This document shows positions 1 through 64,000 of a stretch of 64,000 nucleotides of DNA, in pieces (positions within the stretch are counted from its first letter, which is position 1; each line of letters starts with the position of its first letter). The notes under the pieces were generated by a model. It saw nothing but the letters and a program-made list of their open reading frames with translations, was not told the origin of the DNA and made no database searches. A program made the position numbers and the translations under genes. Source of the stretch: Aliarcobacter lanthieri (GTDB taxonomy: Bacteria; Campylobacterota; Campylobacteria; Campylobacterales; Arcobacteraceae). Location: NCBI RefSeq assembly GCF_013201625.1, contig NZ_CP053839.1, forward strand, positions 930,001-994,000. The letters run 5' to 3'.

Positions 1-1041
1 TTTTTGAACAGTATTTTCATAAGTTGGATATTTATTTCGTATAGCTACTCCAGCTGAAAATGTAAGTTTTATTTTTTTATCTTTATAGATAAAGCTATTT
101 TCTGTAACAACACTTTTAATCCTTTTTAAAAACATTAAAAGTTCTCTATCAAGATTAAAATGAACAACTGCTATAAATTCTTCACCACCATAACGCCCAA
201 CTAAATCATGATCTCTTATACTTTTATCTAAAATTTTTCCAAATGTGGAAAGTACTACATCGCCACCTTCATGTCCATAAGTATCATTTATATTTTTAAA
301 ATGGTCAATATCGAAAAATACTACAGCATATTGAGTTTGTAATCTACTATATGAACTTTCAATTTTAGTAACTTCTTCATTAAAAGCTTTTCTTGTAAGA
401 ATTTGAGTTAAAAAATCTTTTCTGTTTTCTGCTTTTGTTCTACTTAGTTCATTTTCTAAACTATTAATCTTTTCTTCTAACTCTTCTATTTTAGATTTTC
501 CACTTTCAAGTTTATTTGTTACATTAGTCATCTCTTGTTCTATAGAAGTAGCAGCTAAAACTAATTCATTTTGTAATTTTTCTAGAACTCCAACTCCACC
601 ATTTCTTAAATCTATAGCTTGGATTTTTTCTTTTATATTTAAAACCTTTTTAGTTCCATTACCACTACTAAAAATAGCTTCATTGAAATATTCTTCCATA
701 AGTAAAACAAGTTTTGATATATCTTCTGTTTTTTGAATAACAAGTTTTTTATCTTTTTCAAATCGTTGTATAATTAATTTTTCAATTTTAATTTGAATAT
801 TTTTTTCAAAAATAAGATTTGGATTGTTTTTTAATTCATCAAATAAAATATCTATATTATTATCATTGTCTTGGCTAATTGATGGAGTAATAGATTGTTT
901 TAAAATATCAACTATAACTTCTACATTATGAGGATGAACTCTTTTTAGTAAAAGCTGTATAATTTTTTCTAAAGAATCAATCTTATTTTCAATAGCTTCA
1001 TTATATTCTATATCATTTAATTGGCTTAAAAAATTTTTCAT
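1..1041 (-). CDS. GGDEF diguanylate cyclase (3' end cut by window edge)
   Basis: The reading frame is open from an ATG at 1041 to the window edge (347 codons), so the protein continues beyond position 1. The first 200 or so residues have no recognisable sensor domain. A charged, probably coiled-coil segment at about 165-200 leads into a GGDEF domain. GGEEF lies at residues 285-289, so the active site is intact and synthesis of cyclic-di-GMP from two GTP is expected. RDHD at residues 276-279, five residues before GGEEF, matches the RxxD inhibitory site for product feedback. There is no membrane segment, so it is probably cytoplasmic. The domain call is firm; the input signal is unknown. Confidence 0.9.
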   Translation of the reverse strand, partial: MKNFLSQLNDIEYNEAIENKIDSLEKIIQLLLKRVHPHNVEVIVDILKQSITPSISQDNDNNIDILFDELKNNPNLIFEKNIQIKIEKLIIQRFEKDKKLVIQKTEDISKLVLLMEEYFNEAIFSSGNGTKKVLNIKEKIQAIDLRNGGVGVLEKLQNELVLAATSIEQEMTNVTNKLESGKSKIEELEEKINSLENELSRTKAENRKDFLTQILTRKAFNEEVTKIESSYSRLQTQYAVVFFDIDHFKNINDTYGHEGGDVVLSTFGKILDKSIRDHDLVGRYGGEEFIAVVHFNLDRELLMFLKRIKSVVTENSFIYKDKKIKLTFSAGVAIRNKYPTYENTVQK

Positions 1042-1149
1042 ATATTTTTACCTTAAAACTAAAAGTTATTTAAATCTTAGGCTGGATTTAGGCTAAGATT
1101 TAAATTATATCTAAAAAATAAGAATTAATATAATTTTATATTAAATTTT

Positions 1150-1605
1150 TTATAGAACTTTATCTATTTGAGTATCAGAAGTATTCTTTTCTTTTTCTTC
1201 TTTTTTTATTTTAGGAGTAGTATTTTTAATAGTATTTTCTTCTGATCTTTTTACTAAACTATTTCCTTCAAAAATTCCTTTTGCTTCTATTACAAACTCT
1301 TCTGATATTACTGAACCAGTTACTTTTCCATCAGGTTTTATATCTACTCTATCTGCATTTATAGAACCTTCTGCTAAACCTTGAACTATAACTCTTAAAG
1401 CTATAATTTCACCTTTTATCTTTCCTTCTTTTCCTATATTTATCTCTTGTTCAGATACAATATTACCTTCAAAATATCCATCTATATATAAGTTACAAGA
1501 TAATTTGATATCACCTCTTATTTCAGTTCCTGCAGTGATAATTGTAGTTGAGGAGTCGGATCTTGTATTTTGATGTGATTGATTGCTGTTACTAAAGATT
1601 CCCAT
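1150..1605 (-). CDS. Bactofilin family cytoskeletal protein
   Basis: A 151-residue protein with the typical bactofilin layout: a short polar N-terminus (MGIFSNSN), then about residues 20-115 of short hydrophobic repeats separated by glycines that build the polymerising beta-helix, then a lysine- and glutamate-rich tail. Bactofilins form filaments at the inner membrane and position peptidoglycan enzymes. The start is supported by AAGGAAA just upstream, which lies inside the preceding M23 peptidase gene; the two coding regions overlap by 88 bp in different frames. The peptidase-bactofilin order resembles H. pylori csd1-ccmA, so a role in cell curvature is the likely job. Confidence 0.88.
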   Translation of the reverse strand: MGIFSNSNQSHQNTRSDSSTTIITAGTEIRGDIKLSCNLYIDGYFEGNIVSEQEINIGKEGKIKGEIIALRVIVQGLAEGSINADRVDIKPDGKVTGSVISEEFVIEAKGIFEGNSLVKRSEENTIKNTTPKIKKEEKEKNTSDTQIDKVL

Positions 1606-2459
1606 GATATTTCTGTTTCCTTTTCAAAAATTTCTGTATAATTTGTTAAATCCCATTTTACAAAAGTAAGAGGATTAAGTGATTTGGATAAAAAACGTAC
1701 CTCATAGTGTAGATGAGGACCACTACTCATACCAGTATTCCCAGAGTATGCTATTAGATCACCTTTTTTAACAAAAGATCCTGATTTTACTACAGTTTTA
1801 TTTAAATGAGCATAATATGATTTAAATCCATAAATATGCTGTATAGTGATTAAATTTCCATTAAATTTATCAAATGCAGCATTTTCTACTATTCCATCTG
1901 CTGTAGCAAATACAGGTGTTCCTATTGGTGCTCTTAAATCAATTCCTAAATGTAATGCTTTTTTATTTAAAATAGGATGGTGTCTATATCCAAAATAGCT
2001 AGATATATCTACTTTTTCCATAGGTGAACCACTAGGAATTAGTTGTAAAAGTGTCATTTTTTGTTCTGAATCTAGTCTTGCGATATCAACTCTTTGTTTT
2101 AATGGAAGTTCATTTTCTGTTGATATTCCAATAATTGACTCAATTTTAGTAAGATAATCTGTTGCTTCACTAATCTCTTCTTTTTTCTCATGAAGTTCCA
2201 TTTGTGTTTGACTTATCAGATTATTTAACTCTTCATTAATTCTTTTAAATTCAACTAATTCTAATTCTATTTCAAGCCTATCTTTATCTAATTGAATAAG
2301 TGTAATATTTACAAAAATAAAAGCACAAATTAATATAACTAAACTTGTTAAAATAGTGTAAATAGTATAAATTAAAGGTTTCTTTTTTATTCTTAATTGT
2401 TTTATACCATTATCATCATTTATTGTAAATGTTATATATTGATTTGCGTATTTATCCAT
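1518..2459 (-). CDS. M23 family peptidoglycan endopeptidase (Csd1-like)
   Basis: A 313-residue protein with one N-terminal membrane segment at about residues 29-52, a coiled coil at about 55-110 and a C-terminal LytM/M23 domain. The zinc ligands are intact: H170 and D174 in HLGID, and H249 and H251 in GPHLHYEV, with H218 in YYAHL as a further active-site residue. It should be membrane-anchored with its periplasmic domain cutting peptidoglycan cross-links. Its last 29 or so codons overlap the start of the bactofilin gene, which suggests translational coupling and a shared cell-shape function, as for csd1-ccmA in H. pylori. Confidence 0.9.
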   Translation of the reverse strand: MDKYANQYITFTINDDNGIKQLRIKKKPLIYTIYTILTSLVILICAFIFVNITLIQLDKDRLEIELELVEFKRINEELNNLISQTQMELHEKKEEISEATDYLTKIESIIGISTENELPLKQRVDIARLDSEQKMTLLQLIPSGSPMEKVDISSYFGYRHHPILNKKALHLGIDLRAPIGTPVFATADGIVENAAFDKFNGNLITIQHIYGFKSYYAHLNKTVVKSGSFVKKGDLIAYSGNTGMSSGPHLHYEVRFLSKSLNPLTFVKWDLTNYTEIFEKETEISWESLVTAINHIKIQDPTPQLQLSLQELK

Positions 2460-2490
2460 TGTTTTCTCTTTAAACTTCAGATAAATAACC

Positions 2491-2934
2491 TTAAGCTAAA
2501 AGTTTTTTAACCATCTCATTTATTCTTTTACCATCAGCAACACCAGCAAATTTTTTTGAAGCAGCTCCCATAACTTTACCCATATCTTTGATAGTTGTGG
2601 CTCCAACTTGATTTATTACTTCTTTCATGCCAATTTCAAGTTCATCATCACTTAATTGCTTTGGTAAGTATTGCATGAAAATATCAACTTGCTCTTTTTC
2701 TTTTTGTACTAAATCATCTCTTGAAGCAGCACTATATTGAGAAATTGCCTCTTCTCTTTGTTTTATCCCTTTTTGAATAAGTTTGATGATTTCATCATCT
2801 TCTAAAACTCTTCTTTCATCAACTTCTATTTGTTTTATCATAGTATTAATTGCACGTATTGAATCTCTTTTTACAATTTCTTTTTCTCTCATAGCATTTT
2901 TTAAATCTTCATTTAATTGTTCTTTTAAACTCAT
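2491..2934 (-). CDS. GatB/YqeY domain protein
   Basis: A 147-residue, largely helical protein matching stand-alone YqeY proteins over its full length: an N-terminal LKEQLNEDLKNAMR helix, the RDSIRAINTMIKQ segment, YLPKQLSDDE in the middle, and a C-terminal DMGKVMGAASKKFAG motif. It is related to the tail domain of GatB amidotransferase subunits, but its own function is not established. It lies 38 bp downstream of uup on the same strand and 31 bp before the M23 gene, so it may be part of one transcript. Confidence 0.88.
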   Translation of the reverse strand: MSLKEQLNEDLKNAMREKEIVKRDSIRAINTMIKQIEVDERRVLEDDEIIKLIQKGIKQREEAISQYSAASRDDLVQKEKEQVDIFMQYLPKQLSDDELEIGMKEVINQVGATTIKDMGKVMGAASKKFAGVADGKRINEMVKKLLA

Positions 2935-2971
2935 TTATTCTCCTTTTTTAACTTTTGATTATATTATTTTT

Positions 2972-4918
2972 TTAGTTAAAACTTTCTACTAATTCTTCAA
3001 GCTCTAAAAATCTATCTACTTTTTGTTCATAGATTTCCTTATTTTTATCTAATTCAGTGGATAAAGATACAATTCCTTTTTCTTCATAACATTTTGGATT
3101 CGCTAAACAATCATTTAATTCTTTTATTATTTTTTCTAAATCTTCTATTTCATTTGGTAAATTATCATATTCTCTTTGGTCTTTATATGATAACTTTGTT
3201 TGTTTCTTAGGCTCTTTAAATGAAGCTTGAGTGTTTTTTTCTTTTTGAATTTCAAACTCTAAAGAGTCTAATTCTTCTAACTCTTTTTCAATTTCTAAAT
3301 ATTCACTATATGGTTGAAAACTTTCCATAATATGACCATTTCCTTTAAATACAAATAGTTTTTTCGCTATTTTATCAACAAAATATCTATCATGAGAAAC
3401 AAATATTAAAGCTCCTTGGAAATTTTGTAAATACTCCTCAAGTATATTTATTGTAGGGATATCTAAATCATTTGTAGGCTCATCTAGTATTAAACAATCA
3501 ACTCTTTTAGTAAAAAGTAAGGCTAAAGCAACTCTGTTTTTTTCTCCACCACTTAAAACTCCAACTTTTTTATCTAGATACTCTTTGGGAAATAGAAAAT
3601 TTTTTAAGTAGCCAAAAACATGCATATTTCTTCCGTCATCGAGTACAACTCTATCTCCACCATTTGGACAGAAAACTTCCATAATAGTTTTATTATCATC
3701 TAGCATCTCTCGTTGTTGGTCAAAATATCCTATTTCAAAATCTCCTTTTTTAAATTTTCCATTATCAATTTCTAATTTTTCCATAAATATTTTAAGAAGT
3801 GTTGATTTTCCACTCCCATTTGGGCCAACTATTGCAATAGTGTCTTTTTGCAAAATTCTAGTTGTAAAGTCTTTTATTAGTTCTTTTTCTCCTAAAGTTT
3901 TATAAATATTATCTAATTCATAAAGCATTTTTTTTCTATTTTGTTGCTTCTCTTCACTATTAAAGCTTTTTTGCTCTCTTTGAAGCTCTAAACTCATTTT
4001 TCTAATAGCAGCTGGATTTGTTTTTGCTTTTTTCTTTAATTCAAAATATTCTGATTTTCTTCTTTCATTTCTTTTTCTTCTTGCAGTAACTCCATGTTGC
4101 ATCCAATGAGCTTCTTGTTTTACCATTCTTAAAAGATTTTCATGTTCTTTTTGCATATTTGATAAAATTTGTGCTTTTTGTTCTAAATATGATGAGTATC
4201 CTCCGTTAAATCTTCTAAGTTCTCCACCATCTATTTCAACTACACTTGTTGCTATGTTATCTATAAAATATCTATCATGCGAAATAAAAAGTAGGGTAAA
4301 ATTATTTTTTAAAAGTAACTCTTCTAAAAACTCAACCATATAAACATCAAGATGGTTTGTAGGCTCATCAAGTAGTAGAACATCAGGCTTCTTTAAAATT
4401 AATCCAGCTAAACTAACACGACGTTGTTCCCCACCACTTAGCATATTTACATCTTTATATTCATACTGTTTTAATTGAAATTCTATTAAAACTCGTTCAA
4501 TCATATTATCTAAATCCCATGCATTATGAAAATCTATGAATGTTGCTAGTTCACTTTGTTTTCTTAAAAGTTCTTCATTTTCATAATCTGTCATAAGAAG
4601 ATTTGTTATTTTTTCATACTCAGTTTTAGCATTTTTTAGTTCTGCTAGCTGATTTTCTATTGCATCTCTTACACTTAAATTTGCTTCAAATTTTGGTTGT
4701 TGATCAAGCATCTCTATTTTTATTGATTTATCAATAGCCATTTCACCACTATCAGGTTCTAAATTTCTCATAATTATTTTAAATAAAGTTGATTTTCCTT
4801 GTCCATTTTGTCCAATAACTGCAACTCTTTGACTACTATTTAAAGTAAAATTTGCATTTTTTAAAATAACTTTTGTATCGTATTGTTTTGAAATATTTTG
4901 AAGGTCGATTAATGCCAT
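2972..4918 (-). CDS. uup: ABC-F ATPase, Uup-like
   Basis: A 648-residue protein with two tandem ABC ATPase domains and no membrane segments, the hallmark of ABC-F proteins. The first Walker A is GQNGQGKST at residues 36-44 and the second is GPNGSGKST near 355. The signature motifs are LSGGEQ and LSGGEK, each followed by a LLLDEPTNHLD- or LILDEPTNDLD-type Walker B. The linker between the domains is rich in lysine and arginine, and the C-terminal 90 or so residues form a coiled coil like the DNA- or ribosome-binding tail of Uup. ABC-F proteins act on the ribosome; Uup is also linked to precise transposon excision. Confidence 0.85.
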   Translation of the reverse strand: MALIDLQNISKQYDTKVILKNANFTLNSSQRVAVIGQNGQGKSTLFKIIMRNLEPDSGEMAIDKSIKIEMLDQQPKFEANLSVRDAIENQLAELKNAKTEYEKITNLLMTDYENEELLRKQSELATFIDFHNAWDLDNMIERVLIEFQLKQYEYKDVNMLSGGEQRRVSLAGLILKKPDVLLLDEPTNHLDVYMVEFLEELLLKNNFTLLFISHDRYFIDNIATSVVEIDGGELRRFNGGYSSYLEQKAQILSNMQKEHENLLRMVKQEAHWMQHGVTARRKRNERRKSEYFELKKKAKTNPAAIRKMSLELQREQKSFNSEEKQQNRKKMLYELDNIYKTLGEKELIKDFTTRILQKDTIAIVGPNGSGKSTLLKIFMEKLEIDNGKFKKGDFEIGYFDQQREMLDDNKTIMEVFCPNGGDRVVLDDGRNMHVFGYLKNFLFPKEYLDKKVGVLSGGEKNRVALALLFTKRVDCLILDEPTNDLDIPTINILEEYLQNFQGALIFVSHDRYFVDKIAKKLFVFKGNGHIMESFQPYSEYLEIEKELEELDSLEFEIQKEKNTQASFKEPKKQTKLSYKDQREYDNLPNEIEDLEKIIKELNDCLANPKCYEEKGIVSLSTELDKNKEIYEQKVDRFLELEELVESFN

Positions 4919-5072
4919 ATTTATATTGTTTTCCTATAAAGTTAAAGTTTATATGCTATCTAAAAATATGTTAATAACTAATTATAGTTATTTATAAGTA
5001 GAATTATTGGTAAATTTATTTACATAGATATATAATAAAATTTAAAGTAAATAGCTTAAATTTAAAAATTTT

Positions 5073-5081
5073 TGATACAAT
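5073..5081 (+). promoter_or_regulatory. Extended -10 element upstream of the DUF475 gene
   Basis: TGATACAAT reads as an extended -10 (TGn followed by TACAAT) 26 bp before the TTG start, with AAGGGA as ribosome binding site in between. No good -35 hexamer is visible. The 188-bp gap also holds the divergent uup start. Confidence 0.45.
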
Positions 5082-5106
5082 AGCGAAAATTTTTTAAGGG
5101 ATTAAT

Positions 5107-6180
5107 TTGAAACAAAAATCAATTATTTCGTATTTTTATGGTTTTTTTGTTGTTTGGTTTGTTGCAACTGTTTTACTATTTTTATATGGTGGATTCTTTG
5201 CCGTTTATCAAGGAACAATACTTTCTGTTTTAGAACTAAGTTTATCATTTGACAATGCTGTTGTAAATGCAACGATTCTAGCAACAATGGCTTTAATTTG
5301 GAGAAAAAGATTTCTTCTTTGGGGTATGATAATAGCTGTTTTTGGAGTACGATTTGTATTTCCTATTCTAATAGTCTATTTTTCAACTTCTATGGGCTTT
5401 GTTGATTCCTTTAATCTTGCGATTAATAATCCAGCTGAATATGAAAAAATAATAGAGAGTTCTCATCATATTATTATGTCTTTTGGTGGAATGTTTCTTT
5501 TAATGTTATTTCTAAAGTTTTTATTTGATGAAAATAAAGATATACATTGGATAAAAAGTATTGAAAATATTGCAGTAAAACTTTCAAAAGTTGGTGATAT
5601 AAAAGCATTGTTTGTAATGTTCTTAATGCTAGGTATTACATATATAGCACCAAATGAAGTGGTAATGGGTGATAAAATGGTAGTAGTAAATAAAATAGAG
5701 ATTTTAGTTCCTATGATTATTGGTGTTATTGCTTTTTATTTACTTGAACTTTTAAAAGGTGTTATAGAAAATAAAAATGAAGAGCAAGGGTCTGATATTA
5801 CAAAATTAAGTGGAGGATTTATCTCTTTTATGTATCTTGAACTTATTGATATGAGTTTTTCATTAGATGGAGTTTTAGGAGCATTTGCTATTACACAAAA
5901 TATTGTAATAATTATGCTTGGTCTTGGTGTTGGAGCAATGGCTGTAAGAAGTCTTACAATTTATATGGTTGAAAAAGAAGTTGTGTCAAAATATATTTAT
6001 TTAGAACATGGTGCTATGTGGAGTATTGGTCTTTTGGCTTTATCTATGATGGTGCAGATTTTTTATCATTTACCTCCAATGCTCATAACAACTTTTGCAA
6101 TAGTTCCTATAACATTAGCTTTTGTTCATTCTATATATAAAAATAAAAATTTTATTCTAGATGAAGAAAATAGTAAGTAA
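5107..6180 (+). CDS. DUF475 (TerC-related) integral membrane protein
   Basis: A 357-residue protein with about nine hydrophobic segments. It carries two TerC-superfamily signatures with conserved acidic residues inside membrane helices: LSLSFDNAVVNA near residue 45 and MSFSLDGVLGAFAIT near 255. TerC-like proteins are linked to metal export and tellurite resistance; the DUF475 branch has no settled substrate. Translation starts at TTG, chosen because AAGGGA lies just upstream and no ATG or GTG fits the frame nearby. The gene stands alone and ends convergently with hspR. Confidence 0.82.
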   Translation: MKQKSIISYFYGFFVVWFVATVLLFLYGGFFAVYQGTILSVLELSLSFDNAVVNATILATMALIWRKRFLLWGMIIAVFGVRFVFPILIVYFSTSMGFVDSFNLAINNPAEYEKIIESSHHIIMSFGGMFLLMLFLKFLFDENKDIHWIKSIENIAVKLSKVGDIKALFVMFLMLGITYIAPNEVVMGDKMVVVNKIEILVPMIIGVIAFYLLELLKGVIENKNEEQGSDITKLSGGFISFMYLELIDMSFSLDGVLGAFAITQNIVIIMLGLGVGAMAVRSLTIYMVEKEVVSKYIYLEHGAMWSIGLLALSMMVQIFYHLPPMLITTFAIVPITLAFVHSIYKNKNFILDEENSK

Positions 6181-6197
6181 TTAATACTTACTATTTT
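6167..6197. terminator. Bidirectional terminator between the DUF475 gene and hspR
   Basis: A perfect 13-bp inverted repeat: AAAATAGTAAGTA, loop ATTAA, then TACTTACTATTTT. The stop codons of both convergent genes lie inside the stem. The A-rich and T-rich ends give each strand a terminal U run, so it should stop transcription from both sides. Confidence 0.75.
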
Positions 6198-6571
6198 CTT
6201 ACAATTACCATTTCAAAAGTTGATTTTTGTACAACCAAAGCTTTCTTATCAGGTACTACACTTAAAGAATTTATATTTTGAATTTTACTTTTATAGAGTT
6301 CTACTTCATTTTCTAATTCTTCAATTTTTTTATTTAATTGTAAAATAATATCAACGCCAGCAAGATTTACCCCTAAATCTCTAGTTAAAGTTAATACATA
6401 TTTTATGTGATTAATATCTTTTTGTGAATAAAGTCTTATTTTACCATTTGTACGACTTGGTTTTATCAAACCTTCTCGTTCATATTGTCTTAGAGTTTGT
6501 GGATGAATATTTAAAATTTCTGCAACAGCAGAAATTAAATATACAGGTTCTATATAACTGTTTTTTTCCAT
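6191..6571 (-). CDS. hspR: HspR, MerR-family heat-shock repressor
   Basis: A 126-residue protein with a MerR-type winged helix-turn-helix at about residues 10-75 (PVYLISAVAEILNIHPQTLR, then YEREGLIKPSR) followed by a coiled coil (LNKKIEELENEVELYKSKI). HspR represses chaperone genes by binding HAIR inverted repeats. It lies 13 bp downstream of cbpA, the same cbpA-hspR order as in Campylobacter and Helicobacter, and a HAIR-like site overlaps the cbpA promoter, so the operon is probably autoregulated. Confidence 0.9.
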   Translation of the reverse strand: MEKNSYIEPVYLISAVAEILNIHPQTLRQYEREGLIKPSRTNGKIRLYSQKDINHIKYVLTLTRDLGVNLAGVDIILQLNKKIEELENEVELYKSKIQNINSLSVVPDKKALVVQKSTFEMVIVRK

Positions 6572-6584
6572 AGATAAAACTCCT

Positions 6585-7448
6585 TTAATTAATTGGAAGT
6601 TTATCTTCCATCATTTTTACTAAATTTTCATCTAAATCTTCAAGTTTTGGTAAAACAATATTTGCTTTTAAATATAAATCACCTTTAATCCCACTTTTTC
6701 TATTTAGAACTCCAAGTTCTTTTACTCTAAATTTTTGATTTTGTTTTGTATTTTGTGGAACTTTTAATGTTATATCTTTATGAATTGTTTTTATATCAAC
6801 TTTTCCACCAAAAAGTGCAGTTTTTAGAGGTATGTCAAAATATTTTGTTAGAGTATCTCCTTCTCTCGTATACTCTGAACTTGAGGCTACATTTATTTTT
6901 AGTATTAAATCACCTTTTTGTCCTTGATATGATTTCCCTTTACCTTTTGCTCGTATCTTTTGTCCACTTTCTATTCCTTCTGGAATTTTTACATCAAATG
7001 AGTCATTATTTAAAGATATGTGTTGTTTTCCACCAAGAATTGCTACTTCAAAAGGAATTGTAACTTGTGCATTTGTATCTAAATCTGGTTCATCAAAACC
7101 AAAATTTCCAAAACCACCACGACTAAAGCCACCACCAAAACCACCAGCTCCTCCAAACATTTGTCTTAGAATTTCATCTAAATCAACTCCATTACCTTGG
7201 CTTCTTGCAAAATCACTAAAGTTTTGTCCACCAAACATAGAATCACCATATTGGTCATATTGTTGTTTTTTCTCTGGATTACTTAGGACTTCATAAGCTG
7301 CGTTTATCTCTTTGAATTTTTCTTCAGCTTTTGGATCCTTATTTACATCAGGGTGATATTTTCTTGCAAGTTTTCTATAAGCTTTTTTTATCTCTTCAGC
7401 AGTTGCATTTTCACTAACTTCTAATGTTTCATATAAACTTTTTGCCAT
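6585..7448 (-). CDS. cbpA: CbpA, DnaJ-family co-chaperone
   Basis: A 287-residue protein. The J domain is at residues 1-70 with the DnaK-stimulating HPD at 32-34. A Gly/Phe-rich stretch at about 75-120 ([20 protein letters not shown]) and two C-terminal beta-sandwich substrate-binding domains follow. The four CxxCxGxG zinc repeats of canonical DnaJ are absent, which makes it a CbpA-type (class B) J protein. It works with DnaK in protein folding. It is the first gene of the cbpA-hspR operon and has a strong promoter overlapped by a HAIR-like operator. Confidence 0.92.
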
Positions 7449-7492
7449 TTCCTAATCCTATATTAATAAAATATTTAAATATTTAAAATAGG

Positions 7493-7527
7493 ATTATATC
7501 ACAAAGGTTGAGTCAATGTCAATCAAC
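7493..7527 (-). promoter_or_regulatory. cbpA-hspR promoter with HAIR-like HspR operator
   Basis: On the minus strand TTGACA (7522-7517) is followed after 18 bp by TATAAT (7498-7493) with TG one base before it, a near-consensus sigma-70 promoter with extended -10. The same DNA (7507-7527) contains GTTGAGT, a 7-bp spacer, then AATCAAC, which matches 11 of 14 fixed positions of the HAIR consensus CTTGAGT-N7-ACTCAAG. Binding of HspR here would cover the -35. The site overlaps the 3' end of the upstream histidine kinase gene. Confidence 0.75.
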
Positions 7528-9015
7528 TTTATAAGGAAGTTGAATTCTAAACATAGCACCTTTACATACAATATTGTTATGTAAAAATTTAATATTTTTT
7601 ACACTTATATCTCCACCCATACTTTGATTTATAATTTTTCTTGTCATATATAAACCAAGTCCTGTACCTTGATATTGATGTTTTGTTGTGAAATAAGGTT
7701 CAAATATTTTATCTACAATATCATTATCTATTCCAAAAGCATTATCACAAATAGAAATTTCAACAAATTCATCAAGTTTTTTTGTACTAATCTTGATAAT
7801 TCTCATATCATTTTCTTTTAAATTTAAGTTAAGAGCATCTTTAGCATTATTTAAAATATTGATTACAGCTTGAGAAAATTCATTATCTACATTATAAATA
7901 AAAATATCATCTTCTAAATCCAAAACTATTTCTATATTAAATTTCTTAAAAAAATCTTCTATTAAAGATATACTACTTTTGATATTTTCATTTACATTAA
8001 ACATAGATTTATGTTTATCTATCTTTAAAAAATCATTAAAAGTATCTATTGTATTTGAAAGATGTTCTGTTGTTTTTAAAATTAGTTTTAGTGAATCTTC
8101 TAGATTTGTACTATTTAAAGCATTTAAATCATTTTTTAGTTTTAGATTTGATGCTGTTATTGAAATAATATTTAAAGGTTGTCTCCATTGATGAGCTATA
8201 TTTGCTATCATTTCTCCCATAGCTGCTAGTTTTTGTTGTTCAGCCATAAGATTTTCTTTTCTTTTTATATCTTCTATATCAATAATAGTTAAAATTTTAA
8301 ATGTTTGATTATTTATAAATGCATCTTTTATATTTATAACAGCACTAAATTTTGTATTGTCCTCTCTTATTATAACTGTTTCTATACTATCCTTATTTAT
8401 ACTTTTTACTATATTTTGGTCAAAAATTATATCATTAAAATTTTTATTTATTAAATCAGAGCGATTTTCTTTACTTAAAAGTTCTAAGGCAATTTTATTG
8501 CAATCAACTATCTTGTTATCTTTAAAGATAATGATTGCTTCCATTGTTGTATCTAAAATAAGTCTTAACTCTTCATTTTTTTCGTTTAGTTCTTCTTTTG
8601 CAGCTTTTAGCTTAAAATTAATTTCACTTAATAAAGTTACATCATAAATATATAAAATAACTAGCTCATCTTCTATATCCAAAGGAGAGATTGTTATACT
8701 TTGTTGCATTTGATTAAATACCTTGTCCGCAACATTTTTTAATTCAATATTAATTAAATAATCATTTGTTTGTGGAGTATAAAAAGTAGGAGAATTTAGT
8801 TTTAAAGAAGTTATAATTTTTCTTTTTAATCTTTTTTCATCAATATTTGAGTAAAAGTCTAAAATACTTTTATTCAAAATAGATGAACTAAAAATTCCAG
8901 TTCTTAATTCAAGCCATTTATTCCAAAATAAAACTTTCAAATCTTTATTTAGTACAATAATTCCATTATCAACAGTATTACTTATTATGTCAAATTTATT
9001 TTTTCTCAACTTCAA
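7519..9015 (-). CDS. PAS-containing sensor histidine kinase
   Basis: A 498-residue kinase without clear membrane segments. Two PAS-like sensor regions (about 10-130 and 150-250) lead to a dimerisation domain with the phospho-acceptor H275 in NIAHQWRQPLN. The ATPase domain has an N box (NILNNAKDAL), a G1 box (DNAFGIDN) and a G2 box (GTGLGLYM). The HQWRQPL H box is common in Campylobacterota and delta-proteobacterial kinases. The gene overlaps the CheC-like gene upstream by 4 bp, and a CheY-like regulator precedes that, so the three probably form one signalling unit. The ligand is unknown; a cytoplasmic PAS cofactor is possible. Confidence 0.88.
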   Translation of the reverse strand: MKLRKNKFDIISNTVDNGIIVLNKDLKVLFWNKWLELRTGIFSSSILNKSILDFYSNIDEKRLKRKIITSLKLNSPTFYTPQTNDYLINIELKNVADKVFNQMQQSITISPLDIEDELVILYIYDVTLLSEINFKLKAAKEELNEKNEELRLILDTTMEAIIIFKDNKIVDCNKIALELLSKENRSDLINKNFNDIIFDQNIVKSINKDSIETVIIREDNTKFSAVINIKDAFINNQTFKILTIIDIEDIKRKENLMAEQQKLAAMGEMIANIAHQWRQPLNIISITASNLKLKNDLNALNSTNLEDSLKLILKTTEHLSNTIDTFNDFLKIDKHKSMFNVNENIKSSISLIEDFFKKFNIEIVLDLEDDIFIYNVDNEFSQAVINILNNAKDALNLNLKENDMRIIKISTKKLDEFVEISICDNAFGIDNDIVDKIFEPYFTTKHQYQGTGLGLYMTRKIINQSMGGDISVKNIKFLHNNIVCKGAMFRIQLPYKVD

Positions 9016-9629
9016 AATTCTTCCAAAATTTTATTTAATTTTTCTTTTATGAATAAAATAGAGTTATCAGTTGTCAAAATAAATAATTCACCATGAATAT
9101 TTAAATCTTCAAATTCTAACTTTGTAGATATAATAATAACTTTTTCATAGTTACTTATAAAAAGGTTATTTAATTGAGTTATTGAATTTATAACTTTTAT
9201 TGTTGGAGCAGAAAAAGATACATTTGTTTCTATATCTTCAGCTAATTTACTTATAGTTGAAGATGATAAAATATTTGTTATTTCTAACGTTATATCACAA
9301 ATATCTTCATCATTTAATTCATTTTCATTTAATCCAAATTTATTTGCCATATTAGTTGCAGATATTTTATCAATTAAAAACATATTTTCACCACTTAAAT
9401 GACCATTGATTTGTTGAAGAGCTATATAATGTTCATTTTCAAGGTTTAATTCTTTTGATAAATAAGCTTTTAAATTTGAAGCGTCAATTATTTTAATTTT
9501 AGGAATACTAAGTTTTGCAAAAGCATCTAAAATCTCAGTGATTGCAGCTGTTGCACTACCATAAGCAACATTCATCAATTCTTGAAGGCAATCTTGTTCA
9601 TCTTCAGTTAGTATAATATTTGATTCCAT
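9012..9629 (-). CDS. CheC/CheX-family phosphatase-like protein
   Basis: A 205-residue protein with two CheC-type active-site motifs of the form ExxN: E17-L-M-N20 near the N-terminus (QELMNVAYGSATAAI) and EITNILSSS near residue 110. CheC-family proteins remove phosphate from CheY-type receivers. It sits between a single-domain receiver and a histidine kinase, so its probable substrate is the neighbouring receiver. Two motifs favour CheC over CheX. It is a dedicated module rather than part of a full che operon, which is not present here. Confidence 0.8.
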   Translation of the reverse strand: MESNIILTEDEQDCLQELMNVAYGSATAAITEILDAFAKLSIPKIKIIDASNLKAYLSKELNLENEHYIALQQINGHLSGENMFLIDKISATNMANKFGLNENELNDEDICDITLEITNILSSSTISKLAEDIETNVSFSAPTIKVINSITQLNNLFISNYEKVIIISTKLEFEDLNIHGELFILTTDNSILFIKEKLNKILEEF

Positions 9630-9638
9630 AAACTTAAC

Positions 9639-10001
9639 CTATGATACTAATTTATGTAAAATTTGTTGCATTTTATTAATGTCAATAGGCTTTTTTATAA
9701 AATTAAAAGCACCTAATTCTATAGCTCTATCTACTGCTTGCTTTTGGATATCTGCTGAAATTACAACAACTTTAGCACTGTTATCAAATTCTTTTATATA
9801 TTTTAAAGCATCAAAACCATCCATGATAGGCATAGTTAAATCCATAAAAGTAATATTTGGATTATGTTCCTTATACAAATCTAATGCCTCTTGACCATTT
9901 TGTGCTTCAAAAATTTCATATTCTTGCTTTAAGGCTTCTTCAATAGTTCTTATTACCATCTTTCTTGCCATCTTTGAATCATCAGTAACTAAAATCTTCA
10001 T
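9639..10001 (-). CDS. CheY-like single-domain response regulator
   Basis: A 120-residue receiver domain with no output domain. The acidic pocket is D7/D8, the phospho-acceptor is D54 in FMDLTMP, the switch residue is S82 in VVISAD (Ser instead of the more common Thr), and the conserved lysine is K104 in FIKKP. It is the first gene of a three-gene operon with the CheC-like protein and the histidine kinase, so it probably relays phosphate from that kinase to a partner protein such as the flagellar motor or an enzyme. Its target is not encoded next to it. Confidence 0.9.
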   Translation of the reverse strand: MKILVTDDSKMARKMVIRTIEEALKQEYEIFEAQNGQEALDLYKEHNPNITFMDLTMPIMDGFDALKYIKEFDNSAKVVVISADIQKQAVDRAIELGAFNFIKKPIDINKMQQILHKLVS

Positions 10002-10082
10002 AAACTACCTTTTAAAATAATCTTGTATTCTATCAATTAATATTTAAAACTTACTTTATAAAATTTTGCTATACTCTTTTTT

Positions 10083-11243
10083 ATGAAAAAATATGATTAT
10101 ATAATTATCGGAGCAGGTATTTGTGGCTGTTCATTAGCTTATTTTTTAAATAAGCATTCAAATAATATTTTATTAATAGATAAAAATTCTGATGTAGCAT
10201 TTGGTGCAAGTGGTGCAGCTGGAGCTTTTTTATCTCCACTTTTAGGAAAACCAAATGATTTTAAAAATTTAGTTACAAAAGCTTTAAATTTTTCTTTAGA
10301 AATATATAAAAAAGATTTTCCTGATTTTATTCAAAATGTTGGAACTTGTAGAATTCCTAAAAATGAAGAAGATGCTCAAAAATTTAAGAGTTATATTCCT
10401 TTTATGGATTTTGAATTTAAAGCTTTTGAAAAAGGTTATTTTTTTCCTATCGGAAGCGTTGTAAACTCTTATCAAATTTGTAAAGAATTATCTAAAAATG
10501 TAGAAAAACTATTTGATTATGAAGTTTTAAAAATAGAACAACAAAATAATATTTGGAAAATAAATAATGAAATTGAAGCAAAAAAGCTATTTTTATGTAC
10601 AGGTGCAGATATAACATTGATAAATGAACCATATTTTGATATTCGAGCTGTTTGGGGACAAAAAATAGATATTTTAAGTTCTACAAAAGTTGATATAAAT
10701 TATCATCAAGAATGTTCTTTGTCAAAAAGTATAGAACAAAAAGGTAAAAATCTTATATCTATAGGAGCAACTCATAATAGATTTAAAGATAATATGCAAG
10801 ATTCTTCATATAATTTAAAATTAAAAAATATTAATAAGATAAAGCATAATGAAAAAACTTTAGAGATAATTAATAAAGATACAAATGATTTATTAGAAAA
10901 AGCAAATAATATAAAAAAACTAGAAGATGTAGAGATTATTGATATAAAAATAGGTTCAAGAGCTTCTAGTATTGATTATTTTCCTATGGTTGGGAAATTA
11001 GTTGATAGTAAAAATAGTTTTATTAAGTATCCTCATATAAAAAATGGGACACATATAAAAAATGAAAACTTGATTTTATATGAGAATCTTTATACTATTA
11101 ATGGCGTAGGTGGACGAGGATTTGTATTATCTTTATACTTAGCTTCAAATTTAGTAGATTCAGTTATAAATAATAAGATATTAGATGATAATATTACAAA
11201 CTATAGACTGTTTTCAAGATGGGCTAGAAAACAAAAGGATTAG
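10083..11243 (+). CDS. FAD-dependent oxidoreductase, MnmC C-terminal-like
   Basis: A 386-residue DAO-family flavoenzyme. The N-terminal Rossmann motif IIIGAGICGCSLAY has the dinucleotide-binding glycines G10, G12 and G15, followed by LLIDKN. The segment GASGAAGAFLSPLLGKPND resembles the FAD domain of MnmC, which oxidatively removes the carboxymethyl group of cmnm5s2U at tRNA position 34. GVGGRGFVLSLYLA near the C-terminus is the second FAD-contacting motif. The methyltransferase half of MnmC is absent, so it would act as a stand-alone oxidoreductase. The family call is firm; the tRNA substrate is inferred. Confidence 0.75.
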   Translation: MKKYDYIIIGAGICGCSLAYFLNKHSNNILLIDKNSDVAFGASGAAGAFLSPLLGKPNDFKNLVTKALNFSLEIYKKDFPDFIQNVGTCRIPKNEEDAQKFKSYIPFMDFEFKAFEKGYFFPIGSVVNSYQICKELSKNVEKLFDYEVLKIEQQNNIWKINNEIEAKKLFLCTGADITLINEPYFDIRAVWGQKIDILSSTKVDINYHQECSLSKSIEQKGKNLISIGATHNRFKDNMQDSSYNLKLKNINKIKHNEKTLEIINKDTNDLLEKANNIKKLEDVEIIDIKIGSRASSIDYFPMVGKLVDSKNSFIKYPHIKNGTHIKNENLILYENLYTINGVGGRGFVLSLYLASNLVDSVINNKILDDNITNYRLFSRWARKQKD

Positions 11244-11244
11244 A

Positions 11245-11817
11245 ATGAAAAATACAATAAAAGTAGTTTTTTTAGGATTAGTTGGATTTGCATTATTAGT
11301 ATATTTAACAATGCCAGATTTTAGCATTGAAAAGGATACAAAACAAGAGCTATCATTTTCTTTTCTTCCAAAGTTTTTTGATGTTGTCGGGAAAAATCCG
11401 TATACTAAAAAAGATGAATTTTTTAAAAATGCTGAAAAAACATATCTTGTTGTTTTAAATCATGATTCTTTAGCTATTTTTAAAGATTTATATAAAAAAA
11501 CAGATAAGAATATAGTGTTAATAGCAAATATTTCAAATACTCCTTGGTTAATTAAACAAATAGCAATCAATGGTGAGTTAGAAAACATGTATCAAAATTC
11601 AAGAATTCCTTTAATAAATGATTCAGATGGATCATTTGTAAAATCTCTAGGTTTAAACGATAATTCTCAAAGTAATTATTTTGTATATGCTTTGTTAGAA
11701 GATGGAAGTATCGAAAAACTTTTTAAGAATAGTGTAAAAAAAGGTGCTTTACAAGATGGTATAAATCAAGAGGATATAGATAATAGCTTAGAAGAATTTT
11801 TAAATAAATTAAAATAA
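11245..11817 (+). CDS. Membrane-anchored periplasmic protein, thioredoxin-fold-like
   Basis: A 190-residue protein starting at the ATG just after the previous stop codon; an in-frame ATG 60 bp upstream is rejected because it lies inside the preceding gene. Residues 5-22 form a signal anchor. The remainder (YLVVLNHDSLAIFKDL, then VLIANISNTPWLIKQI, then IPLINDSDGSFVKSLG) has the strand-helix rhythm and a cis-proline-like IPLI typical of thioredoxin folds. The CxxC active site is missing, so redox activity is not expected. The function is unknown. It lies 229 bp upstream of hydA and may be unrelated to hydrogenase. Confidence 0.6.
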   Translation: MKNTIKVVFLGLVGFALLVYLTMPDFSIEKDTKQELSFSFLPKFFDVVGKNPYTKKDEFFKNAEKTYLVVLNHDSLAIFKDLYKKTDKNIVLIANISNTPWLIKQIAINGELENMYQNSRIPLINDSDGSFVKSLGLNDNSQSNYFVYALLEDGSIEKLFKNSVKKGALQDGINQEDIDNSLEEFLNKLK

Positions 11818-11904
11818 TTTGTATCAAATTGTAACAAAGTTTAAAAAATACTTAAATAAAAGATTTCTTGTGTATATTTAGAACAACTAAAATAAATATT
11901 ACTA

Positions 11905-11910
11905 TATAAT
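11905..11910 (+). promoter_or_regulatory. Candidate -10 box for the hydrogenase operon
   Basis: TATAAT in the 229-bp gap before hydA, 137 bp from the start codon, without a recognisable -35. The gap also has repeated AAGTAT-type words near 11983-12008 that could bind a regulator; this is only a suggestion. Confidence 0.3.
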
Positions 11911-12035
11911 CGCTAATTTTTATTTACTTAAAAATAAAACTTTGTTTAATATCTTAAATTTTAACCTTTTCCCAAAAAAATAATTAAGTATCACATAAGT
12001 ATTAAGTAGTTATTTTTCTAAAAATGGATTCATTT

Positions 12036-12042
12036 GAGGAGG
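12036..12042 (+). promoter_or_regulatory. Strong ribosome binding site of hydA
   Basis: GAGGAGG lies 4 bp before the ATG at 12047. It is much closer to the consensus than other sites in this window and fixes the hydA start, which implies high translation of the hydrogenase operon. Confidence 0.7.
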
Positions 12043-12046
12043 AAGT

Positions 12047-13282
12047 ATGGTTGATTCATTGGATAGAGTAAGGGAAGTTTTTACTCAGAAATCAGTAAGA
12101 GTAAATACAAATAAAGGTGATGAGTATTACAACTTATTATTTGAAAAAGCAAAAAATAGATTAAAATCTTTAAGAGAGGAACAGCCACTTAAAGATATTG
12201 ATATGATGGATGTTATTGAAAGTGAAGGTATAAATAGAAGAGATTTTATGAAGTGGGTTAGTGCAACAACTGCTACACTTATGCTTCCTCATATGTTTGC
12301 TCCACTTGTAGCTGAAGCTACTGAACTTATGAATAGAGTACCTGTTATTTGGATAGAGTTACAAGACTGTGCAGGAAATTCTGAAGCACTTTTAAGAAGT
12401 TCTGCTCCAACGGTTGATGATTTATTATTTGATGTATTGAGTTTAGAATTTCATGAAGCTTTACAAGCATGTGCTGGGCATGATGCTGATAAACAATTAG
12501 AAGAAGCAGTTGAACACTTTAAAGGAAAATATCTTCTATTTGTAGAAGGTGCAATTCCTATGGCAAATAGTGGTCAGTATGGAACTATTGGTGCTAGTGG
12601 TGAGACTTTTCATGAACATTTAATGAGAATGTCAAAAGATGCAGCAGCTATTGTTGCTGTTGGTACATGTGCTACTTTTGGTGGAGTTCCAGCAGCAGCT
12701 CCAAATCCAACTGGAGCAGTTGGTGTTATGGACTTAGTAAAGGGTAAACCTATTATTAATATTCCTGCCTGTCCCGCAAATCCAGCAAATATGGTTGGTG
12801 TTATACTTCATTATGTTTTAACTGGACAAATTCCAGAACTAGATTCTTTACTTAGACCTAAATTTGCATTTGGATATAGAATTCATGACAACTGTGAAAG
12901 AAGAGCACACTTTGATGCAGGAGAATTTGTTGAAGAATGGGGAGATGAAGGTGCTAAAAATAATTGGTGTTTATATAAAGTTGGCTGTAAAGGACCAATG
13001 ACATTTAATAACTGTTCTATTATTAGATATAACGAAGGTACGAACTGGCCTATCGGTGTTGGTAGAGGTTGTATTGGTTGTAGTGAACCAGACTTTTGGG
13101 ATAAATATGCTTATGAACGACCAATGGCAACTGCAAGAATAAAAGCTCCAACTGGTGGAGTTGAAAAAACTGTTGATGAATTTGGATTAGGATTATTAAC
13201 AGCAACTGCTGTTGGTATAGGAGTTCATGCTGTAGCTTCAATTATTGCTGGTAAAAAATCAAATGAAGAAGAGGAAAAATAA
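12047..13282 (+). CDS. hydA: NiFe hydrogenase small subunit HydA
   Basis: A 411-residue small subunit of a group 1 periplasmic uptake hydrogenase that carries the Fe-S clusters. A twin-arginine signal (NRRDFMKW, arginines at 64-65) with a hydrophobic core ending near residue 90 directs folded export together with HydB. Cluster ligands are visible: C108 in WIELQDCAGN, CATFGG, CPANPANM, HDNCERR, CLYKVGCKGP, NNCSI and GRGCIGCSEPDFWD. A C-terminal hydrophobic helix (about 375-400) anchors it to HydC. The 63 residues before the arginines are long for such a leader. It overlaps hydB by one base (TAATG). Confidence 0.96.
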   Translation: MVDSLDRVREVFTQKSVRVNTNKGDEYYNLLFEKAKNRLKSLREEQPLKDIDMMDVIESEGINRRDFMKWVSATTATLMLPHMFAPLVAEATELMNRVPVIWIELQDCAGNSEALLRSSAPTVDDLLFDVLSLEFHEALQACAGHDADKQLEEAVEHFKGKYLLFVEGAIPMANSGQYGTIGASGETFHEHLMRMSKDAAAIVAVGTCATFGGVPAAAPNPTGAVGVMDLVKGKPIINIPACPANPANMVGVILHYVLTGQIPELDSLLRPKFAFGYRIHDNCERRAHFDAGEFVEEWGDEGAKNNWCLYKVGCKGPMTFNNCSIIRYNEGTNWPIGVGRGCIGCSEPDFWDKYAYERPMATARIKAPTGGVEKTVDEFGLGLLTATAVGIGVHAVASIIAGKKSNEEEEK

Positions 13283-15006
13283 TGGCAACAAAACATTTAG
13301 TAATAGATCCAATTACAAGAATTGAAGGACATCTTAGAATTGAAGCAATTATAGATGAAAACAATGTTGTAACAGATGCTTACTCTTCTTCTACAATGTT
13401 TAGAGGAATTGAAGAAATATTAAAAGGAAGAGATCCAAGAGATTGTGGGCTTTTAGCTATGAGAATTTGTGGAGTTTGTACAGGAACTCACTATCAAAGA
13501 AGTATTGAAGCAGTTGAACATGCTTTTGATGTAACTATTCCAAAAAATGCAAGATTGGTTAGAAATCTTATTCAAGGTGCTTTATATCTTCATGATCATA
13601 TTGTACACTTTTATCATTTACATGCTCTTGATTGGGTTGATATAACAGAAGCTCTTAAAGCTGATCCAAAAGCAACAGTTTTAGAAGCTCAAAAATGGGC
13701 AAATATTTCTGGACAAAGACCATGGAATGCTAATGAAGATGTTTATGTACAAGTTCAAGAAAGAGTTACAAAATATGTAAAACAAGGGAGATTAGGGATT
13801 TTTGGAAATGCTTATTGGGGTTCTAAAGGTTTTAAACTTACTCCTGAACAAAATCTAATAGGGCTTTCTCATTATCTTGATGCTCTTGAATTGCAAAGAG
13901 AATTAGCAAAAATGATGGCTATTTTTGGTGGTAAAAATCCACATCCACAATCTTTTGTTGTAGGTGGAGTTACTTGTGTTCAGGATATTAAGAATCCTGC
14001 AAGGATTGCTGAATTTAAACAAATTCTTAAAAAAGCTAGAAAATTTACTAAAGAAGCTTATTTAAGTGATGTTTATATGGCTGGAACAATGTATGCAGAT
14101 GAGGCTTTAGAAGGAATAGGTGGAGGTGTAGGAAACTATATGTCTTATGGTGGATTTAGATTAGATGATTTACCATTTTATAACTCTGCAAAACTTTTCC
14201 CTGCTGGAATTGTAAAAAATAGAGATTTATCAAAAGTTTATGAGATAGATCAAACAAAAATTACCGAAGATGTAACTCATGCTTGGTATGAAGGTAGTAC
14301 AAACCTACATCCTTATGATGGTGTTACAAAACCAAATTATACAGGTTTTGGTAAAAAAGAAGATAATATTGCTTATTTAGATACAAAAAATAAATATTCT
14401 TGGATTAAATCACCACTTTATAATGATGAAAGAATGGAAGTTGGACCACTTGCTAGAATGATTGTAGGATATGCAAGTAATAATGAAAGAATTAAAAAAT
14501 ATGTTACAAACTTTTTAACAAATGCAAATCTTCCTGCAAGTGTATTGTTCTCAACAGTCGGAAGAACAGCAGCTCGTGCAATAGAGACTGAACTTATGGC
14601 TGATATTATGATGGAATGGATAGATGAATTAGCTTCAAACGTTGCACATGGAGATTTATCAACATGGACAGAATTTGATTTTAATACTGTTGCAAAAAAT
14701 ACAAAAGGAATAGGTCTTGAAGAAGCTCCAAGAGGTGCTTTAGGACATTGGGTAAAAATTAAAGATGGAAAAGTAGAAAACTATCAAGCTGTTGTTCCTT
14801 CAACTTGGAATGCAGCTCCTAGAGATTATAAAGGAAGATTAGGTGCTTACGAATCATCATTAATTGGTACAAAGGTAGCAAATCCAGATCAACCTTTAGA
14901 AATATTAAGAACTATTCATAGTTTTGATCCATGTATTGCTTGTGCTGTTCATATCATAGATACAAATGGTAAAGAACTTGGTGTATATAAAGTAAATCCA
15001 ATTTAA
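13282..15006 (+). CDS. hydB: NiFe hydrogenase large subunit HydB
   Basis: A 574-residue catalytic subunit. The four nickel-iron ligands are in RICGVCTGTH (C63, C66) and DPCIACAVH (C551, C554). The 17 residues after H557 form the C-terminal extension that the protease HydD removes once nickel is in place. It oxidises H2 in the periplasm and passes electrons through HydA to the cytochrome b HydC. There is no selenocysteine codon. It lies between hydA (1-bp overlap) and hydC (10-bp gap). Confidence 0.97.
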   Translation: MATKHLVIDPITRIEGHLRIEAIIDENNVVTDAYSSSTMFRGIEEILKGRDPRDCGLLAMRICGVCTGTHYQRSIEAVEHAFDVTIPKNARLVRNLIQGALYLHDHIVHFYHLHALDWVDITEALKADPKATVLEAQKWANISGQRPWNANEDVYVQVQERVTKYVKQGRLGIFGNAYWGSKGFKLTPEQNLIGLSHYLDALELQRELAKMMAIFGGKNPHPQSFVVGGVTCVQDIKNPARIAEFKQILKKARKFTKEAYLSDVYMAGTMYADEALEGIGGGVGNYMSYGGFRLDDLPFYNSAKLFPAGIVKNRDLSKVYEIDQTKITEDVTHAWYEGSTNLHPYDGVTKPNYTGFGKKEDNIAYLDTKNKYSWIKSPLYNDERMEVGPLARMIVGYASNNERIKKYVTNFLTNANLPASVLFSTVGRTAARAIETELMADIMMEWIDELASNVAHGDLSTWTEFDFNTVAKNTKGIGLEEAPRGALGHWVKIKDGKVENYQAVVPSTWNAAPRDYKGRLGAYESSLIGTKVANPDQPLEILRTIHSFDPCIACAVHIIDTNGKELGVYKVNPI

Positions 15007-15016
15007 GGAGTAACTT

Positions 15017-15718
15017 ATGGCAAAAAATATAGAAATAAAAAGAATGACTAAAACTATGAGAATAATTCATTGGGTAACATTCTTTAGTATGATAGTTGCA
15101 GTAGTTACTGGACTTTATATTGGACATCCTTATTATCAAACATTCATAGCAGACCCAGCTGTAGATAAATATGTAATGGCTTGGAATAGATGGGCACATT
15201 TTATTGTAGCTATTATTTTTGATGTAACGGCTGTTTTAGTTGGATATTTATACTTTTTTTCAAGATTTGAGAAACCATATAAAAAATTAATTCCAACAAA
15301 AACAAACATTGTTGAATTCTTTGAAGTATTTTTAAATTTAATGACACTAAATAGAAGAAAGAAATTTAATTCAGCTCATAGTGATAGTTTTAATATTGTA
15401 TTTTTTACAATATTTCATCTATTATTAGGGTTTATGTTATTTACTGGACTTCAATTATATGTTCATGGTTTAGCTTCTGGAAATAGCTCTATTGGTTCTT
15501 GGTGGCCAGCAATGCTTCACTTAGTTACAGATTGGACTTTATATGTTTTTGGTGGAAATATGGGAGTTAGAATAGCTCATCATTATACTATGTATTTAAT
15601 TTTAATATGGGTTATGTTTCATATTTACTATCAAGTTTGGAGAACAATATTTTGGAAAGAAGGCGATATTGCTATTGTTTTTGGTGGAAGCAAATTTGTA
15701 AAAGAAGAGGAGAAATAA
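15017..15718 (+). CDS. hydC: Hydrogenase cytochrome b subunit HydC
   Basis: A 233-residue membrane protein with four hydrophobic helices (about 17-38, 58-80, 130-155, 190-215). Histidines in IIHWVTFF, WAHFIVAI, HHYTMYL and MFHIYYQ are placed to ligate two b haems. It accepts electrons from HydA and reduces the quinone pool (menaquinone in relatives such as Wolinella). AAGGAG stands before the start. A 10-bp hairpin lies immediately after its stop codon and separates it from hydD. Confidence 0.94.
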   Translation: MAKNIEIKRMTKTMRIIHWVTFFSMIVAVVTGLYIGHPYYQTFIADPAVDKYVMAWNRWAHFIVAIIFDVTAVLVGYLYFFSRFEKPYKKLIPTKTNIVEFFEVFLNLMTLNRRKKFNSAHSDSFNIVFFTIFHLLLGFMLFTGLQLYVHGLASGNSSIGSWWPAMLHLVTDWTLYVFGGNMGVRIAHHYTMYLILIWVMFHIYYQVWRTIFWKEGDIAIVFGGSKFVKEEEK

Positions 15719-15741
15719 GAGTTAAGCTATGGCTTAACTCT
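15718..15741 (+). terminator. Hairpin between hydC and hydD (attenuator or processing site)
   Basis: AGAGTTAAGC, loop TATG, GCTTAACTCT form a perfect 10-bp stem that starts at the hydC stop codon. The following bases (TAAACTTTATATG) are only weakly U-rich and hydD begins 11 bp later. A partial terminator or an mRNA 3' stabiliser is more likely than a full stop: it would let hydABC mRNA exceed that of the maturation genes. Confidence 0.55.
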
Positions 15742-15751
15742 TAAACTTTAT

Positions 15752-16339
15752 ATGAAAAAATCTATTGTAATTGGTGTTGGGAATATGCTCTTTAAAGATG
15801 AGGGTATAGGTATTTATGCAAGTGAATATATAAAACAAAACTATAATATTAGTGGTGATTTAGAGATAATTGATGGTGGAACATTAGGATTTAAGCTAAT
15901 GGCATATTTTCAAGATTATGATAATGTCATTATTTTAGATACTGTGTCTATTGAAGATGAAGTTGGATCTATTTTTAGACTTCCTAGTGATGTTTTATTA
16001 GGACTAGGAAAATATAGAAAAACTGCTCATGAAGTAGAGATTATTGAAATGTTAGAGATTGTTTCAGTATTGGATTCACATGCAAATGTAACAATCATAG
16101 GTATTATTCCAGAAGATATTCAAAGTGTTGAAATAGGACTTACACAAAAGATGGAAGAGATTTTTCCTCTTTTTATTAAAACTGCATTAAAAGAAATTGA
16201 AGAACTAGGTTTTTTATATTCAAAAAAAGATGAGATAAGTGTTAGTGATATAGTAAAAAGTATGATTGGAAGTTATAATGGTACACATTTAAGTAGAATT
16301 CCAAATGAAGAGGATTTCACTCATGAAATTAATCTATAA
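15752..16339 (+). CDS. hydD: Hydrogenase maturation protease HydD
   Basis: A 195-residue HyaD/HupD-family endopeptidase. It has the family opening GVGNMLFKDEGIG with E17, D63 in VIILDTVS and H93 in KTAHEVE, the three expected nickel-sensing ligands. It cuts the C-terminal extension of HydB after the histidine of DPCIACAVH when nickel has been inserted. It is about 20-30 residues longer at the C-terminus than typical members. The next gene, hydE, starts 17 bp before this one stops. Confidence 0.93.
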   Translation: MKKSIVIGVGNMLFKDEGIGIYASEYIKQNYNISGDLEIIDGGTLGFKLMAYFQDYDNVIILDTVSIEDEVGSIFRLPSDVLLGLGKYRKTAHEVEIIEMLEIVSVLDSHANVTIIGIIPEDIQSVEIGLTQKMEEIFPLFIKTALKEIEELGFLYSKKDEISVSDIVKSMIGSYNGTHLSRIPNEEDFTHEINL

Positions 16340-17825
16340 AATTGAGTTTAATTCAACAGCTTTATATTTTAAAAAATTAATTGATGAGTTAATAGTTGAA
16401 GATAATATAAAAGCATTGACTAAACAATATTTTGGATTTATTCTTATAATTTTTGAAGATGATAGTGAGAAAATAGAAGAATTTTTTACTACTTTAGAAA
16501 AAAAACTTCCTATTTCTATGTTTATATCAAAATCTTATGTTATTGATACTTTTGATGAAAATTTGGAAGAGATAAAAGATTTTAATCTAAAAGCAAATTT
16601 TGAGATTTTAACACCAAAAAAAGTAAATGAAATTTTAGAAGATAACTACTTTGATTTTTTAGATAATATAATAAAGTTATCTAAAAATGAAGTTATTGAA
16701 TATAAAAATATAAAAATATTTTTACCAAATAAAGAAATTTTAGAAAAATTTAAAATAAATAATGAAGAAATTAAACTTTTAATATGTAATAGTAATAAAA
16801 TAAGTAATATTGTAAAAGTTGATAATTCTGATTTAGCTTTATTATGTTCTATTGAAAGACCTCTTGTAAGATTAAAGCTTCAAGATGAATATTTAAATAT
16901 TTCAAACTCAAAATATATTTATACAAGATTACCTAATAGTAAAGATATGTTACTTCTCTCTCAAGCTTTATCTAAACAAAATATAGATTATATTTTATAT
17001 ACAAGTAACGAAAAAGAGTTAAAAGCTATAAGTAATAATGATAAAAATATTGTTATAAGTGATGAAAAGACACTTTTTCCTAAATATGATTTTATTTTAA
17101 AAAAAGTTTTTAATACAAAAGAAGAATATTTTAACTTTTTTCCAAATATATATAAGTCAATTATTTCTTATGAATCAAAAGAAAATATTTCAACTATTGG
17201 AGTATATTTTTCACAAAGCTCAAAAAATAGTTTTGTAGATATAAACACTTCAAATGGTAAAGAAAAAAGAGTTATTTATGTTCCAGAAATAGATAATTCT
17301 ATTGATAAAATTTTTGAAGATATTTCATCTATTGATGAAAATTCTAAAAGATTGATAGATAATTTTATAAAAAAATATCCTGATATTCTAAACCAAAAGT
17401 TATCAAACTTAAATTCATTTGGTTCAATAATTGAAATTTGTGCAAAAGTTTTGGGTTTAAATAACATTATTGAGTTTGAAGAGTTAGCTTTAAATAGTAG
17501 CTATTCAAATGGTGTTCAAATTGATATGAAAATCAATAAAGTTGAAGATAAAAATTATTTAGATTATAGAAAAATTATTCAATCAATAATGTCATATAAA
17601 ATTGCTGATGTTGATAATGAAACATTAGCTTATTCATTTTATGAATTTCTAGCAGAGTTTATTATTAAATATTCAAAAGAGATAGCAAGACAAATAAAAA
17701 CAAAAAATATTGTATTATGTGGAGATATTTTTACAAATAGATTAATCTTGAATAAGGTTATAAAAGAGTTAAGTAAAAATCATAATTTAATTTTACCAAA
17801 AGAGTATCCTTTGGACTATATATAA
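16323..17825 (+). CDS. hydE: HydE, hydrogenase maturation protein (divergent HypF relative)
   Basis: About 500 residues; the ATG at 16323 is preferred to the in-frame ATG at 16305. Position after hydABCD matches hydE of Wolinella, which is needed for hydrogenase maturation. By eye it parallels HypF: RLPNSKDMLLLSQAL and IDYILYTS resemble HypF FLPNTALQYLLVKEL and PIIATSAN of the YrdC part, and SFGSIIEICAKVLGL and NIVLCGDIFTNRLIL resemble SSIGRLFDAIASLAN and PVVLSGGVFQNKTLL of the Kae1-like part. The HypF zinc fingers are absent. Its exact reaction is not known. The 3' end overlaps the open frame of hypF. Confidence 0.72.
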   Translation: MKLIYKIEFNSTALYFKKLIDELIVEDNIKALTKQYFGFILIIFEDDSEKIEEFFTTLEKKLPISMFISKSYVIDTFDENLEEIKDFNLKANFEILTPKKVNEILEDNYFDFLDNIIKLSKNEVIEYKNIKIFLPNKEILEKFKINNEEIKLLICNSNKISNIVKVDNSDLALLCSIERPLVRLKLQDEYLNISNSKYIYTRLPNSKDMLLLSQALSKQNIDYILYTSNEKELKAISNNDKNIVISDEKTLFPKYDFILKKVFNTKEEYFNFFPNIYKSIISYESKENISTIGVYFSQSSKNSFVDINTSNGKEKRVIYVPEIDNSIDKIFEDISSIDENSKRLIDNFIKKYPDILNQKLSNLNSFGSIIEICAKVLGLNNIIEFEELALNSSYSNGVQIDMKINKVEDKNYLDYRKIIQSIMSYKIADVDNETLAYSFYEFLAEFIIKYSKEIARQIKTKNIVLCGDIFTNRLILNKVIKELSKNHNLILPKEYPLDYI

Positions 17826-20065
17826 GTAAAAAAATATTTATTTCTGGAATTGTACAAGGTGTTGGTTTTCGCCCATTAATATATAATTTAGCTATAAAAT
17901 ATGATATACAAGGCTGGGTTAAAAATGATGAAAATGGAGTAGAGATTGAAGTCTTTTCTAAAGAAAATGATTTTGAAAAATTTATCTGTGAGATAAAACA
18001 GAATCCACCAATCTTATCAAAAATAACTGATATAAAAATAATAAATATAGAACTAAAAGAGTATAAATGTTTTAATATCATACAAAGTTCAAGTTCTCAA
18101 AATAAAACTACTATTATCTCTCCTGATATTGCTATTTGTAATGATTGTATAAAAGATATAGAAGATATTGATAATTTTAGACATAATTATAGTTTAACTA
18201 ATTGTACGAATTGTGGACCTAGATATTCGATAATAGATTCAATTCCTTATGATAGAATGAATACATCATTAAAAGATTTTAAACTTTGTACAAACTGTGA
18301 AAGAGAGTTTATTGAACCAATTAATAGACGATATCATGCACAAGCAATATCATGTGAAGAGTGTGGACCAATAACAACTTTATATACAAAAGATAAAAAA
18401 ATAGTATCAAATAAAATGGAATCTATAAGCCAATCTATAAAATTAATAGAAGATGGAAATATTTTAGCTATAAAAGGAATGGGAGGATTTCATATTGTTT
18501 GTGATGCAACAAATAGTAAAGTAATAAAAAGATTAAGAGAGTTTAAAAAAAGAGCTAGAAAACCATTTGCAGTTATGTTTAAAAATATAGAAGTAGTAAA
18601 ATTATATACAAATATTTCTCAAAAAGAGGAAGAACTTTTAACATCAAATGAAAAACCAATTGTTCTTTTAAGTAAAAAAGAAAATATAAATTTATCAGAA
18701 TTTATTGCTCCAAATATTAAAAAAATTGGTTGTTTCTTGCCAAATACAGCTTTGCAATATCTATTAGTGAAAGAGCTTAAAAATCCAATAATTGCAACTA
18801 GTGCAAATTTAAAAAGTGAACCAATAATAATAGATAAAGAAGATATTTTTATAAAACTATATGATTTAGTAGATTTTGTACTAGATTATAATAGAGATAT
18901 AGTAAATAGTTGTGATGACTCTATTCTTCAAGTTATTGATAAAAGAGTAGTTAAATTACGTAATTCAAGAGGATATACTCCAATTTTAAATAGTGTAAAG
19001 AAAGGTTTTAATAAACATATTTTAGCTTTAGGAGCAAATCAAAAATCTACTATTAGTATAGCTTTTGGACATAATATCATAACTTCACCTTATCTAGGAG
19101 ATTTAAACTCAATTTCTACACTTGAAAATTATAAAAAAACAATTAAAACTTTTGATAAATTTTATGATTTTAATCCAGAAATTATAGTTTGTGATAAACA
19201 TCCAAATTATGAAAGTACAAAATATGCTATGAAATTAAAGCAAAAAAATAAAGATATAAAGTTAGTACAAGTTCAGCATCACTATGCTCATATTTTATCC
19301 GTAATGGCTGAATATTCACTAACAAAAGATGTTTTAGGATTTGTTTTTGATGGAACTGGATATGGAGATGATGGAAACATTTGGGGTGGAGAAGTTTTTA
19401 TAGCAAATAAAAAAAAGTATAAAAGAGTAAAATATTTAAAATATTTTAAACTTTTAGGTGGAGAAATAGCTATAAAAGAACCTAAAAGAATTGCTCTATC
19501 TTTACTTTTTGAAATATATTCTTTAGATGAAATCTTAAATTTAGATATTCCAATAGTAAAATTGTATAATAGTAATGATATAAAAGTATTATATACAATG
19601 TGGCAAAAGAATTTAAATTCACCATTTTGTAGTTCTATTGGAAGACTTTTTGATGCTATTGCATCTTTAGCGAATATAATACATATTCAAGAATATGAAG
19701 GAGAAACGGGTCTTTTAATTGAGAGTTTATATGATAAGAATATAAAAGAATCTTATTCTTATGAAATTTTAGAAGACAACATCGATATAAAGGCTATGAT
19801 AAAGGAAATTTTAGTTGATAATGATAAAGTAAGAATCTCTTCAAAATTTATAAATACTTTAGTAAATATTATATTTGATATTACAAAAATTTACTCTTTG
19901 CCAGTTGTACTAAGTGGAGGAGTTTTTCAAAATAAAACTTTATTGGAGCTGATTATAAAAAGATTTAAATATGAAAAAATAGAGTTTTATATAAATGAAA
20001 AATATAGTCCAAATGATGAATGTATAAGTCTTGGGCAACTATATTATTTAAACAATACTATTTAA
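17822..20065 (+). CDS. hypF: Carbamoyltransferase HypF (no canonical start codon)
   Basis: The HypF frame is open from 17786 to 20065 and encodes all domains in order: acylphosphatase (FISGIVQGVGFRP), two zinc fingers (CNDC ... CTNCGP; CTNCEREF ... CEECGP), YrdC-like (IKGMGGFHIVCDATN, RKPFAVMFK) and Kae1-like (VQHHYAHILSVMAE, FDGTGYGDDGNIWGGE, LSGGVFQN). HypF makes thiocarboxamide on HypE from carbamoyl phosphate for the cyanide ligands. No ATG, GTG or TTG occurs in frame before codon 18257, which is inside the zinc-finger region. The listed start is an ATA at the normal N-terminal position. A rare start codon, a -1 frameshift from hydE or a sequence error are all possible. Confidence 0.85.
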   Translation: MSKKIFISGIVQGVGFRPLIYNLAIKYDIQGWVKNDENGVEIEVFSKENDFEKFICEIKQNPPILSKITDIKIINIELKEYKCFNIIQSSSSQNKTTIISPDIAICNDCIKDIEDIDNFRHNYSLTNCTNCGPRYSIIDSIPYDRMNTSLKDFKLCTNCEREFIEPINRRYHAQAISCEECGPITTLYTKDKKIVSNKMESISQSIKLIEDGNILAIKGMGGFHIVCDATNSKVIKRLREFKKRARKPFAVMFKNIEVVKLYTNISQKEEELLTSNEKPIVLLSKKENINLSEFIAPNIKKIGCFLPNTALQYLLVKELKNPIIATSANLKSEPIIIDKEDIFIKLYDLVDFVLDYNRDIVNSCDDSILQVIDKRVVKLRNSRGYTPILNSVKKGFNKHILALGANQKSTISIAFGHNIITSPYLGDLNSISTLENYKKTIKTFDKFYDFNPEIIVCDKHPNYESTKYAMKLKQKNKDIKLVQVQHHYAHILSVMAEYSLTKDVLGFVFDGTGYGDDGNIWGGEVFIANKKKYKRVKYLKYFKLLGGEIAIKEPKRIALSLLFEIYSLDEILNLDIPIVKLYNSNDIKVLYTMWQKNLNSPFCSSIGRLFDAIASLANIIHIQEYEGETGLLIESLYDKNIKESYSYEILEDNIDIKAMIKEILVDNDKVRISSKFINTLVNIIFDITKIYSLPVVLSGGVFQNKTLLELIIKRFKYEKIEFYINEKYSPNDECISLGQLYYLNNTI

Positions 20066-20698
20066 AATCTCTATTTGTTCACTCTTAATATAGTTAAACT
20101 TAAACTCATATTCTTTTAAGTAGTAGAAAAAATTGTCTTCATCTATCCCTTTGTATTTTCGTAAATTTGATTCTAAGAATTTCCAAAATTCATTTAATTT
20201 TGTTTGATGAGCATTTTGCGAATGAATTTTATACCAATTTAAATATTGAATAAAACCATCTTCTATATCAAAAGCACGATTTCCAATTTTTGGCATAAGT
20301 AAAGTATAAACTCTTTGGTTAGAGTAAAAACCAATTATATTTATAGCTTCACTTAAAGATTTTCTTTTTTTCTTTTTTTCTCTATTTTTTATATAATAAA
20401 ATTCTTCATATTCTGTATTGTCTTTTATTGATGAATGATAAATATCTTCTAAAAATATTGCTATTTTTTTTCTAAAGAAATCAAATCTATCTTTTACAGT
20501 CTTATAGTTTAAATCTAACTCTTTTGCTGTTTGAAGAGCATTTTTATCCTCACAAAATTTTTCTATTATAAATTTTTCTTTTGCTATTTTTTTTAAAGAT
20601 AGTTTCTTAGCACATTTTTTACATTTTATATAATTATTTGCAAGAGTATAAAACTCTTCATGTTTACAGTTTGGACAAATCATAAAATATTTTATCAT
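20048..20698 (-). CDS. IS1595-like transposase relative, possibly domesticated
   Basis: A 216-residue protein lying antisense between hypF and hypB. An N-terminal zinc ribbon (CPNC at residues 8-11, CKKC near 26-29) and a helix-turn-helix region (ALQTAKELDLNYKTVKDRF) are followed by a region resembling the IS1595 DDE domain: EEFYYIKN where transposases have DExYF, and NEFWKFLESNLRKYKGI then NFFYYLKEYEFKFNY like their C-terminal block. The first catalytic Asp appears to be Glu. No terminal inverted repeats are visible at its ends. It overlaps the 3' end of hypF by 18 bp. Activity is doubtful; a regulatory role is speculation. Confidence 0.55.
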   Translation of the reverse strand: MIKYFMICPNCKHEEFYTLANNYIKCKKCAKKLSLKKIAKEKFIIEKFCEDKNALQTAKELDLNYKTVKDRFDFFRKKIAIFLEDIYHSSIKDNTEYEEFYYIKNREKKKKRKSLSEAINIIGFYSNQRVYTLLMPKIGNRAFDIEDGFIQYLNWYKIHSQNAHQTKLNEFWKFLESNLRKYKGIDEDNFFYYLKEYEFKFNYIKSEQIEILNSIV

Positions 20699-20793
20699 TT
20701 TAGTTCTAAAAATATATAAGTGCTTAAAAGTTATTATATAATATTTATAGTTTTTGGGTTAAACTCCAATAAAAATAATAATAAGGAAAATAT

Positions 20794-21603
20794 ATGTGTA
20801 AAGATTGCGGTTGTACAATAGCAGGACAAGAAGAACACCATCATCACCATGAACATGATCATAAAATAGGACATTTTCATACTCATCCTCATGGAAATAG
20901 TACATCTCATCAAGCAGCTCATGAAACACTGCATCATAATCCACAATTAAATGATTCAAAAACAATTTCAGTAATTCAAAAGATTTTAGATAAAAATGAT
21001 CATGAAGCAGCACATAATAGAGCACATTTTGATAATCATAAAGTTTTAGGAATAAATCTTATGTCAAGTCCAGGAAGTGGGAAAACTACACTTTTAGAGC
21101 ATTTAAGCCAAATTGCAGATTTTAAATTTGGTGTTGTTGAAGGTGATTTGGAAACTTCAAAAGATGCAGATAGGCTAAAAGCAAAAGGAATTCCAGCTGT
21201 TCAGATACAAACAGGAAGTGCATGTCATCTTGATGCATTTATGGTTCATAAAGGTTTACATGATTTATCTTTAGATGATATTGACGTTTGTTTTGTGGAA
21301 AATGTAGGAAATTTAGTTTGTCCAGCTTCTTATGATGTTGGAACTCACTTAAATATTGTATTGGTTTCAATTCCTGAAGGTGAAGACAAAATCTCAAAAT
21401 ATCCAGTTATGTTTAGATGTGCAGATTTGATACTTTTTACAAAAACTGACCTTTTGCCATATTTTGAATATGATTTAGAAAAAGAAAAAGCAATAGCTAG
21501 AAAGCTAAAACCAAATGTTGATATCTTAGAAGTTTCTATAAAAGATAAAAAGTCACTTCAAGCTGTTGTTGATTGGATAAATTTTAAAAGAAAGATGAGA
21601 TAA
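20794..21603 (+). CDS. hypB: Hydrogenase nickel incorporation GTPase HypB
   Basis: A 269-residue nickel-insertion GTPase. The N-terminus has the high-affinity nickel motif (MCKDCGC) and a histidine-rich stretch at about residues 15-48 (EEHHHHHEHDH and similar) that can store nickel or zinc. The P loop is in MSSPGSGKTTLLEH, with VEGDLETSKDADR, CHLDAFM and LFTKTDLLPYF following. It works with HypA to load nickel into the HydB precursor. It starts a run hypB-hypC-hypD with a 4-bp gap and then an 8-bp overlap. Confidence 0.96.
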   Translation: MCKDCGCTIAGQEEHHHHHEHDHKIGHFHTHPHGNSTSHQAAHETLHHNPQLNDSKTISVIQKILDKNDHEAAHNRAHFDNHKVLGINLMSSPGSGKTTLLEHLSQIADFKFGVVEGDLETSKDADRLKAKGIPAVQIQTGSACHLDAFMVHKGLHDLSLDDIDVCFVENVGNLVCPASYDVGTHLNIVLVSIPEGEDKISKYPVMFRCADLILFTKTDLLPYFEYDLEKEKAIARKLKPNVDILEVSIKDKKSLQAVVDWINFKRKMR

Positions 21604-21607
21604 AAGA

Positions 21608-21868
21608 ATGTGTTTATCAATTCCTTCTAAAATAAAAAGTATAGATAAAGAGATGAATTCCTGTATAGTTGATACTATGGGAGTTGAAAGAAGTGCAAGT
21701 TTAGATTTAATAGATCAAGAAGTTCAAATTGGAGATTATGTTTTAATTCATATTGGTTTTGCTATGAATAAAATAGATGAATTTGATGCTCTTGAATCAC
21801 TAAAAGTTTATCAAGAAATTATAGATAAGATGGAAGAAAAAGAGAGGCTAGAATCTCAGAATGCCTAA
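21608..21868 (+). CDS. hypC: Hydrogenase maturation chaperone HypC
   Basis: An 86-residue HypC/HupF-family protein opening with MCLSIPSKI, whose Cys2 binds the iron atom. With HypD it forms the scaffold on which the Fe(CN)2CO unit is built and then carries it to the HydB precursor. The central GDYVLIHIGFAMNKID is typical. It overlaps hypD by 8 bp, consistent with equal production of both partners. Confidence 0.95.
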   Translation: MCLSIPSKIKSIDKEMNSCIVDTMGVERSASLDLIDQEVQIGDYVLIHIGFAMNKIDEFDALESLKVYQEIIDKMEEKERLESQNA

Positions 21869-22985
21869 AAAACTAGAACTAAAAGATTTATATGATGGTT
21901 TTAGAGATGCAAAAGTTATAAAAGCTTATAAAAAAATAATTGATGAAGATTTAAAAGATTACCCTAAAACTATAAATATTATGGAAGTTTGTGGTGGACA
22001 TACTCATACGATTATGAAGTATGGAATACCACAATTACTAAATAAAAAAATAAACTTTATTCACGGACCTGGTTGTCCAGTTTGTGTTATGCCAAAAGAT
22101 AGAATTGATAGTGCTTATGAGTTAAGTTTACAAAAAGATGTAATTTTGGTAACACTTGGAGATATGATAAAAGTTCCAGGAAGTAAGGGAAGTTTACAAA
22201 AAGCAAGAAGCGAAGGTGCTGATGTAAGATTTGTTTATTCTCCACTTGATTGTATAAAAATAGCAGATGAAAACAAAGATAAAACTATCATATTTTTTGC
22301 AATAGGTTTTGAAACAACAACTCCCATGACTTGTACTTTGATAGAGCAAGTTATAAAAAATGATATTAAAAATATTTTATTTCATATAAATCATATAACA
22401 GTTCCAGAAGTAATGAGAGTTTTAGTACAAGATGAAAACTGTAAAATAGATGCTTTTTTAGGACCATCACATGTTAGTGTTATAAGTGGAAGTAAAATAT
22501 ATGAAGAATTTCCTTTAACTTATAATAAACCAGTAGTTGTAAGTGGGTTTGAACCTGTTGATGTTATGCAAAGTATCTCTATGATAGTAAAACAGTTTAT
22601 TGAAAATAGAAGTGATTTAGAAATAGAGTATAAAAGACTTGTTTCTTATGATGGAAATATCAAAGCTCAAGAACTTATAAATAAATACTTCAAAAAAGTT
22701 CCTTTTAAATTTAGAGGAATTGGAGAGGTAGAAAATAGTGGATATGAACTAAAAGATGAGTTTGATAAATATAATGCAAAAATAGTTTATAAAGAGATTT
22801 TGCCTACTATTGAAGTAAAAGAAAATAGAGCTTGCAAATGTCCACAAATACTAAAAGGTGTAGCAAAACCAACTGATTGTAAAATATTTGGAAATGTATG
22901 TACTCCAGCAAATCCAATAGGCTCTTGTATGGTGAGTAGTGAGGGTGCTTGTAGTGCTTACTATAAATATGGGAATTTGTTGTAA
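21861..22985 (+). CDS. hypD: Hydrogenase maturation Fe-S protein HypD
   Basis: A 374-residue HypD. The redox-active motifs are MEVCGGHTHT, HGPGCPVCVMP and GFETTTP. The C-terminal cysteine set (CKCPQ, CKIFGNVC, CMVSSEGAC) ligates a 4Fe-4S cluster. It accepts cyanide groups from HypE and assembles the iron ligands with HypC. mcrC follows after only 19 bp, so the foreign-looking genes downstream probably share its transcript. Confidence 0.96.
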   Translation: MPKKLELKDLYDGFRDAKVIKAYKKIIDEDLKDYPKTINIMEVCGGHTHTIMKYGIPQLLNKKINFIHGPGCPVCVMPKDRIDSAYELSLQKDVILVTLGDMIKVPGSKGSLQKARSEGADVRFVYSPLDCIKIADENKDKTIIFFAIGFETTTPMTCTLIEQVIKNDIKNILFHINHITVPEVMRVLVQDENCKIDAFLGPSHVSVISGSKIYEEFPLTYNKPVVVSGFEPVDVMQSISMIVKQFIENRSDLEIEYKRLVSYDGNIKAQELINKYFKKVPFKFRGIGEVENSGYELKDEFDKYNAKIVYKEILPTIEVKENRACKCPQILKGVAKPTDCKIFGNVCTPANPIGSCMVSSEGACSAYYKYGNLL

Positions 22986-23004
22986 ATTTTAAGTATAATC
23001 TATA

Positions 23005-24153
23005 ATGCAAAATATAATTTATGAATATGAATTTATAACAAACGAAGAATTAAAAAATCATATTATTGATACAAAAGAGTTACATAAATACTTTACACTT
23101 GATTGGAAAGATTTAAAGGCTTCAAAATATTGTGGTATTTTAAATTTTGAAAGTCAAGATTTTTATATCTTGCCCAAAATATCAAATCATAATAATGAAA
23201 AAGATGCAGAACAAAATCTAAATATTTTTATCTATATGCTAATGTATGCTTATGATGTAAGATTATCAAACGAACAACTAGCAAGTTGTGCTAATCAAAA
23301 ACACTCTATTTTAGAAGTTTTTGTTCAGATGTTTGCTTCAAATCTTTTGAGTGAACTAAAAAAAGGATTGTATAAAGAGTATATTTTAGAACAAGATAAT
23401 CTTCCAGTTTTAAAAGGTAAGTATTTAATAAATGAAAATCTAAAATATAACTTTATAAGAAATAGAATTTATTGTGAATATGATGACTTTACTCCAAATA
23501 ACAGCCTAAATCAGTTTTTTTTGTATGGTCTAAAATATCTTCAAAAATTTGTAAAAGACAAAAAACTTTTAAAACAGTGTGAACTAATTTTCGATGAAGT
23601 TGAGTATAGACAATTTGATATAAATAAACTTGAAAATATTCATTTTAATAGACAAAATCAAAGATTTAAAAAAAGTTTTGAAATAGCTATTTTACTTTTG
23701 AAACAACTTATTCCAAATTTCTCAAAAGATAAAAAATCTTTTGCTTTTTTATTTGATATGAATGTGTTGTTTGAGAAGTTTATAGCTAGAATTTTTAAAG
23801 AGTTGAATAATTCAGCTAAAATCCAAAATAAAAATAGTTTTGGTGATTTAACTTTAAAACCAGATATTATTTTAAATAATCAAATAATAGATACAAAATA
23901 TAAAAAATTAAATAATATTGATGATATAAAACAAAGTGATAAACTTCAAGCTTTTGCTTATGGAATAAATTATAATGTTAAAAATGTGATGCTTTTATAT
24001 CCAACGTATAAAGATGATATAGATGATAAGATAATTTTAGGAAAAGAAAGTATTGTTAATTTAAGTATAAAAACTATTGATTTAGGTTTTAGTGGTAATA
24101 ATTTTGAAGATTATATTGAAAAAATTAAAAATAGGACAAAGGATAGATTATGA
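23005..24153 (+). CDS. mcrC: McrC-family nuclease subunit of a type IV restriction system
   Basis: A 382-residue McrC-like protein. The C-terminal third has a PD-(D/E)XK nuclease core: LKPDIILNNQIIDTKYKKL, with Asp then the DxK pair, matching the McrC pattern KPDIxL and DxKYK. The N-terminal part (YFTLDWKDLKASKYCGIL, FYILPKI) resembles the region that contacts McrB. It supplies DNA cleavage to the McrB motor and attacks modified DNA. It overlaps mcrB by 4 bp (ATGA). The usual order is mcrB-mcrC; here it is reversed. Confidence 0.82.
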   Translation: MQNIIYEYEFITNEELKNHIIDTKELHKYFTLDWKDLKASKYCGILNFESQDFYILPKISNHNNEKDAEQNLNIFIYMLMYAYDVRLSNEQLASCANQKHSILEVFVQMFASNLLSELKKGLYKEYILEQDNLPVLKGKYLINENLKYNFIRNRIYCEYDDFTPNNSLNQFFLYGLKYLQKFVKDKKLLKQCELIFDEVEYRQFDINKLENIHFNRQNQRFKKSFEIAILLLKQLIPNFSKDKKSFAFLFDMNVLFEKFIARIFKELNNSAKIQNKNSFGDLTLKPDIILNNQIIDTKYKKLNNIDDIKQSDKLQAFAYGINYNVKNVMLLYPTYKDDIDDKIILGKESIVNLSIKTIDLGFSGNNFEDYIEKIKNRTKDRL

Positions 24154-25625
24154 GTATAAAAGAAGATTTTAAAGATTGGTTAAGAACAAGAGTAGATACA
24201 TTAGTTCCTTTAAGTTCATATCCGAATGCTTTAGCTAAATTAATACCTAATAAATTAATTAGTATAAATGAAAATTTATATAATGATTTATTTGATTGTT
24301 TAGATATTGAATATCTTAATGAATTATATAAAAGATTATCTAATGGTGGGGATTTACATAAATTTAATGCAGAAACTCAAAATAGAGTATCAAGTGCTGC
24401 AATTAAACAATATATAGAATTTCTTAAATCATTAAATATAAATTCTAAAATTAAACATTTAAAAATAAAAAATATAATGCTTTATGGTGCTCCAGGTGTT
24501 GGGAAAACTTATAACTATAAAAAATTAGTTTCTTTAATTGAAAGTGGAAAATATAGTGAAAATGATATTTTTAAGTCAATTATAGAAAATCAAAAATTAG
24601 ATATAGATGTTGATGAAACTTTTGAAAATATAAAAAAAGATAATAGACTTGAATTTGTAACTTTTCATCAAAGTTACTCTTATGAAGATTTTATTGAGGG
24701 ATTTAGACCTAGTGAAAATACTCATGTAGAATTAGAAGATGGTATATTTAAATTGATTTGTAATAAAGCAAAAAATCAAGTAAAAGAAACAAAGTTTCAA
24801 CATATTTCTTTTGATGAAGCTTTCGATATATTAAGAACTCAATACATAGAAAATGAAATAGATAAAATATATAGTGTTTCTAATGTTGAAATAGTTATTC
24901 ATGAATTTAAAGAAAAAACTATAAAAGTTCAATCTTCTAATGCAAAAGATACACAATATGTTAAAAAATCAGATTTAGAAACAGTTGTTCAATCAATACT
25001 TAACGATGAAGTTCAAAAACCAAGTGATATAAAAAATTTAGCTGTTAAAAAAGATACTATTTCTTTAGGTGGATTATATTATCCAATTGCTAAAAAGATA
25101 GTTGAAATAATTAATGATAATAAAAAAAATATAGAAGGAAAAGAAAAAAATTTCTATATTGTAATAGATGAGATAAATAGAGGAAATATCTCTAAAATTT
25201 TTGGAGAGTTAATAACTCTTATTGAAGAAGACAAAAGAAATGATTATGAAGTAACACTTCCTTATTCAAAAGAGAAGTTTAAAATACCTTCAAACCTTTA
25301 TATTATAGCTACTATGAACTCAACAGATAAATCTATTGCTACTATTGATATAGCCTTAAGAAGAAGATTTACATTCTTAAAAATGAAACCAAATATAGAT
25401 TTAGTTCCAGAAAATGCACAAGATTTATTTGAAAAGTTAAATAAGTATATAGAAAAAACTTTAGGAGAAGATTACAAACTTGGGCATAGTTATTTTATGC
25501 AAGGTTTAGATTTAGAATTTGTAAAAGAGTACAAAATAAAACCATTACTTGAAGAGTATTTTTATGGTGATGATGAAAATCATAAAAAAGCTTTAGATAT
25601 TTTAAATAGAAAGGATAACTTATGA
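24150..25625 (+). CDS. mcrB: McrB-family AAA+ GTPase
   Basis: A 491-residue motor subunit. About 100 N-terminal residues have no recognised DNA-binding domain and probably set target choice. The AAA+ domain has Walker A GAPGVGKT at 113-120, Walker B with YIVIDEINRGNISKIFGEL, and the McrB signature TMNSTDKSIATID followed by ALRRRFTF. GTP hydrolysis by McrB drives translocation and activates McrC. It overlaps mcrC upstream and the dehydrogenase downstream by 4 bp each, so all three are translationally coupled. Confidence 0.88.
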   Translation: MSIKEDFKDWLRTRVDTLVPLSSYPNALAKLIPNKLISINENLYNDLFDCLDIEYLNELYKRLSNGGDLHKFNAETQNRVSSAAIKQYIEFLKSLNINSKIKHLKIKNIMLYGAPGVGKTYNYKKLVSLIESGKYSENDIFKSIIENQKLDIDVDETFENIKKDNRLEFVTFHQSYSYEDFIEGFRPSENTHVELEDGIFKLICNKAKNQVKETKFQHISFDEAFDILRTQYIENEIDKIYSVSNVEIVIHEFKEKTIKVQSSNAKDTQYVKKSDLETVVQSILNDEVQKPSDIKNLAVKKDTISLGGLYYPIAKKIVEIINDNKKNIEGKEKNFYIVIDEINRGNISKIFGELITLIEEDKRNDYEVTLPYSKEKFKIPSNLYIIATMNSTDKSIATIDIALRRRFTFLKMKPNIDLVPENAQDLFEKLNKYIEKTLGEDYKLGHSYFMQGLDLEFVKEYKIKPLLEEYFYGDDENHKKALDILNRKDNL

Positions 25626-26470
25626 AAAGAGTAGCATTTATTGGTGTTGGTGTTATGGGAAAATTTATGGTTTCAAATTTGCTAAAAAAAGGTTTTGAGG
25701 TAAGTATTTATGCACGAAACAGACAAAAAGTAGAAGATGTTATAAAAGAGGGTGCTATTTTTTGTGAAAGTATAAAAGAGTGCGTAGGAAATAAAGATGC
25801 AGTTATCACAATAGTTGGTTATCCAAAAGATGTGGAAGAGGTATATTTATCGTCAGATGGTATTATAAATAGTGCTTCAGAAGGTACATATTTGATAGAT
25901 ATGACAACTACAACTCCAAGTCTATCTATAAAAATCCAGAAAAAAGCAAAACAAAAAGGTTTAAAAGCTTTAGATGCACCAGTTTCAGGAGGTGATATTG
26001 GAGCAAAAAATGCAACTTTATCTATAATGGTTGGTGGAGAGCAAAAAGATTTTGAATCATGCAAAAAAATTTTTGAAAGTTTAGGAACAACTATCGTTTA
26101 CGAAGGAGTTGCAGGAAGTGGACAACATACAAAAATGGCAAATCAAATAGCAATAGCGGGAGTTATGGCAGGAGTTAGTGAAGCCATAGTTTATGGTCAA
26201 AAAGTAGGGCTTGATTTACCAACAATGCTAAAAAGTATAAGCAATGGAGCAGCTCAGAGTTTTCATCTTACAAATAATGCTCCTAAGATGTTAAATAAAG
26301 AGTTTGAACCAGGATTTTATATAAAACATATGGTAAAAGATTTAAAAATTGCCACAAGTGAAGTTCCAAATCTAAAAGTATTAAATGATGTTTTAGAGAT
26401 GTACGAAACTTTAGAAAAAAATGGTTATGGCGATTTGGGAACTCAAGCTATTTGTAAATATTATGAATAA
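25622..26470 (+). CDS. NAD(P)-dependent beta-hydroxyacid dehydrogenase (GLYR/HIBADH-like)
   Basis: A 282-residue member of the 3-hydroxyisobutyrate dehydrogenase family. The Rossmann motif IGVGVMGKFMVSNL, the substrate motif DAPVSGGDIGAKNATL and the catalytic lysine in GSGQHTKMANQ are present. The YARNRQK after beta-2 suggests NADP preference, as in succinic semialdehyde/glyoxylate reductases. The substrate cannot be read from the sequence. It is coupled to mcrB by an ATGA overlap, odd company for a metabolic enzyme, and followed after 9 bp by a MazG-like gene. Confidence 0.85.
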   Translation: MKRVAFIGVGVMGKFMVSNLLKKGFEVSIYARNRQKVEDVIKEGAIFCESIKECVGNKDAVITIVGYPKDVEEVYLSSDGIINSASEGTYLIDMTTTTPSLSIKIQKKAKQKGLKALDAPVSGGDIGAKNATLSIMVGGEQKDFESCKKIFESLGTTIVYEGVAGSGQHTKMANQIAIAGVMAGVSEAIVYGQKVGLDLPTMLKSISNGAAQSFHLTNNAPKMLNKEFEPGFYIKHMVKDLKIATSEVPNLKVLNDVLEMYETLEKNGYGDLGTQAICKYYE

Positions 26471-26479
26471 AGGATTTTT

Positions 26480-26836
26480 ATGGACATAGAAAAAATAAAA
26501 GCAAGAATTCAAAAATTTAGTGATGATAGAAATTGGGAAAGTTTTCATAATCCAAAAAATTTAGTTATGGCATTAAATGGTGAAGTAGGAGAGCTAAATG
26601 AAATTTTCCAATGGCTAAATTTTGAAGAGTCTTTAAATCTACCTGATGATGTTTTAACTCATACAAAAGAAGAAGTTGCAGATATTGCTATTTATCTTAT
26701 ACGAATTTGTATGAAACTAAATATAGATTTAGAAGATGCTATATTAAATAAAATGACAAAAAATGAAGCTAAATACCCAGCTGAAACTTCGCAAGGTGGA
26801 AGTAAAAAATATAGTAAAAGTAGAGAAGATAAATAG
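26480..26836 (+). CDS. MazG-like nucleotide pyrophosphohydrolase
   Basis: A 118-residue all-alpha NTP pyrophosphatase of the short MazG/DCTPP type. Metal ligands are in ALNGEVGELNEIFQW (ExxE) and KEEVADIAIYLIR (ExxD). Such enzymes hydrolyse non-canonical or excess (d)NTPs to monophosphates. It sits directly before hypE (adjacent codons, no gap) after the restriction pair and dehydrogenase. A house-cleaning role is the default; a link to the restriction genes is speculative. Confidence 0.8.
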   Translation: MDIEKIKARIQKFSDDRNWESFHNPKNLVMALNGEVGELNEIFQWLNFEESLNLPDDVLTHTKEEVADIAIYLIRICMKLNIDLEDAILNKMTKNEAKYPAETSQGGSKKYSKSREDK

Positions 26837-27835
26837 ATGACGAAAACAATTACTTTAGCACATGGAAATGGTGGATTAGAAAATAATGAACTTATATCTA
26901 AGGTATTTTATAAGGCTTTTAAAAATGATATTTTGCAAAATTGTGAAGATGCAGCAATAATAGAAAATGGAAAACTAGCTTTTAGTACAGATAGTTTTAC
27001 AGTTAGTCCACTTTTTTTTAATGGAGCAAATATTGGAAAACTTGCTATTTGTGGAACTTGCAATGATTTAGCAATGATGGGAGCAAAGCCAAAATATCTT
27101 ACTTGCTCAGTTATAATTGAAGAAGGTTTTGAAGTAGAGCAACTTGAAATCATAGTAAACTCGATGAAAGAAGAGTTAGTAAAAAATGAAGCAATTATTG
27201 TAAGTGGTGATACAAAAGTAGTGCCACGAGGTGCTGTTGATAAGATCTTTATAAACACAACTGGAATAGGAGAAGTTCTTTATAGTGGAATTAGCTCAAA
27301 CAATATAACACAAGATGACTTGATACTTGTAAGCCGTGATATTGGCTCTCATGGGGCTACTATATTTACAGCACGTGAGGGAATAGAATTAAACTCAAAT
27401 TTAAAAAGTGATTGCAACTCATTATATCCACAAGTAAAAGCATTGATTGATGGTGGTATTAAAATAACTGCTTTAAGAGATGCAACAAGAGGTGGCGTAA
27501 GTGCTGTTTTAAATGAGTGGTCGAAACAATCAAATATCTGTATAGAAGTAGAAGAAGATGCTCTTCCAGTAAGTGATGAGGTAAAAGGTATTTGTGAAAT
27601 GTTAGGTTTTGAAGCAACAAATTTAGCAAATGAAGGAACTTTTGTTTTAGCAATTCCAAAAAAGTATGCACAAAAAGCAATAGATATTTTACATAATTTT
27701 GAAGAGGCAAAAAATGCTTGTATTATAGGAAAAGTAACAAGTCAATATCCACAAAAAGTTATATTAAACTCTTCTTGGGAAACAAAAAGATTTTTAGATA
27801 CTCCAACTGGTGAATTACTTCCAAGGATTTGCTAA
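26837..27835 (+). CDS. hypE: Hydrogenase maturation protein HypE
   Basis: A 332-residue PurM-like ATPase. It opens with LAHGNGGLENNELI, has STDSFTVSPLFF and the central DATRGGVSAVLNE, and ends in the family tail PRIC whose Cys receives the carbamoyl group from HypF and is dehydrated to thiocyanate. That cyanide is passed to the HypC-HypD iron. Its stop codon overlaps the hypA start (TAATG). It is separated from hypD by the four-gene insertion at 23005-26836. Confidence 0.96.
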   Translation: MTKTITLAHGNGGLENNELISKVFYKAFKNDILQNCEDAAIIENGKLAFSTDSFTVSPLFFNGANIGKLAICGTCNDLAMMGAKPKYLTCSVIIEEGFEVEQLEIIVNSMKEELVKNEAIIVSGDTKVVPRGAVDKIFINTTGIGEVLYSGISSNNITQDDLILVSRDIGSHGATIFTAREGIELNSNLKSDCNSLYPQVKALIDGGIKITALRDATRGGVSAVLNEWSKQSNICIEVEEDALPVSDEVKGICEMLGFEATNLANEGTFVLAIPKKYAQKAIDILHNFEEAKNACIIGKVTSQYPQKVILNSSWETKRFLDTPTGELLPRIC

Positions 27836-28176
27836 TGCACGAGTATTCAATCGTTCAATCATTATTAGAAAGTTGTGAAGAACACGCAAGACAAAATGAA
27901 GCAAAAAAAGTTATAAAAGTAGTTGTGAAAATTGGAGTTTTAAGTGGAGTTGAACCAGAGCTTCTGCAAACTGCTTTTGATACTTTTAAAGAACAAACCA
28001 TTTGTCATGATGCACAATTTTTGATAAATATCCAGAAAATTGAGATTTTATGTCATGATTGCCAAACAAAGTCAACTTTAGAAAAGCATGAGTTTTCCTG
28101 TCCAAAATGCCAAAGCACAAATTTAAAAGTAACTGATGGTGAAGATATGTATCTTATGAGTTTAGAACTAGATTAA
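27835..28176 (+). CDS. hypA: Hydrogenase nickel metallochaperone HypA
   Basis: A 113-residue HypA. The start is the ATG overlapping the hypE stop, giving the obligatory N-terminus MHEYSIVQ whose Met1/His2 bind nickel; an ATG six bases upstream is rejected because it would bury this motif. The zinc site is formed by CHDC and CPKC. HypA delivers nickel to the HydB precursor together with HypB. It is the last hyp gene before the nickel importer, 91 bp downstream. Confidence 0.95.
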   Translation: MHEYSIVQSLLESCEEHARQNEAKKVIKVVVKIGVLSGVEPELLQTAFDTFKEQTICHDAQFLINIQKIEILCHDCQTKSTLEKHEFSCPKCQSTNLKVTDGEDMYLMSLELD

Positions 28177-28267
28177 CTTTGTTCTAAAGATATATAAGAA
28201 ATACTAAAATTTACTTTACATAAATAATTGGAAGATATAATTTTCAAAAAAAAACAAAAGGATACCT

Positions 28268-28990
28268 ATGAAGAAAAGCTTATTAGCTCTATGTTTTGCA
28301 ATGTATGCCAATGCTCATTTTTTAGCATTAATTCCAGCTACAGATAATGTTGTTGACAAGAAAGATGCAAATTTAAAAATTGAAACTATGTTTATTCATC
28401 CTTTTGAACAAAGTGGAATGAATATGGAAAAGCCAAAAGGTTTTTATGTAAATGATACAAAAAATTCTTTGAATATTACTGAAATAAAAAAATTTGGAGA
28501 GAAGGCTTGGACTACAAATTTTGATATAAAAAAGCCAGGACTTTATCAGTTTTTTGTACAACCAGAACCATATTTTGAACAAGCTGAAGAAGTATTCATA
28601 AGTCATGTTCCAAAAGTAATTGTAAGTGCTTTTGGAGTTGAAGATGGTTGGGATGAACCAATTGGTTTAGAGTATGAAATTGTTCCTCTTACAAAACCTT
28701 TTGCTTTATATTCTGGAAATATTTTTCAAGGAAAAGTTGTAAAGAATGGAAAAACTATCCCAAATGTACAAGTAGAAGTTGAGTTATATAATGAGTTTGG
28801 ATTAAAAGCTCCAACTGAAAATCATATTACTCAAAGTGTAAAGACTGATGATAATGGTGTTTTTTCTTTTGTTATGAATCATAAAGGTTGGTGGGGATTT
28901 GCAGCTTTAATTGAAGAAGGTGAAAAAGAATATAAAGGTAAAAAATATCCAATTGAAAATGGTGCTTTACTTTGGTTAAAAGCATATTAG
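28268..28990 (+). CDS. nikK: NikK, DUF4198 periplasmic component of nickel ECF importer
   Basis: A 240-residue exported protein: signal peptide at residues 1-16 ending in ANA, and a mature protein starting with His (HFLALIP), typical of DUF4198. Later segments (GKVVKNGKTIPNVQVEVELYNE, FSFVMNHKGWWGFAALIEEG) look like an Ig/transthyretin-type beta fold. It is followed at once by CbiM-, CbiQ- and CbiO-like genes, the order nikKMLQO known for nickel ECF transporters. The mature N-terminal His may help present nickel to NikM (inference). Confidence 0.82.
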   Translation: MKKSLLALCFAMYANAHFLALIPATDNVVDKKDANLKIETMFIHPFEQSGMNMEKPKGFYVNDTKNSLNITEIKKFGEKAWTTNFDIKKPGLYQFFVQPEPYFEQAEEVFISHVPKVIVSAFGVEDGWDEPIGLEYEIVPLTKPFALYSGNIFQGKVVKNGKTIPNVQVEVELYNEFGLKAPTENHITQSVKTDDNGVFSFVMNHKGWWGFAALIEEGEKEYKGKKYPIENGALLWLKAY

Positions 28991-28997
28991 GATATAT

Positions 28998-29603
28998 ATG
29001 CATATAAGTGATGGTGTTTTAAGTCTAGAAGTAACAATAGTTTCTACTATTGTTTCTTTTGGCTTTTTAATTTATTCTTTTAAAAATCTTACAAATGAAA
29101 AAATATCTTTAAGCGCAGCTTTTAGTGCGTTATTTTTTATTGCCTCTTTTATACATATTCCTTTTGGATTTACTCAAATACACTTAATGCTTATAGGATT
29201 TATTGGGATTTTCTTAGGTAACTTAGCAATATTTTCAATATCATTGGCTTTAATTTTGCAAGCACTTCTTTTAGGATACGGAGGTATTAGTTCACTTGGA
29301 GCAAATATTTTGATTATGGGTGTATCTTCGTATGTTGTATATTTACTTTTTAAATTAGAGATTTTTAAAAGATTAAATGAAAAAATAAGATTTTTTTTAG
29401 TTGGATTTTTAGGAGTTTTTATAGCTTCATTGAGTCTTTTCTTACTTCTTATATTTTCAAAACAAGAATATGAAAAAGTAGCATATTCTATACTTCTTAT
29501 AAATATTCCAACAATGATATTAGAAGGTGTAATTACACTATTTTTACTTATATATATTAAAAAAGTTATGCCAAATTTATTAAAAGGTACAAATATATGT
29601 TAA
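28998..29603 (+). CDS. nikM: NikM, substrate-binding membrane protein of nickel ECF importer
   Basis: A 201-residue CbiM/NikM protein with about six membrane helices. The N-terminus MHISDG carries the His2 that binds the metal together with the N-terminal amine. FIHIPFGFTQIHLMLIGFIGIFLG in the middle is the second conserved stretch with metal-binding histidines. Nickel rather than cobalt is inferred from the hyd/hyp neighbourhood and from NikK and NikL. It overlaps nikL by 7 bp. Confidence 0.88.
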   Translation: MHISDGVLSLEVTIVSTIVSFGFLIYSFKNLTNEKISLSAAFSALFFIASFIHIPFGFTQIHLMLIGFIGIFLGNLAIFSISLALILQALLLGYGGISSLGANILIMGVSSYVVYLLFKLEIFKRLNEKIRFFLVGFLGVFIASLSLFLLLIFSKQEYEKVAYSILLINIPTMILEGVITLFLLIYIKKVMPNLLKGTNIC

Positions 29604-30079
29604 GATTTTTTATACTTTTATTTCCTATTATTTTATTCGCTCATAAAATAAATCTTTATTTAGATTTACAAGATGATAATCTTTATATAAATTCATATTT
29701 CGCAAATGCAAAGCCTTGTATAAATTGTCAATTTAAAATAGAAAATAATCAAAATAATATTATTTTTGATGGAACTTTAGATAGACAAGGAGAATATAAT
29801 TTTAAAACAGATATAAAAGATTTAAAAGTTACAATTGATGCCGGAGCAGGTCATATTGTATCAAAAGAGATAAAAAATGATAATAGTTCAAAAAATAGTT
29901 TATTATCAAATAGTAATGTAAATTTAGAGCTAAATATATTAAAAGAAGAAAATACTGCTTTAAAACATAAAATTATAGTTTTAGAAGAACAATTAAACTA
30001 TTTTGAAATTTTTAAAGTAATTTTTGGTTTATTACTTATATTTTTAATTTTTTTATTTGTAAAAAGAATAAAATCTTGA
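29597..30079 (+). CDS. nikL: NikL, accessory membrane protein of nickel ECF importer
   Basis: A 160-residue protein with an N-terminal hydrophobic segment (signal or anchor, 2-15), a periplasmic part with CINCQF and the typical VTIDAGAGHIVSKEI, and a C-terminal membrane helix at about 135-155. This is the layout of NikL/CbiN-like small components that support metal loading by the M subunit. It overlaps nikM and nikQ by a few bases, consistent with one polycistronic unit. Confidence 0.78.
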   Translation: MLRFFILLFPIILFAHKINLYLDLQDDNLYINSYFANAKPCINCQFKIENNQNNIIFDGTLDRQGEYNFKTDIKDLKVTIDAGAGHIVSKEIKNDNSSKNSLLSNSNVNLELNILKEENTALKHKIIVLEEQLNYFEIFKVIFGLLLIFLIFLFVKRIKS

Positions 30080-30720
30080 ATCTTAATCCTGCAATATCTT
30101 TAATTTTAGCTTTTTTATATAGTTTACTTTTAAGTTTCTCAAATGTTGAAATATATTTTTTAATTCCAATTGTTTTTTTGTTTATTATAAATTTTAATAA
30201 TCTTTTTAAAATATTAAAGAAACTATTCTTTTTAAATATTTTCATATTTGTTTTATCGTTATTTTTATATATAGAATCAAACTTTTATGAAGCTATAAAT
30301 CTATTTGTTAGAGTAAATTTGATAATTTTATTTAATCTTTTGCTATTTTCCAATTCAAATGGATTTGATATTGTAAGAGGATTTTATATTTTAAAATTCC
30401 CGAATAAATTTGTATCAACTTTGTATTTTACTATCAAGATGATTTTTGAATTAAGTTTAGATATACAGAATATAAAAAATTCTTTAATAACAAGAAATTT
30501 TAAAGCTAAAACCAATATGTTTACTTATAAAACTTTTGGAAATATTTTTGGACTTTTATTTGTAAAAAGTATTTCTAGAGCTATGAATTTGAAATCAACT
30601 TTTGAATTACGACATTTTCAAGGAGATATTTTTCTAAGTGATGATTTTATAGTTTGTAAATATGATATTATTTTAATCTTTTTTATTTCTATAACTTTAA
30701 TTCTAAAGGCATTTATATGA
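30076..30720 (+). CDS. nikQ: NikQ, transmembrane T component of nickel ECF importer
   Basis: A 214-residue CbiQ-family protein with about five hydrophobic helices. TTG at 30076 is the start, inside the nikL end. The cytoplasmic coupling region contains RAMNLKSTFELRHF, corresponding to the short conserved coupling helices that contact the ATPase. It couples NikO hydrolysis to movement of NikM. It overlaps nikO by 4 bp. Confidence 0.82.
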   Translation: MNLNPAISLILAFLYSLLLSFSNVEIYFLIPIVFLFIINFNNLFKILKKLFFLNIFIFVLSLFLYIESNFYEAINLFVRVNLIILFNLLLFSNSNGFDIVRGFYILKFPNKFVSTLYFTIKMIFELSLDIQNIKNSLITRNFKAKTNMFTYKTFGNIFGLLFVKSISRAMNLKSTFELRHFQGDIFLSDDFIVCKYDIILIFFISITLILKAFI

Positions 30721-31367
30721 GTTGTACATTAAATTTAAAAAATATTTCATATAAAAAAGATGATAAAGTTTTATTTGAAGATATAACATTTAATTTAGGA
30801 CATGAAGAAAAAATAGCAATAATTGGTACAAATGGTTGTGGTAAATCTACTCTTTTAAAATTGATTGTGGGATTAGAAAAACCAAATATTGGAGAAATAT
30901 ATCTTTTTCATAATTTAGTAAAAAACAAGAAAGACTATGAAAGATATAGAAGTGATATAGGCTATTTACCACAAGATGTAAGTAGCTTTTTCTTATCTAT
31001 TACAGTTATTGAAGATATTATGTTTTCTCTTAGAGTAAAAGGTTTAAATAAAGATGAAGCTTATGCAAAGAGTATTGAAATATTAAAAAAATTAGATATT
31101 TTACATTTAGAAAATAGAGTAATATTTGAATTAAGTGGAGGAGAGCAAAAACTTGTAGCATTATCTTCCCTTTTGGTAACTGAGCCTAAAATTCTTCTAT
31201 TAGATGAACCCACTAATGCCTTAGATGAAGAGAGTGAAAAAAAGATTTTAAATATATTAAACTCTTTGAATAAATCTATGATTATTGTATCACATCATAA
31301 AACTTTTATTGGAAATTTAACAAATACTATTTATAAACTAGATAATAAATCATTAATAAAAATTTAA
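30717..31367 (+). CDS. nikO: NikO, ATPase of nickel ECF importer
   Basis: A 216-residue ABC ATPase: Walker A IGTNGCGKST near residues 36-45, Q loop LPQDVSSFFLS, signature LSGGEQK, Walker B ILLLDEPTNALD and switch histidine in IIVSHHK. It is the last gene of nikKMLQO and powers nickel uptake for the hydrogenase. Its stop codon directly abuts the CCA end of the antisense tRNA-Leu-like sequence, so no room remains for a separate terminator. Confidence 0.9.
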   Translation: MSCTLNLKNISYKKDDKVLFEDITFNLGHEEKIAIIGTNGCGKSTLLKLIVGLEKPNIGEIYLFHNLVKNKKDYERYRSDIGYLPQDVSSFFLSITVIEDIMFSLRVKGLNKDEAYAKSIEILKKLDILHLENRVIFELSGGEQKLVALSSLLVTEPKILLLDEPTNALDEESEKKILNILNSLNKSMIIVSHHKTFIGNLTNTIYKLDNKSLIKI

Positions 31368-31451
31368 TGGTACCGTTGGTCGGACTCGAACCGACACTCC
31401 AGTGGAATACGATTTTGAATCATACGCGTCTACCAATTCCGTCACAGAGCC
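31368..31451 (-). pseudogene. tRNA-Leu(CAA)-like sequence with a broken acceptor stem
   Basis: 84 nt, 78 identical to the tRNA-Leu at 44258-44341, including the anticodon loop TTCAAAA (anticodon CAA) and the T arm. The 5' acceptor strand GGCTCTG faces CAACGGT, leaving three mismatched pairs and a G-T. G10 of the D stem is A, and the anticodon stem (TATGA/TCGTA) has one G-T. It is therefore probably not a working tRNA. An automated search may still call it tRNA-Leu. It forms the left boundary of the island. Confidence 0.7.
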
Positions 31452-31491
31452 ATTTATTTTTAATAAAATATTTTAAAAGTAAGTTGTTTAC
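31368..31491. repeat. Left direct repeat (tRNA-Leu plus 5' flank)
   Basis: Similarity to 44258-44384 continues about 40 bp past the tRNA 5' end (CATTT, T/A-rich, AAGTTRTKTAC). The repeat therefore includes the leader of the tRNA gene, and the two copies lie in the same orientation about 12.9 kb apart. Confidence 0.65.
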
Positions 31492-31923
31492 TTTTTTGCA
31501 TACTCAACATCATAAAAAGCCCATAAAATAGTGTTTTGAGTAACAAAAATAAAGATTTTGAATTTAACATGTAAAACGATATAAAAGTACATAAAAGATG
31601 TATCTGTAGCAATTTTATTATATTTATTATGAAATTTAAGATATAAATGTATATAGCTATATACAAGATAATATAGTTAATTGTGTACCTAATTGTGTCT
31701 CATCAGAATAATTGATAATTCATATTTAATTTAATAAAATATGTGTGAAAAAATGAGAAATGGTAAATATGCAAATTTAATTAGTAAATAATATTATTAA
31801 ATTTTTATTGTGTAAATTTAACTCCTTTATATGTAAATATAAATAAAAAATAACGAAATGTGTCAAGAATGTGACTATATTTATGTACAATAATTAAATA
31901 ATTAATTACACAAGAATTTAAAT
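31492..31923. other. Non-coding AT-rich gap before sbcD
   Basis: About 430 bp without a believable gene: short frames here have no ribosome site or family likeness. A TACAAT box (31888-31893) lies about 30 bp before the sbcD start and could be its -10. Nothing else was recognised. Confidence 0.5.
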
Positions 31924-33117
31924 ATGAAGATTTTACATACATCAGACTGGCATCTTGGTCAAAACTTTATGGGAAAAAGTAGGGTAGATGAGCATGAAGC
32001 TTTTCTCTCTTGGCTTTTAAAAATAATAGAAGAAAAACAAATTGAAATATTGCTAGTGTCTGGAGATATTTTTGATACTGGAACTCCACCAAATTATGCT
32101 TTAGAACTTTATTATAATTTTTTAAAAGAACTATCAAATATCAAATCATTAATCACTACTATTATAACTGCTGGAAATCATGATTCAGTATCAACTCTAA
32201 AAGCACCAAAACAACTTTTAGAAGTTTTAAATGTTCATGTTATAACAACTGGTGATGAAGATGAAAATGTAATTATTCCTATATATAAAAATAATGATTT
32301 AATATCTATTGTTTGTGCTGTTCCATTTTTAAGAGATAGTGTTATTAGACAATCTCTTAGTGGAATAACAATAAGAGAAAAAGAGAAACTAGCAAATAGT
32401 GGAATTAAAGCTTATTATGAAAACTGCTACAAAAAAGCACTTGAATTAAAACAAGATAAGAATATACCAATAATTGGAATGGGACACTTAACAACAGTTG
32501 GAAGTAGAAGTTCTCAAAGTGAAAGAGATATTTATATTGGTGGAACTATTGATATTGGTGGAGATTACTTAGCTTCTATGTTTGATTATGTTGTTTTAGG
32601 ACATCTTCATATAAATCAAGTTGTTGGAAATAATGAACATGTTAGATATTCAGGTTCTCCAATACCTCTTAGTTTTTCTGAATCAAAAAACAGTCAAAAA
32701 GTAAATCTTGTATCTTTTACTCAAAATGAAATGAGTATAGAAGAAATAGAAGTTCCGCTTTATAGAAAACTACTTGTCATTAAAGGTAATTATGAAACTA
32801 TAAAAAATGAACTTACTAAAATTGAAGATAAAAACTCTTGGATAGAAGTTCATATATCTGATGATAATGCGATGTATGCAAATAATGAAATCAGACAACT
32901 TGCTTCAAAACTTGAACTAATACTGCTTGCTGTAAAAATAGACAAAAGTGAAAAGCAATTAAAAGCTAATGAATTAAAGGTAATAAGTTTAGATGAATTG
33001 TCAGTTGAACAAGTATTTGAAAAGAGATTAGAACTTGAAAAGTTAGAATATAAAGAGTTTGAAAAAGAACTACTTTTAAACTTTAAAGAAGTAGTTTCTA
33101 AGGTGCAAAGCCTATGA
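31924..33117 (+). CDS. sbcD: Exonuclease SbcD (Mre11-like)
   Basis: A 397-residue metallophosphoesterase nuclease. Metal-binding motifs in order are HTSDWHLGQ (D8, H10), VSGDIFDTGTP, TAGNHDS, GHLTTVG and LGHLHINQ. A C-terminal capping region of about 120 residues follows. With SbcC it degrades DNA hairpins and double-strand ends. It is the first gene of the island's plus-strand run and overlaps sbcC by 4 bp. Confidence 0.94.
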   Translation: MKILHTSDWHLGQNFMGKSRVDEHEAFLSWLLKIIEEKQIEILLVSGDIFDTGTPPNYALELYYNFLKELSNIKSLITTIITAGNHDSVSTLKAPKQLLEVLNVHVITTGDEDENVIIPIYKNNDLISIVCAVPFLRDSVIRQSLSGITIREKEKLANSGIKAYYENCYKKALELKQDKNIPIIGMGHLTTVGSRSSQSERDIYIGGTIDIGGDYLASMFDYVVLGHLHINQVVGNNEHVRYSGSPIPLSFSESKNSQKVNLVSFTQNEMSIEEIEVPLYRKLLVIKGNYETIKNELTKIEDKNSWIEVHISDDNAMYANNEIRQLASKLELILLAVKIDKSEKQLKANELKVISLDELSVEQVFEKRLELEKLEYKEFEKELLLNFKEVVSKVQSL

Positions 33118-36100
33118 AAATCCTAAAAATAAAATCATTAAATATTAACTCATTAAAAGGTGAGTTTGAAGTTGACTTTGAAAAGTTTTTAAAAGATGAA
33201 TCATTATTTGCTATTACTGGACCAACGGGTGCTGGGAAAAGTACAATTTTAGATGTAATTACTTGTGCTTTATATGGAAGAACTGCAAGATTATCAAATC
33301 CAAATGAACTTATGAGTAGACACACAGGGGAATGTCTATGTGAAGTAGAATTTGAAGTAAAAGGAAAAGTTTACAGAAGTTCTTGGAGTCAAAAAAGAGC
33401 TAGAAAAAGTCCTGATGGAGCATTCCAAAGTGCTAAAATGGAAGTTAGTGAATTAGAATCTGGAAAAGTTTTAGAATCATATCTTTCAAAAGTTCCAAAA
33501 TATATAGAAGAGTTATCTGGACTTGATTTTGATAGGTTTATTCAATCTATGATGTTGGCTCAAGGAAGTTTTGATGCTTTTTTAAAGGCACGTGAAAATG
33601 AGCGTTCAAGTTTACTAGAAAAGATTACTGGAACACAAATATATAAGCAAATATCACAAGAAATATATCAAACTTATATTAGAAAAAATGATGAGATAAA
33701 ATTAGATGAAAATTTATTAGGAAATATTGAATTATTATCAAGTGAAATAATTGAAGAAAAGACTTCAATTTTAAATAATTCAAAAGTTCAAAAACTTGAA
33801 TTTGATTCTAAAGGAAATGAGCTAAAGAAAGTAATTAATTGGCTTGAAAATTTACAAAAGGTAGAAGCTGATAATACTAAGTATATACAAGAGTTTGAAC
33901 AAATTACTATTGAAAAAGAGAATAAAAAAGAAGATTTTATCAGATTAGATTTAGCAAATAAAGCTTTAAATGTTCAGACAATTTATCAAGAAAAAAATTC
34001 TTTAACTCAAATAATAAATCAAGATAAAGAAAAGCTAGAAAAACTTCAAAAAGAGTTAGAAAATTTAAAACAACTCTTACAATCAACAACTAATGAATCA
34101 TTAAAAGTAAAAGATGAATTAGATAAAGAAAAAATCTCATTTGATATGAACTCTAAAAAACTTAAAGAAGTAAGAACACTACAAACTAAAATTGAATCAA
34201 AACTTCAAAATATTAAAGAGTTAGAAAATAAAATAAGCTCTCAAAATGAACAAAAAATAAAACTAACTGAAGACTTAAATGTACTAAAAACAAATCAAGA
34301 GAAGATTGATAATGAGTTAAAAATTATAAATGATTATCTAATTAAAAATAAAAATTATGAATCATTAAAAGAAGAGATATCTTTAATCTCAAAAAATGTA
34401 AATGATTATAAAGATGTAATAAAACTTTTAAAACAAATAGAAGAAAAACTTCAAAATAACAGTTTAGATGAAAAGATTTTACAAGATAGTTTTAGTAAGG
34501 CAAAAAAAGAGTTTCATGAAATAAAAGTACTGTTTGATTCTAAAGATAAAGAGTATAAAGAGTTAGACCTTCAAACTTCAAATTTCAATCAAATAGAAGT
34601 AAATAATAGGGATAGATTAAAGAGTATTGAAAAATTAATCACTTCGATAGATGAATATAAAAGATTGATAAACAGTATTTCAAAAGAAAAAAATATCATA
34701 TCTTCTTCAAAAGATGAATCAAAAACTATAAAAACAAATATAGAAGAAAAATCAAAACTAATAAATGAAATACAAACACATATACAAACTCTAAATGACA
34801 AAAGAGAAGTAGAACTTTTAATAGCAAAATATGAAAGTGACAGAGTAAATCTAAAAGAAGGCGAAGAGTGTTTCTTATGTGGTTCAAAAGAACATCCATT
34901 TGTAGATCATAAAATAAGTGTAAATGCTGATGAAACAACTTCAATAATCGCTCAAAAGAAGCAAATATTTGATGAAGAAAATAAAGCTTTACGAACTATT
35001 GAATTAAACTTATCAAAACTTGAAACTAAAATAGATACATCTACTTTAGAACTAAATAAATTATTAAAAAATAAAGAAGATATAGAACAAGTATTTAGTT
35101 CATTGAATTTCATTTTAACAGATGATTCTAAAACAAACTTAGAAGAAGAAAAGCAACTTTTAGAAGAAGAGTTACAAAACATAATAAAAATTAGAGATAA
35201 AAAAGAAAAAGTTCTAACTCAAAGGGATAATCTTCAAAAAGAGTTAAATACTAAACAAACTTTTGTTTCTCAAAATGAACAAGAACTTTATAAACTAAAA
35301 AGTTCAATAGATCAATTACAAAATGAACAAACTCAAAACATATCTAAAAAGCAAACTTTAGAGGAAGAACTTTCAAAAGTATATAGTAAATATGAACTCA
35401 TATTTGATGAAAAGTTTGAAGAAAATTTTAGAATTTTAGTTGTAAGAAAAGATAGTTTTATTAAAAATGAAACATCGAAAAAAGAGCTTGATATAAAACT
35501 TCAAGGCTTAATAGTACAACTAAAGGAGTTTGATACAAAAATCATATCAATAGAGTCAAGTCTAAAAACAGATATTGAACAACTCTCTAAAATTTCTAAT
35601 GAAACAAAAGAATTACAAATTCAAAGTAAAGCTATTTTAGATGTATCTGATTTAAATATTTTTGAAAAAGAGATAACAAGTAAATTTAACACTATCAATG
35701 AAAAATATAACTCTTTATTAAAAGAGTTAGTAAATCTAAATTCAAAAGATGAATCACTAAATACTCAAATAAATGAGTTAAATCAAAAACAAATCAATGA
35801 TAATACAAAACTAGAAGAAACAAAACAAAAATTTAATAAAGCTCTTGTAGAAAATAGTTTTACTTCAAAAGAAGAGTTTGAAAAAGCACTTTTACCAAAA
35901 GAGTTAAGAGAAGAGTTATCTTTTGTGTGTAAAGCTCTTGAAGAAAAATATACTCAAATCCAAACTCTAAAAATAGACACAGCAAAAAAACTATCTGAAC
36001 AAAAAGAGTTAAACCTAACAGATAAAGAACTTCAAACTTTAAATGATGAATTAAAAGAGTTACAAACTATTATTGATGAACTTCAAAAATCAATAGGAAG

Positions 36101-36695
36101 TTTAGAAAAAGAGCTTGAAATTAATGCAATAAACAATAAAAAACATGAAGATAAAATCAAAGAGTTAGAAAAGAAAAAAGAAGCCTTTAAAGTATGGATA
36201 AAACTAAATGAAATGATAGGTTCAGCAAGTGGAGATAAATTTGCCAAATTTGCCCAAGGTATTACACTAGACCAACTTATCTATCTAGCAAATAAACATC
36301 TACAAATATTAAGTCCAAGATATGAACTTCAAAGAAGTAGTGATTCAAGTAAGCTATTAGAAATAGAAATAATTGATGGTTTTCAAGGCGATGTAGTAAG
36401 ACCTGTAAGTACGCTTTCAGGTGGTGAAAGCTTCATAGTAAGTCTTTCTCTTGCACTTGGACTTTCAGCACTTGCAAGTCAAAAAATAAGTATAGATTCA
36501 CTTTTTTTAGATGAAGGATTTGGAACACTTGATAGTGATAGTTTAGAGTTAGCACTAAATGCACTAAATCAGTTACAAAGTTCAGGGAAAATCGTAGGTG
36601 TGATTTCCCATGTGGAAGCACTAAAAGAGAGAATTCCATTGCAAATTAGGGTGATGCCTAAGGGTGATGGGACGAGTGTTTTAAATTTAAATTAG
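33114..36695 (+). CDS. sbcC: Exonuclease SbcC (Rad50-like ATPase)
   Basis: An 1193-residue SMC-like protein. Walker A GPTGAGKST is at residues 36-44, with long coiled coils on each side of the zinc hook CFLC (C586, C589). The C-terminal ATPase half has LSGGESFIVSLSLALGLS and the Walker B SLFLDEGFGTLD. It forms the tethering and ATP-driven partner of SbcD. The next gene starts 10 bp after its stop, so the SbcCD pair may be co-expressed with the downstream nucleases. Confidence 0.94.
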   Translation: MKILKIKSLNINSLKGEFEVDFEKFLKDESLFAITGPTGAGKSTILDVITCALYGRTARLSNPNELMSRHTGECLCEVEFEVKGKVYRSSWSQKRARKSPDGAFQSAKMEVSELESGKVLESYLSKVPKYIEELSGLDFDRFIQSMMLAQGSFDAFLKARENERSSLLEKITGTQIYKQISQEIYQTYIRKNDEIKLDENLLGNIELLSSEIIEEKTSILNNSKVQKLEFDSKGNELKKVINWLENLQKVEADNTKYIQEFEQITIEKENKKEDFIRLDLANKALNVQTIYQEKNSLTQIINQDKEKLEKLQKELENLKQLLQSTTNESLKVKDELDKEKISFDMNSKKLKEVRTLQTKIESKLQNIKELENKISSQNEQKIKLTEDLNVLKTNQEKIDNELKIINDYLIKNKNYESLKEEISLISKNVNDYKDVIKLLKQIEEKLQNNSLDEKILQDSFSKAKKEFHEIKVLFDSKDKEYKELDLQTSNFNQIEVNNRDRLKSIEKLITSIDEYKRLINSISKEKNIISSSKDESKTIKTNIEEKSKLINEIQTHIQTLNDKREVELLIAKYESDRVNLKEGEECFLCGSKEHPFVDHKISVNADETTSIIAQKKQIFDEENKALRTIELNLSKLETKIDTSTLELNKLLKNKEDIEQVFSSLNFILTDDSKTNLEEEKQLLEEELQNIIKIRDKKEKVLTQRDNLQKELNTKQTFVSQNEQELYKLKSSIDQLQNEQTQNISKKQTLEEELSKVYSKYELIFDEKFEENFRILVVRKDSFIKNETSKKELDIKLQGLIVQLKEFDTKIISIESSLKTDIEQLSKISNETKELQIQSKAILDVSDLNIFEKEITSKFNTINEKYNSLLKELVNLNSKDESLNTQINELNQKQINDNTKLEETKQKFNKALVENSFTSKEEFEKALLPKELREELSFVCKALEEKYTQIQTLKIDTAKKLSEQKELNLTDKELQTLNDELKELQTIIDELQKSIGSLEKELEINAINNKKHEDKIKELEKKKEAFKVWIKLNEMIGSASGDKFAKFAQGITLDQLIYLANKHLQILSPRYELQRSSDSSKLLEIEIIDGFQGDVVRPVSTLSGGESFIVSLSLALGLSALASQKISIDSLFLDEGFGTLDSDSLELALNALNQLQSSGKIVGVISHVEALKERIPLQIRVMPKGDGTSVLNLN

Positions 36696-36705
36696 AAAGG
36701 TTTTT

Positions 36706-38820
36706 ATGATATTTAAAAATATTAAGGTTGAAAATTTTAAAGGATTAAAAGATATATCTTCTCCATTATCTAAATTTACTTGTATAATTGGAGAGAATAA
36801 TGCTGGAAAATCAACTTTTATTCAAGCTCTTTTACTTTTTATAAAAGGAACTAAATTAACAAAAGAAGATTTTTTTGATACTTCAAAAGATATCCTTATC
36901 TCTGTAGAAATTGATAATATTAGAGAAAAAGACTTAGAGCTAATTGATGAAACTCATAGAGAAAAATTTAAAAGCAATATTTTATTTGATGCAGATGGAA
37001 AAGGTTCTATTAAATTAGCTAGAAGATACTCAAAAACTGATTATAGTTCTAAATTAAGGAATATAAAGTTTATTCCTAAAGACAAACGGTTTAATAAAAG
37101 TGATATTGATGAATTATTAAAAGGTAAAAAAGGTAATGAGATACCTATAGTTCTCGCTAAAAACTATCCAGAATTAGATGAAGAAAAAATTTTAAATGTT
37201 AAAACATTAACAAAAGCTAAAGAATTGATAAATAACTATATATCAACTCTCAATGATGATGAAATGGAAGAAAAAGATATCTCTTTAGATACTGGAATTA
37301 ATAATTCTATCACTTCATTTTTTCCTGAACCTATTTACATTCCAGCTGTAAAAGATTTATCAGATGATATGAAAACTAAAGATAGTGCATCATTTGGAAA
37401 ATTATTAAATATTCTTTTAGATGTTATTGAAGATGATTTAAGTGAAGCAAAAGGAGTATTTGATGAACTGAGAAAAAAACTTAGTAAAACATATGATAAA
37501 GAAGGAAATTTAAACCCTGATAATAGATTAGAAAAAGTTAAACAAATTGAAGAGACTATACAAAAGAATTTAAATCAAACATTTAAAAATGTTTCTATAG
37601 ATTTAGAAGTTCCACCACCAGAAATTAAATCAATTTTATCTAATGCAAATATTATTGCAAATGATGGAGTAATAGGACCTATTCAGAATAAAGGTGATGG
37701 GTTTAAAAGAGCAATTACATTTAGTATATTAAGAAGTTATGTAGAACTAGCTAATTCTGAAGATTGGCAAAAGGATAAAGATAATTTTAAAGAAAAAGAT
37801 AGGTTCTTATTTTTATTTGAAGAACCAGAATTATATTTACATCCTAAGGCTCAGAATATCCTTTTTGAAGCATTATCTAAAATTTCAAATGACCATCAGA
37901 TGATTGTTTCAACACATTCTCCACTTTTCTTTTCTTCTGACGAAACAAAAACATTTATAAAGATAAAAAAGATAGATGATGCAGTTAAATCATATTCAAA
38001 AGTTTCTCATATTGATTTAACTGATATGAGTAAGAAAGATCAGTTTCAATTAATTTCTTTTGAAACAAGTAATCATGCCTTCTTTTCTGATAAAGTAGTT
38101 TTAGTTGAAGGAGATACTGAATTAATTGTTTTACCTCATATTTCAAAAACACTTAACAGTAAGTATGATTTTAAAAACAATTCAATAAGTTTGGTAAAAA
38201 TAAATGGAAAAGGTAGTTTTAAGAGATATAAAGATTTCTTCAAAAAATTTGACTTAAATATTTATTTTGTAGCAGATCTTGACGTGTTACTAGATGGTTT
38301 TGAGAAATTAGAACCAAGTGAAGAAATAAAAAAAATTCATAGTGATTTATTATCTCTTATAAATGAAAAAGTTTCTAATGTAGAGATTCAACCTTTAGCC
38401 ACAAGAAAATATAAAGATAAATTATCAAAGAGTATTAGTAAAAGTATTTATGAACAAATAAAAGATGCTAGAAGTATAGATGATAAAGAAAAAGTTTTGG
38501 AATTACTTGATGAATTATTTTCTTTTGAACAAAAAAAAGCTGAGCTATTAGTTTTACAAGATAAAAAAAATGAATTCCAAGATGTAGTTTCAAAAAAAAG
38601 AGAACTGTTAAAGCTTCTCAGAAAAAACAATATCTTTGTGTTAGAAGCAGGAGATATAGAGTCTTACTATCCCAAAGAAATAGCTCGTGATGATAAGCCT
38701 ACTCAAGGACAAAATTATTGTGAACTAATTGATTCAAAAGAAAAACTTTTCAAAGAATACTCTATAATAGATGAAGATAAAATTGAATTTGAATTAATAT
38801 TTGAACAAATATTTGCATAG
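36706..38820 (+). CDS. OLD-family ATPase/TOPRIM nuclease
   Basis: A 704-residue protein. The N-terminal ABC/SMC-like ATPase has Walker A GENNAGKST at residues 29-37, a signature-like GDGFKRAITFS near 330, Walker B LFLFEEPELYLHP near 370 and a switch region IVSTHSP. The C-terminal TOPRIM domain has VVLVEGDTELIVLP near 465 and YFVADLDVLLDG near 520. OLD proteins are nucleases of phage defence and retrons; GajA of Gabija is one. The expected GajB helicase is missing; a PD-(D/E)XK protein follows after 9 bp instead. Confidence 0.85.
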   Translation: MIFKNIKVENFKGLKDISSPLSKFTCIIGENNAGKSTFIQALLLFIKGTKLTKEDFFDTSKDILISVEIDNIREKDLELIDETHREKFKSNILFDADGKGSIKLARRYSKTDYSSKLRNIKFIPKDKRFNKSDIDELLKGKKGNEIPIVLAKNYPELDEEKILNVKTLTKAKELINNYISTLNDDEMEEKDISLDTGINNSITSFFPEPIYIPAVKDLSDDMKTKDSASFGKLLNILLDVIEDDLSEAKGVFDELRKKLSKTYDKEGNLNPDNRLEKVKQIEETIQKNLNQTFKNVSIDLEVPPPEIKSILSNANIIANDGVIGPIQNKGDGFKRAITFSILRSYVELANSEDWQKDKDNFKEKDRFLFLFEEPELYLHPKAQNILFEALSKISNDHQMIVSTHSPLFFSSDETKTFIKIKKIDDAVKSYSKVSHIDLTDMSKKDQFQLISFETSNHAFFSDKVVLVEGDTELIVLPHISKTLNSKYDFKNNSISLVKINGKGSFKRYKDFFKKFDLNIYFVADLDVLLDGFEKLEPSEEIKKIHSDLLSLINEKVSNVEIQPLATRKYKDKLSKSISKSIYEQIKDARSIDDKEKVLELLDELFSFEQKKAELLVLQDKKNEFQDVVSKKRELLKLLRKNNIFVLEAGDIESYYPKEIARDDKPTQGQNYCELIDSKEKLFKEYSIIDEDKIEFELIFEQIFA

Positions 38821-38829
38821 GATACTAAA

Positions 38830-39906
38830 ATGAAAAAAAGTCAAATGAGAGGTTATTTATATGAAATTTTTGTTTCACACCTTTTGCAAAAAAATGGTTT
38901 CCTAAAATGTACTCAAGGATCTCAACAATTTATTGATATGGGAATAATATCTAATGATGGTGAAATTGTAGGTCGTGGTACTCAACATCAAATTGATTTT
39001 ATAGGTTTATATACTAGAAATATTCCTTTTGTATTTCCTATTAGATTACTAGGAGAATGTAAGTTTTGGGAAAAAAAAGTCGATAAATCATTTATAAGAC
39101 AGTATATTGGTATACATAAGGATATTTCAGAAAACTATATCTCTTCTATGAGAGGGACAACAAATAGGTTTTTAGATATACCTGTTATTTTTTCAGCAAG
39201 TGACTTTGATAAAGAAGCAGTAAATTTAGCTTGGGCACAAGGTATTAATTTAGTTTCTCATTCTAGGTTACCAATATTAAAAAATATAATCGAAGTAATT
39301 AAGATAATTGTAGAAACTTTATATGATCATTATGATTATCAACCAATAAAAAGATTTGTAGAAAGATTTCTTAATGAAGAAGATATTGAAATTAGTGAAA
39401 CTTATTTAGATTTTATAACTAGATTTATTGAATATTTAAATAATAATTTGACTATCTTTGATGTTGAGGATTTTGTAGATTCATTAAGTAGGTTACAGGA
39501 TAGCAGAATCAATACATTTTTATTTGCAACGAATGAGAAAGGAATTTTAATTAATTTAATTAGTGAAGATACATTCCCAAATAAAGATGATGATTTTGAC
39601 GTAGATTTTTTTGAAACAAATTCAGAAGATTGTATGATATATTTTGATGATGAGAATAGTGATGAAAATGGAGAAAGGGTATTTTATATTACTTTAAATA
39701 GAGACCCCTCTCAAAGAAAATTTTATTTTCAAGCAAATAATGCTTTATTGAGTAAAGATTTTCCACAATTGTCTTTAAAGGATAGAATGGAAAGAAAATT
39801 AGAATATTTCTCTGAACTTTCAATAATTAAAGAAGTAAATGGTTTGACAAGAATAATAAAATTAAATGTTAATCTTGAAACAGTTATGCATAATAATGTA
39901 AGATAA
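38830..39906 (+). CDS. Mrr-like PD-(D/E)XK nuclease domain protein
   Basis: A 358-residue protein whose first 130 residues form a restriction-endonuclease-like fold: QIDFIG with D56, then a strand LLGECKFW with E76 and K78, then a conserved helix. This D-x19-E-x-K pattern is that of Mrr/REase-type nucleases. Residues 140-358 are unfamiliar, with acidic stretches (NKDDDFDVDFFE). The product probably cuts DNA; its target is unknown. It is tightly placed between the OLD gene (9-bp gap) and the HNH gene (16-bp gap), suggesting one complex or pathway. Confidence 0.7.
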   Translation: MKKSQMRGYLYEIFVSHLLQKNGFLKCTQGSQQFIDMGIISNDGEIVGRGTQHQIDFIGLYTRNIPFVFPIRLLGECKFWEKKVDKSFIRQYIGIHKDISENYISSMRGTTNRFLDIPVIFSASDFDKEAVNLAWAQGINLVSHSRLPILKNIIEVIKIIVETLYDHYDYQPIKRFVERFLNEEDIEISETYLDFITRFIEYLNNNLTIFDVEDFVDSLSRLQDSRINTFLFATNEKGILINLISEDTFPNKDDDFDVDFFETNSEDCMIYFDDENSDENGERVFYITLNRDPSQRKFYFQANNALLSKDFPQLSLKDRMERKLEYFSELSIIKEVNGLTRIIKLNVNLETVMHNNVR

Positions 39907-39922
39907 TTATCTAAGGACATAT

Positions 39923-41122
39923 ATGAGTAATAATATATTATTTGAAAATTTTATTAAATATGGTATTGATGAAGATTTATCAAAAAAATTAGTAGATTTG
40001 GATTTGACAGTTTCTAAATGTAAAGCGTTATCCCAAAATGATTTAAAAAATAAGTACAAACTAAATGAAAATGAAATATCTATAGTAAAAACTTCTACAA
40101 AAAGACAACCAATTGATAAAAAAGTTGTTGATACACTATTAAAAAATAGCAATTATATATGTAATGTATGTAAAGGTGAAAAAAGTCATAGCTTTATAAT
40201 TCATCATATTGAGGAGTATGAAAAATCACAAGATAACTCATATAATAATTTAATAGTACTATGTCCTTCTGATCATGATCTTGCTCATAAACAAGGTGTT
40301 TCTTTAACAAATAAGATTTCAAAATCACAATTAAGAAAACTAAAAACTGAGTGGGAAGAAGAAGTTAGAAAAAAGAACGAAATAAAAGCAAGTGAGAATA
40401 TTAATATCAGAGATGAAGTAGTAGATTTTGTTAATATTCAAAGGTTAGAAGAATTAGTTTTATTAACTTTTAAAAGAATACCAGATACTTATGTAACTCC
40501 TTCTTTAAAAAATAAAAAAATTTTGAATAATGATGGTTTTTTTGATGAAGAATATGTAAGAAAAAATCTTTCATCTTCTCCTATGTTATTTAGTTATATC
40601 AACGCAGGGGAAGGTATTCATTATTTAGAGTTATTAAGGAAAATAGTGAAGAAAAAGAATTTTATTGATATAAGAAGTTTTTTTAAAATACGTTCAATAA
40701 ATAAAAAACAGATAAATGGTCAATATGTTTTTTTTACAGGAGGTTTTTATAGCCGTTCTGTAGGATTACCTTTAAAAGGCAATGAACCATTAGTTGTTTT
40801 TCATTATAAAAAGCAAAATATTAGAATTGAATGTAAAATTGATTCACAATATGCTCTATCTCAATCAGCGTTGGGAAGATTGGGGGTAAAAACAGTTTAT
40901 TCTATTTATGGTGTAGTCAAAAATACATTTAAAGATAAAGATAATATTTGGGTAATATCTATCAGTCCTTATATAATTGGATTTCCTGAAGAATATTCTC
41001 GTATAAGTCCATTTTATTCTAATTATGAATTTGATGAAGAACCATTTTTTGAAGATATTGTATTAGAAAACTCAAGTTTTGATATTGATGAATGGCTTCA
41101 AGAAATTAAAGAAAATTCTTAA
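39923..41122 (+). CDS. HNH endonuclease domain protein
   Basis: A 399-residue protein. The HNH core at about residues 78-123 has C80 and C83 (CNVC), H94-H95, N109 and C114 with H118 and H122 (CPSDHDLAH), so zinc knuckle and catalytic residues are present. The N-terminal 60 residues look helical, and the C-terminal 230 residues are not recognised; they contain a beta-rich stretch (FTGGFYSRSVGLPLKGNEPLVVF). It probably nicks or cleaves nucleic acid. Its location after the OLD and PD-(D/E)XK genes suggests a defence module. Confidence 0.7.
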   Translation: MSNNILFENFIKYGIDEDLSKKLVDLDLTVSKCKALSQNDLKNKYKLNENEISIVKTSTKRQPIDKKVVDTLLKNSNYICNVCKGEKSHSFIIHHIEEYEKSQDNSYNNLIVLCPSDHDLAHKQGVSLTNKISKSQLRKLKTEWEEEVRKKNEIKASENINIRDEVVDFVNIQRLEELVLLTFKRIPDTYVTPSLKNKKILNNDGFFDEEYVRKNLSSSPMLFSYINAGEGIHYLELLRKIVKKKNFIDIRSFFKIRSINKKQINGQYVFFTGGFYSRSVGLPLKGNEPLVVFHYKKQNIRIECKIDSQYALSQSALGRLGVKTVYSIYGVVKNTFKDKDNIWVISISPYIIGFPEEYSRISPFYSNYEFDEEPFFEDIVLENSSFDIDEWLQEIKENS

Positions 41123-41129
41123 GTTAATT

Positions 41130-42605
41130 ATGAACCTCTCTAAATCCCTCTACACAAAAGGCATCCAATGCCCAAAAGCACTTTGGCTTAAAAAGTATAA
41201 GCCAAGTGTACTAACACCACCAGATGAATCGGCTCTTGTAGTATTTGAAACTGGAAATATAGTAGGAGATTTTGCTTGTCAACTTTTCCCTCATGGAAAA
41301 GAAGTGCCATATTCAAAAAACTATGATGAGATGATAGCTACTACAAAACAGTGGCTTGATGATGGAGTGGAAAATATCTATGAAGCTACATTTAACTTTT
41401 CAGGCATTTTAATTATGGTAGATATTTTAACTATTCAAAATGATGAAGTATCTATTTATGAAGTTAAAAGTTCTACAGAGGTAAAAGATATATATTTGCA
41501 TGATGTATCTATCCAGTATTATGTACTTAAAAACTTGGGTTTTAAAGTAAAAAGTGCAAATGTAATTCATATAAATAATGAATACATAAGAGGTGATGAG
41601 CTAGATATACATCAACTTTTTAAAATAGTTGATGTTACAAATGAAGTTATATCAATGCAATCAAATATTCCAAATATTTTAAAAGAGTTTGAAATATATT
41701 TAGAAGATAAAGAGAATGAACCAAATATTGATATAGGTAAACATTGTAATAATCCCTATGAATGTGATGCAAAAGAGTACTGTTGGAAAGTTCAAAGACA
41801 AATACCTGATTATTCTATATTTAATATTTTCAATCTTGGAAGTAAAAAACAAATAGAACTATATAATAGAGGTATTATAAATATAGATGATATTCCACAC
41901 AATTTTGATATGACTTCTATTCAAGCACAAGCTGTTGAAAACTATAAATCAAAAATTACATATATAGATATAGAAAATATCAAATCATTTTTACAAAACC
42001 TAACTTATCCGATATATCATTTAGACTTTGAAACATATCAACAAGCAATTCCAAAATACAAAGGTTTAAAACCATTTGAACAAATACCATTTCAATACTC
42101 ACTTCATATTGAGCATGAAGATGGAAGACTTGAACACAAAGAGTATTTAGCTCAAGATAGTGTTGATAGTAGATATGAACTTGCTCTTAGACTTTGTGAA
42201 GATATCCCAAGTAATGTTACAGTATTAGCATATAACATGAGTTTTGAAAAAGGTGTAATAAAAAGATTAGTAACACTATTTGAAGAGTTTAGTGAACATC
42301 TTTTAAGTATAAATGAAAATATGCAAGATTTGATGATACCTTTTCAAAAGAAATGGTATGTAAGACCATCTATGAATGGAAGTTATTCTATAAAGTACGT
42401 TTTACCAGCACTTGTTCCAGAATTTGAAAAAGCTTATAAAGAACTAGATGGAGTTCAAAATGGAAGCCAAGCTATGAATGCATTTGCAAAACTTAGTTTA
42501 CTTGATAATGAAGAAAAACAAAAACTTAGAAACTCACTTTTGGAGTATTGTAAACTTGATACTTTGGCTATGGTAAAGATCTTAGAAAAATTAAAAGCTA
42601 ATTAA
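41130..42605 (+). CDS. DUF2779 protein: Cas4-like nuclease plus DnaQ-like domain
   Basis: 491 residues from the ATG at 41130; an in-frame ATG 51 bp upstream lies inside the HNH gene and is rejected. The N-terminal part resembles Cas4/RecB nucleases: C14 in IQCPKALWL, VDIL ... IYEVKSST as the D/ExK site, and a distal cysteine group (CNNPYECDAKEYC, about 204-217) for an Fe-S cluster. The C-terminal DUF2779 part has YHLDFETYQ near residue 300, like DEDD exonucleases. Such proteins are widespread and poorly characterised; DNA end processing is likely. Confidence 0.72.
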   Translation: MNLSKSLYTKGIQCPKALWLKKYKPSVLTPPDESALVVFETGNIVGDFACQLFPHGKEVPYSKNYDEMIATTKQWLDDGVENIYEATFNFSGILIMVDILTIQNDEVSIYEVKSSTEVKDIYLHDVSIQYYVLKNLGFKVKSANVIHINNEYIRGDELDIHQLFKIVDVTNEVISMQSNIPNILKEFEIYLEDKENEPNIDIGKHCNNPYECDAKEYCWKVQRQIPDYSIFNIFNLGSKKQIELYNRGIINIDDIPHNFDMTSIQAQAVENYKSKITYIDIENIKSFLQNLTYPIYHLDFETYQQAIPKYKGLKPFEQIPFQYSLHIEHEDGRLEHKEYLAQDSVDSRYELALRLCEDIPSNVTVLAYNMSFEKGVIKRLVTLFEEFSEHLLSINENMQDLMIPFQKKWYVRPSMNGSYSIKYVLPALVPEFEKAYKELDGVQNGSQAMNAFAKLSLLDNEEKQKLRNSLLEYCKLDTLAMVKILEKLKAN

Positions 42606-42658
42606 AATCTAGAAAAAGATATACTTTTTTCTAGAAAATATTTAAAAGGTTTGATTTA

Positions 42659-43270
42659 ATGAAACTCTATAATATGGTATTTTATTTTATATCTGGACAT
42701 GGAAAGGGGTGGGCTTTTTCATCTGTTGATTTAATAAAAAAATTTGATAGACAACAAATAGACAATATTTTATCAGATTTAACAAAAGATAAAAAAATTA
42801 GAAGAGTAGCAAGAGGAATATATGATTATCCAAAATATAGTGAGTTTTTAAAAAAAGAGTTAAATCCTGATATAGATGAAGTAGCTCGTGCATATGCTAG
42901 AAAATTTAATTGGAAAATAGAAGTTTCAGGAGATACTGCTTTAAATATATTAGATTTATCTACTCAAATTCAAGCAAAATATATATATCTTAGTAATGGG
43001 GTAAATAGAAGTTACAAATTGTTTAATAATATGGAAATAGAGTTTAAAAAAGCTCCTTTAAAAGATATAGGTTTTAAATATAAAGAGAGTTCTTTGATTG
43101 TTCAATCTTTAAAAACTTTAGGCAAAGAGCATATTACAAATGAAATAATAGAAAAAATAAGAAATCAAATTGATTTTAAAATGTATGATAAAATTTTAAA
43201 TGATACAAAAACTTCAACGGTTTGGATATATGAAGCAATAAAACAAATATGTAAAGATAATAAAAAATGA
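42659..43270 (+). CDS. AbiEi-like antitoxin (DUF6088)
   Basis: A 203-residue protein with an N-terminal winged-helix (AFSSVDLIKKF ... QIDNILSDLTKDKKIRRVARGIYDYPKYS) and a C-terminal domain, typical of AbiEi/DUF6088 antitoxins of type IV toxin-antitoxin systems. It should bind its own promoter; a 53-bp gap before it can hold one. Its last 4 bp overlap the AbiEii toxin gene. Confidence 0.82.
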   Translation: MKLYNMVFYFISGHGKGWAFSSVDLIKKFDRQQIDNILSDLTKDKKIRRVARGIYDYPKYSEFLKKELNPDIDEVARAYARKFNWKIEVSGDTALNILDLSTQIQAKYIYLSNGVNRSYKLFNNMEIEFKKAPLKDIGFKYKESSLIVQSLKTLGKEHITNEIIEKIRNQIDFKMYDKILNDTKTSTVWIYEAIKQICKDNKK

Positions 43271-44163
43271 ATAATATAGCAAATTTAACTAAACAAAAAA
43301 GAGCTGAACTTTTTAGTGAAACAGCAACTTTGATGAAAACAACAAATGCTATTGTTGAAAAAGATTTTTGGGTTGTTTGGACTTTAGATAAAATATTTAG
43401 TGATGATAGATTAAATAAAATATTAATGTTCAAAGGTGGAACAAGCCTTTCAAAAGTATTTAATCTTATAGGAAGATTTTCAGAAGATATAGATTTAATT
43501 TTAGATTGGAGATTAGTATCAAAAGAAAATCCATTAGATGAACAAGAATCAAAGAATAAACAAACTAGGTTTAATGAACAAATAAATGAAAATGCAAAAA
43601 TTTACATAAAAGATATATTGTTACCAATAATTTCACAAAATTTATCTCCATTATGCAGTTGTAATATATCTGAAGATGAATTCTCAATAAATGTTAATTA
43701 CCCAAATGCTTTTGATGATACTTATTTAAGGCCTGAAATCTTGCTTGAAATTGGACCTTTAGCTTCTTGGTTACCAAGTGATAGTTTTGAAATATCATCT
43801 TTTGCTGCGATTAAATTTCCACAAGTTTTTGAAAAGCCAACTTGTAATATAAATACAATAGTTGCTAAAAGAACATTTTGGGAAAAAGCAACTATATTAC
43901 ATCATGAAGCTAATAGACCAGTTGATTCTACAATACCTATAAGATATTCAAGACACTATTATGATTTAGCAATGATGGCTCAAAATAAAGTTAAAGATGA
44001 AGCATTAAATGATTTAGATTTGTTAACAAATGTTGTTGAGTTTAAACAAAAATTTTATCCAAGAAATTGGGCGAAATATGAAGAAGCAAAAAAAGGAACA
44101 TTTAAACTTTTACCTCCAAAATTTAGACTTGATACTTTGGAAAAAGATTATAAGGCTATATGA
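43267..44163 (+). CDS. AbiEii/AbiGii nucleotidyltransferase toxin
   Basis: A 298-residue nucleotidyltransferase. The signature FKGGTSLSK (residues 56-63) and FSEDIDLIL with the DxD pair D74/D76 give the metal site. IVEKDFWVVWTL near residue 30 is another family block. AbiEii-type toxins transfer nucleotides, in known cases to tRNA ends, and arrest growth during phage infection. It is the last gene before the right-hand tRNA-Leu, which by chance or selection may be a relevant target. Confidence 0.87.
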   Translation: MNNIANLTKQKRAELFSETATLMKTTNAIVEKDFWVVWTLDKIFSDDRLNKILMFKGGTSLSKVFNLIGRFSEDIDLILDWRLVSKENPLDEQESKNKQTRFNEQINENAKIYIKDILLPIISQNLSPLCSCNISEDEFSINVNYPNAFDDTYLRPEILLEIGPLASWLPSDSFEISSFAAIKFPQVFEKPTCNINTIVAKRTFWEKATILHHEANRPVDSTIPIRYSRHYYDLAMMAQNKVKDEALNDLDLLTNVVEFKQKFYPRNWAKYEEAKKGTFKLLPPKFRLDTLEKDYKAI

Positions 44164-44257
44164 TTTTTGATAAAAAACTTACATTTAACGAGATAATTTA
44201 TATTTTAGAAAACTTGGAAAAAGAGATAAATATAATTTAAGAAAAGTTTTATAAAAG

Positions 44258-44341
44258 TGGTAGCCCTGGTCGGAATCGAACCGACACTCCAGTGGAATAC
44301 GATTTTGAATCGTACGCGTCTACCAATTCCGCCACAGAGCC
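44258..44341 (-). tRNA. tRNA-Leu(CAA)
   Basis: 84 nt with CCA encoded. The acceptor GGCTCTG pairs with CAGGGCT (two G-T pairs), the D arm contains GGAATTGGTAGAC, and the anticodon stem TACGA/TCGTA is perfect around loop TTCAAAA (anticodon CAA, reads UUG). There is a short type II variable arm, and the T stem GTCGG/CCGAC surrounds TTCGATT. This copy looks functional and marks the right end of the island. Confidence 0.9.
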
Positions 44342-44384
44342 ATTTGTTTTTTAACAAAATATAAAAATTAAGTTATGTACCTAA
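44258..44384. repeat. Right direct repeat (tRNA-Leu plus 5' flank)
   Basis: Partner of 31368-31491 in the same orientation. Similarity covers the tRNA and about 40 bp of its 5' flank, then stops. Confidence 0.65.
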
Positions 44385-44405
44385 AATATGTACTTAACTT
44401 TTTTA

Positions 44406-44486
44406 AAGTCCATTACTAACGAACTTTGAAAGGGTTTAGACATCAGATTTTGAATCCCTTGTGTCTACCAATTTCACCACAGCGGC
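44406..44486 (-). pseudogene. tRNA-Leu remnant, intact 5' half only
   Basis: From 44486 downward the sequence starts as a tRNA-Leu: acceptor GCCGCTG, TGGTGAAATTGGTAGACAC D arm, and AGGGA then TTCAAAA anticodon loop (CAA). After the loop the stem partner is lost (TCTGA instead of TCCCT) and no matching acceptor strand follows; only a TTCG-containing piece recalls a T arm. The gene seems broken at the anticodon loop, a frequent crossover point of tRNA-targeting integrases. Confidence 0.6.
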
Positions 44487-44502
44487 ATATAATTTGAAAA
44501 TA

Positions 44503-44539
44503 AAAAAGGAGTTTATCAATAAATTGACAAACTCCTTTT
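44503..44539 (-). terminator. Rho-independent terminator of the HU gene
   Basis: AAAAGGAGTTT pairs with AAACTCCTTTT (11 bp), extended by TCAA/TTGA after one mismatch. On the minus strand the stem is followed by a T-rich tail. It lies 12 bp after the HU stop codon. Confidence 0.75.
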
Positions 44540-44550
44540 ATAAGCTATAA

Positions 44551-44826
44551 TTACTTAGCAACAGCTTCTTTTAAAGCTTTTCCAACTTTGAATTTAGCAA
44601 CAGTTGTAGCAGGAACATTAACAGTTTTTGTTGTACCTGGAACTTTTGCAGTTCTAGCAGCTCTTTCAGCTGTAGTAAATGTACCAAATCCTATAAAACT
44701 TACAGAATCTTTTTTTACTAAAGCCTCAGTAATAGTTTCTAATACAGCATCAACTGCACCTTTTGCATCTTTTTTAGATAAACCTGCTTTTGCAGCAACT
44801 GCATCAATAAATTCAGCCTTGTTCAT
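44551..44826 (-). CDS. hup: DNA-binding protein HU
   Basis: A 91-residue HU/IHF-family protein that bends and compacts DNA: MNKAEFIDAVAAKAGLSKKDA, then FIGFGTFTTAERAAR, then an arm with VPGTTKTVNVPATTVAKF and the closing FKVGKALKEAV. It is alone, with GAGGAGTT before the start and a strong terminator behind. It belongs to the core genome and marks the outside of the island. Confidence 0.95.
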   Translation of the reverse strand: MNKAEFIDAVAAKAGLSKKDAKGAVDAVLETITEALVKKDSVSFIGFGTFTTAERAARTAKVPGTTKTVNVPATTVAKFKVGKALKEAVAK

Positions 44827-44927
44827 GGATAACTCCTCATATAAAATAAATTGAGAAAACTTTAATCTAATTAAACTTTAATTTAGCTAAAAAAAATGAG
44901 TTTCAAGTAAAAATTATGATATTTTTT

Positions 44928-45506
44928 CTATTTAAAGGTAGATTTTATGCTTAAAAGCCTACAAGAATTCTCCAAAATTGCTATTTTCTTTACAAGTTGA
45001 TGAATATCTCTATCATAAATATAAGTTCCAATTCCCTTAATAATTAGAAGATTGTGTTCAGTATTTTTTATATGTTTTGTTATTTCTAAAGAACTTCTTT
45101 TACTCCAAGTAGAAAAATCTCCAGGATCATATATTGGTATTTCACCAAATTTAGTTTTTCCTAAATAATCTTCAAATACAATTTTTTCATGGACCAAAGT
45201 GTATGCTGTTGTGTATATTGGCATTCCAAAAGCTATATATTTTGCTTCATGGATATTTGTATATATTGATGAATGAATATGAGCATCTACACTAGCAATA
45301 TTCCATCTATAATCTTGGTTATTCATATTCAATGTAGAAAAAGATTGTTCATCTATTCTATCAAATACAGCATCTCTTGTATTTATCATAAAGTGTTCGA
45401 AATCAAGTTTAGCTGATATTGCTCCTTGATAAATTCCAAAAAAGTTTTTTGTAAACATAGATAAAGATAGTTCAGAAAGTAGTTTCACTGTATCTTGATT
45501 TATCAT
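44928..45506 (-). CDS. Class II aldolase/adducin-like protein
   Basis: 192 residues from the ATG at 45506 (AAGG upstream). A longer frame to 45578 is rejected because it would run into the divergent rsmH start. The class II aldolase fold is suggested by LSLSMFTKNFFGIYQGAISAK at the N-terminus and by VDAHIHSSIYTNIHEAKYIAFG, which takes the place of the zinc-binding HxH region. The match to metal ligands is imperfect, so the activity and substrate are uncertain. Confidence 0.7.
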   Translation of the reverse strand: MINQDTVKLLSELSLSMFTKNFFGIYQGAISAKLDFEHFMINTRDAVFDRIDEQSFSTLNMNNQDYRWNIASVDAHIHSSIYTNIHEAKYIAFGMPIYTTAYTLVHEKIVFEDYLGKTKFGEIPIYDPGDFSTWSKRSSLEITKHIKNTEHNLLIIKGIGTYIYDRDIHQLVKKIAILENSCRLLSIKSTFK

Positions 45507-45563
45507 TTTAAGCCTTAATTGAATTTTCGCTATTATAACCCACTTTAAATAAAAGGATAGTTT

Positions 45564-46466
45564 ATGCAAATTCCTCATATTCCAGTTTTATATGATGAAG
45601 TTTTAGATAGTTTTAAAGATATAAAATCTGGATATATTATTGATTGTACAACAGGATTTGCTGGACATAGTAGTGGCTTATTAAAACAAAATAATGATAT
45701 TAGGCTAATTTGTAATGACCAAGATTATGAAGCTTTAGCTTTTAGTACAAATAGATTAAAAGAGTTTGAAAATAGGGTAGTATTTAATAAAGGAAATTTT
45801 GAAAATGTTATTGAAAAGTTTAAAGATTATTCTATAAAAGGTATTTTGGCAGATATTGGAGTATCTTCTTTACAACTTGATAAAGAAGAACGAGGTTTTG
45901 GATTTAATAGTCAAACTTTAGATATGAGAATGGATCAAACTAAAAGTTTAGATGCTGCAACAGTTATAAATAGTTATTCTCAGCATGAGTTAGAAAAAAT
46001 TTTTAAAGAGTATGGAGAAGTACGTGAATATAAAAAAGTGGCTTCTTTGATAGTTGAGAATCGCCCATTTTATACTTCTAAAGAGTTTGCAGAGTTTTTC
46101 TATAAAAAATTACCAAAAGGGAAAATACATCCTGCTACTCTTATTTTTCAAGCAATTAGAATAGAAGTAAATGATGAATTAGGAGTTTTAGATAGACTTT
46201 TTAAATCACTTGAAGAGGCAAAATTAAAAGATTGCATAGTTGCTATTATATCTTTTCACTCACTTGAAGATAGAATTGTGAAAAATTATTTTAAAAAATG
46301 GAGTCAAAGTTGTATTTGTCCACCGAATGTATTTAGATGTGAATGTGGAAATAATCATGCTTTAGGAAAAATTATTACAAAAAAACCTATAATTGCAACT
46401 GATTTTGAGATAAAACAAAATCCAAGAAGTAGAAGTTCAAAATTAAGGATATTTAAATTTGTTTAG
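45564..46466 (+). CDS. rsmH: 16S rRNA (cytosine-N4) methyltransferase RsmH
   Basis: A 300-residue RsmH (MraW). It methylates C1402 of 16S rRNA with S-adenosylmethionine. Motifs: HIPVLYDEVLDSF, DCTTGFAGHSSGLL (SAM-binding), LADIGVSSLQLD, RGFGF, LDMRMDQ, and the C-terminal IISFHSLEDRIVKNYFK. The downstream small membrane gene overlaps it by 8 bp, as ftsL does in many genomes. Confidence 0.96.
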   Translation: MQIPHIPVLYDEVLDSFKDIKSGYIIDCTTGFAGHSSGLLKQNNDIRLICNDQDYEALAFSTNRLKEFENRVVFNKGNFENVIEKFKDYSIKGILADIGVSSLQLDKEERGFGFNSQTLDMRMDQTKSLDAATVINSYSQHELEKIFKEYGEVREYKKVASLIVENRPFYTSKEFAEFFYKKLPKGKIHPATLIFQAIRIEVNDELGVLDRLFKSLEEAKLKDCIVAIISFHSLEDRIVKNYFKKWSQSCICPPNVFRCECGNNHALGKIITKKPIIATDFEIKQNPRSRSSKLRIFKFV

Positions 46467-46719
46467 TTTAAACTCAGGAAATTCATTAAGATTTGTATTA
46501 ATATTACTATTTTTAGCACTTTTTATGTATATTCCAAAAATTTATGTAAGTAATAATATTTATTATACAAGTAAAGATATAAATAGATTGTATTCTCATT
46601 ATATTTCATTAAATGAAGAGAATACTTTTCTTTCAAAACAGTTAGAGGATATGAAATTTAAAAACCAAGTTATAGATTCTTTACTTTTCAATCCGTTGAT
46701 ACAATTAGAGCAAAAATAA
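46459..46719 (+). CDS. Small bitopic membrane protein, FtsL-like
   Basis: 86 residues from a TTG start overlapping rsmH. One membrane helix (about 10-28) is followed by a periplasmic coiled coil (LYSHYISLNEENTFLSKQLEDMKF). This size, topology and location immediately after rsmH match the divisome protein FtsL, which is too divergent in this phylum to be confirmed by eye. It would join FtsB/FtsQ at the septum. Confidence 0.6.
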   Translation: MFSLNSGNSLRFVLILLFLALFMYIPKIYVSNNIYYTSKDINRLYSHYISLNEENTFLSKQLEDMKFKNQVIDSLLFNPLIQLEQK

Positions 46720-46726
46720 GCTCTAA

Positions 46727-48013
46727 TTAAAGTATAGTTATACCTAAAACTCTTTTTAAAATATTACTATCTTCTGTAAAACCTTCAATTTCTTTTGCTG
46801 GTTCTAGTGTTGTAATAATTGCTTTTCCTATAATGTGCCTAAATTCTTTATTGTTATTGTCTTTCATTTTTACACTCCAAATATTATGTACAACTAAAGG
46901 TTCATTGTTTTTTATTCCAATATATAACATAATATGTCCTTTTAGATAAACTAAAGTTGAAAAAGGAACACCATTTTGTTTTATAAAGTCTTTTTTTTCT
47001 TCTAAAGTAAGGTTTGATATATCAAGATATTTTCCATTTATTGTTTGTGCTTTCGAATTTCTATGAAGATATTTTCCAAATACACTAAAATAATCTTGAG
47101 TAAAACTAGAGCAATCTCTATTATTTAGTAATCCACCCCAACCATAAGGTTCATTTAAAAACTCTTTTAAAATTCTAGTTCTATTTTCTGAAGTGTATTT
47201 TAAAGGCATTTCTTCTACTTCATTTTCATTTAAAGATACATAAGAGATTACTGCATTTTGTTTGTCATCAGCTTTTGCAATTATAAATAAATTATCTTTT
47301 TTAGGAAATATAGTACCAACTTTTATGTATTCTCTAAATGTATTATTATAGATAGGAAATTTTTCTTTTACACTTACAAAGAAATTTGCTTTTTCAAATT
47401 CTTGCATAAAATTTGTATCAACAAATGCAATATTATTTATTTCAACCCAACCACCTACAAAATGTGATTCTATATAAGCCCAGGCTTTATCTTTTGATAA
47501 ATGAGAAACTATTATAGGAGTATTTATTTTTAAAAGAGAATTTTGATTGTAATCAAATGGAAAACCTTCTCCTGGAAGTTGTGGATTATAAAACATTGGA
47601 GAATTTGTAGGTATAACTCTTACATTTGTATTCTTTAAAGTTATAGCTTTTTTTACTTCTTGATTGTATTGTTCAAAATTTGTATTTTCTATATGTTTGT
47701 CAAACCATTCTTTTGTTGCTAGATTATGGTTTTCTAAATATACTTTTTTATTTTTATAAGATAATCCCCACATAGCTTCATTTTTTGGATATGATAGCTT
47801 TGTTTGTTTCCAAGGCTTAAAGAATTTTGTAAAAAATTCATTAGTGTTTAGTTCTTGATTAAAAGTATTATCATCTACAAGATTTGATAATTGTAATATT
47901 TCATCTTGTTTTGCTTCTATGATTGTTGGCTGGATTACTTCTTTTGTATTACAAGCAATAAATAAAAAAGATACTGCTAAAATTATAATAATATTTTTAA
48001 AATAATTAGTCAT
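46727..48013 (-). CDS. NlpC/P60 peptidoglycan hydrolase lipoprotein with SH3 domains
   Basis: A 428-residue lipoprotein: signal peptide ending in the lipobox LFIAC (lipidated Cys21), an N-terminal NLPC_P60-stabilising domain, two SH3b-like domains (about 150-280), and an NlpC/P60 catalytic domain with C301 (NRDCSSF), H360 (LKGHIMLYIG) and H376 (VVHNIW). The layout matches SH3-NlpC proteins such as YkfC that cut between D-glutamate and the third stem residue. It is a single gene, convergent with the rsmH pair. Confidence 0.86.
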   Translation of the reverse strand: MTNYFKNIIIILAVSFLFIACNTKEVIQPTIIEAKQDEILQLSNLVDDNTFNQELNTNEFFTKFFKPWKQTKLSYPKNEAMWGLSYKNKKVYLENHNLATKEWFDKHIENTNFEQYNQEVKKAITLKNTNVRVIPTNSPMFYNPQLPGEGFPFDYNQNSLLKINTPIIVSHLSKDKAWAYIESHFVGGWVEINNIAFVDTNFMQEFEKANFFVSVKEKFPIYNNTFREYIKVGTIFPKKDNLFIIAKADDKQNAVISYVSLNENEVEEMPLKYTSENRTRILKEFLNEPYGWGGLLNNRDCSSFTQDYFSVFGKYLHRNSKAQTINGKYLDISNLTLEEKKDFIKQNGVPFSTLVYLKGHIMLYIGIKNNEPLVVHNIWSVKMKDNNNKEFRHIIGKAIITTLEPAKEIEGFTEDSNILKRVLGITIL

Positions 48014-48096
48014 AATACTCCCTTTTTATTTGATTGTAACATTTTATTATTGAATTTCTGGAAGTAGTAAATTATTTGAAATGAGAGGTTTGTTTT

Positions 48097-48486
48097 ATGT
48101 ATAAATTTTCAATAAAAAAAGAGTTATTTGAAGATATTATGTTAAAAAAAGTAAATATATTAGAAAAAAAAGCAACAAATTACTGGAAAAAAGAGATTTT
48201 AGTTCCAAAAATTATTGATGAGTCAATTCTTTTTGAAATAAAAAATAATGAAAAATTGATTTTAGTAAATGGTTTGGGTGAAGATAAACCAAAGATTATA
48301 ATTGAATGTTTAAAAACTGAATATATAAAAGATAGAGCAATTTTTAGATTTTATTTAGGAAAAATTTTAGAACAAAAAAATATTAATGATTTTCAAGATG
48401 AAAAAGATATCTTAATAAAAGAGTTACTAAATGAAAAAGATGAATTAATGAAAATATTAGAAAATTTGAAAAAGAGTATAAAGTAG
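48097..48486 (+). CDS. Hypothetical protein, possibly ASCH/PUA-like
   Basis: A 129-residue protein. The pattern FSIKKELFEDIMLKKVNILEKKATNYWKKEIL then ILVNGLGEDKPKIIIECLKTEY recalls ASCH-domain proteins, in which a short beta-barrel binds RNA, but key residues are not clear. The C-terminal 40 residues are a charged helix (LLNEKDELMKILENLKKSIK). It is a lone gene facing cytochrome c553 across a terminator. No function is assigned. Confidence 0.5.
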   Translation: MYKFSIKKELFEDIMLKKVNILEKKATNYWKKEILVPKIIDESILFEIKNNEKLILVNGLGEDKPKIIIECLKTEYIKDRAIFRFYLGKILEQKNINDFQDEKDILIKELLNEKDELMKILENLKKSIK

Positions 48487-48505
48487 CAAAAAATTGCTAC
48501 TTTAT
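48478..48505. terminator. Bidirectional terminator between the hypothetical and cytochrome c genes
   Basis: A 12-bp stem ATAAAGTAGCAA/TTGCTACTTTAT with loop AAAA. It contains both stop codons of the convergent genes. Confidence 0.7.
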
Positions 48506-48783
48506 TATTTTATAATTAAATCTGCAAGTTCTTTCATAGTCGCTTCATCCATTCCTTTTACTTGAGGGATCATTAAAGCTTTTTGTGCTCCTCCATAAGT
48601 TCCATCTTGATAACCTTTAAGTGATGCTACAAACTCTTCTTTAGTCATGTCTTTAATGATTTTAGATTTTCCTAAAGCAACTTTTTCTCCATTTGCACCA
48701 TGACAAACTACACAATTTGCATAAGGATTTGCAAAAGTAAAACAGGCTGTTAGAATTGTTGTTGCTAAAACTATTTTTTTCAT
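48505..48783 (-). CDS. Periplasmic class I cytochrome c (c553-like)
   Basis: A 92-residue exported cytochrome: signal peptide 1-18 (cleavage after FAN or nearby), haem-binding CVVCH with C24, C27 and H28, and a methionine ligand in the ALMIPQVKGM region. Such small cytochromes shuttle electrons from the bc1 complex to terminal oxidases in the periplasm of Campylobacterota. Confidence 0.88.
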   Translation of the reverse strand: MKKIVLATTILTACFTFANPYANCVVCHGANGEKVALGKSKIIKDMTKEEFVASLKGYQDGTYGGAQKALMIPQVKGMDEATMKELADLIIK

Positions 48784-48857
48784 AATTTTCCCTTTTTGTT
48801 GAAGTGCTCTTATTCTATTATAAGTTTTATTAATTTAAATTGACTTCAATCAAAATT

Positions 48858-49784
48858 TTATTTTAAAATATTTATACTTGATTGTATTGTTTCAATAGAT
48901 TTATTTAGTTCTTCTTTTTCTTTTTTATTTAAATCTAATTCTATTATTTTTTCAATACCTTCTTTACCTAAAATAACTGGTGTTCCAAGTGGAATATCGT
49001 TATAACCATATTCCCCTTCAAGTTTTACACTACAAGAAAAAATATTTTTTTCATCATTTAATATAGATTTACACATTAAATATGTACTAAATGCTGGTGC
49101 AAAATATGCTGAACCAGTTTTTAAAAGTTCTACTATTTTTGCTCCACCATTTTTAGTATTTTCTAAAATCTCTTGAATATCCTCTTTATTTAAAATATCT
49201 ATTACTCTTTTATCATCAATTCTTGCTTGAGATATTAACGGAACCATACTATTTGAATGAGAGCCAATAACTATTGCATCTATTTTTTTATAATAAAAAT
49301 TTATTTTTTTAGATATGTAATATTTAAATCTTGCACTATCTAATACTCCTGCCATACCAAAAACTTTATTTCTAGAAAGATTTGATTTTTTTAAAGCACT
49401 ATAAACCATAGCATCTAAAGGGTTTGAAACTATTATAAAAATTGCATTTGGATTTAAAGGTAAGATATCATCTAAAATAGAATTCATAATTTTTGCATTT
49501 GTAAAAAGTAAATCTTCTCTGCTCATATTTGGTTTTCTAGCAATTCCAGCTGTTATTACTATTATATTACAATTTTTAAACTCTTTATTGTTACAAGCTT
49601 TTACAATAGTTTTATTATTTGAAGAAAGGCTTGCTTGAGTAATATCTAAAGCCATTGCTTCTGTAAATTCTTCTCTTATGTCTTTTAATAAAACTTCATC
49701 ACAAAGGTTATTTGTAGCAATATTGAAAGCTAAATTTGAACCAACATTTCCAACACCGACAATTCCAATAACTTTTTTATTCAA
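48858..49784 (-). CDS. mdh: Malate dehydrogenase (LDH-like type)
   Basis: A 308-residue member of the lactate/malate dehydrogenase superfamily. It has GIVGVGNVGSNLAFN (NAD binding), ITAGIARKPNMSREDL (mobile loop with the substrate arginines, the Mdh rather than Ldh pattern), VSNPLDAMVY and the catalytic histidine in IGSHSNSMVPL. It interconverts malate and oxaloacetate in the TCA cycle. It lies beside icd on the same strand, about 100 bp apart. Confidence 0.88.
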   Translation of the reverse strand: MNKKVIGIVGVGNVGSNLAFNIATNNLCDEVLLKDIREEFTEAMALDITQASLSSNNKTIVKACNNKEFKNCNIIVITAGIARKPNMSREDLLFTNAKIMNSILDDILPLNPNAIFIIVSNPLDAMVYSALKKSNLSRNKVFGMAGVLDSARFKYYISKKINFYYKKIDAIVIGSHSNSMVPLISQARIDDKRVIDILNKEDIQEILENTKNGGAKIVELLKTGSAYFAPAFSTYLMCKSILNDEKNIFSCSVKLEGEYGYNDIPLGTPVILGKEGIEKIIELDLNKKEKEELNKSIETIQSSINILK

Positions 49785-49853
49785 AATATATTACCTTTAA
49801 AATTTTTAAAGATTATAGCAGTTTATAGATTTAGATAGGTTTTTAAAGAAGAA

Positions 49854-49880
49854 AATATGAGAAGTTTTACTTCTCATATT
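49854..49880 (-). terminator. Terminator downstream of icd
   Basis: A perfect 12-bp stem AATATGAGAAGT/ACTTCTCATATT with a 3-nt loop, followed on the minus strand by a T-rich stretch. It separates icd from mdh. Confidence 0.75.
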
Positions 49881-49888
49881 TATGTAAA

Positions 49889-52084
<2,196 letters not shown>

Positions 52085-52198
52085 TCATCCTAAATTGTAA
52101 ATTTTGATATGGCTGATTTTAACTATATTTATATTTGAAAGTATTGAATTTGCTTATATTTATTGGAGTGAATATTTGATTGTTTCAAATATTCACAT

Positions 52199-53326
52199 CT
52201 AATTTACACTATTAAATAAATCTTTTATTGAAGGTGCTTTTTGATTTGTTATATCATTTTTCATAATATCTATTGCTTCATTATCTATATCATTAGGAGT
52301 TTCATTAACTTTTGTGTAAGTTTTTGATACACCAATATTTGCTTGAATATTAATTTGATGTTCTTCAAAAGTTTTTGCAAATTTATGAAGACCTGTTTTA
52401 TTATCTCTTACAAAATATAAATAGTTGCTTTTTACAGGGAAAATAGCAGCTTTTATTGAGTCAAGGCTAACTGCACAAATAGGATTTTTAGGTAAACCTT
52501 TATTCTTGTAAGTATTATATGAACTATCATCATTTCTTATTCTATCTGCTGTTACAACACTATTTGAATATTTACCATAATTTAGTGTTCCATCCATTTG
52601 TAAATGCATTCCTTTTTTTAATCTATTGTGAATTACGCTAGCAACTATTGGCATTTCATTTCTTGTTGCAGCTTCTTTTTGTATAACTGAAGCTAAAGTT
52701 ATATAATTAAACCATTTGTTTTTATCATAAATACCAAATATTTTTTTAGAAAACTCTTCATATTTTCTATTTGTTTGTGAGAATAAATAAAAGATTAAAT
52801 ACTCTTCACTCATTCCAACTGGTAATGAATATGTATCAGCAAGAATATTTCCATCTAGTTTATAAGCATGCTCATTATAAATTTTTGTTAGTTTTTCTTC
52901 ATCTAAATTAAATTCATCTGCTAATTTTTTTAAGAAAAAATATGAAGTTTCACCTGGAATTAAAGTAACAGTTTTTAAAGCAGCTTTTGAAGTAAGAAGT
53001 TTTATTAAAAAATCTATTTTTGTTAATCTAGTTTGTTCAATATCTATCCAGCCACTTTGTATATATCCACTAGCTTTTAAAATAACTTCATCAATTATAT
53101 TCATTTCGTAACCATTTTTATTTAAGTGTGATATAATATTACTTGTACTGCCTTTTGGTATATATAAAATCTTTTTAGATACAACAGGTAAAGTAAGATA
53201 ATAAAGTACCATAATACAAGCAATAAGGAATAAATAAATAGTGTTAAAAAACATTAAAATCTTAATATTATTATCATCTTTTCTTTTAATGTTTTTATTG
53301 TATTCCATATTATTATTTGGTGTCAA
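52199..53326 (-). CDS. mltG: Endolytic transglycosylase MltG
   Basis: 375 residues from a TTG at 53326 with AAAGAG upstream; the ATG at 53308 is an alternative. One N-terminal membrane helix (about 23-45) precedes a LysM-like region and the YceG/MltG catalytic domain (TLIPGETSYFFLKKLADEFN; ASVIQKEAATRNEMPIVASVIHNRL with the catalytic Glu; MDGTLNYG). It releases nascent glycan strands and limits their length. The first 86 bp overlap the start of the divergent AsmA-like gene. Confidence 0.88.
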   Translation of the reverse strand: MTPNNNMEYNKNIKRKDDNNIKILMFFNTIYLFLIACIMVLYYLTLPVVSKKILYIPKGSTSNIISHLNKNGYEMNIIDEVILKASGYIQSGWIDIEQTRLTKIDFLIKLLTSKAALKTVTLIPGETSYFFLKKLADEFNLDEEKLTKIYNEHAYKLDGNILADTYSLPVGMSEEYLIFYLFSQTNRKYEEFSKKIFGIYDKNKWFNYITLASVIQKEAATRNEMPIVASVIHNRLKKGMHLQMDGTLNYGKYSNSVVTADRIRNDDSSYNTYKNKGLPKNPICAVSLDSIKAAIFPVKSNYLYFVRDNKTGLHKFAKTFEEHQINIQANIGVSKTYTKVNETPNDIDNEAIDIMKNDITNQKAPSIKDLFNSVN

Positions 53327-56126
53327 AATAAGCTCTTTTCATATTTTTAATTTTAAAGTTTCGCAATTTTATATAAAATTGGATAAAAAACTGATTGTTA
53401 CTGTTGAAGACATTGAATATAAATCAAAAAAGAGTAAAGTAAAATCATCTTTAGAAGATATAAAAAACAATATTGAAATGCTTCCAAAAATATTAAAATA
53501 TTTTCAAATTATAGATATAAGTAATTTAGATATTGATGGAAATAAATTTAAAATTTTATTTGACAATGATAATTTTATAATAGACAATAAACTTATAACT
53601 TTAAATTCAAAGATTGATGTTTCATCAAAGCAAGTTACTTTTGATATCTCTTCGTTATATTTAAAAGATTATGAAGTATTGTTAAAAGGTAAAGCTGTAA
53701 TTAATTATTTTGATGAAGAGCTAAAATATTTTGGTGATATTTTTTATAAAAATATTTCTACAAAAACTAATATTGATATTACAAAATCAAAACTTTCTTT
53801 TTTTACAAGAAGTGATTATTTTGAAAATTTACATTTTTTAAAGCCTTTTTTAAATTTAGATAATATTGCAAATGAGTGGATGTATGATAATGTAGTAGGT
53901 GAGTTTAAAATTGATTGGTTATATGGAGAATTTGATTTGGAAAGCCAAGAGTTGATTTTAAAATCTATTCAAGGTGATGCTCATATCAAAAATGCAAAAA
54001 TAAAATTTGAACAAAATTTAGAAGAGATTATTACTAGTAATATTAAAGTAAATTATAAAAATGATATTTTAAATTTTGATTTAATTTCACCAAAATATAA
54101 AAATAAAAAATTAGATAATAGTTTTGTACAAATAAAAAATTTAACTAATGAAGAAGAAGGTAAAGTTTTAGTAAATATAGAAACAAAAACAACCTTAGAT
54201 AAAGATATTTTAGACATTTTAAAAGCTTATGATATTTCTTTACCAGTTTTACAAAAAAATGGTGAAACAAAGGCAAAACTATTTTTAGATATTCCTTATT
54301 CTGAAAATTTGTCTATGACTACAAATGGTGAATTTGTTGTAGAAAAGTCAGATATATTTATTGAAGGCTTTCATTTTAAAACAAATAGTGCAAATGTTTA
54401 TTTGGATAATAGTCAACTCTATATAGATGAAGCTAGTTTTTTATATGAAGATATGATTAATGCGAATGTAAATATAAATTTAAATTTAGATACTTTAAAA
54501 GCCAATGGAATTGTAGATATAAATAAAATCTTTATAAAAAACAATAAAGATGAACAAATCTTAAATATTAAAGATAAGACAAGTGAAATTACTATGGATT
54601 TTAGTAAAAAAATAGATATATTTTTAGTAGATTTAAAGACAAATATAAATTATGATAAGTTTATAAAAATAGATTTTATTGATATATCAAAGATTTATAA
54701 ATATTCAGATATTTTAAAAAATAATTCTATAAAAAATGGTAATTTATCTATAAAAATAGAAGATAACAATAAAATTAGTTTAGATGGTACAATTAGCGGA
54801 TTTGATCTACCAATTAAAAAATATAATCAAAATATAAATGCTTTAGATATTATAGGAAATATTGAGAATAATAAGGTTTATATTACTTCTAAAGATGATT
54901 CTATAAAGCTTAAGATAGAAGATGAAATTTCTTTATATTTAGATGGATATGATATATTTTATGATACAAATAATGATCAAAATGTAGATATCTCTCAAAG
55001 TTTACATATTTACTTAAAAGATACAAATTTAAATATCAATAATGATATTTATAAGATTAAAGATGCAAACATTGACATACAAAAGAATTTAATAAATTTT
55101 GAAGCAGTAATGAAAGAATTAACTCTTCCAATAAAAAAAGATGATAAAGAAGTAGAAAATCTTACAATAATTGGAAAATATCAAAATGGAATAGTTGATT
55201 TGTATGCTGATAATATGAATCTGTTTTTGACAATTAAAGATAAAAAATATAGTTTAAAACTTGATGGTTATGATATCTATTTTGATACAAAAGATAGTGA
55301 AGAATTTAGTACTATTGAAAAAATGAATATTATTGGAGTAAACTCTAAAATAGTTATAAATAATGAAAATAAAATTTTAGCTGATTTTTATGAAATAGAT
55401 TTAGATAAATATAGAAAATTCTTCTATTTAGAATATGAAGATAGCAAAATGAGTTTTACTCAAAATAAAGATAAATATATAGATATTTATATTGCTAAAG
55501 CAAATGAAAAGTTTATAAATTCATTATTTAATAAAGATATTATGAGTGGAGGAAAACTAGATTTTTATGCAAATGGAATAATAGATAATTTAAAAGGGAA
55601 AATGTTAATAAGAGAGAGTAATATAAAAAATTTATCAATTTTAAGTAATATTATGTTTTTCTTAGAAAGTTCTCCTGCTCTTATTAATCCATTTTTAGCA
55701 ATACCTTCTGTTTTTGGTTTAAATCAATTAGGTATTTATCAAGTAAAAGATGGTGTTGTTGAATTTGAATATAACCATGCAGCAAAAATACTTGATATTA
55801 AAAATTTACATACATCTGGAAATGGTATAGATTTTGAAGGTGAAGGAGTTGTAAATTTATCTACAAATCAGATTAATTCAAAATTAAAACTTATATTTAT
55901 GAAAGGTTATAGTTCAATTGTTGAATATATACCACTTTTAAATTATATTTTATTAGGAAATGATAATAGAGTTGAAACACAAATAAATATTAGTGGAGAT
56001 TTGAATAGTCCTACAATAAATACTAATTTGTTAAAAGATGGTTTTAATGCTCCAGTAAATATTTTTAAAAGAATATTTACAAGCCCATCAAATTTAATTA
56101 ATAACTTTAATAATAAAAAAGAGTAA
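53241..56126 (+). CDS. YhdP/AsmA-like protein (DUF3971-type)
   Basis: 961 residues from a GTG at 53241 (AAGGAA upstream). An N-terminal membrane helix (about 6-28) anchors a very long periplasmic beta-rich region with many short repeats (for example SLYLDGYDIFYDT and SLKLDGYDIYFDT). The C-terminal part (GKMLIRESNIKNLSILSNIM ... GIYQVKDGVVEFEYNHAAKIL ... FEGEGVVNLSTNQI) matches the AsmA/YhdP C-terminus. Relatives form bridge-like channels for phospholipid transport to the outer membrane. The gene overlaps the divergent mltG by 86 bp. Confidence 0.78.
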   Translation: MLKNIKILILLSSFLLMFLLYSILLFGVKISSFHIFNFKVSQFYIKLDKKLIVTVEDIEYKSKKSKVKSSLEDIKNNIEMLPKILKYFQIIDISNLDIDGNKFKILFDNDNFIIDNKLITLNSKIDVSSKQVTFDISSLYLKDYEVLLKGKAVINYFDEELKYFGDIFYKNISTKTNIDITKSKLSFFTRSDYFENLHFLKPFLNLDNIANEWMYDNVVGEFKIDWLYGEFDLESQELILKSIQGDAHIKNAKIKFEQNLEEIITSNIKVNYKNDILNFDLISPKYKNKKLDNSFVQIKNLTNEEEGKVLVNIETKTTLDKDILDILKAYDISLPVLQKNGETKAKLFLDIPYSENLSMTTNGEFVVEKSDIFIEGFHFKTNSANVYLDNSQLYIDEASFLYEDMINANVNINLNLDTLKANGIVDINKIFIKNNKDEQILNIKDKTSEITMDFSKKIDIFLVDLKTNINYDKFIKIDFIDISKIYKYSDILKNNSIKNGNLSIKIEDNNKISLDGTISGFDLPIKKYNQNINALDIIGNIENNKVYITSKDDSIKLKIEDEISLYLDGYDIFYDTNNDQNVDISQSLHIYLKDTNLNINNDIYKIKDANIDIQKNLINFEAVMKELTLPIKKDDKEVENLTIIGKYQNGIVDLYADNMNLFLTIKDKKYSLKLDGYDIYFDTKDSEEFSTIEKMNIIGVNSKIVINNENKILADFYEIDLDKYRKFFYLEYEDSKMSFTQNKDKYIDIYIAKANEKFINSLFNKDIMSGGKLDFYANGIIDNLKGKMLIRESNIKNLSILSNIMFFLESSPALINPFLAIPSVFGLNQLGIYQVKDGVVEFEYNHAAKILDIKNLHTSGNGIDFEGEGVVNLSTNQINSKLKLIFMKGYSSIVEYIPLLNYILLGNDNRVETQINISGDLNSPTINTNLLKDGFNAPVNIFKRIFTSPSNLINNFNNKKE

Positions 56127-56142
56127 GTATTAAAACTTACTC
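56121..56142. terminator. Bidirectional terminator between the AsmA-like gene and the LolC/E permease
   Basis: GAGTAAGT/ACTTACTC (8-bp stem, loop ATTAAA), preceded by AATAAAAAA. Both stop codons lie in the stem. Confidence 0.6.
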
Positions 56143-57357
56143 ATTTCTTAATACATCAATAACATCTATTTTTGTAGCACGGCTAGCTGGATAAAAAGAT
56201 GATAAAAGTACTATCACAACAGCACCAATAACAATAGATATAAAATCACTCATTGCTAAATCAAGTGGTAATTTTGCACTTCCGTAAACATCTGCAGGCA
56301 AAGATACAATATCAAAAGTATCAAGTAAAAAATAACCAATAAATCCTAATATAATACCCGTAATAATTCCACTAAATCCAATGATAGTACCAACTCTTAA
56401 GAATATTGATTTAATCTCTTTTGTTGTTGCTCCCATAGATAAAAGTAGGGCTATTTCTTTTCTTCTACTCATAACTGTCATAAGTAAAGATGATATTATA
56501 TTTAAAGATGCAACTAATATAATAAGCATTAAAACTATGAAAAGAGCTGTTTTTTCCATTTTCATAGCTGCAAAAAAGTTTCCATTTTGTTGCCACCAAC
56601 CTACAACACCAACATTTTTATCTTGTAAAAAAATTCTTAGTTTTTCTATATCACTAAAAGCATTATTTGAATGAATATGTATTCCATCATAAATATTTGC
56701 ATCTTTTTGAAGTAGAGTTTGTAAAGCTTCTAATGAAGTATACATATAAGCTTTATCATAAGCACTAAGTCCAGAAGAGAAAGAGGTAAGATAGTTAAAT
56801 CTTTTCATTTTTGGCATTAAAGAAAAACCAGCTGGATTTAATTCTGTAAAGTATAAAGTTACTTTACTATCATTTGATAAGAGTAGTTTATCACTTATTC
56901 CCATTCCAGTTATCAAGTCAAATTTATTTAATTCAAAATCATTTAATGCTTCTTTAAAAATAGGATTAATGGCTGCTTCATTTTGTGCATTTACACCAAA
57001 AATCATACCACCACTCATATTATTTCCATTTTGAATAATTGCTTGAGTAGATATAAATGCAGAAAATTTTAAATCTTTAAATTCATTTTGTAATTCAGTT
57101 AAAAGATCTTCATTTACACTATTTGCTGTTTTTGCATAGATTGTTAGTGGATAGTTCATGGTAAAAAGTTTTCTTTCAAACTCTTTTGCAGTACCATTCA
57201 TAATTGCCATAGATAAAATAAGTACCATAACACCTATAGCAACTCCAATAAATGCTAAAATAGCACTTATTGAGATAAATGGATTTTTTTTATCAAATCT
57301 TAGATATTTTTTTACAATAAAATTAACTAACTGCTTATTCAAATTAGTTTCCTGCAA
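56137..57357 (-). CDS. LolC/LolE-like ABC transporter permease
   Basis: A 406-residue FtsX/MacB-type permease: one N-terminal helix (about 25-52), a large periplasmic domain (about 53-270), then three helices near 275-300, 320-350 and 375-395. [35 protein letters not shown] and [17 protein letters not shown] are typical of LolC/E. It extracts lipoproteins from the inner membrane with LolD (not encoded here) and hands them to LolA, encoded just beyond secA. It starts 14 bp before the secA stop. Confidence 0.87.
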
Positions 57358-59962
57358 CTAAACCTTTTTTAGGTCCACTCTTTCCACAACATTGTTTATA
57401 TTTTAGACCGCTACCACAAGGGCAAGATTCATTTCTTGCTATTTTTTTTTCGCTATTTTTTACAGCTTCTTGTGCTATATTTGTTGTTATATTTGCATTT
57501 GCTTTTTCCATAGACTCTTTCATTCTTTGTAATGCTTCTTGCTCTTTTTGTCTATCTTCTTTACTTTGAAGTTGTACTGCAAATAAAATTTTTATAATCT
57601 CTAATTTGATGTTTGAGATTAATTCTATAAACATATTATATGACTCTTTTTTATACTCAACAAGAGGATCTTTTTGATTATAACCTCTGAGTCCAATACC
57701 AGTTTTTAGTGTATCCATAGCATATAAATGTTCTCTATAAGCATTATCTAAAATTTGAAGATATAAAACTCTTTCAATTTCACTTTTTTGTTTATGATCA
57801 ACAACACTCATTTTATTTTCATAAGTATCTTTTAAAATAGATATTAGTCGATTTTCTAATACTTCGTAATCTGTACTTTCTATCTCTTTTTCATCAATTA
57901 TAAAATGTAAATCTTCTTTCAATTTAGCTACTATAAATGTATAATCAAAATCTTCAACTGGAGTTGTTTGAGAGATATTTGCATCAGCTAAAAGATTTTG
58001 GATATATTCAATTCTATTCTCATCTATTTTTGAACCAATATCGAAATCTTCGCTTAACAAGTCATTTCTAAAGTTATAGATAACTTTTCTTTGTTCATTT
58101 GCAACATCATCATATTCAAGTAAATGTTTTCTACTTTCAAAGTGCATTGATTCAACTTTTTTCTGAGCATTTTCAACAGCTCTAGTTACCATTTTTGATT
58201 CAATAAATTCACCTTCTTGGATACCAAGTCTTTCCATGATATTTTTTATTCTATCACTTCCAAAAATTCTTAAAAGGTTATCTTCTAAACTTAGATAAAA
58301 TTGTGATTCTCCAACATCTCCTTGTCTTCCACTTCTTCCTCTAAGCTGATTATCTATTCTTCTACTTTCGTGTCTTTCTGTACCAATTATTGCTAACCCA
58401 CCAAGAGCTAAAATTTCAGGAGTCAATTTAATATCAACTCCACGTCCTGCCATATTTGTAGCAATTGTTACAGCACCTTTTTGTCCAGCATCAGCAATAA
58501 TTTTACCTTCTTTCTCGTGTTGTTTTGCATTTAAAACAGTATGAGGTATTTTTTTATCAACTAATATTTTATGAAGTTTCTCACTTTTTTCAATACTTGC
58601 TGTTCCTACAAGTACTGGTTGTCCTTTTTCATGATATTCTTTAATTTTTAAACAAACTGCTTCAAATTTTTCTTTTTCACTTTTATAAATTAAATCACTT
58701 TTATCTATTCTTTTGATAGGTAAATTTGTAGGAATAGACACAACATCAAGATTATAAATTTGTGCAAATTCTGTTGCTTCTGTTTGTGCAGTTCCTGTCA
58801 TACCTGCAAGTTTTTTATACATCCTAAAATAGTTTTGATAAGTTGTATCTGCTAGAGTTTGACTTTCATCTTGTATAGTAACTTTTTCTTTTGCTTCAAG
58901 TGCTTGGTGTAAACCTTCACTAAATCTTCTACCTTCACTTAGTCTTCCTGTAAATTCATCAACAATAATAATTTGTTCATCTTTTACAACATAATCAACA
59001 TCTTTTTGAAAAATATAATTTGCTTTTAATGCTTGATCAAGTGAATGAGAAAGCATAGCATTTTCAATAGAGTACAAATTCTCAACTCCAAAAAGTTCTT
59101 CTGCTCTTATATGTCCTTGTTCAGTTAAACTTACAGTTCTGTTTTTTTCATCAACTGTGAAATCACCAGTTGTTATAGGTTTTTCAGCAGCACTTTTTGG
59201 CTCTATCAATTTACCTAGTTCCAGTTTTAATGCAATTTCATTTGCTTTTACATAATTTGAGTTTATGTGATTTGTTGGTCCAGAAATAATTAAAGGAGTT
59301 CTAGCTTCATCAATTAAGATAGAATCCACTTCATCAACTATTACAAAATTATGTCCTCTTTGAACTTTATCTTTTATGTCATAAACCATATTATCTCTTA
59401 AGAAGTCAAATCCTAAAGAACTATTTGTGGCATAAGTAATATCGCAGTTATATTGTTCTCTTCTTTGTTCATCATCTTTTATACTATCAGTTAATGCACC
59501 AACACTAAATCCTAAAAATTCATAAAGTGGTTTTAATTCATTTGCATCACGGCTTGCTAAATAGTCATTTACAGTTACAACATGAACACCCTTGCCTGTT
59601 AGAGCATTTAAACAAACAGCAATACTTCCAACTAAAGTTTTTCCTTCACCTGTTTTCATCTCTGCTATTTTTCCTTCATTTAGAACCATAGCTCCTATTA
59701 GCTGAACATCATAAGGTCTCATACCTAAAACTCTTTTACTAGCTTCTCTAGTTATTGCAAAAGACTCTTTTAAAACATCATTTAATGATTTTTCTTCATT
59801 TTGTACAAGTTGTCTTAACTTATTAAATTCATTTTTTAGATCTTCATCACTTAGATTTTCATAGTTTTTCTCTAATGCAGTTATTTCACTTGCTCGTTTT
59901 CTATATTTTTTTACAACTCTATCATTTTTTGTACCAAAAACTTTTGAAAAAACATTTAACAT
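57344..59962 (-). CDS. secA: Preprotein translocase ATPase SecA
   Basis: 872 residues with all SecA regions: [17 protein letters not shown], Walker [31 protein letters not shown], the preprotein cross-linking domain, [46 protein letters not shown] and the C-terminal zinc site [13 protein letters not shown] that binds SecB or the ribosome. It drives protein export through SecYEG. It overlaps the LolC/E gene by 14 bp, linking secretion and lipoprotein sorting. Confidence 0.97.
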
Positions 59963-59981
59963 AAAATTAGTTCCTTTTCGT

Positions 59982-59987
59982 TATAAT
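59982..59987 (+). promoter_or_regulatory. Candidate -10 box of lolA
   Basis: TATAAT 33 bp before the lolA start, in the 57-bp gap between the divergent secA and lolA. No clear -35. Confidence 0.4.
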
Positions 59988-60019
59988 GAGAAAGATTATA
60001 TAGAAAAAAAGGTTAAAAA

Positions 60020-60547
60020 ATGTTTTATAAAATTACATTTGCTATGGTTATGCTATCAATTTTTGCTTTTGCAACTAGTGATATAAAAAATTTAAAAAGC
60101 TTTCAAGCCCAGTTTACTCAAACTATTACTTCAAACTCAAATGATATTATTGAGTATAAAGGTGAAGTTTTTATAAAAAGTAGTGGCAAAATTTTATGGA
60201 AATATAAAACACCTGTTGAGAAAAATGTTTATATTGATAATAATTCAGCAATAGTTGATGAACCAGAGTTAGAACAAGCTATCTTTACACAGCTTGAAAA
60301 TGAAATAAATATTATACAACTACTAAAAGATTCTAAAAAAATAGATAATAATAAATATTCTGCATCAATTGATGGAATTAATTATCTTATTTTTACAAAA
60401 GATAACAAAATAGAAAAAATTAGTTATAAAGATAATTTAGAAAATAGTGTAGAGATAAATTTTCTAAAAATTATTCAAGATGAAGATATCCCTGATTCTC
60501 TTTTTATTTTTAGTATTCCAAGTAATTATGATTTAATAAGAAAATAG
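60020..60547 (+). CDS. lolA: Outer-membrane lipoprotein carrier LolA
   Basis: A 175-residue periplasmic carrier: signal peptide 1-18 (FAFA), then LKSFQAQFTQTITSNSN, YKGEVFIKSSGKILWKYKTPVEKNVYIDN and IVDEPELEQAIF, the standard LolA opening. It moves lipoproteins from LolCDE to the outer membrane. It is divergent from the secA-lolC/E pair, and the RNase P RNA begins about 13 bp behind its stop codon. Confidence 0.9.
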   Translation: MFYKITFAMVMLSIFAFATSDIKNLKSFQAQFTQTITSNSNDIIEYKGEVFIKSSGKILWKYKTPVEKNVYIDNNSAIVDEPELEQAIFTQLENEINIIQLLKDSKKIDNNKYSASIDGINYLIFTKDNKIEKISYKDNLENSVEINFLKIIQDEDIPDSLFIFSIPSNYDLIRK

Positions 60548-60559
60548 ATACAATCTCTC

Positions 60560-60880
60560 TAAAGGTAGATTAAACAATAGCTTGATTTTTCAAGAGGAAA
60601 GTCCGTGCTACAGTGAAGCAGAGTTCCATCTAACGGATGGCTAGAGTAATCTAAGGGATAGTGCAACAGAAAGTAAACAGCCAAATATTTGGTGATGGTG
60701 AAACGGTAGAGTAAGAGCCTACCAGCAAACTGAGTAATCTTTTTGGCTTTGTAAACCCAACTTGTAGCAAGAAGACATGGTATAAGCTTCACAATCTTCG
60801 TCTTCGCAAGAGTATTAAAGTGATTTAATACCTAGATAAATTATTGTTAAATACAGAACACGGCTTATAGTCTACCTTTT
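60560..60880 (+). ncRNA. rnpB: RNase P RNA (class A)
   Basis: Conserved landmarks in order: helix P1 (GGTAGATT near 60564 pairing with AGTCTACC near 60869), GAGGAAAGTCCGTGCTACA (P4 5' strand), GGGATAGTGCAACAGAAAGTAAAC, GGTGATGGTGAAACGGTAGAGTAAGAGCCTACC and the closing CAGAACACGGCTTATAG. The T run after P1 acts as terminator. It is the catalytic RNA that matures tRNA 5' ends. Its promoter must lie inside lolA or it is processed from the lolA transcript. Confidence 0.95.
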
Positions 60881-60903
60881 TTATATACTTTTCTACTTAA
60901 CCT

Positions 60904-60909
60904 TATAAT
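60904..60909 (+). promoter_or_regulatory. Candidate -10 box of the chemoreceptor gene
   Basis: TATAAT 50 bp before the start codon at 60959, just after the RNase P RNA end. TAGGAG provides the ribosome site. Confidence 0.35.
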
Positions 60910-60958
60910 ATATAAATTTTTTGTAAAATAAATATTACCAAAACTAATAGGAGTCAAC

Positions 60959-63418
60959 ATGAAAAATTTATCAATTAGATTTAAGCTTTTAGCTATACTA
61001 ATAATTACAATTATTTTAGTTTCGGCTATTATAGCTACAAAATCTATATATGAACTCAAGAACTTAACTTCTCATAATATTGAAGAGTATAAACAAAGGG
61101 CATTTGCAGAAGCAATAGATGAAATGAAAAACTATACATCTTTTGTAATGGATATTGCAAAAGATGGTTATGAAAAAGGGAAAATAGATAATGTTAAAAA
61201 TAGAAAAGGGGCTTATCTAAAATCTCAAACAGATTTTTTATTTACAATGATTACAGAAATGTATGAGAAAGAAAAAAATAAATTATCTGAAGCAGAGCTA
61301 AAAAAATTACTTTTAGATACTATTGGAGCCGTAAGATATGGAGAAGACAATGACTATTTCTTTGTATATGATAAATACTCAACAATATTAAAACTTCCTT
61401 TAACGCCAGAAAGAGAAGGAACAAAAAATAATGGTAAACATATTCCAGAATTTATTAGAACTGCTTTTGAAGATGGTGAAGGATTTGTACCTTATGAACA
61501 AGTAATTCCAGGTAAAGAACCAAGAGCTAAATTATCAAATATAAGATTATTTGAACCTTATGGATGGGTTGTCGGTACAGGGGTTTATATAGATAATGAA
61601 GAACAAGAGCTAAAAAAAGAAGTTTTAAAAGAAATTTCACAAATTAAATTTGGAACAGATGGGTATTTTTTTGTGTATTCGTATGATGGTACAAATTTGA
61701 TGCATCCAATCAATCATAATTTAGTTGGTAAGAATTTAATAAATAATAAAAGTAAAAATGGAATTTACTATGTAAAAGATTTGATTGAAGTTGCCAAAAA
61801 AGGAGGAGGAACTGTAACTTATGACTTCCCTAAAAGTAATGATGATCCAAAACAATATGATAAAATTGGATATGCAGAAGGTTTACAAGAATGGCAATGG
61901 ATGATAGGAACAGGAATATATATTGATAATATTGAAAAAAATATTTCAATTATGCAAGATAATGCAAATCAAAAAATTTCTTCTATAATTTTTGGAATAT
62001 TGATCATATCTGTTATTGTTTCTATTATTTTAATAGCAGTTATATCATATCTTATTTCAAAAAATATTATTTCTCCATTAGAAAAATTTGAGAGTGGACT
62101 TTTAGGATTTTTTAAATATCTAAATAAAGAAACTAAAAATGTTGAAACAATAGATATAAAATCAGAAGATGAAATTGGCTCAATGGCAAAAGTTGTAAAT
62201 GAAAATATCATAAAAACAGCTAAACTATTAAAAGAAGATGAATCTTTAATTGATAATGTTAAAGAAGTTGTAAATGAAATAAATAAAGGAAATTTACGAA
62301 ATAGAATAGAAAATAGCACTGGAAATGAAAGTTTAGAAGAACTTAAAAATATATTAAATGAAATGTTAGAACTTATATCTAATAAAGTGAATAATGATTT
62401 AGTTGTAATAGATCAAGTTCTGAAAAAATATGAACAAATGGATTTTAGAGCTAGAATTGAAAATCCTGTTGGAGAAGTTGCAAAAGAGATAAATGAGTTA
62501 GCAGAAACTATAAATCATCTTCTTTTGGAAAATAAGATAAATGGACTTACTTTAGAAGATAGTTCTAAAATTCTTTTAGAAAATGTAAACAACTTAAATA
62601 TTAGTTCAAATGAAGCAGCAGCTTCTTTAGAAGAAACGGCAGCTGCACTTGAAGAGATAACAAGTAATATAAGAAATAACACTCAAAATATTGCAAAAAT
62701 GTCAAATCTTTCAACTGAAGTTACAAGATCTTCGAGACTTGGTGAAGAATTAGCAAATAAAACAACATTAGCAATGGATGAAATAAATACTCAAGTAAAT
62801 CTAGTAAATGAAGCAATAGGAGTTATAGATAATATAGCATTCCAAACAAATATCTTAAGTTTAAATGCAGCAGTGGAAGCAGCAACAGCAGGAGAAGCAG
62901 GAAAAGGTTTTGCAGTTGTAGCACAAGAAGTAAGAAATCTAGCAGCAAGAAGTGCAGAAGCAGCTAAAGAGATAAAAGATATAGTTGAAAAAGCAACAAT
63001 AAAAGCTAATGAAGGTAAAAATATTGCTACTACAATGATTGAAGGTTATAAAGGTTTAAATGATTCAATAACTCAAACAACAAATCTTATTTCTGATATT
63101 GAAATGTCAAGTAAAGAACAACTTTCTGGAATAGAACAAATTAATGATGCTGTAAATCAATTAGATAGACAAACTCAACAAAATGCTATGATCTCTTCTC
63201 AAACTCATGATATTGCTATGGAAACAGATAACATAGCTAAAGATGTAGTAAAAGAAGCTGATTCAAAAGAATTTTTAGGAAAAGATAGTGCTAAAGCTAA
63301 AAAGTTTGAGATTAAAAATATAAATACAACAAATGTAATTCCTAATAAATCAAAAAAGGAAGATAAAAAAACAATTGAAGATAATTCATCTAATGAAGAT
63401 GAATGGGAAAATTTCTAA
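60959..63418 (+). CDS. Methyl-accepting chemotaxis protein with double Cache sensor
   Basis: An 819-residue chemoreceptor: membrane helices at about 8-28 and 343-366 enclose a periplasmic sensor made of two Cache_2-type modules ([13 protein letters not shown] ... [12 protein letters not shown] and [13 protein letters not shown] ... [13 protein letters not shown]). HAMP and long helical linkers follow, then the signalling tip near residue 620-650 ([38 protein letters not shown]). It ends in DEWENF, which resembles the NWETF tether that binds CheR/CheB. Small organic acids are common ligands of such sensors. Confidence 0.92.
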
Positions 63419-63432
63419 AATTATAATAAATA

Positions 63433-63460
63433 TAGAATAGGGTGATTTATCCCTATTCTA
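63433..63460. terminator. Bidirectional terminator between two convergent chemoreceptors
   Basis: A perfect 10-bp stem TAGAATAGGG/CCCTATTCTA with an 8-nt loop, midway between the two stop codons. T-rich sequence follows on the minus strand. Confidence 0.65.
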
Positions 63461-63480
63461 AAGTGTTGCTTATTTTAAAA

Positions 63481-64000
63481 TTAAAAGCTTTCCCATTCTT
63501 CATTTTTAATATTATTGTTTTTTATAATTTCTTGCTTTTTATATTTTGATTTAGATATTTTTTTATTTACTGTTTGTGTATGATTTATATTATTTGATTG
63601 GTTCTCTATATTTTTTCCTTTTACTTCATTCTTTCCTATAAACTCTTTTTCATTTGCATCTTTAACTATTAATTTAGCAATATTATCTGTTACTATTGCA
63701 ATATCATGAGCCTGTGCAGCTATATTTGCATTTTGTTGAGTTTGTTGGTCTAAAGTATTTACAGCATCATTTATCTGTTCTATCCCTAATAATTGCTCTT
63801 TACTTGAATTTTGAATATCTGATATTAAATCTATAGTTTGAGATACATTTGTATTTAACTCTTTATATCCTTCTATCATGCTATTTGCTATTTCTTTCCC
63901 TTCGTTTGCTTTTATTGTTGCATTTTCAACTATATCTTTTATCTCTTTAGCTGCTTCTGCACTTCTACTTGCTAGATTTCTTACTTCTTGTGCAACAACA
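63481..64000 (-). CDS. Methyl-accepting chemotaxis protein, C-terminal part (cut by window edge)
   Basis: Open frame from the window edge to a stop at 63481; only the signalling domain end is present. Read on the minus strand it begins [20 protein letters not shown], nearly the same as the other receptor, and continues with [20 protein letters not shown]. The linker before the C-terminus is lysine- and asparagine-rich, and the protein ends EEWESF, again a CheR-tether-like tail. The sensor domain lies outside the window. Confidence 0.88.
   Translation of the reverse strand, partial: VVAQEVRNLASRSAEAAKEIKDIVENATIKANEGKEIANSMIEGYKELNTNVSQTIDLISDIQNSSKEQLLGIEQINDAVNTLDQQTQQNANIAAQAHDIAIVTDNIAKLIVKDANEKEFIGKNEVKGKNIENQSNNINHTQTVNKKISKSKYKKQEIIKNNNIKNEEWESF

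Follow-up and report, generated by a model that had tools for sequence, protein, structure and literature searches.

The window, by which we mean the whole stretch of 64,000 nucleotides that was analyzed, contains an island of approximately 13 kb between two copies of a tRNA-Leu gene. The order of the island genes is sbcD, sbcC, OLD, Mrr, HNH, DUF2779 and AbiEi/AbiEii (Table 1). The OLD, Mrr-like and HNH genes, with which the original prediction was concerned, are indeed three open reading frames on the same strand, separated by gaps of 9 bp (OLD/Mrr) and 16 bp (Mrr/HNH). The prediction that these genes form one unit agrees with this close spacing, but not where its boundaries are concerned: the trio sits inside a longer same-strand run that it neither starts nor finishes, with sbcC ending 10 bp before OLD and DUF2779 beginning 7 bp after HNH, and an operon limited to the trio was rejected because of these close neighbors. 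The sole terminator-like site found on the + strand from sbcD through AbiEii falls inside AbiEii, and the run of island genes is probably co-transcribed. No integrase was seen among the island genes, and Pfam and PADLOC identified no helicase among the genes between sbcD and tRNA-Leu.

Table 1. Genes and boundary features of the island (positions in the window).
Feature	Position	Strand	Remarks
tRNA-Leu, degenerate second copy	31370..31453	-	Left island boundary; aligned with the intact copy
sbcD, Mre11-like nuclease subunit	31924..33117	+	First chassis gene; NCBIfam sbcd 6.6e-68
sbcC, Rad50-like	33114..36695	+	Left edge of slot 1; NCBIfam SbcC 8e-158
OLD ATPase/TOPRIM nuclease, class-1-like	36706..38820	+	704 aa; slot 1 cargo
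Mrr-like PD-(D/E)XK nuclease	38830..39906	+	358 aa; slot 1 cargo
HNH nuclease	39923..41122	+	399 aa; slot 1 cargo; C-terminal ~230 residues unrecognized
DUF2779 protein	41130..42605	+	Right edge of slot 1; Pfam DUF2779 5.8e-46; ATG at 41130
AbiEi antitoxin-like	42659..43270	+	Slot 2 cargo; PADLOC AbiEi 3.3e-57
AbiEii toxin-like nucleotidyltransferase	43267..44163	+	Slot 2 cargo; PADLOC AbiEii 1.9e-94
tRNA-Leu(caa), intact	44258..44341	-	Right island boundary; ARAGORN

ARAGORN calls the right tRNA-Leu copy only. Both copies are present in the same arrangement in A. vitoriensis, and five genomes of the same genus (G022, G024, G011, G015, and G008) possess a single tRNA-Leu and lack an island of this kind at the site. 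The tRNA-Leu/HU/rsmH region differs among other members of the genus. In the rsmH neighborhood of G012 (L189:11051-15884), open reading frames resembling Cas9, Cas1 and Cas2 were noted, by sequence reading only.

The OLD protein combines an ABC ATPase (Pfam AAA_15, 8.9e-39) with an OLD-like TOPRIM domain (1.1e-19). The residues of the Walker A, Walker B and TOPRIM motifs, said to be intact in the original prediction, are invariant in an alignment of seven sequences, including G29, N31, N32, G34, K35, and S36 of Walker A, FEEPE at 371-375, H404 (H-loop), and E468/G469 and D524-x-D526 of TOPRIM. The catalytic residues of both domains are present, as in class 1 OLD proteins. PADLOC matched the protein to Old at 7.7e-94 (best GajA match, 2.3e-42), and its best PDB match is the class 1 protein TsOLD (6p74, 2.8e-17). 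The Mrr-like protein has the predicted catalytic core of PD-(D/E)XK nucleases (D56-x19-E76-x-K78), which is invariant in nine homologs together with GRG and HQ; its match to Pfam Mrr_cat (E 0.0094, 16.5 bits) is below the cut-off of 21. The third protein contains a complete HNH core (Pfam HNH, 4.4e-07), as had been proposed, with C80, C83, H94, H95, N109, C114, H118, and H122 invariant in five homologs, including the C-x2-C zinc-ligand residues. AlphaFold modeling of the HNH protein without an alignment gave a pLDDT of 32. PADLOC holds no well-fitting model for the Mrr-like or the HNH protein, the latter matching CBASS effectors only weakly, and sequence searches of the PDB with either query returned nothing usable.

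Class 1 OLD proteins (P2 Old, T. scotoductus OLD) likewise consist of an ATPase and a TOPRIM domain with intact motifs, likewise have no adjacent UvrD/PcrA/Rep-like helicase, and provide the best matches, Old and TsOLD. They are, however, described as encoded by single genes away from defense genes (PMC10568477), whereas the OLD gene of the window sits among nuclease genes and AbiE, so that we call it class-1-like by sequence and not by context. According to published work, class 1 OLDs are nucleases that digest DNA starting at 5′ ends, and P2 Old is lethal to recBC cells (PMC10568477); the class 1 protein YbjD of E. coli gives anti-phage phenotypes upon induced expression (PMC13261556). Gabija (GajA + GajB) shares the OLD-type ATPase/TOPRIM protein and occupies the same slot elsewhere, but needs the GajB helicase. 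For the trio it was rejected, in agreement with the original prediction: the UvrD helicase partner is absent here, the genes next to OLD encode the Mrr-like and HNH proteins, and OLD is closer to the Old model. Elsewhere in the genome of the window (L170:8949-12694; G000:C1:278949-282694), a gene for a 685-aa OLD protein is followed by one for a UvrD-like helicase, a Gabija-like pair. The HNH effectors of Septu and CBASS stand beside a PtuA ATPase or a CD-NTase, and the operon has neither; both systems were rejected, as PADLOC identified no cyclase in the operon and gave Old, not PtuA, as the best match of the ATPase. The original prediction had likewise set Septu aside. A retron was also rejected, since no reverse transcriptase is present among the identified genes.

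The neighborhoods of sbcC, sbcD and DUF2779 relatives were collected and the sbcC-to-DUF2779 intervals were counted by script. The recurring order is sbcD-sbcC-[variable]-DUF2779, in many cases accompanied by another variable slot and by dgt. The flanks are retained and the cargo is unrelated in 32 sbcC-DUF2779 intervals from Campylobacterales, in five of which SbcC is divergent and shorter (about 21–29% identity). Together these intervals hold 93 cargo proteins of at least 100 aa, in 61 families; the cargo of some loci is the same (L038 and L121). Between loci, similarity breaks off at the stop codon of sbcC and restarts at the DUF2779 start. According to PADLOC, Pfam or the annotation of the records, the cargo includes Lamassu/ABC-3C, Qat, Gabija, SIR2-HerA, Ppl, MkoA, PDC-S06, PDC-S46, Old, and GmrSD. 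Gabija pairs fill slot 1 in L079/L137 and L084/L148, and CBASS lies between an sbcD remnant and DUF2779 in L075. PADLOC matches (E ≤ 1e-6) were obtained for 26 of 28 slot proteins and for none of 10 proteins outside the slots, which we take as a strong hint and not as a rate, since the slot proteins were hand-picked (mostly larger ones, with many AAA models cross-matching, and four of them CBASS proteins that follow an sbcD remnant where sbcC is missing). The two slot proteins that PADLOC did not match are a 954-aa ATPase of plasmid pM830MA and an Mrr homolog (L139). The former, an ATP-binding protein, is the only occupant of its slot (L122:9150-12014) and is a candidate for a new single-gene system. 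In the second slot of another locus (L096:10800-11633), a prokaryotic viperin (PADLOC pVip, 1.1e-87) is encoded directly behind a truncated DUF2779 gene. Copies of the chassis are also found on plasmids, DUF2779 occurs without sbcCD nearby in L124 and L126, and the distribution of sbcC within the genus is patchy.

The island of A. vitoriensis occupies the same site as that of the window and carries different slot 1 cargo. In an identity profile of the two (150-bp bins), the sbcD arm, from 31520 through sbcD, is 93–100% identical, and the AbiE arm, from 42480 through AbiE, 97–100%. The values are 84–95% for most of sbcC (one bin at 80%, one at 97%), 87–95% for DUF2779 before 42480, and 86–96% for the chromosome past the tRNA (one bin at 100%). 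This pattern is as expected if homologous recombination had replaced the segment that starts where sbcD meets sbcC and extends through DUF2779, bringing new cargo, and we infer that recombination caused the identity tracts.

We consider it probable that OLD-Mrr-HNH is the current payload of an exchangeable defense slot, whose contents are swapped through recombination within the genes on either side. The conserved chassis, which consists of DNA-end nucleases (sbcD-sbcC ... DUF2779), would travel on Arcobacteraceae plasmids and chromosomal islands, and sbcC and DUF2779 would act as homology arms, at which homologous recombination replaces the payload. After such an exchange within the flanking genes, the incoming genes would again lie tightly packed on the same strand. 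The payload would attack incoming DNA as separable nucleases, their substrates and autonomy likewise being presumed. Its OLD member would be of the same type as P2 Old and TsOLD, a nuclease that acts at DNA ends and is coupled to an ATPase; the Mrr-like protein and the HNH protein, which appear to have been exchanged here as a pair, would be restriction-type endonucleases. A point against this reading is that SbcCD also has a housekeeping role in DNA repair, so that its presence beside the cargo may be incidental.

That SbcCD and DUF2779 are kept as the cargo changes could also mean that the chassis itself is the immune core, with SbcCD and the DUF2779 exonuclease processing foreign DNA ends and the payload depending on both. 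DUF2779 bears a Cas4/PD-(D/E)XK-like N-terminus and an RNase H-like domain of the 3′-5′ exonuclease type, a domain reading that follows PMC3985635, which assigns DUF2779 to the RNase H folds of the 3′-5′ exonuclease type and reports its association with a PD-(D/E)XK-like domain. OLD biology is moreover linked to end-processing complexes (PMC10568477, PMC12407980), and Gabija is licensed by the absence of RecBCD on DNA (PMC12407980). We nevertheless regard an immune core of this kind as unlikely, as some of the cargo (SIR2-HerA, CBASS) has no obvious need for DNA-end processing and DUF2779 can lack nearby sbcCD (the two loci named above). Moreover, Qat and Gabija are known to work elsewhere unlinked to SbcCD. 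It seems equally doubtful that the SbcCD-DUF2779 module forms the unchanging, functional core of a plug-in immune operon, processing foreign DNA ends for the payload or protecting the host from it, with payloads exchanged across genera when the constant genes recombine.

Only one other genome (G453), of a different genus, carries an intact OLD-Mrr-HNH block, in the same slot, with amino-acid identities to the window of 79.5% (OLD), 95.0% (Mrr), and 95.0% (HNH). The dS values between these two genomes are 1.18 for sbcD, 1.30 for sbcC, 0.84 for OLD and 0.91 for DUF2779, and 0.22 for Mrr and 0.13 for HNH, so that OLD is about as diverged as the chassis and Mrr and HNH far less. The divergence switches near 38690 (OLD codon ~660) and 41220 (just inside DUF2779). 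From its lower dS, the Mrr-HNH stretch appears to have been exchanged more recently than OLD, although the two dS classes might instead stem from gene conversion in a trio that is older, and not from a fresh acquisition. Independent occurrence of the second gene, which the original prediction had named as evidence against itself, was found for Mrr, whose homologs lie beside an OLD gene in two genomes (window and G453) and without OLD in seven cases (L139, L180-L184, and L016). These are located directly behind sbcC with a different neighbor (L139), among unrelated genes (L180-L182 and L184), clustered with other large genes (L183), and, from a plasmid search, on a Priestia plasmid (L016). In slot 1, OLD is the only occupant in L097 and has different partners in L133, L164, and L165; outside slot 1 it occurs alone in L167, L168, L127, and L128, the lone cases including full-length homologs in Streptomyces and Burkholderia. 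A near-full-length HNH homolog stands alone in G453 (L163). The HNH protein gave, besides the window, weak partial matches only in 397 genomes of the class and no match in phage records; peptide patterns of the Mrr-like protein identified no relatives in genome contigs, nor did any of the three proteins in viral contigs.

A dedicated three-component anti-phage system, with OLD as a sensor of DNA ends or nucleotides that licenses the two nucleases, would account for the small gaps, for the unchanged order of the trio in another genus, and for the restriction of close OLD (about 80%) and HNH (95%) homologs within the family to G453. The differing divergence histories of OLD and Mrr-HNH, the slot OLD genes that are alone or otherwise partnered, the Mrr homologs without OLD and the lone HNH homolog argue against it, and we find it improbable. 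The original prediction of a new anti-phage or anti-plasmid system thus stands as far as a defense role is concerned, the trio being very probably defense cargo, but not as one dedicated system of an ATPase sensor and two nucleases. Staying together elsewhere likewise applies to the trio as a block in the second genus and not to Mrr, which is mostly without OLD; a stack of separable nucleases would be the more likely arrangement. Ordinary gene crowding, that is, a defense island without a special exchange mechanism, is very unlikely, for although clustering of defense genes near tRNAs is seen in many genomes and the genus is variable at tRNA-Leu/HU/rsmH, the junctions are gene-precise, the flanks are retained on several replicons, and the identity profiles shift inside sbcD-sbcC and DUF2779.

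With the exchangeable slot as the preferred reading, the cargo-swapping SbcCD-DUF2779 chassis is more interesting than the trio itself. We would rate the slot as a fresh case of a known theme, defense hotspots between conserved genes. The hotspots of P2/P4 phages, the P2 old locus included, similarly hold variable defense genes at a fixed position between conserved flanks (PMC9122126), but here an Mre11-Rad50-type complex and the DUF2779 nuclease form the flanks, and the slot lies on plasmids and islands in Campylobacterales. The tRNases PrrC and RloC at type I restriction loci are likewise accessory defense genes linked to a DNA-acting system (PMC2610378); the chassis here, however, is SbcCD-DUF2779 instead of restriction-modification, and its cargo is far more diverse. 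Plasmid pM830MA carries SbcCD, DUF2779 and a dGTPase according to PMC6690266, and the available parts of this paper and of PMC3985635 do not describe a cargo slot. Literature searches for SbcCD together with defense terms yielded no account of one, which is not proof of novelty. The slot would offer a compact, testable example of how immune systems change, with two conserved nuclease genes as homology arms, and could serve as a discovery tool: occupants that PADLOC does not match, among them the 954-aa pM830MA ATPase and the Mrr-like protein, are promising as new defense genes.

Two further observations concern copies of the chassis. On plasmid pCNAC48 (L119:14645-22594), the second slot is closely followed by genes for macrolide resistance, namely ere(B), msr(D), and mef(A). 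The genome of the window contains a second, truncated sbcD (L146:4307-8141; G000:C1:1174307-1178141; residues 1–169, 89% identity), which is followed by two more cargo-like genes and appears to represent a decayed second chassis.
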